From NCBI GenBank assembly GCA_020629845.1, contig JAHDCQ010000010.1, positions 1-42,297 of the forward strand: a stretch of DNA of 42,297 nt, given 5' to 3'. The stretch's first letter is position 1; every line of letters begins with the position of its first letter. The stretch comes from Saprospiraceae bacterium (lineage in GTDB: Bacteria; Bacteroidota; Bacteroidia; Chitinophagales; Saprospiraceae). Made by a program: the position numbers and the translations under genes. The notes below the pieces were generated by a model that made no database searches, was not told where the DNA came from, and was given only the letters and a program-made list of their open reading frames with translations. Of the stretch, positions 1-42,297 are shown in pieces.

Positions 1-137
1 GAAATGATGGTGTATTACTTGATTTAGATGGCGCAGAAGGTGTACGTTTTTCGGGTATTACTGCTAGTGAAGCCTATGTTGTTATTCGACACCGCAATCA
101 TTTAGGCGTGATGTCGGGCGCGAAAGTAACCTTCTGA
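1..137 (+). CDS. C-terminal end of a secreted repeat protein (partial, 5' end outside window)
   Basis: Only the last 44 codons are present; codons start at position 3 and the TGA stop is at 135-137. The readable tail contains HRNHLGVMSGAKVTF. It aligns closely with the C-terminal ends of the two glycine-rich/beta-propeller proteins later in the window, which end in HRNHLGVMTAAPVTFD and HRNHLGVMTATPISFD. This tail (DGD/DLDG, then SxAYVVxRHRNHLGVM) belongs to a C-terminal region that is common in large secreted proteins of Saprospiraceae. The product is therefore probably a third secreted member of that family. Everything upstream is missing, so the domain content and the signal peptide cannot be judged. 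No clear terminator hairpin follows, only a short T run right after the stop. Confidence 0.7.
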   Translation, partial: NDGVLLDLDGAEGVRFSGITASEAYVVIRHRNHLGVMSGAKVTF

Positions 138-912
138 TTTTTTTGATAGTATGATTTCCCAAGACTGCCTCAATCTACTTTTAATACCAACACTTCTATA
201 AATAAATTGCAAAAGCAGCAAACCTTCTGCCAAATGCTCCGTACAAAACTTCAAACAAAGCTATTGCAAGCACTTTACTTATGCACCAAATTTATACAAG
301 TGAATACATTAGTTAAATCTATATGTGTATTTTACAGCTCTTTGGGTATATATGGTGTATAATAAATGTTTAGCTTTGCACTAATAAGCTATCAGAAGTT
401 ACGTGAGTATTTTATGTTTGATAGCAAAATACAATTGAGAAAGCATAACAAAGCAAAAAACGAGAACACATTGAGTTAGCAAAAATTACCAGTGCTAATG
501 TGAGTAGTTTAATTTAATGACCTAGCGACTACTATTGAAGAAGAGTACTAACATGTAAACACAAAACTAGTCTTCCTACCTAGTAAAGATTATTCCCTCA
601 TCTAAAAAAGACGTGCCTCTATCAGGCACACAGCAGCAGCTTTAATTTGATCTTACTTTTTAAGCATTCAGGCATATAGCATTTCTAACTATTCCTTGCT
701 TAAGTGTAGTGCATTATTTTAAAGCCATGCCTTGCTCTAAACAAAAAATTAGGGCAATCAATGATTAATAGTGAAGCCGGTAAAGACGTACATAATGATG
801 GTTTGTTCCCTTCACTGTTCATTGTTAATTATTCATTGCTTGCTTGTGCGCCCACGGGTGGACGAGCCGAATTCTTTTCATTCATTATTAATTAAAAAAG
901 AAACCATCAACT
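138..912. other. Intergenic region, no gene seen
   Basis: This is 775 bases of AT-rich DNA with stops in all frames and no recognisable coding or RNA gene. A short hairpin (GTGCCT / AGGCAC, 613-629) lies in the middle. An imperfect inverted repeat runs from about 751 to 842: CAATGATTAATAGTGAAG on the left faces CTTCACT plus TTAATTATTCATTG on the right. Its ends resemble the CAATGART-rich repeats near 19.4 and 22.9 kb, but too loosely to call it the same element. Confidence 0.5.
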
Positions 913-3900
913 ATGTTTTTTAAACTTAAAAACGATTTTCCTATGAAATGTTTACTACCCTCGATTCGGTATCTGATACCGGTCGTCGCTTTGTTTTTGT
1001 GGGCGCAGGTGGGTTGGTCGCAATGTGGGGTGAGTACTACGGGTACACCGCAGACCACGCCGATTGCAGCTCCGACTACTATTGTTAATAATGTTACTTT
1101 TGATGATAGGTATACGAACACCCCCATGGCTGTACCTGTCGGTTGTACTGGTTGTTCTATACTTTCAGAGGTCTTAATGGATAATGATCCTTGTTACGAT
1201 TCTGATGGTGACGGTGACCCTACTAATGATATGATTACATTAGATGAGTTAATCGCTAATGGAGGATTTGATTTAACAACAATGATGGTTATTGAGGATG
1301 GTACTGATGCTACTAGAATGTGTCCTGGTGCTGGGCCTCCTGGTTCCGGTGGTACTTTAGCTGGTTGTCCTGGCACTCCTAATGCTGCCTGTGATGGCGA
1401 TAATGATGGAGATGCTACCAACGGTAATGGTGTACCAGACTATACTAACCCTACAGGAGTTAATGCAACAGATGGGGATATTCCTTTAGCAAATCTACCC
1501 ACTTCTTTAGGTGGTGTATCTACACAGTTTTTTGATGTAGATTTTTATCTGGATGCGAACTGTGAGGCAGAAGTGCGCCTAGCAGGCACAGGCTGGATGG
1601 CTGCGACTACTTGTGGCTGCCGTTATGTAAATTACTACGACCAATTTGGGGAGTTTTTGGGACGTGAAGATATTGTGACAGGTGTAGGTATTGCAGCTAA
1701 CAATCCTGTTCCTTTTATTTTAGATGAAGTTAACAAAAATGCAACTAGTAGTACTGCGGGTTATCCTAAAGTCGGAGATTATATTTTCTTCCAAATAGAC
1801 AATGGTTTAGCTTGCGACGCGAATACCGCAAATAATACTGCTGCATGTGGTGCACTTTTGCGTAGTTCTATATTTGCTTTTAGAATCCGTAATATATTTG
1901 ATAATGCACCGCCTGTAATTAAAGGAACATACAATACAAGCGATGATTATTGTGCACCCAATATCGTTACATTCGATAATGCACCTACTAGTATTGTAGG
2001 AGATCCACGTAACGTTCGCAATGATACGGAACTATTAATTACAGATAATGACCCTACTGCTGGACGTGGTGGTGATGGTTCTTATGATGCACAAATACCA
2101 AATGGTTCTACAGTCACTCCTAGAACAGATAAAGTGAGGGCACTACTTTGTAGAGAACTACTGGATGAGGCAAATGATAATGGAGGGGTGCTACCTGGGG
2201 ATATTTTACCAGATCCTTATATGTTTAATTATATATTTAATTATGGCGGTACTGATCAACCTAATACTCCTCGATTGCGCGGAACTGGTTTTTTAGATGG
2301 TACAAATCCATCAAATGACGAAAGGGGAGAAATTTATACTACCGCCATATATGCAGGCACTACAGATGTAATGCAAGATGCAGGTATGCCATCACCTGCT
2401 GTGGTTAGTACTAATTCGTTCCAACCATTTGCACCTGATGGTTGTGGAGGAGCAGTAACTGTAGGTTATTCAGATGCGGTAGATTATACAGATAGAGGTA
2501 ATCTATATGGACGTAATTCGGATGCTATTACTGGTACAGAGGATGTAAGTGATGGGGTATTAATTCCTATTGCTGCAGGTTTTGGACTAGGAGGCGATGG
2601 TCGTTTCCGTGATTGTTATGATGTAATCCGTAAATGGAGTGCAACTGATGAAGATGGTAATACAGGGATGTGTGACCAAACTATTAGTGTAATTGACGAT
2701 TATGAGAATGAAGTATGTAGAACAGGTGGAACACCACAGGTGAGTCAAACAGGTTCTCCATTCTTTTTAACTACTGCACCTACTAGTGGCTCAGATAGTA
2801 TTACGGTATTTCCACAATATTTTGATCAATTAATGTGCGCTAGTGGAGCGAGTAATATATATCAGAATACAGCTGGTCTTACACCAGCAGGGGCTTCGGC
2901 ACCAGCACCTATTCCTACATTATATTCTTATACGAATCCACTAGGGAGTACTTTCCCTGATGTTGTAGCACCTAACTTTGCAGTAGGTTTTAATAATCAA
3001 GGCGCAGCAGGACCTAGCAGCACAGATAATCACTATAATTTCCCAGTGTTTACTTATGCAGCAGATGAAAATACATACGATTGTAGTCAAGAGGCTATTC
3101 TTGATGGGTTTATGCCAATGCCAATAGACTCTTGTGGCATTCGCCCACTAGTAGAAATTGAAACGCTTTATGATTATGGACTTGATGGCGATTTTGGTGA
3201 CATAGGACCAAATATCTTTATTTCAGGTTCTACACCACCGCCTTTTTATGATAAAGAAGCGGGGATATACTACAATAATTTTTCAGGTGGAAATCAAGCA
3301 CAGACAACAGGTGATTATGTACAGTATGATGATAGAGAAAATGGTTTTACGCCTGCTCAGTGTCAATATTATAACTATGATATACTAAAACGTTGGGTAG
3401 CAGAAGATGAGTGTGGTTTCAAATCTATCGCACAACGTATGTACCGTATTCGTGATGTAGAAGCTCCAGATGTGACTATGACAGATGCTATTGAAGTGAA
3501 TGGTGCTGGTCAAATACTCACTTCGATTAGAGATACACTTATTAGTTCTGTACCGGGTGATACTATGAATGTAAAGGAGTTTAATGCACCAGCTATCATT
3601 ACAATTCCATTTACAGGATGTTCTCCTCAGCTTGCAGTAACTACTGATTATGAAGATAATTGTGCTAATGTATTATATATTAACACAACTTATGATATTG
3701 AAGAAGTAAACGGCGCAACAACTACGCCTATTATATCTGGCTTTCCATTCACAGGTTCATTTACTAGAACCTTAGAGGCAGGAAAAACGTACAAGGTGAT
3801 TTTACATTCTACCGATCCTTGTTCAAATAAGACAGATGTAGAACTGACAGTAATTACTGACCCTAATGGTATGACGGGATGTGCAGATACTTCACCCGTA

Positions 3901-6339
3901 AGCTTGACTTTGACAACTGGTGGTACGGCACAAGTCAATTCTTTACTTGTTATGCCTACATCTTCATGTATTAAGCCTGCACTCTTGAATGGTTGTAGTT
4001 TACCAGATTGCGTATATTTAGAAATGGAAGTAAATGGTTCAGTAGTAGATGCTGGTACCATATTAGATGTTACATCGGATGCTGATTTAAATATTATTGA
4101 TTTTTTAGATCAAATTCCTACTTATGTTTTCAATTGCCAGACAGGGACATTCCCTGTTACAGTAAATCTATATGAGGTAACACCTTGCTTGCCAGGGGAT
4201 ATTAATACAGCCTTTGATGCTTCTACACAGGGGCGTGATTTATTGATTACGCATACTCGTGATATAATTGTTAATCCATCTCCTTCAAGCTCTATTTTCT
4301 TATCAGCTACAGGTATGGATGCAACGTCTTCTACTGCAACAGATGGTGAAATCAATTTATCCATAGCGAGCAGTTTTCCAGGGGAGACCTTTACAGTAAA
4401 CTATGCTCCAGTTGTAGGAGGAGTGGTAGGTGCTAGCGTTCTAGTTACAACAGTTGCTAGTGCGCCTAGTTATACCATTACTGGTTTATCGGCAGGTACA
4501 TATCAAGTTACAGTTACAGGCAGCAGTAGTTGTGGAACAGCTGTTGAGACAGTTACTGTTGGTTTCAGTACACCCTTACAATTGAAGTTCTTATGCCCAG
4601 ACCCAGTTGTGGAAGGTAATGTGATTAATGTGCAAGTCGCACCATGTTCTAATTTTACGAATTTGAATTCTGTTGATTTTGGTATTACATTGAGTGGACC
4701 AGCAGGTGCAAGTATCATTGACTTGCAAGCGACCAATGGTTTTGGTTCATCGACAGGAGGTTTCAATATAGGAGCTCATTATAGTCTATTATCTTCAACT
4801 CAGGCTGATATAGTATGGACAAGTGGTACTATGGAGAATCTGGTCAATAATCAGGCATTTATTACCATTTTGGTAAATGTTCCTCCAGGCTCAGCACCAG
4901 GCACATTATCTATTACTCTAGATGGTGGTCTGAATGGAGTGAGTGGTGCAACCCAGAATATGGGACTAACATCATCACCTGTGACATTAACATTTGATCC
5001 GACAACGATACCATGTAATTCAACAATTAATCCTACTTCTTCAGTTAGCTTAACTGCCAGTGGTAATATTACTTTTATGAGTACAGGTATTGGCGTATCA
5101 AATACGAACGTTAGTATTCAGAATATGACATCAGGTACTGTAAATAATGCTTCTACAGGAGTTTCGCCGTCCACAGGTTCGTATTCTTTCTCTACTATTG
5201 CCGTTGGTGATAATGTAAAGATTACACCTACAAAGACAAGTGCATCAACAGCAACTTATGTAGACGTAGTAGATGCCATTATTCTAGAACGTTACGCATC
5301 AGGGCCACTATTATTCCCTGCTAGTACGCATGGTATGATTCACCCGTCGCAAGCAGTAGCAGGTGATGTGAATTTTGATGGTGGAATTGATTTTGTGGAT
5401 GTGGTACAAATTCGTCAGAGTATCGTAGGTTTCCCTGCATTTCAGTATATCAAGACGGATTGGGTATTCTACCCAACTACAACAGCCTTTTCTGCAATGC
5501 CATTCTATACCTACACAGCACCACTCATGCAATGCTTTGGTGGTACATTGACAGCATCTAATCCTAACATTGATTTCATCGGTGTGAAGGTAGGTGATGT
5601 AAATGAAACGGCACAAACGGCTATTATGCCTGGTCCGAATCGTGTAGAAGTGCGTGGCAATTCTGCTTTCACTATCGAGGATAGAAGAATGGAGGTAGGA
5701 GAATTAGTAGAGCTACCAGTTTATGCTAAGAACTTCCATGACTTATTTGGTTATCAGACAAACATCTTATTTGATACCGATTATCTAGAATTCGTAGATG
5801 TAGCATTAGGTACAGCACTACCAGATATGGAAAGGAGAGATTTCGGTTTGGAGGCAGTAGCATCAGGTATCATTCCAGCTATCTGGGGTGGTTTGAACAA
5901 TGCTAACCTAGAAGATGGTGACTTACTATTTACCTTGAAGTTCAGAGCTACGAAATCAGCTAACAGCTTGAAAGGTTTGATTGATTTCAACAACTCAGAG
6001 CGTGTAGCATCTTTGGCATACAATGGAGCATTGGATGCTTATGCATTAGGTCTAGAATTGACTGCTGCGAAAGCAAGTGAATTCGTGCTTTATCCAAGCG
6101 CGCCAAATCCATTTGCGGAGGCTACAAAACTAAGCTTTGAACTACCAATAGCTAGTGATGTAGTGCTAAGCGTTACAGATTTGACAGGTAGAGTAATCTA
6201 CACAACGAAGTCAAATATGGATGCAGGCTATAACGAACTTTGGTTGAATGCAAGCCAATTGAATGCTAGTGGGGTATACTACTACCAAATCAAAGCAGGC
6301 AATTACGAAGTTTCGGACAGAGTGATTTTGATGGATTAA
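913..6339 (+). CDS. Large secreted T9SS type A protein with cohesin-like and dockerin-like modules
   Basis: The 1808-residue product starts with a signal peptide: a hydrophobic core within IPVVALFLWAQVGWSQ and cleavage near residue 37. A second ATG at 943 (Met11) would give a more typical 27-residue signal and may be the true start. Residues ~80-190 hold acidic Asp/Gly-rich stretches (DSDGDGDPTND) that look calcium-binding. The middle is cysteine-containing Ig/HYR-like sequence. Residues ~1126-1220 resemble SprB-type repeats. A cohesin-like module lies at ~1223-1360 and dockerin-like EF-hand halves at ~1450-1505 (key part GDVNFDGGIDFVDVVQIRQ). A second cohesin-like module at ~1586-1720 precedes a T9SS type A sorting domain from ~1722 (YPSAPNPFAEATKL to the end). 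Known for the family: such tails direct outer-membrane translocation and cell-surface attachment. The ligand or activity is unknown. No catalytic domain is recognisable. Confidence 0.85.
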   Translation: MFFKLKNDFPMKCLLPSIRYLIPVVALFLWAQVGWSQCGVSTTGTPQTTPIAAPTTIVNNVTFDDRYTNTPMAVPVGCTGCSILSEVLMDNDPCYDSDGDGDPTNDMITLDELIANGGFDLTTMMVIEDGTDATRMCPGAGPPGSGGTLAGCPGTPNAACDGDNDGDATNGNGVPDYTNPTGVNATDGDIPLANLPTSLGGVSTQFFDVDFYLDANCEAEVRLAGTGWMAATTCGCRYVNYYDQFGEFLGREDIVTGVGIAANNPVPFILDEVNKNATSSTAGYPKVGDYIFFQIDNGLACDANTANNTAACGALLRSSIFAFRIRNIFDNAPPVIKGTYNTSDDYCAPNIVTFDNAPTSIVGDPRNVRNDTELLITDNDPTAGRGGDGSYDAQIPNGSTVTPRTDKVRALLCRELLDEANDNGGVLPGDILPDPYMFNYIFNYGGTDQPNTPRLRGTGFLDGTNPSNDERGEIYTTAIYAGTTDVMQDAGMPSPAVVSTNSFQPFAPDGCGGAVTVGYSDAVDYTDRGNLYGRNSDAITGTEDVSDGVLIPIAAGFGLGGDGRFRDCYDVIRKWSATDEDGNTGMCDQTISVIDDYENEVCRTGGTPQVSQTGSPFFLTTAPTSGSDSITVFPQYFDQLMCASGASNIYQNTAGLTPAGASAPAPIPTLYSYTNPLGSTFPDVVAPNFAVGFNNQGAAGPSSTDNHYNFPVFTYAADENTYDCSQEAILDGFMPMPIDSCGIRPLVEIETLYDYGLDGDFGDIGPNIFISGSTPPPFYDKEAGIYYNNFSGGNQAQTTGDYVQYDDRENGFTPAQCQYYNYDILKRWVAEDECGFKSIAQRMYRIRDVEAPDVTMTDAIEVNGAGQILTSIRDTLISSVPGDTMNVKEFNAPAIITIPFTGCSPQLAVTTDYEDNCANVLYINTTYDIEEVNGATTTPIISGFPFTGSFTRTLEAGKTYKVILHSTDPCSNKTDVELTVITDPNGMTGCADTSPVSLTLTTGGTAQVNSLLVMPTSSCIKPALLNGCSLPDCVYLEMEVNGSVVDAGTILDVTSDADLNIIDFLDQIPTYVFNCQTGTFPVTVNLYEVTPCLPGDINTAFDASTQGRDLLITHTRDIIVNPSPSSSIFLSATGMDATSSTATDGEINLSIASSFPGETFTVNYAPVVGGVVGASVLVTTVASAPSYTITGLSAGTYQVTVTGSSSCGTAVETVTVGFSTPLQLKFLCPDPVVEGNVINVQVAPCSNFTNLNSVDFGITLSGPAGASIIDLQATNGFGSSTGGFNIGAHYSLLSSTQADIVWTSGTMENLVNNQAFITILVNVPPGSAPGTLSITLDGGLNGVSGATQNMGLTSSPVTLTFDPTTIPCNSTINPTSSVSLTASGNITFMSTGIGVSNTNVSIQNMTSGTVNNASTGVSPSTGSYSFSTIAVGDNVKITPTKTSASTATYVDVVDAIILERYASGPLLFPASTHGMIHPSQAVAGDVNFDGGIDFVDVVQIRQSIVGFPAFQYIKTDWVFYPTTTAFSAMPFYTYTAPLMQCFGGTLTASNPNIDFIGVKVGDVNETAQTAIMPGPNRVEVRGNSAFTIEDRRMEVGELVELPVYAKNFHDLFGYQTNILFDTDYLEFVDVALGTALPDMERRDFGLEAVASGIIPAIWGGLNNANLEDGDLLFTLKFRATKSANSLKGLIDFNNSERVASLAYNGALDAYALGLELTAAKASEFVLYPSAPNPFAEATKLSFELPIASDVVLSVTDLTGRVIYTTKSNMDAGYNELWLNASQLNASGVYYYQIKAGNYEVSDRVILMD

Positions 6340-7228
6340 TCAGAAGATAGACTACAGCGGTCTGCTCTGATAGATACATATAGCAAGATGCGGAAACAAA
6401 TCGTTTCCGCATCTTCTAACAAAAGAACTGTTTTTATTAAATAGATTTTGATTTTACGAATTGCGTGTTACTACCAGTGCTTTGAAAAATAAAGTATTCA
6501 TAAGATTATACATGATTGCCTTATAAGTAGGTTGATGAATTTGATAATTTGAAGATCGTAAAAGAGTCTCGCTTCTCACATCTACTTACACTCCAATACT
6601 TTATAGAAAAGCATATATGATAACTTTTTGTCATATTATTTTGGCTGTTTGATATACTTATTATAATATTGGCCAATACTCTCCATTAGAACAGGGTACT
6701 AGACACAAAAGCAATACATAGAATAAGTTTGGAATTTAAACAGGCATGTTTTCAAGGATTAACAGAAGTCCTTGAAGATGTCGCATGTCACACTTGCATT
6801 GCGTATCTGATACGCAAGAGCTGGTGCAAGCGTTTGTGCCTAGTCAGCAAGATATTAAGGAGTAATAATATTGTATTTGTTCGTGGATGAGTAGGGTTGT
6901 TGAATTATAAATATTTCATTGTCAGTAATATATAATTTTATCTGCCGAAATGTACGCTACTATTTTACGACACATACACTATTATTAGCATACAAGTACA
7001 AAAACGCGTTTTTTCTACCGTTTATAGGTGTTTTAGTTCCTTTAAAAAGAAGGTTACTACCTTTAAATGGCTAGTATTGACCGCAACATATTTGAATTTA
7101 TATCATCAGTAACTAAAGAAAACGCCAAGCGTAAAATCTAATGATAATTAATAGTTGGAAGCGAGATAGAGCTATTTCAATTCTAACTCTAGATTATTTG
7201 ATTATCTCTGAACATAATTATATAAGTA
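6340..7228. other. Intergenic region between the two giant protein genes
   Basis: This is 889 bases without a supported gene. Besides the hairpin at 6385-6415 it contains a compact inverted repeat, TTGCGTAT-CTG-ATACGCAA, at 6799-6817. A reading frame beginning at 7141 overlaps the start of the next gene in another frame and has no credible protein features. The promoter of the 3600-residue gene should lie here, but I could not identify one with confidence. Confidence 0.5.
6385..6415 (+). terminator. Terminator-like hairpin after the 1808-residue protein gene
   Basis: A perfect 13-bp stem, AAGATGCGGAAAC / GTTTCCGCATCTT, closes a 5-base loop 46 bases past the stop codon. Only a weak T run follows (a TTTTT about 20 bases later), so it may be a stabilising 3' hairpin rather than a strong intrinsic terminator. 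Confidence 0.6.
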
Positions 7229-10200
7229 ATGCATACATCACATCTACCAATCGTTGCGTTTCTGCTGTTCATACTTGCTTTCCCATTCGGTGGGCTGCAA
7301 GCACAAACGCCAACGCTCACTGTAAATCAAGGGGACACATCATGTGGTGCTGCTACTGTTGGACTTTGTATCACGGTTGAAAACTTTGATATGATAGGCG
7401 GCATAGAGCACGTCTTGATTTGGGACCCTACTATTTTAAATTTATCTACAAGTGGTGTGCAAATTCATCCGAGTATAGATATGGATGATGACTTTTTAGT
7501 GTCTTCAGATTCCACATTTAACTTTGGGTGGAGTAATTCTACACCTCGTAATTTCATGGATGGTGATACACTTTACTGCCTCGTATTTGATGTAGTAGGG
7601 ACGATACCTGCAGGTGGTACGCTAATTGACCAATGGCCAGTAGCGAATCGACCTGTAAGTTTTGTAGGACCACCTAATCAAGTTACAGTAGACATATTCC
7701 CAACTACAACCTACACTTTTAATAGTATCTTCCTGACACCTACAAGCGGTAGCAGTGCAGATGTTACTGCGCCAACGGTCTCGGGCTGTCCTACTGATAT
7801 TACAGTAACAGCTCCAGTAGGAGGTAGTACAATAGTAAATTGGACTCCACCTACAGGTACAGACGTGTGTGGCGTAACATCTAGTTCTACACACAACTCA
7901 GGAGACAGTTTCATGGCAGGTACTACTACTACTGTTACCTACACCTTTACGGATCCATCTGGAAATGCAACGCCTTGTACGTTCAATGTAATCGTGGAAG
8001 AAGATATGACTGGAGGCGGAACTTCAGAGCCATCTCTAACTTTATATCAAACAGATACGAACTGTACAGATGATATAGTTACCGTTTGTATGCAAGGCGA
8101 TAGCTTATTCGACTTGGCGGTATATTCGCATTTGTTAGTTTTTGAGCCTAGTGTATTGGAATTTATTGGGCTGTCATCTAGTACACCTAGCATGACAATG
8201 CCTGCCGTAACTACGTCGCCATTGCCAGATTCGGTTATTTTTCTAAATTTTGGTACAACAGGCGGCGACCCAGCGAATCCTATGTTTCCTACCGTAGATG
8301 GAGATGATTTATACTGCCTAGATTTTAGAATAATAGGAGATATTAGTAGTGGTTCTATCATTCGTCGTTATGAAGAATCAGAGCGTGGACCAGCACCGCC
8401 AGATCAAATCCAAATTGGAGGCGCAGGCGGGCCTATCTTGAATGAGAATCAATACCTCTTTAATTCTCCACTAGTAGTAATGCAAACTAGCGGTACAGGT
8501 TTAGATACACAAGCCCCTGTAGTTTCAGGCTGTCCTAGTGATATTACACTAACCGTGCCTGCTGGCACATCGAACGCAACAGCTTCTTGGATTCCACCTA
8601 CGGCAACAGATGATTGTGGTGGTGTAACATCTACTTCTACCCATAATCCTGGTGATAGTTTCCCATTAGGTACAACTACGGTTACGTATACCTTTACAGA
8701 TGGTGCAGGAAACTCTGTGCCTTGTGAGTTTGATGTGACTATCACGGCTGACCCTAGTATGGGCGGTGCGTCGCTTACCATTATAGGCGATGAGGTAGAT
8801 TGCGGAGATAATACACTCGAAATATGTATAGAAGCAAATGATTTAATTGATATAGGAAGTATTGAACATGTATTAATATGGGATCCTACTATCCTATCTT
8901 ATAATAGTTTCACATTAGTGAACGCGGATATAGCAACGACAGGTGCATCAAGTGTGTTTGAAAGTTCAGATTCTACATTGAACTTTGGATTTTCTATTCC
9001 TGGAATGGCTACTTTCGACAATAATGAGGTACTATATTGTCTCAGCTTTGATATCATAGGCGATCTATCAAATGGTGTTACTATTGACCAGTGGCCAGTG
9101 GCAGATCGTCCAGCAGGTTTTGTTGGGCCGCCTAATCAAATAAGAGATCCTCTTTTCAATCAAGTACCTTATACTTTTTCAAGTATTTCCCTTTCTGCTT
9201 CGGATATGGCAGCACCTATGTTCACCAATTTCCCGATGGATAGAGATACTTTCCTCACGGCAAATTGTGATGCTGCTGTAAGCTGGGTAGCACCAACTGT
9301 AACAGATGATTGTGCGGTGACTAGTACATCAAGTACCCACAATCCGGGTGATGTATTTCCATTAGGTACTACCGATGTCATCTATACAGCAATGGATGCA
9401 GTAGGAAATGTAGTAATGGATACCTTCAGTATTACAGTAGTTGATACGATACCTCCAATGGTGCAAAATTGCCCAATGGATACGATAATAGAAGTAACAG
9501 CAGGAGCAGCAAGTAGTGCTTATACTTGGACAGCTCCTACAGGCATGGATAATTGCCCAGGTGTGATGATTACAAGTACACATAATCCTGGCGATACCTT
9601 CATGACGGGTACGACTACTACAGTAACATATACTATCACCGATGCTTCTGGCAATGAAGTGACTTGTACGTTCGATGTAACTGTTGAGGAAGAATTAGAC
9701 ATTACTTGTCCTGAAAATGTTAGTGTAGCTGCTGCCGATGGTCGTTGTGATGCGATTGTAAATGATATTAACATCAGCATAAATGACTTAGATGAAGTGC
9801 AAAGCATAGCTTGGGCAACCACAGGTGCTACCATGACGAATGGAACTGGAGATGCCTCAGGTACAACATTTGATGTAGGGATTACTACATTAACGTATAC
9901 TATTACGGATAATGATAACAATATGATGAGCTGTAGCTTTGATATTGTAGTAGTAGACAATCAGATGCCTTCACTCACCTGTACGAATGGAGTAACACTA
10001 CAAATTCCACAAACACAATCTACAACAGTAGTGATTGATATCAATGCACTTATTACAGATAACTGTACGGTAGTTGATACCACATACTCCCTTACAGGCG
10101 CAACTACTGGAATGGGGTCAGGCTTTGCATCGGGTTTAGAGTTTAATGTAGGCACTACAACTGTCACTTATACCGTAAGCGATGGTATCAATACCGCAGA

Positions 10201-13200
10201 TTGTTCGTTCGATGTAGTGGTAGAGCAAGTGCCACTTGCAGTAGAATGCCCTGATAATGTAATGGTATCAGCTAGTAGCACTGACTGTACTGCAATAGTG
10301 AATAGTATTAATGTAAATGTCACAGCAGGTACTGCTATGTCTACGAATTGGATAGCTACAGGTGCTACCAATACAAGTGGCACAGGCGATGCTTCTGGCA
10401 CTACTTTCAATTTAGGTACAACTACGGTGACTTATACCATCACGGATGAGTTCAATAATATGGTTTCTTGTAGTTTTGATGTAGTAGTTGGAGACGACGA
10501 AATGCCGTCTCTTCAATGCTCAAATGGAGTGACCGTACAGATTCCACAGACGCAAACTTCAACCGTAGTTACGGGTCTTAATGCAATTATTACAGATAAC
10601 TGTGGAATAGTTGATACCACTTACACCCTTACAGGTGCAACTACTGGTACAGGAAATGGTCTTGCATCGGGTTTAGCATTTAATGCTGGTACAACTACTG
10701 TTACCTACACCGTGAGTGATGGTACAAATACAGCAGAATGCTCTTTCGATGTAGTAGTAGAACAAGTTGCACTTATGTTGGAATGCCCAGCAGATGTAAC
10801 GGTATCCACAAGCACTACAGACTGTACAGCAGTAGTAGATAATATTGATATAAATGTAACGGCTGGCACTATAGCTACTGTTACTTATACTTCCACGGGA
10901 GCTACTTCGCTCAATGGAAATGGTGATGCTTCTTTACAAACCTTCAATGTAGGCACCACTACAGTTACGTACTTAGTAGGCGATGATTTTGGAAATACAG
11001 AGACTTGTAGTTTCAATGTCACTGTAGAAGATGATACACCACCAAGTTTAGTTTGCCGTGGAGATACCACACTAATTGTTCCCATTGGTACGAGTATCGC
11101 TGTAGTGAATGACCTAGGTATTATTAGTGCAAATGATAATTGCACCACTACTTCTGATATGATGCTTTCTTATGCACTTACAGGAGCAACCTCAGGTTCA
11201 GGTGCAGGCGATGCAAGTGGTCTAGTATTTAATGTCGGTTCCACGGTAGTTACCTATACGCTAACAGATGAAAATGATAACTCAGATAGTTGTGTATTCA
11301 ATGTGATTGTAAATAATCCTTCTTTGGAGATTACATGTCCTATGGATACTTCGGTAATAGCATCTTCAGCAACTACTTGTAGCGAATCAATAGATGGTTT
11401 ATTCCCAATCATTTTGCCAAGTCTTGATTCGGCAATGACGGTAACCTATAGTGCTTCAGGTGCTACTGTTACTACCTCTGACACAATGGGTATCAATGAC
11501 ATTTCAGGTACTGCCTTCAATACAGGCGTTACGAATGTCACCTACACCGTAGTCAGTAATATGGGGGATGTCGCGGCTTGTAATTTTAGTGTGACGGTTT
11601 TAGATACCTTCCCACCAAGCTTTAGCTGTCCAGCAGACATAACTGTTTTCTCTACGAATGCAGATACCACAGCAGTAGTGACGGGCATTGATCTACAAGA
11701 TTTGAATGATTGCGATCCTACTACAGGCGTGAGTTATACGCTTTCAGGTGCTACTAATGCAACTGGTGTAGGAGATGCAAGCGGACAAACATTTCAAGCA
11801 GATACGACCGAAGTTACTTACTTCGTGATGGATAATAATGGCAACCGAGATAGCTGTAGTTTCTTGGTAGTGGTAGAGCCAGCACCGATTACTCTGACTT
11901 GCCCTACAGATATGACAGTAGCGGTTAATACAGATGATTGTACTGCGGTATTGAGTGGTTTGGCTGCAATAGTTGCAGATACGACTACGCTAGGAAGTGT
12001 TACCTACACTGGAATGGGAGCTACTACATTTAGTTCTGATACAGTTGGTATCAATGATGTTTCTAACGAAGCATTCAATATGGGTACAACCAATGTAGTA
12101 TATACCGTAACAGATACCTTAGGCAATATGGCAAGCTGTAGCTTTGATATAACGGTGCAAGATAGCAGCGATTTATTCCTTATTTGCCCAAGCGATGTTA
12201 CAGTATTTGTAGCAATGACGGATACAACAGCAGTTGTAGATGGAATCGGCTTAGTAGATTATGGCTATGATTGCTTACCAAATGATAATATTGCTGTTAC
12301 CTATATTATTGATGGCGTAACGGATACGCTTGATGCAAGCGGTACTACTTTTGACTTGGGTGGTACGGGTGTCACCTACTTTGTGGCAGATGAGTTAGGT
12401 AATGTAGAAATATGCTCATTCACCGTTACAGTAGCGCAACGCTCACCATTAGATATAACATGCCCTAGAGATACTACCGTTTCTACTGAAGTAGATTTGT
12501 GTAGTGCTACAGTAAATGATATTGCTGTGGGTATTTCAGATATAGGACTAGTAGATTCCATTACCTACGTACTAAGTGGCACAGTAATGGATACCATAGC
12601 AACAGATACGCTACTTGATTTTTCAGGTACAATGTTCCCTATTGGTACTACAAGCATTAGCTATACTATTTCAGATACCTTAGGTTATGAAGTGAGTTGT
12701 ATTTTTGACGTGACTGTAGAAGACAATCAAGACCCAGACTTGATGTGTCCAGCAGATATTACGGTATTAGCTCCCGAAGGAGATACTACAGTTATTATCA
12801 ATAATATTGACATAGCATCTTTAAGTGACAATTGCAATAGTTTGAGTGAACTAAGCATTAGCTATGAATTGACTGGTGCAACTACAGCTTCAGGAAATGG
12901 TTCAGCTAGTGGTAATCGCTTTAATGTCGGTACTACAACTGTAACCTATACCGTACTTGATGCAGGAGGAAATTCTATCACTTGTTCCTTTGATGTAGAC
13001 GTAGTAGAAAGCGGTGAATTAGCTATCGGCTGTCCACCTGATATGGTAGTATCAGCAGCTACTACAAGCTGTGCTAGAATAGTAGATGATATAGCGGTGA
13101 CTATTTTATCACCTGATTCTACAATCCAATCTATCGTATATGGCTTAAGAGGCGCAACCGTTATGGACTCTCCAACTACTGGCTTCAATGATGCGAGTGG

Positions 13201-16200
13201 CGAGAATTTCAATATCGGCTTAACAACCGTTACCTATATCGTGACGGATACACTTAATCGTATTGCGAGTTGTTCCTTCACCATAGAAGTAGAAGACAAC
13301 TCCGGGCCACGTATAGATTGTCCATCGGATTTAGTTGTCAATATTCCATTCACGGATAGCACTGCGGTAGTAAATAATATTGGACTAGAATTATTGGACG
13401 ATAATTGCGACTTCAATGCCTCTGCTACTTATGAATTGACAGGAGCAACAGAAGGTACAGGCAATGACGATGCGAGTGGCACTGTATTTAATATCGGCAC
13501 TACGGTCGTTACCTATACCGCCACGGATACCTTAGGTAATACTTCCTCTTGTTTCTTCGATGTAGAAGTAGGTCAATTCGGTGTAATGCTAGAATGTCCT
13601 GACAACATTGTGGTACAGTCTGATACTACAGCATGTGGTACAGTTATAGATAGCATTAGTGCAATGGTTTCGCCTTTAGCATCCGTACAGACATTGTCTT
13701 ATGAGCTAAGTGGCGCAACGACTTTCCAATCGCGTCAAGATACCATTCTAGATGCAAGTGGCGAGTTCTTCAATGTCGGTACTACCAGAGTGACGTATAC
13801 CGTAAATGATACCTTAGACTGCTCATTTAATGTGACAGTACAGGATGACTTAGCACCAATTTTCGTGAATTGTCCAGATAGTTTATTCTTCGGAATGGAC
13901 GTAGACCAATGTTTTGCTACGGTTCGATGGACGGTTCCAGAAATACTAGAGGGGTGCGACTTTGTAATGGTACCTAATGTGGCACCAGGTACAGAGATAG
14001 AGCTAGAAATGATGTCTGGTGACACTACTATCACCTATACAGCAACAGATGTAAACGGTAATACTTCTTCGTGCAGCTTCTTTATTAGAGTGCGAGATGA
14101 TTTATTGCCTAATCATATTTTCTGTCCAGAGCAACAAGAGGACTTTACCATTATGCAGTCCGATTCAATCTGTGGCGCAATTGTAACATGGAACGAACCA
14201 CAAACTTTTGATAATTGTGGTATCGTAAGCACCATGCAAACGCATGAACCAGGCGATGTCTTCCCATTCGGAACAACGACTGTTACCTATACTGCCTTCG
14301 ATGAAGAAGGAAATTCAGGAACATGTAGCTTCGACGTAATGGTAGTGGATTCTTTCCCACCACGTCTGATGAATTGCCCGATGGACACCACTATCGTAGT
14401 GGTAGAGCCAGATAGCACAGGAGTAGCTACTTGGACACCTCCTACAATAGATGACTCTTGCGGCGATGTGGTACTCACAAGCAACTTCATGCCTGGGGAT
14501 ACCTTCCCAATGGGTATGACAGAGGTGATATACGTAGCGAATGATACTATCAGCATGGCGACAGATACTTGTTCGTTTACTATCACAGTACAAGTAGATG
14601 AATTTGTAGAAGTGGATACTATTCCACCTGCTTTCTTAGATTGTCCAGATGATATAAATGTGGCATTTGATGAAGGTCAATGCTTCGCTACGGTATCTTG
14701 GACAGAACCAACTGCGATAGACAACGGACGTATAGACAGCTTATTTGCATCACATATGCCAGGCGATACCTTCATAGTGGGTACTACAGAGATTCTTTAC
14801 ATTGCTATTGATTCAGTAGGCTTGAGAGATACTTGTGCATTCAATGTGGTTGTAGATGGACCACAGAATAGCGTATTACTATGCCCAGGTAATGTAACCG
14901 TTATCGCGCCTCTAGCAGCATGTGGTAGTGTAGTAGATTGGACACCACCAACTATTGACCGCCCATGTTCAGAAGCACCTATTTCTATCGTGAGTAATTT
15001 CATGCCGGGATCATTATTCCCAGTTGGTGCAACGGAGGTCATCTATATTGCTTCCGATACCATAGGCTATGCCGATACCTGTAGCTTTACTATTACGGTA
15101 CTCGATCAAGAGTTGCCGATGTTCACAGGCTGTCCAGAAGATATGATTCTGTCCGTTGAGCCAGGCGCGTGTGAAGCGAGCCTTGATTGGACAGTACCAA
15201 CGGTAGCAGATAACTGTGGAATAGCAGAATTTGTGGCTTCGCACGAACCACCATTCTCCTTCCCAGTAGGTGAAACAACGATTACATATACAGCAACAGA
15301 CATTTCAGGCAATACGAATAACTGCCAGTTCATTGTAACGGTACTCGACGACGCTGCACCTGCCTTTAATTCCTGTCCTGAAATAGTGACAGTAAGAGCA
15401 GATGGAACCATTATCAGCGACCCAAGTGGAGTGATTACAAATATTGGTTCAGTAGATTGTTCTAGCGTACAATTGAGCTTTACCACACCAACAGCAACTG
15501 ATGTTTGTGGCTCATTCAATGTAGAACAAACCGATAATACAGGTTTATCAAGTGGTTCTAGCTTCTTGCCAGGTACGTCTACTTTGATATTCACAGCAAG
15601 TGATGAATCAAATAATACGGCTACTTGCGAAATGGTGATTGTGGTAGAAGCGGTAGAAACAGGTGCCGTAAATATTACTGTAGATAATCCAGTAGTATGT
15701 GCAGGTGGTGATGTAGAGTTAGTAGCAGAGGACATAGGTATACCAGGCACTACTTATGAATGGATGATGCCAGGTAATGCGCCTCCATTTTCTGGAGCTA
15801 CTTTGAGCATATTCTCTATTACTGCTGATCAAGCTGGTACATATACAGTTACTGCTACTGCACCAACAGGCTGTACATTCACAAATAGTACCGTAATTGA
15901 TGTGCAAGTAGCACCAATGGTGAGCGCAGGACACAATGATCAAGACATACTATGTGGCGCAGGAGCAGATTTAATGCTTACAGCAGCTACATTGGATGAA
16001 ATAACAAGTTGGTCATGGGCAGGACCGAATAACTTTAGTTCGGACATGCAAAATCCAGTAATACCGAATGCATCAGCTACGGATTCTGGCAACTATACTG
16101 TGACCGCTACTACGGCAGCAGGCTGCTCTAACACAGCAATGACAACCGTTACTGTTCGAGAACAACCAACTATGCCAACGCTTATGCTAACAGGCGGTAG

Positions 16201-18031
16201 TGGAGTGAATGGAACAACAGCGATCGGTTGTAGTGCAGATACCTTCAACCTAGTAGGTTTAGAATACACCGATGCTAATGTGCAGTATGTTTGGAGCGTG
16301 ACACCGAATAACTTCGGTTTCGATCCGGGCAATACGAATATCACGCAAGTGATTTTGACAGAAGCTGGCGACTATATCTTCGACTACTCTGTATTGATAG
16401 ACGGTTGTCCTTCTGATACGGTGAGCATGAGTGTAAATATAGAAGCAGAACCAAGCATTCAGACTAGTATAGCAGGCGAAACGAGCTGCGTGAACGAAGG
16501 TTCAAGCATCGAATTGCAAGCAGTAGGTGAAGGCGTTACGAATTGGGAATGGTTCTCCCCGGGTGGTATGCTATTAGCGAATATGGAAAATGTAACGCTT
16601 AGTGGCTTAAATGAAGGCATGAGTGGTACATATCGTGTAGTGGGTACAACTGCAAACGGTTGTACAGCCGAAGCAACACTAGAAGTAGTGCTAAGTGGTC
16701 AGTTAGCAATGCCAACCGTAGGCGATTTGGGTAATATTTGCGATGGCGAAGAATTGCTAGTAAGCTTAGGTGGCAACTATCCTGAGGGCATAGAGTTCCA
16801 ATGGCAAAGTGATAGCAGCGCGTTGAATTTCGCAACGACAGATACTACCTTCGATGCATCGGATTTAGCACCAGGCACGTATTCTGCTATGGTTACAGCA
16901 TCAGGCAATGGTTGTGTATCAGATACAACAAGCTTAAGCTTTACTATACTAGCGCGTCCAATGATTGATTTCTCTAGCCTACAGCCAACTTACGATTGTA
17001 TCTCGATGGATACAACTGTCCAGTTGATGGAAACAGGCATTGCTGGCTCGAAGTGGTTCTGGTCAAGTACGAGCGGATTTACATCGCCAGATCAAAATCC
17101 TTCATACACTATTTCTTATGCAGATTCGACGCGCAGAGATACCATCTTCCTACAACTAACGGGTGAGAATGGCTGTGTATCTATGGATTCTACAATTCTA
17201 GAGTTCAACCCAGGTGTGCCACAACCAACTATCGTAGGGGCAGCGCGCTATTGCATGGGTGAGACCGTAAGCTTACGCTTAAGCGATGCTTTACCAGATA
17301 GCACGACTTACGTATGGACAGGGCCAAATGGCTTCACCTCAAGTGAGTCTATGATTAGTATAGAAAATGGTGGTACATCGCAAGCGGGTATCTACCAAGT
17401 GATGGCTACGCTAGGAGAGTGTGTATCAGCACCATCAGATTCATTCACGGTGACAATTATTACGCCACCAAATGTAGAGATGGACGAATACACCGTGTTT
17501 GTTGGACAAACCGATACACTCGACATCACAACGAATGATGAATTAATTGATAATTTGACCCTCTCGCTAGGCTTGACCAATCCGATTACCTTCGGGGATG
17601 TGAGCCTACAAGGAGGCATAGTAACCTATACAGCACCAAATACAGTAGGTAGCGGTGATTTCTCTTACGAAATTTGCTACGATGTCTGCGACGATCCGAA
17701 CTTGATACTATGCGATGAAGCATTCGTGACCGTAAATGTTCAATATCCACCAGAGGAATGTGTGATAACAACACTCGTTACGCCTAACAATGATGGCAAT
17801 AACGATAACTTGATTGTTACTTGCGCCGAAGGTGGTGTTTATCCAGACCATGAGTTGATTATTTTCAACCAATGGGGCGACGAGGTATACCGCGCTGCAC
17901 CATACAACAACGATTGGTCAGGAGAATACAATGGTGGTCAATTGCCTGATGGTACGTACTTCTACATATTCATACCAACACCAGGCGAGCCTGACCAAGT
18001 ACAAAAAGGATTTATCACACTTTATCGCTAA
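7229..18031 (+). CDS. Giant HYR-repeat surface adhesin-like protein with T9SS type B (CHU_C) sorting domain
   Basis: The product has 3600 residues. A signal peptide (LPIVAFLLFILAFPFGG, cleaved near residue 26) is followed by three cohesin-like modules (~27-170, ~267-425, ~513-660) interleaved with HYR modules. From ~661 to ~2810 there is an uninterrupted series of HYR-like modules of about 80-90 residues, each ending in a variant of GTTTVTYTVxD...CSFxVxVxD; I count roughly 26 in the whole protein. Residues ~2811-3400 are Ig/PKD-like modules (GTYTVTAT, SGNYTVTAT). An adhesion-type module lies at ~3413-3505, and the C-terminal ~90 residues (VTPNNDGNND, LIIFNQWGDEVYR, LPDGTYFYIF) are a T9SS type B sorting domain. 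Family knowledge: type B substrates such as SprB are exported with help from a PorP/SprF protein, and one lies 67 bases downstream. It is probably a surface adhesin or filament. It is not necessarily a gliding adhesin. Confidence 0.9.
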   Translation: MHTSHLPIVAFLLFILAFPFGGLQAQTPTLTVNQGDTSCGAATVGLCITVENFDMIGGIEHVLIWDPTILNLSTSGVQIHPSIDMDDDFLVSSDSTFNFGWSNSTPRNFMDGDTLYCLVFDVVGTIPAGGTLIDQWPVANRPVSFVGPPNQVTVDIFPTTTYTFNSIFLTPTSGSSADVTAPTVSGCPTDITVTAPVGGSTIVNWTPPTGTDVCGVTSSSTHNSGDSFMAGTTTTVTYTFTDPSGNATPCTFNVIVEEDMTGGGTSEPSLTLYQTDTNCTDDIVTVCMQGDSLFDLAVYSHLLVFEPSVLEFIGLSSSTPSMTMPAVTTSPLPDSVIFLNFGTTGGDPANPMFPTVDGDDLYCLDFRIIGDISSGSIIRRYEESERGPAPPDQIQIGGAGGPILNENQYLFNSPLVVMQTSGTGLDTQAPVVSGCPSDITLTVPAGTSNATASWIPPTATDDCGGVTSTSTHNPGDSFPLGTTTVTYTFTDGAGNSVPCEFDVTITADPSMGGASLTIIGDEVDCGDNTLEICIEANDLIDIGSIEHVLIWDPTILSYNSFTLVNADIATTGASSVFESSDSTLNFGFSIPGMATFDNNEVLYCLSFDIIGDLSNGVTIDQWPVADRPAGFVGPPNQIRDPLFNQVPYTFSSISLSASDMAAPMFTNFPMDRDTFLTANCDAAVSWVAPTVTDDCAVTSTSSTHNPGDVFPLGTTDVIYTAMDAVGNVVMDTFSITVVDTIPPMVQNCPMDTIIEVTAGAASSAYTWTAPTGMDNCPGVMITSTHNPGDTFMTGTTTTVTYTITDASGNEVTCTFDVTVEEELDITCPENVSVAAADGRCDAIVNDINISINDLDEVQSIAWATTGATMTNGTGDASGTTFDVGITTLTYTITDNDNNMMSCSFDIVVVDNQMPSLTCTNGVTLQIPQTQSTTVVIDINALITDNCTVVDTTYSLTGATTGMGSGFASGLEFNVGTTTVTYTVSDGINTADCSFDVVVEQVPLAVECPDNVMVSASSTDCTAIVNSINVNVTAGTAMSTNWIATGATNTSGTGDASGTTFNLGTTTVTYTITDEFNNMVSCSFDVVVGDDEMPSLQCSNGVTVQIPQTQTSTVVTGLNAIITDNCGIVDTTYTLTGATTGTGNGLASGLAFNAGTTTVTYTVSDGTNTAECSFDVVVEQVALMLECPADVTVSTSTTDCTAVVDNIDINVTAGTIATVTYTSTGATSLNGNGDASLQTFNVGTTTVTYLVGDDFGNTETCSFNVTVEDDTPPSLVCRGDTTLIVPIGTSIAVVNDLGIISANDNCTTTSDMMLSYALTGATSGSGAGDASGLVFNVGSTVVTYTLTDENDNSDSCVFNVIVNNPSLEITCPMDTSVIASSATTCSESIDGLFPIILPSLDSAMTVTYSASGATVTTSDTMGINDISGTAFNTGVTNVTYTVVSNMGDVAACNFSVTVLDTFPPSFSCPADITVFSTNADTTAVVTGIDLQDLNDCDPTTGVSYTLSGATNATGVGDASGQTFQADTTEVTYFVMDNNGNRDSCSFLVVVEPAPITLTCPTDMTVAVNTDDCTAVLSGLAAIVADTTTLGSVTYTGMGATTFSSDTVGINDVSNEAFNMGTTNVVYTVTDTLGNMASCSFDITVQDSSDLFLICPSDVTVFVAMTDTTAVVDGIGLVDYGYDCLPNDNIAVTYIIDGVTDTLDASGTTFDLGGTGVTYFVADELGNVEICSFTVTVAQRSPLDITCPRDTTVSTEVDLCSATVNDIAVGISDIGLVDSITYVLSGTVMDTIATDTLLDFSGTMFPIGTTSISYTISDTLGYEVSCIFDVTVEDNQDPDLMCPADITVLAPEGDTTVIINNIDIASLSDNCNSLSELSISYELTGATTASGNGSASGNRFNVGTTTVTYTVLDAGGNSITCSFDVDVVESGELAIGCPPDMVVSAATTSCARIVDDIAVTILSPDSTIQSIVYGLRGATVMDSPTTGFNDASGENFNIGLTTVTYIVTDTLNRIASCSFTIEVEDNSGPRIDCPSDLVVNIPFTDSTAVVNNIGLELLDDNCDFNASATYELTGATEGTGNDDASGTVFNIGTTVVTYTATDTLGNTSSCFFDVEVGQFGVMLECPDNIVVQSDTTACGTVIDSISAMVSPLASVQTLSYELSGATTFQSRQDTILDASGEFFNVGTTRVTYTVNDTLDCSFNVTVQDDLAPIFVNCPDSLFFGMDVDQCFATVRWTVPEILEGCDFVMVPNVAPGTEIELEMMSGDTTITYTATDVNGNTSSCSFFIRVRDDLLPNHIFCPEQQEDFTIMQSDSICGAIVTWNEPQTFDNCGIVSTMQTHEPGDVFPFGTTTVTYTAFDEEGNSGTCSFDVMVVDSFPPRLMNCPMDTTIVVVEPDSTGVATWTPPTIDDSCGDVVLTSNFMPGDTFPMGMTEVIYVANDTISMATDTCSFTITVQVDEFVEVDTIPPAFLDCPDDINVAFDEGQCFATVSWTEPTAIDNGRIDSLFASHMPGDTFIVGTTEILYIAIDSVGLRDTCAFNVVVDGPQNSVLLCPGNVTVIAPLAACGSVVDWTPPTIDRPCSEAPISIVSNFMPGSLFPVGATEVIYIASDTIGYADTCSFTITVLDQELPMFTGCPEDMILSVEPGACEASLDWTVPTVADNCGIAEFVASHEPPFSFPVGETTITYTATDISGNTNNCQFIVTVLDDAAPAFNSCPEIVTVRADGTIISDPSGVITNIGSVDCSSVQLSFTTPTATDVCGSFNVEQTDNTGLSSGSSFLPGTSTLIFTASDESNNTATCEMVIVVEAVETGAVNITVDNPVVCAGGDVELVAEDIGIPGTTYEWMMPGNAPPFSGATLSIFSITADQAGTYTVTATAPTGCTFTNSTVIDVQVAPMVSAGHNDQDILCGAGADLMLTAATLDEITSWSWAGPNNFSSDMQNPVIPNASATDSGNYTVTATTAAGCSNTAMTTVTVREQPTMPTLMLTGGSGVNGTTAIGCSADTFNLVGLEYTDANVQYVWSVTPNNFGFDPGNTNITQVILTEAGDYIFDYSVLIDGCPSDTVSMSVNIEAEPSIQTSIAGETSCVNEGSSIELQAVGEGVTNWEWFSPGGMLLANMENVTLSGLNEGMSGTYRVVGTTANGCTAEATLEVVLSGQLAMPTVGDLGNICDGEELLVSLGGNYPEGIEFQWQSDSSALNFATTDTTFDASDLAPGTYSAMVTASGNGCVSDTTSLSFTILARPMIDFSSLQPTYDCISMDTTVQLMETGIAGSKWFWSSTSGFTSPDQNPSYTISYADSTRRDTIFLQLTGENGCVSMDSTILEFNPGVPQPTIVGAARYCMGETVSLRLSDALPDSTTYVWTGPNGFTSSESMISIENGGTSQAGIYQVMATLGECVSAPSDSFTVTIITPPNVEMDEYTVFVGQTDTLDITTNDELIDNLTLSLGLTNPITFGDVSLQGGIVTYTAPNTVGSGDFSYEICYDVCDDPNLILCDEAFVTVNVQYPPEECVITTLVTPNNDGNNDNLIVTCAEGGVYPDHELIIFNQWGDEVYRAAPYNNDWSGEYNGGQLPDGTYFYIFIPTPGEPDQVQKGFITLYR

Positions 18032-18044
18032 AATATAGTAGCTG

Positions 18045-18076
18045 CTGGTTGATAGAATATGCATTCTATCAACCAG
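18045..18076 (+). other. Perfect hairpin between the giant adhesin gene and the porP/sprF-like gene
   Basis: The arms CTGGTTGATAGAAT and ATTCTATCAACCAG form a 14-bp perfect stem with a 4-base loop. It occupies most of the 67-base gap. No T run follows, so it is more likely an RNA-processing, stability or attenuation element inside an operon than a full terminator. Confidence 0.6.
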
Positions 18077-18098
18077 CCTACAGCAAAATATAATTACC

Positions 18099-19034
18099 AT
18101 GAAAAAAGTACTATATCCACTTATAGTATTCCTATTTGGAAGTTATTTTCTCTTCGCGCAGCAAGAGCCGCATTTCACGCACTTCATGTACAATCAGCAA
18201 GGCGTAAATCCAGCTTTTGTAGGCAGTCGAAATACACCTTCTTTCCATGTTATCTATCGCAGACAATGGGTAGATATACCGGGTTCGCCTACGAATGTAG
18301 CCTTAGGGTTTTCGACTCCTTTTGCAGGAGGTAGTTCAGGTTTCGGAGTGTATGCAGCTAACCAAACGATTGGTATTTTCAATAACTGGTATACCAACCT
18401 AGCATACTCTTACCGCTTACAGTTGAGTGATAATTTGAATTTGCGCTTAGGCTTGCAAGCGGCAGGCTTATTTCCAAGCGTGAATTTCAATTCACCAGAT
18501 GTAGTATTCTTCGATGAGAATGAAACGACTGTTCCTCTAGCGGGTACGGACAATCAGTTGAAGTTCAATGCAGGAGGTGGTATGTATCTCTACAATAAGA
18601 ATTTTTATGTAGGTTTTTCTGTACCACACTTCTTGAATAGCGACATTTCGTTCAATACAGTTACTTCAGGTGATAGAGCGATTACCGTTCCACACTATTA
18701 CGGTATGGCAGGCTTATTGCTAGATGCAGGGCCGAACGTAATGATTCGCCCATCATTATTGGTGAAATACGAACAGAATTCACCCTTTGATTTTGATTTA
18801 AATTTAAGCTTGATTTTCAATAATCGCCTTTCGATTGGTGCATCTTATCGGCACGAAGATTCGGTTGATTTCTTATTGTTCCTACAAGCAGGACGCAAAT
18901 TTGGATTTGGTGTAGGTTATGATTACACCATCTCTGACCTTGCCAACTACAACAATGGAACATTTGAAGCTATGATGCGCTTCGACTTGAAGAGTTCGCG
19001 CGATGATATTGAGAATCCAAGATTCTTCTTATAA
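18099..19034 (+). CDS. PorP/SprF family type IX secretion membrane protein
   Basis: This 311-residue protein has a signal peptide ending near LFAQQEPHFTHF. It carries the family hallmarks: an N-terminal PHFTHFMYNQQGVNPAFVGS block, then YRRQWVDIPGSP, then amphipathic beta-strand sequence typical of an outer-membrane barrel. Length matches the family (about 300-350). PorP/SprF proteins work with T9SS type B substrates, and in Flavobacterium johnsoniae SprF is needed for SprB to reach the surface. Its place just after a giant type B substrate strongly suggests it is the dedicated partner of that protein. The two genes probably form an operon with only a hairpin between them. Confidence 0.9.
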   Translation: MKKVLYPLIVFLFGSYFLFAQQEPHFTHFMYNQQGVNPAFVGSRNTPSFHVIYRRQWVDIPGSPTNVALGFSTPFAGGSSGFGVYAANQTIGIFNNWYTNLAYSYRLQLSDNLNLRLGLQAAGLFPSVNFNSPDVVFFDENETTVPLAGTDNQLKFNAGGGMYLYNKNFYVGFSVPHFLNSDISFNTVTSGDRAITVPHYYGMAGLLLDAGPNVMIRPSLLVKYEQNSPFDFDLNLSLIFNNRLSIGASYRHEDSVDFLLFLQAGRKFGFGVGYDYTISDLANYNNGTFEAMMRFDLKSSRDDIENPRFFL

Positions 19035-19039
19035 AATTT

Positions 19040-19091
19040 GTATTAGGTACAAGGTATTAGGCTGATATACTTAATACTTTGTACCTAATAC
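19040..19091. repeat. Long inverted repeat (GTATTAGGTACAA type) after the porP/sprF-like gene
   Basis: The arm at 19040-19059 (GTATTAGGTACAAGGTATTA) pairs with 19072-19091 at 19 of 20 positions, leaving a 12-base loop. It begins 5 bases after the stop codon and could act as a 3' hairpin. The same core, TTAGGTACAAGGTATT, recurs at about 22857 and, inverted, at about 23018-23039. It is therefore a dispersed intergenic repeat and not only a local terminator. Confidence 0.65.
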
Positions 19092-19392
19092 TTAATACTA
19101 TCCAGCAGCTAGTTTTAACAATATAATAAATGCTTGTTTTTCATAGTTATAAAACATATACGTGAAATAAACATTTATTTTAAGAGGGAATGGTTTGTGA
19201 AAATTGTCCAATGATAGGTGCAGAAAATTTCATTCATTTGAAGTTGAAAATCACAGCCCGTTCTATTCTAGCTACATTTTATTTTAATAAATAAAGTTGC
19301 GTAGCAGCTTACTAGTTCAAAATTTTGCCGTATAGCATGCTCTATACTAGCCATCGTTTTGGCTAAAATCAAGCCTGCTGCTGCTAATTGAA

Positions 19393-19487
19393 AGTAAGTA
19401 CTCAATGAGTGAATGAATTTTTTTTGAATGAGTGAATAATTCTAAACTTCATTCTGTCATTCACAATTCATTCATTGAGCATTTACT
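19393..19487. repeat. MITE-like element with terminal inverted repeats, copy 1
   Basis: This ~95-bp AT-rich block is bounded by imperfect 22-bp inverted ends, AGTAAGTACTCAATGAGTGAAT on the left and the complement of AGTAAATGCTCAATGAATGAAT on the right (19 of 22 match). A second copy lies inverted at about 22881-22985 and is similar through its interior. It sits in the 566-base gene-free gap between the porP/sprF-like and OmpA-family genes. Nothing else in that gap looks like a gene. No transposase is visible in the window. Confidence 0.6.
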
Positions 19488-19648
19488 CATTAAAATTGTA
19501 AACATTTGATAGTGAACTACAAAAACATTGTCAATTATCAATTTTAAATTATCCATTTACTAAAATTATTGACATCTACTTATAATTAAAAGCTCATCTG
19601 ATGATACACACAGCTATTTTCAAAAGAGCTTCATTTAATTTGCTAGCC

Positions 19649-22171
19649 ATGATACGAAAGATTAGTGTCCTACTTTTCGCGCTTGCAGTTTGCACGTTTG
19701 CCCATGCACAGTTGCCTATCCAAAACGGGGAAGTGACTGTAGAAAATGAAACAAAAGTAAATACAGAGAAACTGGAATTTAGCCCAGTCTTCTATAAGGA
19801 TGGCATTGTATATGTGTCTTCCGAAAATGACGGTTTGCGTTATGCCGTAACGGATGAACGCATCAGCCATAATGTATTCTCTATCTATCAATCTACCCGC
19901 GATGAAGAAGGGAATCTCAAAATGGGACACCCATTGGCAAGAGAACTCCTCTCTGACTTGCACGAAGGGCCACTTACATTCAATACAACAGGAGAACTCA
20001 TGTATTTCACCCGTAATGACTCTAAAGTTACGAGTAATACATCAGGCAATGTCCTAAAGAAGTTGAATATATTTTCGGCTCAAATGGCAGATAACAAATG
20101 GGGCAATATCACAGAGATGCCCTTCAATGAGCCACAATATAATACCTGTCATCCATCCATCACACCCGATTTGGATGAGTTGTACTTTGCCTCTGACCGC
20201 CCTGGCGGATATGGTGGATACGACCTCTATGTAGTGCGTAAAATTGGTGGAGAGTGGAGTTCGCCAGTCAATTTAGGCCCACAAGTGAATACGCCAGATA
20301 ATGAAGTATTCCCATTCATTCATGCAGATGGTACGCTCTACTTTGGCTCTAATGGGCATGGCGGCGCAGGTGGCTTGGATTTATTCTACAGCACCAAAAC
20401 CCGCGATGTATGGCGACGACCAGTAAATATGGGCGAGCCATTCAATACGGGCAGCGATGACTTTGGTATCATAGTAGATAGAGATAACAAAAATGGTTAC
20501 TTCTCTTCTGCACGAGGCGGCGGTAGTGGTGGCGATGACATCTACCGATTCAACGTATTGGCGGATGACATCAAGGACGAAATCCTAGTAACGGTGGTAG
20601 ATGCGGTTACAAACGATCCATTAGAAGCAGCAGAAATTGCTTGGGTGAACCTAAACGAAGTCAATCTTCCTCCAGGCAAAGATGCAGAAACATTGCGCCT
20701 AGAAAGCATCAGTGGCGAAAATGGCGAAATGATTTTCAAGCTTAATTCTGGCAATGATTTAAATAAAGGCTTGACCGATTTAGATGGACAGTTCGTAGTG
20801 ACACTTCCAAATGGCGAGTATGTGCTACGTGCCAGCAGAGATGGCTATCTACCAACACACATTGGCTTTAGCGTGCCGCCATCTACTGGCGATAACACCT
20901 TCATTATTCCATTGGATAAGGCAGTAGATTGCGTGCCAATTAATGGTGCAGTTACTGACATCTCTTATGGTACCGTACAAGCTGGTGCAGCAGTAGTAAT
21001 CAGAGAAGTTGAATCGCGCAAAGAATTCCGTACGACTACGGATAACAGTGGTCAATATTCTTACTGCTTAAAGTGTGGTATAGAATACCAAATATGGGCA
21101 GAAAAATCTGGCAAGCAATCGGCAAAGCGAACGATTTCTACGAAGAATCAGCCTTGTGATGACCAGCTTGGATTTACGGAGAATTTGGCTATTTCTATTG
21201 GTTCTACCGGCGGTCCTATCACAACTAATCCACCAGGTCGTACAAATCCAAATGATCCGTATAGAGATCCAAATGATCCGTATAGAGATCCAAGTGACCC
21301 ATACAGAGATCCATATAATCCTTCTACTCCACGCTATGATGATCTTAGTGGAGGAACAGTTGGAGCACCAATCCGCGAAGGAACAATCATCCAACTACCA
21401 AATATCTACTACAACTTCGATGATGCAGGCTTGCGCCCAGATGCACGCGCTGACTTGGACTTAGTAGTACGCATGATGAACCTCTATCCAGAAATGGAAA
21501 TCGAATTAGGGTCGCATACCGATTCTAGAGGTACGGACGGCTACAACCGTAGTTTATCGCAGCGTCGTTCGGATAGATGTGTAGATTACTTAGTATCGCA
21601 AGGTATTTCAGCAGGTCGTATCAATGCGGTTGGTTATGGCGAATCGAAGCCACGCAATCGTTGTGTGAACGGCAGAAAGTGTAGCGAGTCAGAGCATCAA
21701 GAAAATCGCCGTACGGAGGTGGTGGTAACGCGTTTGGGTAATTCTTATTCTACCTTATTGCGTGATGATGCCGCTATTCAGCAACTAGAAAGCTATGCAG
21801 TAGGCGAGGGTGGTACGAACAATAGAGAATACTATGATGAGTCACCAACGACCACTAGCTACGATAGTTATGATAGCTACAATGAACGTTCTAGTTCTAG
21901 CACTACTACTACGGATTATAATGCAGTGCCAGTAGCAACTGCTAAGAAGTATTATGTGATAGCAGGGACATTCCGTAATGCAGAAAATGCAAGTGTACGC
22001 AAAGGTGAAGTAATGAATCGTGGTTTTTCCAATGTGGAAGTTATCAAGTTCGATTATCCGAATTATCACGCAGTTTGTGTAGATAAATTTGCGCAAGAAT
22101 CGGACGCGAGAGCTATGGTACGCGAATTACAAGCACAAGATATTAACTCTTACGTGCGTCGTATAGATTAA
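19649..22171 (+). CDS. OmpA-family envelope protein with PD40 repeats, carboxypeptidase-regulatory-like and SPOR domains
   Basis: The start at 19649 is chosen because it opens a canonical signal peptide (MIRKISVLLFALAVCTFAHA); an in-frame ATG at 19601 would add 16 residues, giving 856. Counting from 19601, residues ~50-320 are PD40/beta-propeller sequence (ELYFASDRPGGYGGYDLY and two similar blocks). Two carboxypeptidase-regulatory-like beta domains follow at ~327-430 and ~445-515. After a low-complexity linker comes an OmpA C-terminal peptidoglycan-binding domain at ~600-710 (GSHTDSRGTDGYNRSLSQRR ... NRRTEVVV). A Ser/Thr/Tyr-rich spacer leads to a C-terminal SPOR domain (~780 to the end), which in other proteins binds denuded septal peptidoglycan. 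The first part of this layout resembles PorE-like T9SS anchoring proteins. The added SPOR domain is less usual. Location after a PorP/SprF gene supports a role in anchoring the surface system to the cell wall. Confidence 0.85.
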   Translation: MIRKISVLLFALAVCTFAHAQLPIQNGEVTVENETKVNTEKLEFSPVFYKDGIVYVSSENDGLRYAVTDERISHNVFSIYQSTRDEEGNLKMGHPLARELLSDLHEGPLTFNTTGELMYFTRNDSKVTSNTSGNVLKKLNIFSAQMADNKWGNITEMPFNEPQYNTCHPSITPDLDELYFASDRPGGYGGYDLYVVRKIGGEWSSPVNLGPQVNTPDNEVFPFIHADGTLYFGSNGHGGAGGLDLFYSTKTRDVWRRPVNMGEPFNTGSDDFGIIVDRDNKNGYFSSARGGGSGGDDIYRFNVLADDIKDEILVTVVDAVTNDPLEAAEIAWVNLNEVNLPPGKDAETLRLESISGENGEMIFKLNSGNDLNKGLTDLDGQFVVTLPNGEYVLRASRDGYLPTHIGFSVPPSTGDNTFIIPLDKAVDCVPINGAVTDISYGTVQAGAAVVIREVESRKEFRTTTDNSGQYSYCLKCGIEYQIWAEKSGKQSAKRTISTKNQPCDDQLGFTENLAISIGSTGGPITTNPPGRTNPNDPYRDPNDPYRDPSDPYRDPYNPSTPRYDDLSGGTVGAPIREGTIIQLPNIYYNFDDAGLRPDARADLDLVVRMMNLYPEMEIELGSHTDSRGTDGYNRSLSQRRSDRCVDYLVSQGISAGRINAVGYGESKPRNRCVNGRKCSESEHQENRRTEVVVTRLGNSYSTLLRDDAAIQQLESYAVGEGGTNNREYYDESPTTTSYDSYDSYNERSSSSTTTTDYNAVPVATAKKYYVIAGTFRNAENASVRKGEVMNRGFSNVEVIKFDYPNYHAVCVDKFAQESDARAMVRELQAQDINSYVRRID
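21248..21310 (+). repeat. 21-bp tandem repeat (three units) in the OmpA-family gene linker
   Basis: Three head-to-tail 21-base units encode the heptad DPYRDPN with small changes in the last unit, followed by a partial fourth (DPYNP). The first two units are identical in DNA, which suggests recent slippage-type expansion. The repeat lies in the linker between the regulatory-like domains and the OmpA domain, so length changes would alter spacing and keep the reading frame. Confidence 0.85.
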
Positions 22172-22176
22172 AATTC

Positions 22177-22246
22177 TGAACCATATAAGGCAAATAAGGA
22201 CATTGAAGATTTTTCTTATTTGCACTTATATGCCTTATATGGTTCA
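22177..22246. terminator. Bidirectional terminator-type hairpin between convergent genes
   Basis: A perfect 16-bp stem (TGAACCATATAAGGCA / TGCCTTATATGGTTCA) encloses an inner AAATAAG / CTTATTT stem. It lies between the OmpA-family gene stop and the convergent lipoprotein gene stop. The flanking AAAATT and AATAAAAATT give short A/T runs on both sides, so it could end transcription in both directions. Confidence 0.7.
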
Positions 22247-22253
22247 ATAAAAA

Positions 22254-22844
22254 TTACTGCAAAATTTCCTTAGCACAACCCCGATATTCCTTCCCATTTT
22301 TCGTCAAAACAACGGAGTATGCAAATGGCTGCCCCGACATATCATCCTCACAATTCTCTTTCAACAACTGCACTTGAATAGTATTCTTTCCAGTTCCTTC
22401 TTGTACTGCATAGACCAAGCGGTCAGATTTCACTTGTGTAGCTTGTAGCGTATAGGTTTCTTTCTCATAGCCCATCTGATGGAACATCAATTCGTCGCCT
22501 TTAATTTCGATATTCCAGAAGGGTTCATTTCCCATACACTTAAAAGACTTTTTCGCCAAAGCCGTATAAGAAAAGCCTTGCGGACTATTGGCTTTTTCTG
22601 CTGCATTGGTTGCTTTCGTGAAATTACCCGTTTCTTCAATTCCTTTTATGGTAAGGTCTGGGTTTATTTCGGGCGTTCGTGCTTCTTCTGCTGCTATACT
22701 ATCTAGCGTGACCACTACGGGGTCTTCCATCACGGGTAGGTCTTGGGGTGGATTGGTATCTTCAGCAGCAGCGGTATCTGTCCTATCCCATGCACAAGCA
22801 ATGCACAGACACAGAAGGAAACTATAAACGGTGATTTTATACAT
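22254..22844 (-). CDS. COG3650-like putative lipoprotein
   Basis: The 196-residue product starts with a hydrophobic signal, SFLLCLCIACAW, in which Cys16 is a plausible, though non-ideal, lipidation cysteine (the -3 position is Cys). Residues ~20-90 are an acidic, Pro/Ala/Glu-rich spacer. The C-terminal half has the pattern of the COG3650 family: FKCMGNEPFWNIEI, then a central beta region, then CEDDMSGQPFAYSV and a closing YRGCAKE. Two cysteines in these conserved blocks may form a disulfide. The biochemical role of the family is not established. The gene is convergent with the OmpA-family gene, and its upstream side (22845-23048) holds the nested intergenic repeats, so it is probably a single-gene unit. 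Confidence 0.75.
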   Translation of the reverse strand: MYKITVYSFLLCLCIACAWDRTDTAAAEDTNPPQDLPVMEDPVVVTLDSIAAEEARTPEINPDLTIKGIEETGNFTKATNAAEKANSPQGFSYTALAKKSFKCMGNEPFWNIEIKGDELMFHQMGYEKETYTLQATQVKSDRLVYAVQEGTGKNTIQVQLLKENCEDDMSGQPFAYSVVLTKNGKEYRGCAKEILQ

Positions 22845-22856
22845 TTTTAATCTATT

Positions 22857-23040
22857 TTAGGTACAAGGTATTTCGTGACAAGTCAAAATACTCAATGAGT
22901 GAATTGTGAATGACTGAATGAGCGAATATAATTTATAATTATTCACTCATTCAAAATTTTTTCATTCACTCATTGAGTACTTACTTATGTATTATGTAGA
23001 TAGGACAAACCACCTAATACGTAATACCTTGTACCTAATA
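22857..23040. repeat. Nested inverted repeats: outer GTACAAGGTATT arms around MITE-like element copy 2
   Basis: The outer left arm TTAGGTACAAGGTATT starts near 22857. The outer right arm, reading inverted as GTATTAGGTACAAGGTATTA, ends near 23039. Between them, at about 22881-22985, lies an inverted copy of the 19393-19487 element, with ends CTCAATGAGTGAAT and ATTCACTCATTGAG and an interior that matches copy 1 after reverse complementing. The whole block fills the gap between two minus-strand genes. No gene is present in it. Confidence 0.65.
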
Positions 23041-23048
23041 CCAAATGA

Positions 23049-23867
23049 CTATAATTTTAATAATTCCTGAATCAGCAATTGCAATTTAGGCGCGGCAGCT
23101 TCTACGGTTGCAATCACTTCTTCGATGGTGGTAGGTGTTAATTCCTCTATCGGATAACACTTATTCGACACTACCGAAACGACTAAGACGGACAAATTCA
23201 TGTGCCGAGCTACTAAAACTTCTGGCACAGTAGACATGCCCACCACGTCGCCACCAATGGTGTGCAAGTAATTATATTCGGCGGGAGTTTCCAAATTTGG
23301 CCCTTGTAAACCTATATATACGCCCTCATGCACTACGATATTATGGGTTTTTGCAAGTGCCAAAGCTTGCTCGCGCAAAGTTTTATCATAGGTATGCATC
23401 ATATCAGGGAAGCGCGGGCCGAGGCGTTCATCATTCACACCGCGTAGGGGATTTTCAGGCTGTAAATTGATATGATCTTTGATGATGACCAAATCCCCAT
23501 TCTCGATATGGGCATTGGTGCTACCTGCCGCATTGGAAATAAATAGACGTTGAATACCTAAAAACTTCAGTACCCGCACAGGAAAAGTCACTTGCTGCAT
23601 AGAGTAGCCTTCATAATAATGAAAGCGTCCTGCCATTGCGACTATCGGCTTGCCTGAAAGATAGCCAAAGACCAATTGCCCCTTATGACTCTGTACAGTA
23701 GAAGTCGGGAAGTGGGGTAGGCTAGGGTAGGGAAGTGTACAAACAATTTCCATTTCATCTACTAGACCACTTAGTCCAGTGCCTAGTATGATACCCGTTT
23801 CGGGCTGAAAATCTGTTTGTTGTCGGATATGTTGGATGGTTTCTTGTATTTTGTCGTAGACTTGCAT
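23049..23867 (-). CDS. punA: Purine nucleoside phosphorylase (trimeric, PNP class I)
   Basis: This 272-residue cytosolic enzyme is predicted to split purine (deoxy)nucleosides with phosphate into free base and (deoxy)ribose 1-phosphate, for purine salvage. Family landmarks appear in order: the phosphate-binding GIILGTGLSGL near residue 25, HKGQLVFG, the signature AGRFHYYEGY, ISNAAGSTN, the GPNLETPAEY block with the active-site Glu region, MSTVPE, and VVSNKCYP, whose Asn is the base-contacting residue. Length fits the family. The upstream gap of 105 bases to the next minus-strand gene includes a weak hairpin (AGATATGA / TCATATCT, 23899-23931). This housekeeping gene looks unrelated in function to its neighbours. 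Confidence 0.93.
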   Translation of the reverse strand: MQVYDKIQETIQHIRQQTDFQPETGIILGTGLSGLVDEMEIVCTLPYPSLPHFPTSTVQSHKGQLVFGYLSGKPIVAMAGRFHYYEGYSMQQVTFPVRVLKFLGIQRLFISNAAGSTNAHIENGDLVIIKDHINLQPENPLRGVNDERLGPRFPDMMHTYDKTLREQALALAKTHNIVVHEGVYIGLQGPNLETPAEYNYLHTIGGDVVGMSTVPEVLVARHMNLSVLVVSVVSNKCYPIEELTPTTIEEVIATVEAAAPKLQLLIQELLKL

Positions 23868-23972
23868 GTGCGATTTAGGTTAATAATTTAGTAGAGTAGA
23901 TATGAGAGAACATTCGCTTCTTTCATATCTGCTCTCACTTCTGAATAATTGCGAATAATGTCAGTTTTCATT

Positions 23973-25712
23973 TTACAAGCCCTGCAAAAACACCTCCACA
24001 TCCTGCTTAGAATCTAGGTTCAGTTTTTTACGCAAACGAAAACGTCTAGTCCGTACTGCTTCTGCACTGAGGTTGCGCAAGGCAGCAATTTCCTTATTAG
24101 AAAGTCCCAATCGGATATAACTACAGAGTTCCTTTTCCGCTTGGCTGAGGTCGGGGTAATTTTCGCTCAATTTACTATAAAAGGCGTGGTTGATGTCTTC
24201 TATATTTTGCTGCAAAAGTTGCTGTTCTTCATTGGATTGTAGATAGTCTCTCACCTGATGCTCAAGTCTGCGCAGCTCTTTTTTAGATGCAGCATTCGTG
24301 CTACTTTCTAGGGTACTAATCTGCTCTAGCAAGCGTTCCGTCAATTCTTGCTTATTGCTTATTTCCAACGCCAGTCGGGTAACATCTTGTTTTTTGTAGG
24401 TCAATTCTTGTTGGGTGTTCACCAATTGAAGCTCTTGCAATTCTGCCTTTTGCTTTCGACGCTTATTTATATTATAAAAATAAAGTGCGCCAATAGCCCC
24501 TAGTAGTAAAAACAAGCCCAAGCCAGCTGCAAAAAGTATTTTCTGCTGTCGCTCAATCTGATTGCGCTGCTCCAAACGAAGGATTTCCTGTTCTTTCCGT
24601 TCGGTTTCAAAGCTGATATGTGCCTCATCCAAGTTGCGTTGCACTTCCACATTTTGCAAAGAATCCTTTAATAGATAGTGTTGCTCCAAATAGCGCATAG
24701 CTTGAGGCAACTTGCCATCAGCACGATAAGTATCCGATAAATCTTTGTACGTGATGTATGTAACGTCGGGATAATTATATTTTTGGGATAACTCCATGCT
24801 CTTATCGTAATTCGCGTAAGCAGCATCAAAATTTTTCAGTAAGTATTCGCAATAGGCAAGATTGCCATAAGACTGTGCAATGAATTTAAAGTCCTTTCCT
24901 TCTGCGACAATATAGTCCAGATGTTCCTGTACATAGGGTTTGGCAGCCAATCCATCTCCCTTAAAAAGATAAGCCGAACCTAAGGAAAAAGCCAGTAGTT
25001 TCTCGTTATACTCTTGTGTTTTTTCATCCTCTTCAGGATGCGCTTTCGCCACTTCGATGGCTTTTGAGATACTTGTAATGGCTTCATCATACCTTCCTTG
25101 CTGCATATAGCTATTGCCGAGGCTTTGAAAGATTTGCCATTTTATGCCAAATAAATTAGCATTTAAAGCGGGATTATTGAGGTGTTTTTCTACATCTTCT
25201 AGCAACTCGCGATAGAGGTCTTCTGCCTCTTGCATTCGTCCGAGCGTATAATAACAGTTCGCAATTCGCTGATTTATACTAAGTCGTAGTGTCGTAAATC
25301 CTTCTAAGCCTTGTATTTTTTTTAAAGCCTGATGATAATGTGGAATAGCCTTTATGACTTGGTCAAGCACATCATAGTAATCCCCAATATACTTATGTGC
25401 AAGTGCATATCCGTTTGCATAAGCCGCAGCTTCACTCAAGCGAGCAACTTCTTTCAACTCTGTAGTGTCTGCATCTAATACAGTGCTATTCAAGTTGAGT
25501 TCCACGGCATTTTCGATGCGTTGATCCAACTGTTTTTCTAGGTGTTTTTGGTCAGATATTTGGGCATATACACAGCATATATCAAATAGAAAAAAGACAA
25601 GAAGCATAGGAATCTTCCCAATGTATTCTGTTTTTGTTATTTTTTTGAAATAAAAAAAATAGAAGTCACAAAAAAACAATTCAAATTTTCTTAAACCCTG
25701 ATGTAATGCCAT
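23973..25712 (-). CDS. Membrane-anchored TPR regulator with LuxR-type HTH (cassette copy 1)
   Basis: The 579-residue product has a hydrophobic N-terminal export signal ending in ICCVYAQ (about residue 51). TPR repeats span ~70-330 (for example RYDEAITSISKAIEVAKAHP). A single membrane helix lies at ~389-412 (LFAAGLGLFLLLGAIGALYF), then a long coiled coil (~415-500), then a C-terminal LuxR/GerE-type helix-turn-helix (LGLSNKEIAALRNLSAEAVR). This layout places the TPRs outside the inner membrane and the HTH in the cytoplasm, as in one-component transmembrane regulators common in Bacteroidota. The start is uncertain: ATG at 25712 gives a long signal region, while Met36 (25607) gives a short one. 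The divergent glycine-rich/propeller gene is the obvious candidate target. A frameshifted paralogue lies at 29911-31586. Confidence 0.85.
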   Translation of the reverse strand: MALHQGLRKFELFFCDFYFFYFKKITKTEYIGKIPMLLVFFLFDICCVYAQISDQKHLEKQLDQRIENAVELNLNSTVLDADTTELKEVARLSEAAAYANGYALAHKYIGDYYDVLDQVIKAIPHYHQALKKIQGLEGFTTLRLSINQRIANCYYTLGRMQEAEDLYRELLEDVEKHLNNPALNANLFGIKWQIFQSLGNSYMQQGRYDEAITSISKAIEVAKAHPEEDEKTQEYNEKLLAFSLGSAYLFKGDGLAAKPYVQEHLDYIVAEGKDFKFIAQSYGNLAYCEYLLKNFDAAYANYDKSMELSQKYNYPDVTYITYKDLSDTYRADGKLPQAMRYLEQHYLLKDSLQNVEVQRNLDEAHISFETERKEQEILRLEQRNQIERQQKILFAAGLGLFLLLGAIGALYFYNINKRRKQKAELQELQLVNTQQELTYKKQDVTRLALEISNKQELTERLLEQISTLESSTNAASKKELRRLEHQVRDYLQSNEEQQLLQQNIEDINHAFYSKLSENYPDLSQAEKELCSYIRLGLSNKEIAALRNLSAEAVRTRRFRLRKKLNLDSKQDVEVFLQGL

Positions 25713-25816
25713 AATATTCTTTTTTTAGAGCATGATTTATTTTTTATTATATGTCACAAAATTCAGTATTCATTCTGCTTTAAAGATTAAAAAACGTATT
25801 TTTTAAATTAATGTAA

Positions 25817-25858
25817 CGTTTTGAAACGCCTAAAATGTTGAGGTAACGTTTTGAAACG
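25817..25858. promoter_or_regulatory. Two operator-like palindromes in the divergent control region (copy 1)
   Basis: The near-palindrome CGTTTTGAAACG occurs at 25817-25828 and again at 25847-25858, a start-to-start distance of 30 bp, close to three helical turns. The copies are embedded in a longer imperfect direct repeat (GTAACGTTTTGAAACGC plus a following TAAAAT or TCAAAAT). A perfect version, CGTTTTAAAACG, is found at the equivalent place in copy 2. Spacing and conservation suggest paired binding of a dimeric regulator. That the regulator is the adjacent LuxR-type protein is inference. Confidence 0.6.
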
Positions 25859-26080
25859 CTCAAAATTAGGCATCTTCCTCTAATCTACCACATCTTTGCC
25901 CTAGCATTTATATAAAAACTTCTACCCGAGCAATTAGGCATATACAATTTTTAAACGCATTAAAATACAATCATGAAAAGCACACATTCTTATAACTTAT
26001 ATAACTAAGCCTTTTATAAAAACCCTATCCTACAAGCTACATATTCCATAACAGAATATCTTCAACTGATAAAATTACAA

Positions 26081-26105
26081 CAATCATAAATCTGATTTAT
26101 GATTG
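26081..26105. other. Short hairpin in the copy-1 divergent intergenic region
   Basis: CAATCATAAAT and ATTTATGATTG form an 11-bp perfect stem around CTG. I do not see it in copy 2, so it is not part of the conserved control module. The rest of the 561-base gap (25713-26273) holds the palindromes, the leader hairpin and AT-rich DNA without a gene. Confidence 0.45.
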
Positions 26106-26189
26106 CTATACTGACGACATCCATCCTGTCACCCTCAAAGACCGTACATCTAGTTTACGTGATTAACGATATGAGTATTTAGCATTTGG

Positions 26190-26236
26190 AATCGGGCATA
26201 GGTGCTTTGATTTTAGGGGGCATGCTATGTCCGATT
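26190..26236 (+). promoter_or_regulatory. Conserved leader hairpin upstream of the secreted-protein gene (copy 1)
   Basis: The arm AATCGGGCATAG (26190-26201) pairs with CTATGTCCGATT (26225-26236) through 11 Watson-Crick pairs and one G-U pair. It ends 37 bases before the ATG at 26274. Copy 2 has the same arms with full Watson-Crick pairing and a loop of different sequence. The preceding block GAGTATTTAGCATTTG is identical in both copies, and TAGCATTTG resembles a Bacteroidota -7 element (TAnnTTTG), which would put the RNA 5' end at the hairpin. The promoter call is tentative. Confidence 0.6.
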
Positions 26237-26273
26237 GCTTTGAATTTCGACTTTCACTTTAAAACTTAAAATA

Positions 26274-29200
26274 ATGAAAAACACACGTTTCTTTCCATTC
26301 TTTTACCTCATTAGTCTATTGCTTTTTACGAACATTAGAAGCTATGCACAGCCTGAGTTAAATGATGATGGTAACCTCAATCTTATTGGCATTGATAATA
26401 TAGTAAATGATTGGGAAGGCGAGTACCAAGAGTACAAAATTCCAGCCGATCCCGAATTTGATTATATCCGCTTTTATCTTAGAGGAGGAGACGGAGGAAC
26501 AGCCACCGTAAATAGTAATTCAGCACAAGGAGGAGATGGCGCAACTATAGAATTTAGTATCAAGATAGGAGATGGTCCGAATGAAATTCCCCCAGGAAAA
26601 ACCTTACGTTTTGTAGTAGGCAAAAGAGGTCAAGATCACACTGTGAGTAATCCTTTGGGAGGTACTGCTATTAGCGGCGGTGGTGGCGGTACAGGTATAA
26701 TGCTGAGCGGCGGCGGTGGCAATTTCAGTATACCATTAGCCATTGCTGGTGGCGGTGGCGGTGCAAAGCGACGTCTTAGTGGTGGTGCTAATGGACAAGG
26801 CGGACGAGCAGGGGAAGATGGAGGAGATGGGGAAGGTGCAAATGGCTCAACTGGAGGAATAGCTGGCTTTGCCTCAACTGGAGATGGAGGAGCAGGAGGA
26901 AATGGTGGAGCTTGGTTTAATGGTTATGGAGAAGGTAGCAAGGGCGGTGGAGAAGGAATATATGGAACTGACTGCTTGGGAGGAACTGCAGACAATACAG
27001 GTAGTAATGGAGGCTGGGGCTGCGGCGGCGGTGGTGGCGCATTTGTCGATCCCTCCAATAGTATACATGGTGCTGGTGCTGGTGGCGGCTATTCTGGTGG
27101 GGGTGGAAGTGGTTGCCAAGCCAATACTTGCGGCGCTGGTGGGGGTGGTAGTTATTTAGATGACACCTATCCTTATGATACAAATATTACAGCAGGAGGT
27201 GCTAGTTCCATATCAGACTATGGATATGTACAATATCAATTTTTCTGTTCTTCTCGTTTTGCGAATACGCATACCATTACCAAAGATGCTTCTTGTTTTA
27301 ATACAGAAAGTATACAGTTGGCAGAAGAAGACCCCAAATTTTGGTGTGATGAAGTCACTTATAAGAGAGTGGATAATAATGAAACAAATGATACAGGGCT
27401 ATTTGAAGGACTATTGCCAGGGCAAAGCTATGACTTTGAATTATTGTATGCAGGTGAGGTGGTCGATACCTATACTCATATCGTACCTAGTGATGTGGAT
27501 ACAGAAGATCCATTCATTAACTGTGTAAGTATTGAAAGAGATTTGAATGATGACCCAAATCCTAGCGTTACCGTAAATGATTTAATTAGTATTTTGGGAG
27601 ACAATTGTGGTATCGCTTCCAGCACTATTGTAGGACATGGAAACGCGGTAAGTTTTAGTTGCGATGATTTGGGGACTAATTCATTCACCATTCGAGCAGT
27701 AGACCATGCTGGAAATGAGAAAACTTGTACGGCAACGGTCGAAATCACAGGAGGCTATCCAAATTTCATCACCGCCGAACCGCTTAGTGTTAATTTAGAT
27801 GCTAATGGAGAAGCCAGCCTCAGTCCCGATGCTTGGGAAGTCTTCAGCTTATCTACAGGGCTATGTTTTGGCACCAATGATGTTCCTGACATCCTTGCCA
27901 ATTATAGCATACCCACTAATTGGCAAAATCTGGATTGTGGGGATGTTGGCGTGAATAGTGTTTTGATGGATGAAGTGGACAGCAATTTTCCTGACCTTAT
28001 TTTGGAACTCACCGTCATTGACCCGATTCCAATTATGGCTTCGGTAGCCAATGTCACCGTCAATTTAGATGCAAGCGGCGTTGGAACATTAAGCTTTGGC
28101 GACTTAAATTTCACCGTCAGCGACAACTGCTACAGCAATGCCGAAATCATTGCGGCTTATAGCCTGCTTTCCGAATTTACGTCTTTCGATTGTATGGATA
28201 TTGGGACATTTCCCGTTACTTTAGACAATAGCAATCCCAATTTTCCTAGTGTTATCCTTCAAGTGACCGTAGAATCTTCGGAACTAAGCTTTGCCCCTGT
28301 GCAGACCGATTTTTGTTCTAATACAAGCTTCGACCTAACGAGCCTAGAAGACCAAATCACCACAGCCAATGGTACATTTAATTACAGCAAAAGCATAGAA
28401 CGCCTCTACCTTCCAAAGAGGTTTGATAATAGCGTTGATGTAATCGACCTAAAGACGAATAGCGTACTCACGAGCATTGCTGTATCAGAATATCCTTATG
28501 GAGTAGGCGTACATCCAGATGCTAAGAAAGTGTACATCACCCATAATTTTAGTTTTAAAGTGAGTGTCATAGATGTGGAAAGCAATACCGTAGAATCGGT
28601 CATAGATTTAGCAGGCATTGATCCAGATGATATTAATGCTGGTTATAATCCGCAAGACATCGCCTTCAACGCTGATGGAAGCAGACTGTATGTAACATGT
28701 GCATCGGGCGACAATGTAATTGAAATCAATACTGCTACGAATGCTGTACTGAATATTATTCCAACAGGCAATTCACCTACAGCAATTACCTTAAGCCCAG
28801 ATGATTCCAAAATATATGTAGTGAACGGGAGTGATAATACTCTTAGTGTGCTCAATGCCAATACAGGCGCAAGCATTAATACCATTAATGTTCAAGACGA
28901 CCCCATTGATGTAGCCATAAGTGCGGATGGCACTAAAGTATATGTATCTAATAGAAATGAGTTAAATAATGTTCTCAAGGGGGCAATCAGCATCATAGAC
29001 ATTAGTAGCAATACGCTAGTGCAGACGGTGTTTACAGATATCAATGTGGCGGAAGAAATGGCAGTGCATCCATCAGGCAATCTATATACACAACATAATG
29101 CTTCTGATGGTAATAGTCTATTGAGTCGTATGGAGCCTTCTAATGGCAATGCGCTGACCTACTACAACATAGAAAGTGGTGTTGTTAATAACCTTTCTGG

Positions 29201-29849
29201 TATAGGCATCAATGAAGATGGTTCAAGACTCTATCTAGTAGATCGAGCTAATGATAAGGTGATTGTTTTCAATACCCTGACCAATACGGAGCTCACCAGT
29301 ATTCCTGTAGAAGATGTATTCACCCTTCATGGAAACTTCTATCTAAAAACGACTATAGACATTACTGAGCCTACGAGCTATGAGCCGAGTGAAGGAGATG
29401 TGATAGAGGTGGCTTTTGATGGAGGTGCGGAATGTGCAAGTACGACGAGCATCACCTTTGATAATGCACAAAGCTGTGTGGAACTAGCCGTGAAAGTCCT
29501 CCTACAAGGCCCATACAATAGCGGCAGTAGCATGATGAAAGATGACCTCAATAGCAACAACCTGCTACCTACTAGTGTGGGGGGCTACACGATGCTCGCT
29601 AGTGCCACCTCCAACACAGGCACTGAAGCTATTGTGGATTGGGTGACCATAGAATTACGCGATGCTAGTGATAATACTTCTGTACTTGCCAGCCGCCCTG
29701 CCCTTATCCAAGCCGATGGCGATGTGGTGGATATGGATGGCACATCTGCCGTGCAGTTTACGGGCGTAGATGCGAGTTCGGCTTATGTGGTCGTCAAGCA
29801 TCGCAATCATCTTGGGGTGATGACCGCAGCACCAGTTACTTTTGATTGA
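26274..29849 (+). CDS. Secreted glycine-rich / beta-propeller protein (cassette copy 1)
   Basis: The product has 1191 residues with a signal peptide (FFYLISLLLFTNIRSYAQ). Residues ~70-305 are extremely glycine-rich (many GGGGG runs with scattered Cys and aromatic residues), reminiscent of the Gly-rich domain of ALK-type proteins. HYR-like and Ig-like modules follow at ~410-700, with repeats of the type NLDASGVGTLSFGDL. Residues ~708-1030 form a YVTN/YncE-type beta-propeller (SPDDSKIYVVNGSDNTLSVL; ISADGTKVYVSN). The last ~135 residues (VELAVKVLLQGPY ... RHRNHLGVM-like end) are a tail region common in Saprospiraceae secreted proteins. No T9SS type A or B domain follows, so the export and attachment route is open. 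The gene is divergent from the TPR/LuxR regulator and ends at a strong terminator. Function is unknown; a matrix or adhesion role is a guess. Confidence 0.85.
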   Translation: MKNTRFFPFFYLISLLLFTNIRSYAQPELNDDGNLNLIGIDNIVNDWEGEYQEYKIPADPEFDYIRFYLRGGDGGTATVNSNSAQGGDGATIEFSIKIGDGPNEIPPGKTLRFVVGKRGQDHTVSNPLGGTAISGGGGGTGIMLSGGGGNFSIPLAIAGGGGGAKRRLSGGANGQGGRAGEDGGDGEGANGSTGGIAGFASTGDGGAGGNGGAWFNGYGEGSKGGGEGIYGTDCLGGTADNTGSNGGWGCGGGGGAFVDPSNSIHGAGAGGGYSGGGGSGCQANTCGAGGGGSYLDDTYPYDTNITAGGASSISDYGYVQYQFFCSSRFANTHTITKDASCFNTESIQLAEEDPKFWCDEVTYKRVDNNETNDTGLFEGLLPGQSYDFELLYAGEVVDTYTHIVPSDVDTEDPFINCVSIERDLNDDPNPSVTVNDLISILGDNCGIASSTIVGHGNAVSFSCDDLGTNSFTIRAVDHAGNEKTCTATVEITGGYPNFITAEPLSVNLDANGEASLSPDAWEVFSLSTGLCFGTNDVPDILANYSIPTNWQNLDCGDVGVNSVLMDEVDSNFPDLILELTVIDPIPIMASVANVTVNLDASGVGTLSFGDLNFTVSDNCYSNAEIIAAYSLLSEFTSFDCMDIGTFPVTLDNSNPNFPSVILQVTVESSELSFAPVQTDFCSNTSFDLTSLEDQITTANGTFNYSKSIERLYLPKRFDNSVDVIDLKTNSVLTSIAVSEYPYGVGVHPDAKKVYITHNFSFKVSVIDVESNTVESVIDLAGIDPDDINAGYNPQDIAFNADGSRLYVTCASGDNVIEINTATNAVLNIIPTGNSPTAITLSPDDSKIYVVNGSDNTLSVLNANTGASINTINVQDDPIDVAISADGTKVYVSNRNELNNVLKGAISIIDISSNTLVQTVFTDINVAEEMAVHPSGNLYTQHNASDGNSLLSRMEPSNGNALTYYNIESGVVNNLSGIGINEDGSRLYLVDRANDKVIVFNTLTNTELTSIPVEDVFTLHGNFYLKTTIDITEPTSYEPSEGDVIEVAFDGGAECASTTSITFDNAQSCVELAVKVLLQGPYNSGSSMMKDDLNSNNLLPTSVGGYTMLASATSNTGTEAIVDWVTIELRDASDNTSVLASRPALIQADGDVVDMDGTSAVQFTGVDASSAYVVVKHRNHLGVMTAAPVTFD

Positions 29850-29875
29850 CACAAGAATTAATGCGTGTTTTTCAG

Positions 29876-29907
29876 CCTTGTCCTCCGTTTTGGAGGACGA
29901 GGTTTTT
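29876..29907 (+). terminator. Intrinsic terminator of the copy-1 secreted-protein gene
   Basis: CCTTGTCCTCC (29876-29886) pairs with GGAGGACGAGG (29892-29902), an 11-bp GC-rich stem with one G-U pair and a 5-base loop, followed directly by TTTTT. It lies 27 bases past the stop codon and abuts the stop of the convergent regulator pseudogene. A variant of the same hairpin closes copy 2. Confidence 0.85.
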
Positions 29908-29910
29908 CAT

Positions 29911-31586
29911 TTACAAAGCCTGCAAAAACACCTCCACATCCTGCTTAGAATCCAGATTCAGTTTTTTACGTAAGCGAAAACGTCCAGAGCGTACTCCTTC
30001 TGCGGTGAGGTTACGCAAAGCAGCAATTTCTTTATTAGAAAGTCCCAATCGAATATAACTGCACAGTTCTTTATCCGTTTGGCTGAGGTCTGGGTAGTTT
30101 TCACTCAGTTTCCCAAAAAAAGCATGGTTAATATCTTCAATATTTTGCTGCAAGAGCCGCTGTTCTTCACTGGACTGTAGGTAGTCTCTTACCTGATGCC
30201 CAAGCTTGCGTAGCCCTTTTTTGGACTCTGTGTTTGCACTGTTTTCTAAAGTATGGATTTGTTCTAGCAATTGCTCAGTCAAATCTTGTTTTTTATACGC
30301 CAGTTGTTGCTCTTTATAATCCAATTCTTGTTGGGTTTTAGCCAATTGAAGCTGTTGTACTAAAGCTTCTTGTTTACGGCGTTTATTGATGTTATAAAAA
30401 TTAAGTGCACCAATAGCTCCTAATAATAGAAACAATACCATTCCACTAGCATAAAGCAGTTTTTGCTGCCGCTCAATCTGATTTTGCTGCCCCAGACGAA
30501 CAATTTCTTGTTCTTTCAGTTCGGTTTCAAAGCCAATATGTACCTCATCTAGGTTTCGTTGAACCTCAACATTTTGCAAAGAATCTTTTAGCTGGTAATG
30601 TTGCTCCAAATAGCGAATGGCTTCAGGCATTCTGCCATCGGCACGATAAGTATCCGATAAATCTTTGTATGTGATGTATGTAACATCTGGATAATTATGT
30701 TTTTGAGACAGTTGAAGGCTCTTGTTATAATTTAAGTAGGCAGCATCAAAATTTTGCAGTAGATATTCACAATAAGCAAGATTGCCATAAGATCTTGCCA
30801 TGTTTTTGAAATCGTTTCCCTCAGCTACAGCATAATCAAGCGTTTCCTGCACATAGGGTTTAGCAGCTAATCCATCCCCCTTAAAAAGATAAGCTGAACC
30901 TAAGGAAAAAGCCAACAACTTTTCATTATACTCTTTAATTTTTTCATCTTCATCAGGATGCAGTTTTGCTATTTTCATGGCTTTTGAGATACTTGTAATG
31001 GCTTTGTCGTATTTACCCTGCTGCATGTAAATATTTCCGAGATTCTGAAAATTTCTTTGTTTTATCTGGATTAAAGCTTCTGAATTTGAAGTAGTACTAC
31101 TAAGGAGTTTTTCTATGTTTGCTAGTTGTTCAAGGAAAGAGTCTTCCGCCTTTTCCATTCGCCCTAAAGCATAGTAGCAATGCGCTGTTCTGTTTTAATT
31201 CGCAAAACGGTAAAACTATCTAAACCTTGTATACTTTTTAAAACTTGATGATAATGTGGAACAGCTTTTACAACTTGATCAATTAAGACGTAGTAATCCC
31301 CTATATATCTATGTGCCTGTGCAGATCCGTTCGTGTAAGCAGCCATATCGCACAAGCGAGCTACTTCTTTCAATTCGGTCGTGTCTGCATCTAATAAGTC
31401 TCCATCCAAATTAAGTTCTATTGCACTTTCTAGGCGTTCATACAATTGTTGTTCTAGGTGTTTTTTGTCGGATATTTGGGCATAAACACAGCATATATTA
31501 AGCAAAAAAACGACAGAAAAGATAGCTATTTTGTTGGCTGCTTTTGTTTTCGTTAAATTTCCAAAGTAAAAAAAAAACAAAGTCAC
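29911..31586 (-). pseudogene. Frameshifted TPR/LuxR regulator (cassette copy 2)
   Basis: This paralogue of the 23973-25712 regulator is split in two frames. The N-terminal part (31586 down to 31164) has the signal ending in ICCVYAQ and the first TPRs, and stops after QRIATML. The remaining 415 codons (TPRs, membrane helix, coiled coil, LuxR HTH ending DVEVFLQAL) continue in another frame. Relative to the intact copy, which reads QRIANCYYTLGRM, the break at about 31171-31185 lacks a net 7 bases (YYALGRM resumes in the other frame). An ATTGC-to-ATTGC slippage deletion would explain it exactly. The N-terminus is also altered: the first part opens on GTG in a T-rich run, a conserved upstream stretch (MALYQ...FFCDF) is in another frame, and the Met36 equivalent is Ile. 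Probably non-functional, unless the shift is a sequencing error. Confidence 0.85.
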
Positions 31587-31731
31587 AAAAAAACATATTA
31601 AACTCCTGTAAAACCTGATATAATGCCATGATATTCTTTTTTTTAGAGGATTTTAAATTCATTTTCATGTCACATAAATATTGATTCTTTATTTTTAACA
31701 GCCTAAAATCCCTTCGTTTTAACCGACGAAA

Positions 31732-31743
31732 CGTTTTAAAACG
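31732..31743. promoter_or_regulatory. Perfect operator-like palindrome (copy 2)
   Basis: CGTTTTAAAACG is a perfect 12-bp palindrome. It is followed by CTCAAAATTAGGCAT, the same block that follows the second CGTTTTGAAACG of copy 1. A degenerate partner (CGTTTTAACCGACG, starting at 31715) lies just upstream. Most of the 353-base gap (31587-31939) is otherwise AT-rich and gene-free. Confidence 0.6.
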
Positions 31744-31857
31744 CTCAAAATTAGGCATTCCATCCGAATCCCCCTCTACTTTGCAGCAAGTTTAGTACAT
31801 ATCACTATCTCTTTATCGAATTGATAGGAATTAACAATACGAGTATTTAGCATTTGA

Positions 31858-31903
31858 AATCGGGCATAGGTGGTACTAGTTTAGAATTATACTATGCCCG
31901 ATT
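31858..31903 (+). promoter_or_regulatory. Conserved leader hairpin upstream of the secreted-protein gene (copy 2)
   Basis: AATCGGGCATAG (31858-31869) pairs perfectly with CTATGCCCGATT (31892-31903), a 12-bp stem around a 22-base loop, ending 36 bases before the ATG at 31940. The stem is kept between copies while the loop sequence has diverged, the pattern expected for a selected RNA or DNA structure. The TTTAGCATTTG block just before it is identical in copy 1. Confidence 0.62.
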
Positions 31904-31939
31904 ATTTCGCATTTCTTCTTTCACTAAAAAAAACGCATT

Positions 31940-34900
31940 ATGAAAAACACACGTTTCTTTCAATTGCTCTACCTCATTAGCCTATTTCTATTTTCTAGTA
32001 TAACTAGTAACTATGCCCAAGCAGAACTCAATGACAATGGCGCTCTTAATGATGTGGGTCTTGATGGTTTCTTAAATGTATGGGAAGGCGCATATCAAGA
32101 ATATAAAATACCGACCAATCCAGAATTTGATTACGTCCGCTTCTATCTGAAAGGCGGAGATGGCGGAACGGCTACTGTGGGATGTAACGCCGCCCAAGGT
32201 GGAGATGGAGCAACTGTTGAACTTAGTATCAAAATTGGTAATGCCCCAGATGAAATTCCTGCTGGAACAATACTCCGCTTTGTAGTTGGAAAAAGAGGAC
32301 AAGATCATACTTCAAGTGTTGAAGCTTATTCAGGTGGTGGCGGTGGTACAGGAATCATATGGATGAGTTCACCCATTGGTAACATTCCTTTAGCGGTGGC
32401 CGGTGGTGGTGGCGGTGCAAAGCGACGAGAACTTGATGGTAAAAATGGACAAGGTGGTTGAGCAGGTACTAGTGGAGGAGCTGGAGAAGGCGGAAGCAGT
32501 GGAAGTGGTGGTGTGGACGGCGGACATGGCGGAAATGGTACTGCTGGAGGATCTGGAGGTGGATATTATGACGGATTTATAGAAGGGGGTAATGCTGGTG
32601 GCGAAGGACAAGATGGCGTTAGTTGCTGGGGTGGTTTTAAAGATTCGAGTGGTGGAAATGGCGGATATGGTTGTGGTGGTGGTGGTGCAGGCTGGAACGG
32701 GGGCGGTGGTACATCGGATAGTGGTGGCGGTGGTGGTGGTGGCTATTCAGGTGGTGGTGGTGCAGGTTGTTGGCTCAGTAGTTGTAGTGCTGGCGGCGGC
32801 GGCAGTTATGTAGATGATACCTACCCCTATGATGAAGTCATCACTGCAGGTGGAGCAACAGCTCCTTCATCCTATGGATATGTACGTTATCAATTTTTCT
32901 GTTCTGCTCGTTTTGCTGCTACACCGAGTATTATACAAAGTGCTTTTTGTTATGGTACAGAAAGTATCCAGTTTGCTGTAGAAAACCCTAAATGGTGGTG
33001 CGATGACATAAGTTATAAAAGAGTAGATAATAATGAAGAGAATACGACAGGTATTTTTGAGAATTTACAACTAGGTCAAAGCTACGGTTTTGAACTCTTT
33101 TATGCGGGTGAAGTGGTAGATACTTATACTCACAATGTGACTAGTGATGTTGATACAGAAGATCCGTCTGTACTCTGCCTCAACAACCATTTTGTTTTTG
33201 ATTTAAATGATAATCTTAATCCTACCATAACACTTGGTGACATTGGCGTAAGTGCTTCTGATGCTTGTGGTATTGCTGCAACTACAATAATAGGCTATGG
33301 CAATTCTCGTACTTTTAGCTGCGATGATTTGGGAAGTAACACACTTAGCGTTCGAGCAACAGACCATAGAGGGAACTCAGCAACTTGTTCGGTCAATGTA
33401 GAAATCACAGGCGGCTATCCCGACGACCCTCCACCTATCGTGCTGGACTTGGACATTTTCTTGGATGCCAATGGCGAAGCCACTTTGAGTGAAAGTGATT
33501 TGCTTTTCTCTGCCAATCTTGAGACGATTTGCTATACCCGCGCGGAGGCAGAAGCAAATTATAGCATCTCTGCTGCCTATCAAAACCTCGATTGCAGTGA
33601 TGTCGGAACATTTAGCTTTTTCTTAGATGAAGCAGACACTAACTTTCCTGATGCAGAACAGACTATTACCGTTATAGACCCTATTCCAATCATTGCCTCG
33701 GTAGCAAATGTAAGCATCAGTTTGGATGCAAGCGGCGTAGGTACTTTAAGCATGGGCGACTTGACATTCACCGTCAGCGACAACTGCTACACCGATGCCG
33801 AAATTATCGCCATATATAGTTTGCCTGCCGAATTTAGTATGTTCGATTGTATGGACATTGGTACATTTCCTGTCACTCTGGATAGAAGCGATACCAATTT
33901 TCCGAGCGTCACCTTCCAAGTGACGGTGGAGTCCTCCGCGCTAAGTTTCCCTGCCGTCAATACCGATTTTTGCAGTAATAGCAGCTTCGATTTGACCAGC
34001 TTGGAAGATGATATTACTACTGCAAGTGGTACATTTACCTACACCCAAGCCATCGAACGGCTTTATATTCCAAACTATAGGGATAACAATGTGAGCGTTG
34101 TAGATTTAAACACCAATAGCATTATTCAAACCATAGCTGTGGGCAGTGGTCCCTGGGGCGTGGCAGTTCGTCCTGATGGAAAGAAAGTCTATATTATCAA
34201 TCGTGATAGTCATGATGTCAATGTCATAGATGTAGCAAGCAATACCGTAGAAGCAACGATTACCGTAGATCAATTTCCGCTTGGAGCTGCCTTCAATTCG
34301 GATGGCAGTCTACTTTATGTCACCAATATAGTAGGGAATAATATAAGTGTGATTAATACCACTACCAATACAGTAGTCAATACTATAAATCTGGGAAGTG
34401 CCCCTTGGGGTATTGCGCTAAGTCCTGATGATTCCAAAATCTATGTCGCTAGCGGTGCTGGACTCCTAGTCGTCAATGCTTCTACAGGAGTCGTTATGAC
34501 TACCATTCCTTTAGAAGTCAATCCTAAAGATGTTGCCATTAGTGCAGATGGCACAAAAGTCTATGTCAGTTGTGAAAGAGGAATTAATCCCAATCACTTG
34601 AAAGGAGTACTACACATCATTGACATCAGTACCGATGTAATGCTACAAACCCTCTATCTGGATCACAGAAGCCCTTATACACTTGCCGTGCATCCTACAG
34701 GAGATGTCTATGCGGGACATGAGAGTTTTGGTGGTGGCATCATCAGTAGCACCAGCCCTAGCAATGTCATCACCTACTATCCCATAGAAGCGGGTGTTTC
34801 AAATAATTTCAGAGGCATTGATTTAAATGAGGATGCTTCTAGGCTCTATCTTTCTGATTCTGCCGAGGACAAAGTCTTTATTTATAACACCCTCACCAAT

Positions 34901-35464
34901 ACTGTAGTCACAAGTATAGCCGTGGGAGATGCGCCCATTAGTACAGGGAAGTTCTATGTCAAAACTACGCTGGACATTACTTCACCCAGTAATTATACGC
35001 CCAGCCTAGGGGCTATCGTCAATGTTGCTTTTGATGGGGGCGGAGAATGTGCTGCTACTACTAGCATTACTTTCGATAATGAAATCAGTTGCGTCGAACT
35101 AGCCGTGAAAGTTTTCTTACAAGGCCCTTATGATGGAGGCAGCAGCATGATGGCAGATGACCTCAATAACAATAACTTATTACCAAGCTCTGTGGGGGGC
35201 TATAGCATGTTGGCAAGTGCCACTGCCAACACTGGCACGGAAGCCATTGTAGATTGGGTAACACTAGAACTGCGCGATGCGAGTGACAACACGGTGGTCC
35301 TCGCCAGCCGCCCTGCACTCCTCCAAGCCGATGGTGATGTGGTGGATATGGATGGAACTTCGCCTGTAACTTTTACGGATTTGAATGTGAGTTCGGCTTA
35401 TGTTGTCGTGCGGCATCGCAATCATCTTGGAGTAATGACCGCGACACCTATTTCTTTTGATTGA
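31940..35464 (+). pseudogene. Secreted glycine-rich / beta-propeller protein with in-frame stop (cassette copy 2)
   Basis: This paralogue of the 1191-residue protein has the same plan over 1174 codons: signal peptide (LISLFLFSSITSNYAQ), glycine-rich region, HYR/Ig-like modules, YVTN-type beta-propeller, and the LQGPY ... RHRNHLGVM tail. A single TGA at 32459-32461 interrupts the glycine-rich region within NGQGG-stop-AGTSGG. Copy 1 has CGA (Arg) at this point, so one C-to-T change explains it. The rest of the frame is open for another 1000 codons and well conserved, so the mutation is recent, or a sequencing error, or the downstream part is re-initiated. TGA ends copy 1 and other genes here, so stop reassignment is unlikely. 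Confidence 0.85.
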
Positions 35465-35497
35465 TACTAGAAGATTTTTTTAATGCGTGTTTTTCAG

Positions 35498-35530
35498 CCT
35501 TGTCCTCCGTTTTGTGGAGGGCGAGGGTTT
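35498..35530 (+). terminator. Intrinsic terminator of the copy-2 secreted-protein gene
   Basis: CCTTGTCCTCC (35498-35508) pairs with GGAGGGCGAGG (35516-35526), 11 pairs including two G-U, followed by GTTTT. The region ATGCGTGTTTTTCAG just before it is identical to the one before the copy-1 terminator. Confidence 0.8.
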
Positions 35531-35592
35531 TCATTTATTTAATACGCCTTTATAGCTTTTAATGATTTTGTTATACTACAGATGAATGGCAT

Positions 35593-38319
35593 TTATTCGA
35601 TGAGTATAAAGCCCGCCCAATTAAGATTGTCGGTACTTTGGCGCATTTGAGCTTTTGCCTTGCGGAAGGCGGTTGGTGCATCTTGTTTTTCGATGAGTAG
35701 ATTTTCATAAAATGCTATCATCAATTCTTTAGTTGCTTCATCATTTACCTTCCACAAACTGACAACGACATGCTCTACACCGGCGAGTTTGAAGGCACTT
35801 TGTAAACCGAGTACGCCTTCGGTGTCGTGTATATCGCCAAGCCCTGTTTCGCAGGCAGATAAAACGACTAATTTGATGTCACTTAAATCTAAATGACTGA
35901 CCTCGTAGGCGGTTAGGATGCCGTCATTATCAGAACGGGAGATGTACTCTTTTGATGTCCATGTCTCATTAGCACCCGAAAGGGCGATTATGGAGCGTTG
36001 AAGGGGGTTGCCTGTTGTGTATAAGCGGTGTTCTATATTGGTTGCTGTGGTATCTAAATGAGCGAGGTATATTCCGTGAGTGGCAAAATGTATAATATCA
36101 GGTGAGGATTTTTCTGCGTGATATTTGAGTGTATCTTCTGTGGCATTACTTCCGGTCATTTTAATGGATGTTCCTCCTTCCTCTTTATTGATTTGATATA
36201 TTTCATCAATTTCATCTCTGGTTTTTGATAAAGGGTCAAGTCCCGCACGTAATTGTGCAATAGCAGTTGTATGTGTCGGTGGATTATAAGCAATATCTCC
36301 AAAAAGAAGCAGGTCTTTGTATTTTTTGCTGTCAAATATTTCACTCAACCAACTCAATATTTCACTTAACCAGTTGGTTTGCTTTCGTTGTGCAAAATCA
36401 CGCATGGTCGTATAGTAATGAAACTCAAATTGGCTGGCAAGATAGCTTCCGTTTTCATTTTGTAAGGCTTCAAAGTCTATTTGGTGCAATAAACCCGAAG
36501 GCGAAAGATGTATCGCTTCTACATTTTCCAAATGAGATTCAAGAGGTTGCCATACTTTTTGATAAAGTGCTTGTAAGTTTTCATCGTTTCCGATATAATT
36601 GGGTCTTCCGGTTATTTTGTTGGTTTGCAAAAGCGATTCTATGGATTCTTGGTCGGTAATACGGATAAACTGCGGCGCAGGCATTCCCTCGTGTGTCAGC
36701 ATGGCATAATAGAGCCACGTACTATCGCTTTCTTCATAAAAGTGTATAAAGTCAAGCATGACTTCGTTGGATTTGAGTTGGCTTTGAACATCTTTCCATT
36801 TTACAGATGTTTTGTATAGTTTTTCTCTTAGTGTTTTATTTGCTAAGAGTTGTTGTGTTAGACCTTCCTGTTGGTTACGTAAATCTGCTAGATTCCAGTT
36901 CTTTTCATTGAGTTCTTCCGCTGTCATCAATTCTGCTTGTGAGATATTTCCGTTGAGGGTATTTAATTCATTGTATAGATTATTTAATTGTTCATCATTT
37001 ATATCATTGATTAACTTACGGACAGATATGGAATAGTCCAATGCAAGTGATTTGGTATTGAGCAAGAGATGTGCGGCTAATTTTTTGGTGTTGTCATCAC
37101 CATATTTTGCAGCAAATGAATAGAAATTATTATGAACATCTTTAAAGGTTTTTGTGTATTCCAGACGCTGGTTGTCAGGTAGGAAAAGGTAGGTATCGTT
37201 TAAGCGTTTTAAGTTCGATTTGATAACGGTATCCCAGATATAAAGTGCTGAATCGCGCTTGTTTTGGGCTTGATATATAATGGCTAGATTGATGTAAGAT
37301 TTTATTGCATCAGGATGGTTTTCTCCCAACTTATCTATTCTAATTTTTAAGGATTTTTTATTTAGTTTTATGGCTTTGTCATATTTTTTTAATTTATACA
37401 TAATCGAAGCCATATTATAATATGCTTCTGCAATATAGAAGTGATATTCTCCAAATTGATCAGCCCAAACTCTTTTAGCTTCTTTATTCATTTCTAATGC
37501 TTTATCATATTCTCCTTCAGCTTCATAGGCTAAAGCCATGTTAATATAAGTAATTGGTACTTCAAAATACTTTTCCCCTGATTCATCTATAAAAATTTTG
37601 AGTGCTTTTTTATAAAGATTTAAGGCTTTGTTATATTCTCCTAAATCATGGTAAGATTCCCCCATGTTGTTATAACAAGTTGCTATATTAGGGTGATTTC
37701 CCCCAAATTTACTACTCCAAACTTTAATGGCTTTTCTGTATAATTCCAACGATTTTTTAATACTACCTAGTCTTGAATGGATGATAGCTATATTATTATG
37801 TGAATAATACAGGTAATGATGATTTTCTCCAAGTTGAATCCTCCAAATTTTAAATGCTTTCTCGTATAGTTTCAATGCTTTTTCGTAATTACCCATTAAA
37901 TCATGGATAATGCCCATATTGTTATATGAATTACCTACTTGATAATGGTCTTTGCCTAATTTATCTATCCTGATTCTTAATGACTTTTTGTGTAATTTCA
38001 ACGCCTCTTCAAAGTTGCCTAATATTCCATATATATAAGCTAAGTCATGATAAATAGCAGCTACTTCAGGGTGATTTTCGTTTAACTTATAAATCTTGAT
38101 TTCTATTGCTTCCCAATGGAGTTTCAGTGATTTGTCATAATTACCTAACTTTTCATGCTGCTGCCCCATTTTACAAAGTGTCTCTGCAATATCTAAACTA
38201 TCCACCTGCATCCGCAAAGTATCCTCCAAAGCCAAAAGAATAGAATCGCTTGGTGTTGATGCAGGCAGTATTCCGATATAGTAAAATGAAAGAAAAAAAC
38301 AGGCGATAAAATTTTTCAT
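35593..38319 (-). CDS. TPR-CHAT domain protein (caspase-like peptidase fold)
   Basis: The product has 908 residues. The N-terminus is hydrophobic (FIACFFLSFYYIGIL), probably a signal peptide, so the protein may act in the periplasm. About eight TPRs of the 42-residue kinesin-light-chain type follow (~55-370; e.g. YNNMGIIHDLMGNYEKALKL). A linker (~370-640) leads to a C-terminal CHAT domain with the expected catalytic pair: His748 in HFATHGIY and Cys823 in LSACETGLG, then the closing GVLGLQSAFKLAGVEHVVVS and SLWKVND blocks. CHAT proteins are caspase-like; characterised members are proteases such as separase and Craspase TPR-CHAT. Both catalytic residues are present, so activity is plausible. 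It is divergent from a sigma/anti-sigma pair, a context that suggests a signalling role. Substrate unknown. Confidence 0.88.
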   Translation of the reverse strand: MKNFIACFFLSFYYIGILPASTPSDSILLALEDTLRMQVDSLDIAETLCKMGQQHEKLGNYDKSLKLHWEAIEIKIYKLNENHPEVAAIYHDLAYIYGILGNFEEALKLHKKSLRIRIDKLGKDHYQVGNSYNNMGIIHDLMGNYEKALKLYEKAFKIWRIQLGENHHYLYYSHNNIAIIHSRLGSIKKSLELYRKAIKVWSSKFGGNHPNIATCYNNMGESYHDLGEYNKALNLYKKALKIFIDESGEKYFEVPITYINMALAYEAEGEYDKALEMNKEAKRVWADQFGEYHFYIAEAYYNMASIMYKLKKYDKAIKLNKKSLKIRIDKLGENHPDAIKSYINLAIIYQAQNKRDSALYIWDTVIKSNLKRLNDTYLFLPDNQRLEYTKTFKDVHNNFYSFAAKYGDDNTKKLAAHLLLNTKSLALDYSISVRKLINDINDEQLNNLYNELNTLNGNISQAELMTAEELNEKNWNLADLRNQQEGLTQQLLANKTLREKLYKTSVKWKDVQSQLKSNEVMLDFIHFYEESDSTWLYYAMLTHEGMPAPQFIRITDQESIESLLQTNKITGRPNYIGNDENLQALYQKVWQPLESHLENVEAIHLSPSGLLHQIDFEALQNENGSYLASQFEFHYYTTMRDFAQRKQTNWLSEILSWLSEIFDSKKYKDLLLFGDIAYNPPTHTTAIAQLRAGLDPLSKTRDEIDEIYQINKEEGGTSIKMTGSNATEDTLKYHAEKSSPDIIHFATHGIYLAHLDTTATNIEHRLYTTGNPLQRSIIALSGANETWTSKEYISRSDNDGILTAYEVSHLDLSDIKLVVLSACETGLGDIHDTEGVLGLQSAFKLAGVEHVVVSLWKVNDEATKELMIAFYENLLIEKQDAPTAFRKAKAQMRQSTDNLNWAGFILIE

Positions 38320-38788
38320 GGCATGTAAAAAAGTTGGTTAAGGAAATATGTACGTAAGTACTTAAACGATATTTAATATAAATTAAGATATTGAATTTTA
38401 GGGTTTTGGTATAAGGCAAGTGATAAAGTGAAAATGTTATTTTCTTTTGAATTAATTTGCTGATAAACAGCCACTTGCATGCATGCTTTGCTTTGTGTTT
38501 TACACTACAAGGTACAACAAAAAAGGTATATGTTAGTAGTTTTGGAGCAGTTTAGGATAGATTGAGATAATATAAATGTGTAAAATGCACTCTAACAGAG
38601 TCGAAGAATAGAGATTATTTATCAGTTGAAATACACATATTTTTTTCGTTCCTAAGTGATAAAATTTTTTTTTAAAAAACGGTAACAAAATATAAATTCT
38701 TACGACCTTATTGATGAGCAACATGTTATTTGCTATTTTATGTTCCACACAAATAAAGAGGGGTTATGCCTTTAGACCTAAAAATTTT
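38320..38788. other. Divergent intergenic region between the CHAT gene and the sigma factor gene
   Basis: This ~470-base region (391 bases if the sigma gene starts at 38711) is very AT-rich, with a perfect 10-bp palindrome GCATGCATGC at 38477-38486 and an A/T homopolymer block near 38665-38685. It should contain promoters for both directions. I could not identify a sigma-factor consensus with confidence, and see no gene in it. Confidence 0.45.
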
Positions 38789-39679
38789 ATGCTAAAATAC
38801 AGTAAAATAGAAATCATACATGGCATCATCAATTTTGATGAAGATACATACGAGTACCTTGATACCACATACAGGGAAAAGGTGGTACAACATGTACTCA
38901 ACAATTCCGGTATACAGGAAGAAGGAGAGAAATTGTATCAGTATGTTATTTTTGAAATATACCAGAATATAAAACGGGGAGCATATCGTGCCAACAGAAG
39001 AGGAACATTTGAAGGATATTTTTGGACAGTTGCCAAAAGAAGGTGGAACAATCTGCGAAAAGAAAAACAGAATTTTGAGTACAGTAAGACAGAAATCATA
39101 CGTGGTATCATCAACGAAGACGGGCAAATATATAAATATCTTGATGCTAAATACAGAAGAAAACTTATCAAGTATGTCTGTGATAATTCTGGTATTCGGG
39201 AAGATGCTGAAGAATTATATCAGGATGTGATTACAGAAATATACCGGAATATAAAACGAGGGAGATACGACGCAGACGGACGCGGAACATTCAAAGGATA
39301 TTTTTGGACAATTGCTAAAAGAAAATGGATAGATAAGCTGCGAAAACGAAAACTGAAATTTGATGAATTGGACGCATCCAATGAAGCAACACCCTATATT
39401 ACCAAAGCAGAAGAAGAAGCGGAATATCTTGAGAAAAGACGCATACTTGCAATAAGAAAGTATCTGAAACAACTTTCACCAGACGAACGAGATTATATCC
39501 GCTTATATTATTTTGCAAAAAAATCTACCCAAGCAATAGCAGACTACTTTGGAACGACTTGTGGAAATGTCCGAAAAAAACTTAGCAAAATCAGAGGAAA
39601 ACTCCGAAAAATGATTGCAAATGATCCCGAGTTCGGAACATCACTTTTTTTAATATCCACCATAAATAGTGTAAAATGA
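38789..39679 (+). CDS. ECF-like sigma-70 family factor with tandemly duplicated region 2
   Basis: The start at 38789 (MLKYSK) is chosen because homology between the internal repeats begins there; an in-frame ATG at 38711 would add 26 unconvincing residues. The product (about 296 residues) is much longer than a usual ECF sigma factor (about 160-200). The reason is a ~94-residue region-2-like unit that occurs twice, at 38798-39079 and 39080-39362. Unit 2 keeps the canonical region 2.2 pattern (REDAEELYQDVITEIY) and GTFKGYFWTIAKRKWIDKLR. Unit 1 has EEGEKLYQYVIFEIY, losing acidic positions usually used for core RNA polymerase contact. A region-4 HTH follows (LSPDERDYIRLYYF, STQAIADYFGTTCGNVRKKL). 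The stop overlaps the next gene's ATG (ATGA). The partner gene is its likely anti-sigma. Confidence 0.82.
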   Translation: MLKYSKIEIIHGIINFDEDTYEYLDTTYREKVVQHVLNNSGIQEEGEKLYQYVIFEIYQNIKRGAYRANRRGTFEGYFWTVAKRRWNNLRKEKQNFEYSKTEIIRGIINEDGQIYKYLDAKYRRKLIKYVCDNSGIREDAEELYQDVITEIYRNIKRGRYDADGRGTFKGYFWTIAKRKWIDKLRKRKLKFDELDASNEATPYITKAEEEAEYLEKRRILAIRKYLKQLSPDERDYIRLYYFAKKSTQAIADYFGTTCGNVRKKLSKIRGKLRKMIANDPEFGTSLFLISTINSVK

Positions 39680-40689
39680 ATATGTCAAATGACCAGCAAA
39701 ACCTGATTGATGCTTATTTGAACAATGAACTTACTGAAGAAATGAGGCAACGTTTTGAGAAAATGTTGGCAACCGACAAGGTATTCGAAGAAGAATTTAT
39801 TTTTCAGCAAAGTTTGGCAGAAACTGCTGCTTTAGATTCTGTAAGAGAAGCTATGGAACAAGTAAGAATGGAAAACTTGCTGGATGATACAACCATACTG
39901 CCCGAATTTAAAATGGTACAAAACACTATCAAAACAGCAAAAGCAAAGAACATAAAACGCAAACAACAGAATGTAGTAAAAATATGGTTGATTAGAGGAG
40001 CGGTTGCTGCCTGCATATTGCTTACAGGCTTATGGGTAGGCTGGGCAAATCACTTGGAAAATGATGTGAATAAGGAACTTGCAGAGGTTTTTGATGTAGC
40101 TGCTATACAAGACTCTGATATAAATGAGGAGATTAAGAGGTCAGGGCTTCGTTCCATGGAACCAACCAAGATTGCTGACAGAGAGGCTATTATCAAAGAA
40201 GAATTGGATAAAATAGAAATAGCTCTCAGCGAAAAACACTCCGGCGAAGCACTCGAAATGATTAATAATTTGCAGACACAGTTTGAATACGAATCACAGA
40301 GACTTGATAATTACAAAAAAGAAATTATTGAACATAAATTAAGTGAAATACAGACGGCACATCGTGAAAAACGTTTTGATGAAGCTATTGAATTACTTAA
40401 AAATTTACAAAGTCAACTTCCGCATGGTACTGCCCAACCCGCACTCAAATACTATGAAGCAAACTTGTATGCACAGACGGCAAACTATGACGAGAGCATC
40501 AAAATACTAAGGCGATTGACCCGCCAAAAATCTGACATCCAACATGATGCACGTTGGCTCTTAGGACTTTTATATTTGAAAACAAACGAGAAAGCAAAAG
40601 CGAAAAAAGAATTTGAAACATTAACTCAACAATCAGAGCAATACAAAGACAAAGCCCTACAGAAACTGAGAAAACATTTTATTTTATAA
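39676..40689 (+). CDS. Anti-sigma-factor-like membrane protein with C-terminal TPR region
   Basis: The 337-residue product begins four bases inside the sigma gene (ATGA), so translation is coupled. An alternative ATG lies two codons downstream. Residues ~8-50 (LIDAYLNNELTEEMRQRFEK) match the short N-terminal segment typical of Bacteroidota anti-sigma proteins; no zinc-binding His/Cys motif is visible. A basic stretch (KNIKRKQQNVVK) precedes a single membrane helix at ~104-122 (IRGAVAACILLTGLWVGWA). The remaining periplasmic part is helical and TPR-like, with two similar units (LSEKHSGEALEMINNLQ and HREKRFDEAIELLKNLQ) and a C-terminal TPR. It probably holds the sigma factor at the membrane and senses a periplasmic signal. 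The TPR of the divergent CHAT protein makes a physical partnership possible but unproven. Confidence 0.78.
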   Translation: MNMSNDQQNLIDAYLNNELTEEMRQRFEKMLATDKVFEEEFIFQQSLAETAALDSVREAMEQVRMENLLDDTTILPEFKMVQNTIKTAKAKNIKRKQQNVVKIWLIRGAVAACILLTGLWVGWANHLENDVNKELAEVFDVAAIQDSDINEEIKRSGLRSMEPTKIADREAIIKEELDKIEIALSEKHSGEALEMINNLQTQFEYESQRLDNYKKEIIEHKLSEIQTAHREKRFDEAIELLKNLQSQLPHGTAQPALKYYEANLYAQTANYDESIKILRRLTRQKSDIQHDARWLLGLLYLKTNEKAKAKKEFETLTQQSEQYKDKALQKLRKHFIL

Positions 40690-40943
40690 AAGGCTATTCA
40701 GCGAGTTCTGTAACCATATTCGTTATCCGTTAAACGCCACTTCTCTTTTTAATGTATTGATAATCAATTAATTAAATGGTTTTTTGATAAGCCATCATGG
40801 GAGAAGTATGTCCGCAAGTAAGCGATTGGAAACAATTCAAAAAGCAATATAAACAAGCACAGTCAGCCGCTACGGGGCTGGTTGGGCGACAAAAAAATAA
40901 TGATTTTTCTAAACGATTATTAAACATTTTTAAAACATTGATT

Positions 40944-41453
40944 ATGAAAAAATTAAAAATTAAATTAAGGTTTTTCAGCCTATTGGTGATACTAACCGTT
41001 TCAGTCTTTCTCACTTCTTGTGAACAAGATTTGATATCAGCGAATGAACAATTCAGTACAGACATTGTAGAAGGTCGTTATCTTTTACCTAAGGGACTTG
41101 AACTGGAAGCTAATGAATTAGAAGTGTTTCTTGAGAATGCAACTAAAAGTGACCTTGATAATATGGCCGAAAGTGCAAATATTGCCCATTACTTAATTGA
41201 AATTGGTAAGTTTCGCGAAGTATATAACTCTATAGATGATAACCAATTATATACAGATATTGACTTGTCCTTATATTTGAACAATAAGGAGTTGAAGGAA
41301 TTTGCTGCTTTTTCTTATAGAGAATCAATTGAAAGTAGATATTGGGTGCAATGTTATTGGTCGAATTGCACCTCTACAATCTCGTCATTCCAATATGGTC
41401 GTTGTTGTTATGTGGAGTTTCCACTATGTTATGTAACTGCACGGGGATGCTAA
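40944..41453 (+). CDS. Small cysteine-rich lipoprotein, paralogue 1
   Basis: The start at 40944 (MKKLKIKLRFF) gives a 169-residue lipoprotein with a textbook lipobox, LTSC, at the end of the signal. An open frame extends 49 codons upstream to 40797, but the signal start here is far more convincing. The mature part is acidic and helical. The last ~37 residues hold six cysteines in the order C-x4-C-x11-CC-x6-C-x6-C, ending on the final Cys. The 31 bases before and including the start (TTTTTAAAACATTGATTATG) are shared with the next gene. No known domain is recognised. The gap from the anti-sigma gene is 254 bases, with no convincing terminator; it might belong to the same regulon. Upstream, CAGCC / GGCTG at about 40864-40880 is a weak stem. 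Confidence 0.72.
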   Translation: MKKLKIKLRFFSLLVILTVSVFLTSCEQDLISANEQFSTDIVEGRYLLPKGLELEANELEVFLENATKSDLDNMAESANIAHYLIEIGKFREVYNSIDDNQLYTDIDLSLYLNNKELKEFAAFSYRESIESRYWVQCYWSNCTSTISSFQYGRCCYVEFPLCYVTARGC

Positions 41454-41491
41454 ATCCACTCATATCATTAAGTATTTTTAAAACATTGATT

Positions 41492-41998
41492 ATGAAAAAT
41501 TTAAAAATCAAATTAGGGCTTTTCAGCCTTTTGGCGATACTCGCCACTTCGGTCTTTTTGACTTCTTGTGAGCAGGAAACTCCGATAGATAGCTTTCAAG
41601 AAATAGCACTAAATGAATCATTGTTAGGTAAGCAATTAACACCTCCTAATGGATATAAAGATGAAGTTGCAGTTCAATATATCATCAATGCAACTGATTC
41701 GGAAATTCAAAAAATGATTGAAAATTACAGGATAACTAATTTTCTTTTCCTAGAAGGTAAGTTTGCTGAAGTAGCAAGTAATTTAGCATTTGGGGAACAT
41801 ATATCTGACTTTGATTTAAATGAATATTTGACTATACAACAACTAGAGTCACTTATGAATTATATACCTTCTAAAATTAGTGAAAGAGGTTGTCTATATG
41901 GTTGTTATAGGGGGCTTGAGTTTGAGTCATGCTGTAGTGGTGTCATTCATCCTTTGTATGGTCAGCAATGTTCTTTTTCATGGATAGGAAGATGTTGA
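41492..41998 (+). CDS. Small cysteine-rich lipoprotein, paralogue 2
   Basis: The start at 41492 (MKNLKIKLGLF) gives a 168-residue lipoprotein with an LTSC lipobox and the same CEQ after lipidation as paralogue 1. The signal-peptide DNA and upstream leader are nearly identical to paralogue 1. The mature part is much more diverged but alignable (NATDSEIQKM versus NATKSDLDNM; GKFAEV versus GKFREV). The tail again has six cysteines in the order C-x3-C-x8-CC-x11-C-x7-C and ends on Cys. An open frame extends upstream to 41342 but overlaps paralogue 1 and is not credible. Function unknown: secreted ligand, inhibitor or structural surface protein are all possible. Confidence 0.72.
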   Translation: MKNLKIKLGLFSLLAILATSVFLTSCEQETPIDSFQEIALNESLLGKQLTPPNGYKDEVAVQYIINATDSEIQKMIENYRITNFLFLEGKFAEVASNLAFGEHISDFDLNEYLTIQQLESLMNYIPSKISERGCLYGCYRGLEFESCCSGVIHPLYGQQCSFSWIGRC

Positions 41999-42055
41999 TT
42001 GAACTGGTCAATCATTATAATGCAAATAAAAAATAACTACATATACAAACAAAAA

Positions 42056-42086
42056 ACAGCCGAAGAACCAAGCGTTCTTCGGCTGT
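42056..42086. terminator. Bidirectional intrinsic-type terminator
   Basis: ACAGCCGAAGAAC (42056-42068) pairs perfectly with GTTCTTCGGCTGT (42074-42086), a 13-bp stem with a 5-base loop. An A-rich run precedes it (useful for minus-strand transcription) and a weaker CCTTATCT follows. It lies between the lipoprotein gene and the convergent kptA remnant. Confidence 0.82.
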
Positions 42087-42092
42087 CCTTAT

Positions 42093-42297
42093 CTATATCA
42101 ATTCAAAATATTCAGGCGGAATATAGCCAGTAAGCCAAACACCATTTTTAGAAAGAAAAAAACTCAAAGCCTGCCTCATACATCTTACCGGATTGAACAA
42201 TAAGAACGGCGAGTTTGCCATATGCGCCTAGAATTTTCAAGGTTATTTGGATAAGACTAAGCGTTTCGTCATTTTTCCTCTAGCATTTTCAACTGTA
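42093..42297 (-). pseudogene. kptA: C-terminal remnant of RNA 2'-phosphotransferase (Tpt1/KptA family)
   Basis: Read on the minus strand, the last codons give KNGVWLTGYIPPEYFELI and a TAG stop at 42093-42095, matching the KptA C-terminal ENGVWLT...PxxY block. Just upstream, in another frame, lies GAYGKLAVLIVQSGKMYEAG, matching the family's GxRHGKPVVLxVxAxxM segment. A run of seven A on the plus strand (42156-42162) marks the shift: one base fewer would join EFF to LSKNGVWL. A further break near 42241-42252 separates RLVLSK (family: VxLS) from the GAYGK segment. At least two frame breaks mean a decayed gene, or sequence errors. KptA would transfer a tRNA splice-junction 2'-phosphate to NAD. 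The gene continues past the window edge. Confidence 0.68.

Follow-up and report, generated by a model that had tools for sequence, protein, structure and literature searches.

A TPR-CHAT caspase-like gene linked to an ECF sigma factor and a putative membrane anti-sigma in Saprospiraceae and other Bacteroidota

Introduction

To our knowledge, few bacterial caspase-like CHAT proteins have a known job. In a Saprospiraceae bacterium, one such gene stands beside an ECF sigma gene and its putative membrane inhibitor, which raises the question of what the enzyme does there. The recurrence of this arrangement among relatives suggests that gene expression is controlled in part by a caspase-like enzyme located beyond the inner membrane. 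The DNA analysed (contig JAHDCQ010000010.1 of assembly GCA_020629845.1, positions 1-42,297) is a stretch of 42,297 nucleotides, here termed the window, and its genome is a draft, 91% complete. No description of a pairing of CHAT with sigma/anti-sigma in Bacteroidota was found in the open-licence literature, among the titles and abstract openings of the matches listed.

Anatomy of the locus

The genes at 35593-41998 comprise a TPR-CHAT gene, a pair of ECF sigma and putative anti-sigma genes divergent from it, and two lipoprotein genes (Table 1). Open reading frames and domain matches confirm the arrangement described by a sequence-only reading of this DNA, namely a CHAT protein with intact His748 and Cys823, divergent from a coupled sigma and TPR-bearing anti-sigma.

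Table 1. Features of the locus, with positions in the window.
Feature	Position	Strand	Basis
TPR-CHAT caspase-like protein, 908 aa	35593..38319	-	ORF, domain matches, alignment, AF2 model
ECF-type promoter-like site TAAC-N14-TACGA	38683..38705	+	upstream of sigma
ECF sigma, tandem region 2 copies then region 4	38789..39679 (longer start 38711 possible)	+	ORF, domain matches, TIGR02937
Putative transmembrane anti-sigma: cytoplasmic N-terminal domain, one TM, periplasmic TPRs	39676..40689	+	architecture, overlap with sigma
Leader before lipoprotein 1, including CATGGGAGARGTATG	40745..40935	+	partial conservation
Lipoprotein 1 (169 aa), with a helical domain and a tail carrying six Cys	40944..41453	+	lipobox, model
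Lipoprotein 2 (168 aa), paralogous to the first and likewise with six Cys in its tail	41492..41998	+	sequence comparison

The caspase-like protein matches TPR_12 (5e-75) and CHAT (PF12770, 4.8e-60). As in other TPR-CHAT proteins, the CHAT domain follows the TPRs and carries both catalytic residues, which alignment places within HFATHG (His748) and LSACETG (Cys823). The AF2 model has a pLDDT of 84. The protein begins with a hydrophobic, signal-like segment and ends in WAGFILIE, with no C-terminal TM. An N-terminal hydrophobic segment is also present in 49 of the 55 linked CHATs of the collection described below.

Within the sigma ORF (38711-39679), Sigma70_r2 matches twice and is followed by region 4; the ORF scores 90.2 bits against TIGR02937 (sigma70-ECF; cut-off 42.9), which places it in the ECF class. 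The ATG at 38789 is the likely start, giving 296 aa, because of the position of the promoter-like site. The layout of this site is common to the window and three other loci (L088, L072 and L147). Six further positions in the window reach scores between 11.1 and 16.3 for the motif, so such scores are not rare. The duplication of region 2, absent from the sequence-only reading, is in tandem (38798-39047 and 39080-39329) with 71% DNA identity between the copies.

The sigma stop and the start of the next gene overlap in an ATGA (39676-39679). The product of this directly downstream gene, 337 aa, contains TPRs in its C-terminal half and a single hydrophobic segment that begins near residue 98 and is preceded by a KR-rich flank. 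Its cytoplasmic part has weak domain matches (zf-HC2, E 0.03; NF052375 antisigma, E 9e-4, below cut-off), and the gene is taken as a putative anti-sigma from its place and architecture. A TM is present in the anti-sigma of 58 of 60 linked modules. The hydrophobic segments of the linked CHATs and anti-sigmas predict that both proteins face the periplasm with their TPRs, in agreement with the earlier expectation.

Conserved linkage and co-inheritance

Around 79 CHAT genes sampled from eight genomes, 37 sigma genes were found within 3 kb, where the density at 4-9 kb predicts 9.3. A simple Poisson count gives this four-fold excess a P of about 6e-12. A total of 60 linked CHAT/sigma/anti-sigma modules were gathered, and the linkage recurs in named genomes of other Bacteroidota. 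Lewinella cohaerens DSM 23179 (L158) has a compact sigma, anti-sigma and CHAT operon. The neighbour of the anti-sigma could be read in 57 modules. In 28 of these the next gene 3′ of it is CHAT, 14 times in the same orientation and 14 times convergent, and in 19 of the 28 the two genes are no more than 30 bases apart. Counting against the circuit proposed below, a search starting from sigma placed a CHAT gene within 5 kb at 8 of 20 loci. The linkage is conserved, so the lack of conserved linkage in other genomes that would have refuted the sequence-only reading is not what is seen. An exception is the genome G024, where 0 of 12 CHATs examined had a linked sigma; CHAT therefore also occurs without one.

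CHAT proteins abound in the Saprospiraceae, and both gene families are multi-copy, with 15 strong CHAT matches in the window genome, 14 in G006 and up to 23 in one relative, and with 28 and 34 sigma region-2 matches in the first two. Chance proximity in genomes rich in both families might thus be considered, and was rejected as highly improbable on the local excess, the recurrence in other Bacteroidota and the agreement of the gene trees. Across 55 modules the CHAT and anti-sigma trees correlate with an r of 0.441, against a within-genome null with a mean of 0.200 and a maximum of 0.346. Agreement is found for the periplasmic part of the anti-sigma (p 0.0005), compared with p 0.07 for the cytoplasmic part, and the tree of the CHAT N-terminal part also agrees with that of the periplasmic part (r 0.300, p 0.0005). 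The CHAT and sigma trees agree as well (r 0.331, p 0.0005), so the agreement is read as inheritance of the module as a unit and not as contact between CHAT and the anti-sigma.

Comparison with known systems

Among the closest known counterparts is DdvA of Myxococcus, described in PMC4374960 as the anti-sigma of the ECF sigma DdvS. Like the CHAT and putative anti-sigma of the window, DdvA combines a transmembrane anti-sigma for an ECF sigma with a CHAT domain carrying His and Cys (broader CHAT profile, E 1.4e-10), so a link between CHAT and anti-sigma is already partly known. The difference is that DdvA holds both in one chain, while they are two genes in the window. A fusion of the DdvA type was discarded here, as none of 155 CHAT ORFs had an anti-sigma-like N-terminus. 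Among Foldseek matches to the window CHAT, DdvA (solved structures PDB 8rot, 8rw5) ranks first with a low TM-score (0.26), and it is absent from the 50 VIA structure matches listed; its CHAT assignment thus rests on the sequence profile. A CHAT profile built from close relatives missed it.

The fold of the window CHAT resembles that of Csx29 (Z 24.9 over 620 residues), the TPR-CHAT protease of the type III-E CRISPR system Craspase. Craspase is RNA-guided and its Csx30 is not known to be a membrane protein; the window CHAT has an export signal and the putative anti-sigma a TM. PADLOC scans of 17 window proteins (window end 42297) matched no CRISPR model and found neither a CRISPR effector nor Csx30 in the locus. 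They returned TPR matches and one weak ZorB/MotB-type match to an OmpA-domain protein, and an anti-phage defence reading was set aside on this result. The point of likeness in Craspase (Csx29, Csx30 and CASP-sigma) is a TPR-CHAT protease that controls a sigma by way of an inhibitor: according to PMC10028731, Csx30 inhibits the sigma and is cut by Csx29.

For ECF54, PMC8999054 reports CHAT and subtilase genes in a conserved context, proposes proteolytic control and describes this control as operating without an anti-sigma. The window may differ in that an anti-sigma-like gene, though with a weak domain match, overlaps the sigma gene.

Proposed mechanism and alternatives

The reading preferred here, held tentatively at a probability of about 0.4, is an envelope-signalling circuit of a split DdvA/Craspase-like kind, in which a periplasmic TPR-CHAT would act on the periplasmic domain of the anti-sigma. 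The anti-sigma, with its TPR domain in the periplasm, would tether the ECF sigma to the inner membrane by means of its cytoplasmic N-terminal domain. The exported TPR-CHAT would lie on the same side, where its TPRs may bind a signal before it acts on the periplasmic part of the anti-sigma, most likely by cutting in the manner of a site-1 protease. General proteolysis would later release the sigma to transcribe the operon that encodes it and also, in some of the sister modules, CHAT. The module would in effect be a two-gene DdvA. The computation shows the anatomy, the conserved linkage, the co-inheritance, the intact catalytic pair and the fold; the anti-sigma role, the periplasmic location, physical contact, cleavage, the signal and the regulon are putative. 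The interpretation in the sequence-only reading is partly supported, by the conserved linkage, the co-inheritance, the predicted periplasmic side of both proteins, the CHAT domain of DdvA and the Craspase precedent.

A somewhat unlikely alternative is that CHAT belongs to the outputs of the sigma and is not its activator. The exported protease would then process surface or invading proteins, and the anti-sigma would be relieved otherwise. The promoter-like site is indeed present ahead of the divergent CHAT in L072 (8079, minus strand) and, with one mismatch, upstream of the CHAT in L070 (9957, plus strand), giving 2 against 0.06 expected in the seven regions searched. The unlinked CHATs of G024 also fit an output, as do several CHATs of G006 and G024 that have no sigma in reach and stand beside ORFs with signal-like starts (judged from the ORF starts). 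However, the regions ahead of CHAT in the window and in L088, L073, L147 and L149 contain no site with a score of at least 11, and scores of this size are not rare for the motif. The joining of CHAT to the anti-sigma itself in DdvA, and the frequent position of CHAT directly 3′ of the anti-sigma, also argue against this view. A sensor or scaffold that binds and gates the anti-sigma without cutting, like a DdvA in two chains, is improbable. It would suit the TPR domains on both partners and the tree agreement of the CHAT N-terminal and anti-sigma periplasmic parts, and in the single chain of DdvA the CHAT can act in cis. Against it, all 55 linked CHATs examined retain His and Cys. The same pair is kept in 40 of 40 unlinked CHATs, so its retention is no argument for the anti-sigma as the substrate. 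In an alignment of 23 CHATs, the three that have lost both residues (L173, L174 and L175) have no sigma within 5 kb, which also speaks against a non-cutting role, although several intact CHATs of the set are likewise without one.

Another protease is present in sister modules. A trypsin-PDZ (DegS-like) gene, identified by profile match, is directly after the anti-sigma in seven of eight window-like modules (L070, L072, L073, L088, L309, L310 and L311; four were aligned), and the L070 protein has Trypsin_2 and PDZ domains (Pfam). CHAT is therefore not the sole candidate protease. DegS and RseA form the textbook case of anti-sigma proteolysis, and the sigmaE-RseA-DegS system shares with these modules an ECF sigma, a one-TM anti-sigma (putative in the modules) and, in the sister modules, the adjoining trypsin-PDZ gene. 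PMC10028731 cites the same precedent of DegS and RseA. The DegS-like protein might then be the site-1 protease of this class, with CHAT doing something else; the window genome would have lost the gene and would depend on a housekeeping HtrA or on CHAT. This too is doubtful. A profile search of the draft window genome (91% complete) did not find the class; the four matches obtained, the best at 5.8e-17, lie on other contigs and are weaker ones of the HtrA type, and in other module types the slot is taken by CHAT or an unrelated gene. The window further differs from sigmaE-RseA-DegS in its caspase-like linked candidate and in the TPRs on its anti-sigma.

If TPR-CHAT does gate a membrane anti-sigma, Craspase and DdvA would be two examples of a broader principle, the control of sigma inhibitors by TPR-CHAT proteases on whichever side of the inner membrane they lie. 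With several modules in a genome, each inherited as a unit, there are many natural pairs for specificity tests, and a compact module is available in the named genome of Lewinella cohaerens.

Lipoproteins and leader

The starts at 40944 and 41492 are preferred over those of longer ORFs, and both lipoproteins have an LTSC lipobox. In the model, residues of about 61-120 are fairly good and the Cys tail (126-169) has a pLDDT below 50, too low for any claim about its structure. The sequence-only reading had offered these lipoproteins as possible regulon outputs or signals. A role as outputs was not borne out: they are members of a dispersed family, with no CHAT or sigma called near 17 of 18 further loci, and a search for the promoter-like site ahead of the genes gave 0 strict and 1 loose match in 34 upstream regions (0.27 expected). 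A plasmid search with lipoprotein 1 gave no match.

An Arg stands just before the first Cys of the tail in 16 of the 23 lipoprotein sequences passing the coverage filter (19% expected). A periplasmic circuit with two substrates is a long shot: CHAT, with the DegS-like partner in sister modules, would cut the anti-sigma, and the same protease class would free Cys-rich mini-domains from the lipoproteins at the conserved Arg. If so, the sigma switch would control how Cys-rich, rapidly changing peptides are set free from their membrane tether, and the enzyme that matures these surface peptides would be caspase-like.

No known RNA family was matched in the leader before lipoprotein 1, and two sub-threshold matches lie elsewhere in the window. 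The leader element (Table 1) is kept at the same place in two modules of G006.

Linkage of CHAT genes to sigma/anti-sigma pairs

The linkage of TPR-CHAT genes to genes for an ECF sigma factor and its TPR-bearing anti-sigma-like partner is real, recurrent and co-inherited. The sequence-only reading had placed a CHAT gene, this pair and two lipoprotein genes in one candidate system; the gene order is borne out in the window, and a check of neighbourhoods in other genomes found the linkage again. CHAT surroundings were fetched in the window's genome (G000, with 19 CHAT matches; the window is its contig C217) and seven further genomes of the family, in part as samples from a ranked list of CHATs. 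A sigma gene lies within 5 kb of the CHAT gene in 9/14 cases in G000, 8/12 in G006, 5/7 in G017 and 11/17 in G019. The G000 count leaves out five weaker CHATs that the profile did not call, and the misses there are not firm as several contigs end near the CHAT gene. None of the 12 CHATs examined in G024 has a sigma gene within this distance; several of these genes (loci L095-L105) adjoin ORFs with signal-like starts. Across 79 CHATs of the eight genomes, 37 sigma midpoints fall within 3 kb, against 9.3 predicted from the density at 4-9 kb (P about 6e-12, a rough value because a sigma near two CHATs is counted twice).

A second set, drawn from named genomes through CHAT similarity and partly repeating contigs of G006, G131 and G132, has 65 loci with 75 CHATs; its sigma density is 0.061 per kb within 3 kb vs 0.020 at 4-9 kb. 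The linked cases include Lewinella cohaerens DSM 23179 (L158), Pontibacter lucknowensis (L170) and a Candidatus Azobacteroides MAG (L168). In the reverse direction, 20 sigma matches, taken from the best ones in genomes other than G000 and G006, gave a CHAT within 5 kb in eight loci, some of the 20 contigs being short. Five of the 12 CHAT-less loci (L317, L318, L322, L324, L325) carry an operon that is alike but of a different type, in which no CHAT was called.

The CHAT and anti-sigma trees of 55 modules correlate at r 0.441, compared with a mean of 0.200 and a maximum of 0.346 when partners were shuffled 2000 times within each genome. The part of the anti-sigma after the transmembrane (TM) segment also follows the CHAT tree (r 0.310, p 0.0005), and the short part before it gives no clear agreement (r 0.252, p 0.07). 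Agreement also extends to the CHAT and sigma trees (r 0.331, p 0.0005), so what the trees show is that the genes are inherited together; the anti-sigma does not stand out. The catalytic His and Cys are kept in 55/55 linked and likewise 40/40 unlinked CHATs. Both are replaced (HLATP; LSAT or LSGT) in the CHATs of L173, L174 and L175, among 23 in a further alignment. These three have no sigma within 5 kb, as is also true of several intact CHATs of that set.

Layout of the modules

Among 60 modules chosen for a CHAT within 5 kb, the 3′ neighbour of the anti-sigma gene is readable in 57. The CHAT gene is this neighbour in 28 (14 on the same strand, 14 convergent), with a gap of at most 30 bases in 19 of them. 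The divergent layout of the window, with CHAT on the opposite strand at the 5′ side, is common too (21 modules, -3 to 4708 bases, one of which, L225 at -3, is really an overlapping convergent pair mislabelled by the script). L160 and L161, copies 99% identical in CHAT, are both counted.

The end of the promoter-like site makes the tabulated sigma start the most likely one. The window sigma has the order r2-r2-r4, with region 2 in two tandem copies (71% DNA identity, spacing 282); region 2 is single-copy in all four G006 relatives. Elsewhere in this genome (L001, contig C222), one 453-aa ORF adjoining a CHAT gene appears to combine a sigma with an anti-sigma-like protein, a possible sigma-anti-sigma fusion. 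In the window and in L005, L011 and L018, CHAT genes of this genome have a gene close by whose protein ends near NHLGVM.

Coordinates of features in the window and in related loci
Feature	Locus	Position	Strand
Other match to the promoter pattern (13-15 spacing)	window	8037	
Protein(s) ending near NHLGVM	window	32513-35464	
CHAT gene	window	35593-38319	-
End of promoter-like site	window	38705	
Sigma start (most likely)	window	38789	
Duplicated sigma region 2	window	38798-39329	
Conserved leader	window	40745-40935	
Lipoprotein family members	window	40944-41998	
Lipoprotein 1, corrected start	window	40944	
Lipoprotein 2, corrected start	window	41492	
453-aa sigma/anti-sigma-like ORF	L001	11033-12394	
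Subtilase gene (Pfam)	L070	3791-5455	
Subtilase gene (by likeness)	L070	13077-14732	

Proposed mechanism

Cleavage of the anti-sigma by CHAT is, by inference, the most likely single mechanism, and the main rival is that CHAT is an output of the sigma factor. DdvA is a solved precedent for the linkage. Foldseek places DdvA, which its entry title calls a transmembrane anti-sigma factor, first and third among matches to the window CHAT model (AF2, pLDDT 84). A profile built from 42 diverse CHAT domains hits its chain 8rot_B (E 1.4e-10) over residues 836-976, where both the His and the Cys motif are intact. DdvA acts as inhibitor of the ECF sigma DdvS, and as of 2015 its trigger was not known (PMC4374960). 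The other full-length structural match is Csx29 (Foldseek rank 2; Z 24.9, 620 residues, rmsd 7.8), which by Z ranks below many TPR-only proteins. It cleaves Csx30, the inhibitor of CASP-sigma (PMC10028731). Proteolytic control has been proposed for ECF54 because of its CHAT and subtilase neighbours, in a review (PMC8999054). The comparison with DdvA and Craspase makes the window module a two-gene relative of DdvA in concept, whereas in DdvA the CHAT domain lies inside the anti-sigma chain; no anti-sigma-CHAT fusion occurs in 155 CHAT ORFs.

A promoter-like site, TAAC-N14-TACGA, precedes the sigma gene in the window, L088, L072 and L147; in L072 the divergent CHAT gene has one upstream as well. 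If the spacing may be 13-15, this pattern matches elsewhere too. A matrix built on the four sites upstream of sigma gives 12.8 for the L072 CHAT site, which was held out, and 11.8 for a near match before the L070 CHAT; scores of 11.1 to 16.3 are reached at six further places in the window. Among the matches listed, two fall in seven CHAT upstream regions vs 0.06 expected (P 0.002), and no comparable match precedes the window CHAT. These sites support sigma autoregulation and, in some sisters, control of CHAT.

By hydropathy counts, which are not signal-peptide predictions, an N-terminal hydrophobic segment occurs in 49/55 linked and 31/40 unlinked CHATs, and a TM segment after residue 35 in 58/60 anti-sigmas. 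A C-terminal TM is seen in 26/55 linked CHATs (tail net positive in 26/26) and 30/40 unlinked (27/30); in the linked ones this is what a periplasmic domain anchored to the inner membrane would show. The window CHAT has no C-terminal TM.

Eight modules are window-like, with CHAT and a sigma matching the sigma profile A4 at E 1e-70 or better: the window, four in G006 (L070, L072, L073, L088), L309 (G132), L310 (G131) and L311 (G207). In all seven sisters, the anti-sigma is immediately followed by a gene that matches a single trypsin-PDZ profile; four of these genes were aligned. The L070 protein carries Pfam Trypsin_2 and PDZ, its nearest NCBIfam models, Do/HtrA and DegS, falling below their cut-offs. 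A similar gene, judged by its ending, is present in L312, with no CHAT on the 4.5-kb contig. This class, the most conventional kind of anti-sigma protease, was thus found in the sisters but not in the window's genome, which is a draft (judged 91% complete).

Lipoprotein genes

The two lipoproteins proposed as part of the system do follow the pair in the window, but 17 of 18 further lipoprotein loci, some on short contigs, lack the full set of lipoproteins, sigma pair and CHAT (L337 has it), and the sigma promoter was not found in their upstream regions. The lipoproteins have no more than a loose connection to the module. At E 0.001, 10/199 genomes of the family sample give matches, several covering little beyond the signal peptide; six (G000, G006, G131, G132, G144, G208) have near full-length ones. 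Four of them also belong to the group of six genomes whose sigma is window-like at E 1e-40 (P 3e-6, genomes of one genus not being independent).

Lipoproteins 1 and 2 have a common leader and signal peptide (84% DNA identity across 114 bases) and different tails. Across the family, the signal and a helical domain are conserved, the Cys-rich tail is variable and Arg precedes it in most: it lies within six residues of the first tail Cys in 16/23 sequences vs 19% expected (P 1.5e-7, relatedness ignored). The leader before the genes, with no Rfam match over threshold, is conserved in the window and L070 and holds a candidate short hairpin. Subtilase genes follow lipoprotein genes twice in L070 and, judged by its start, once in L341.
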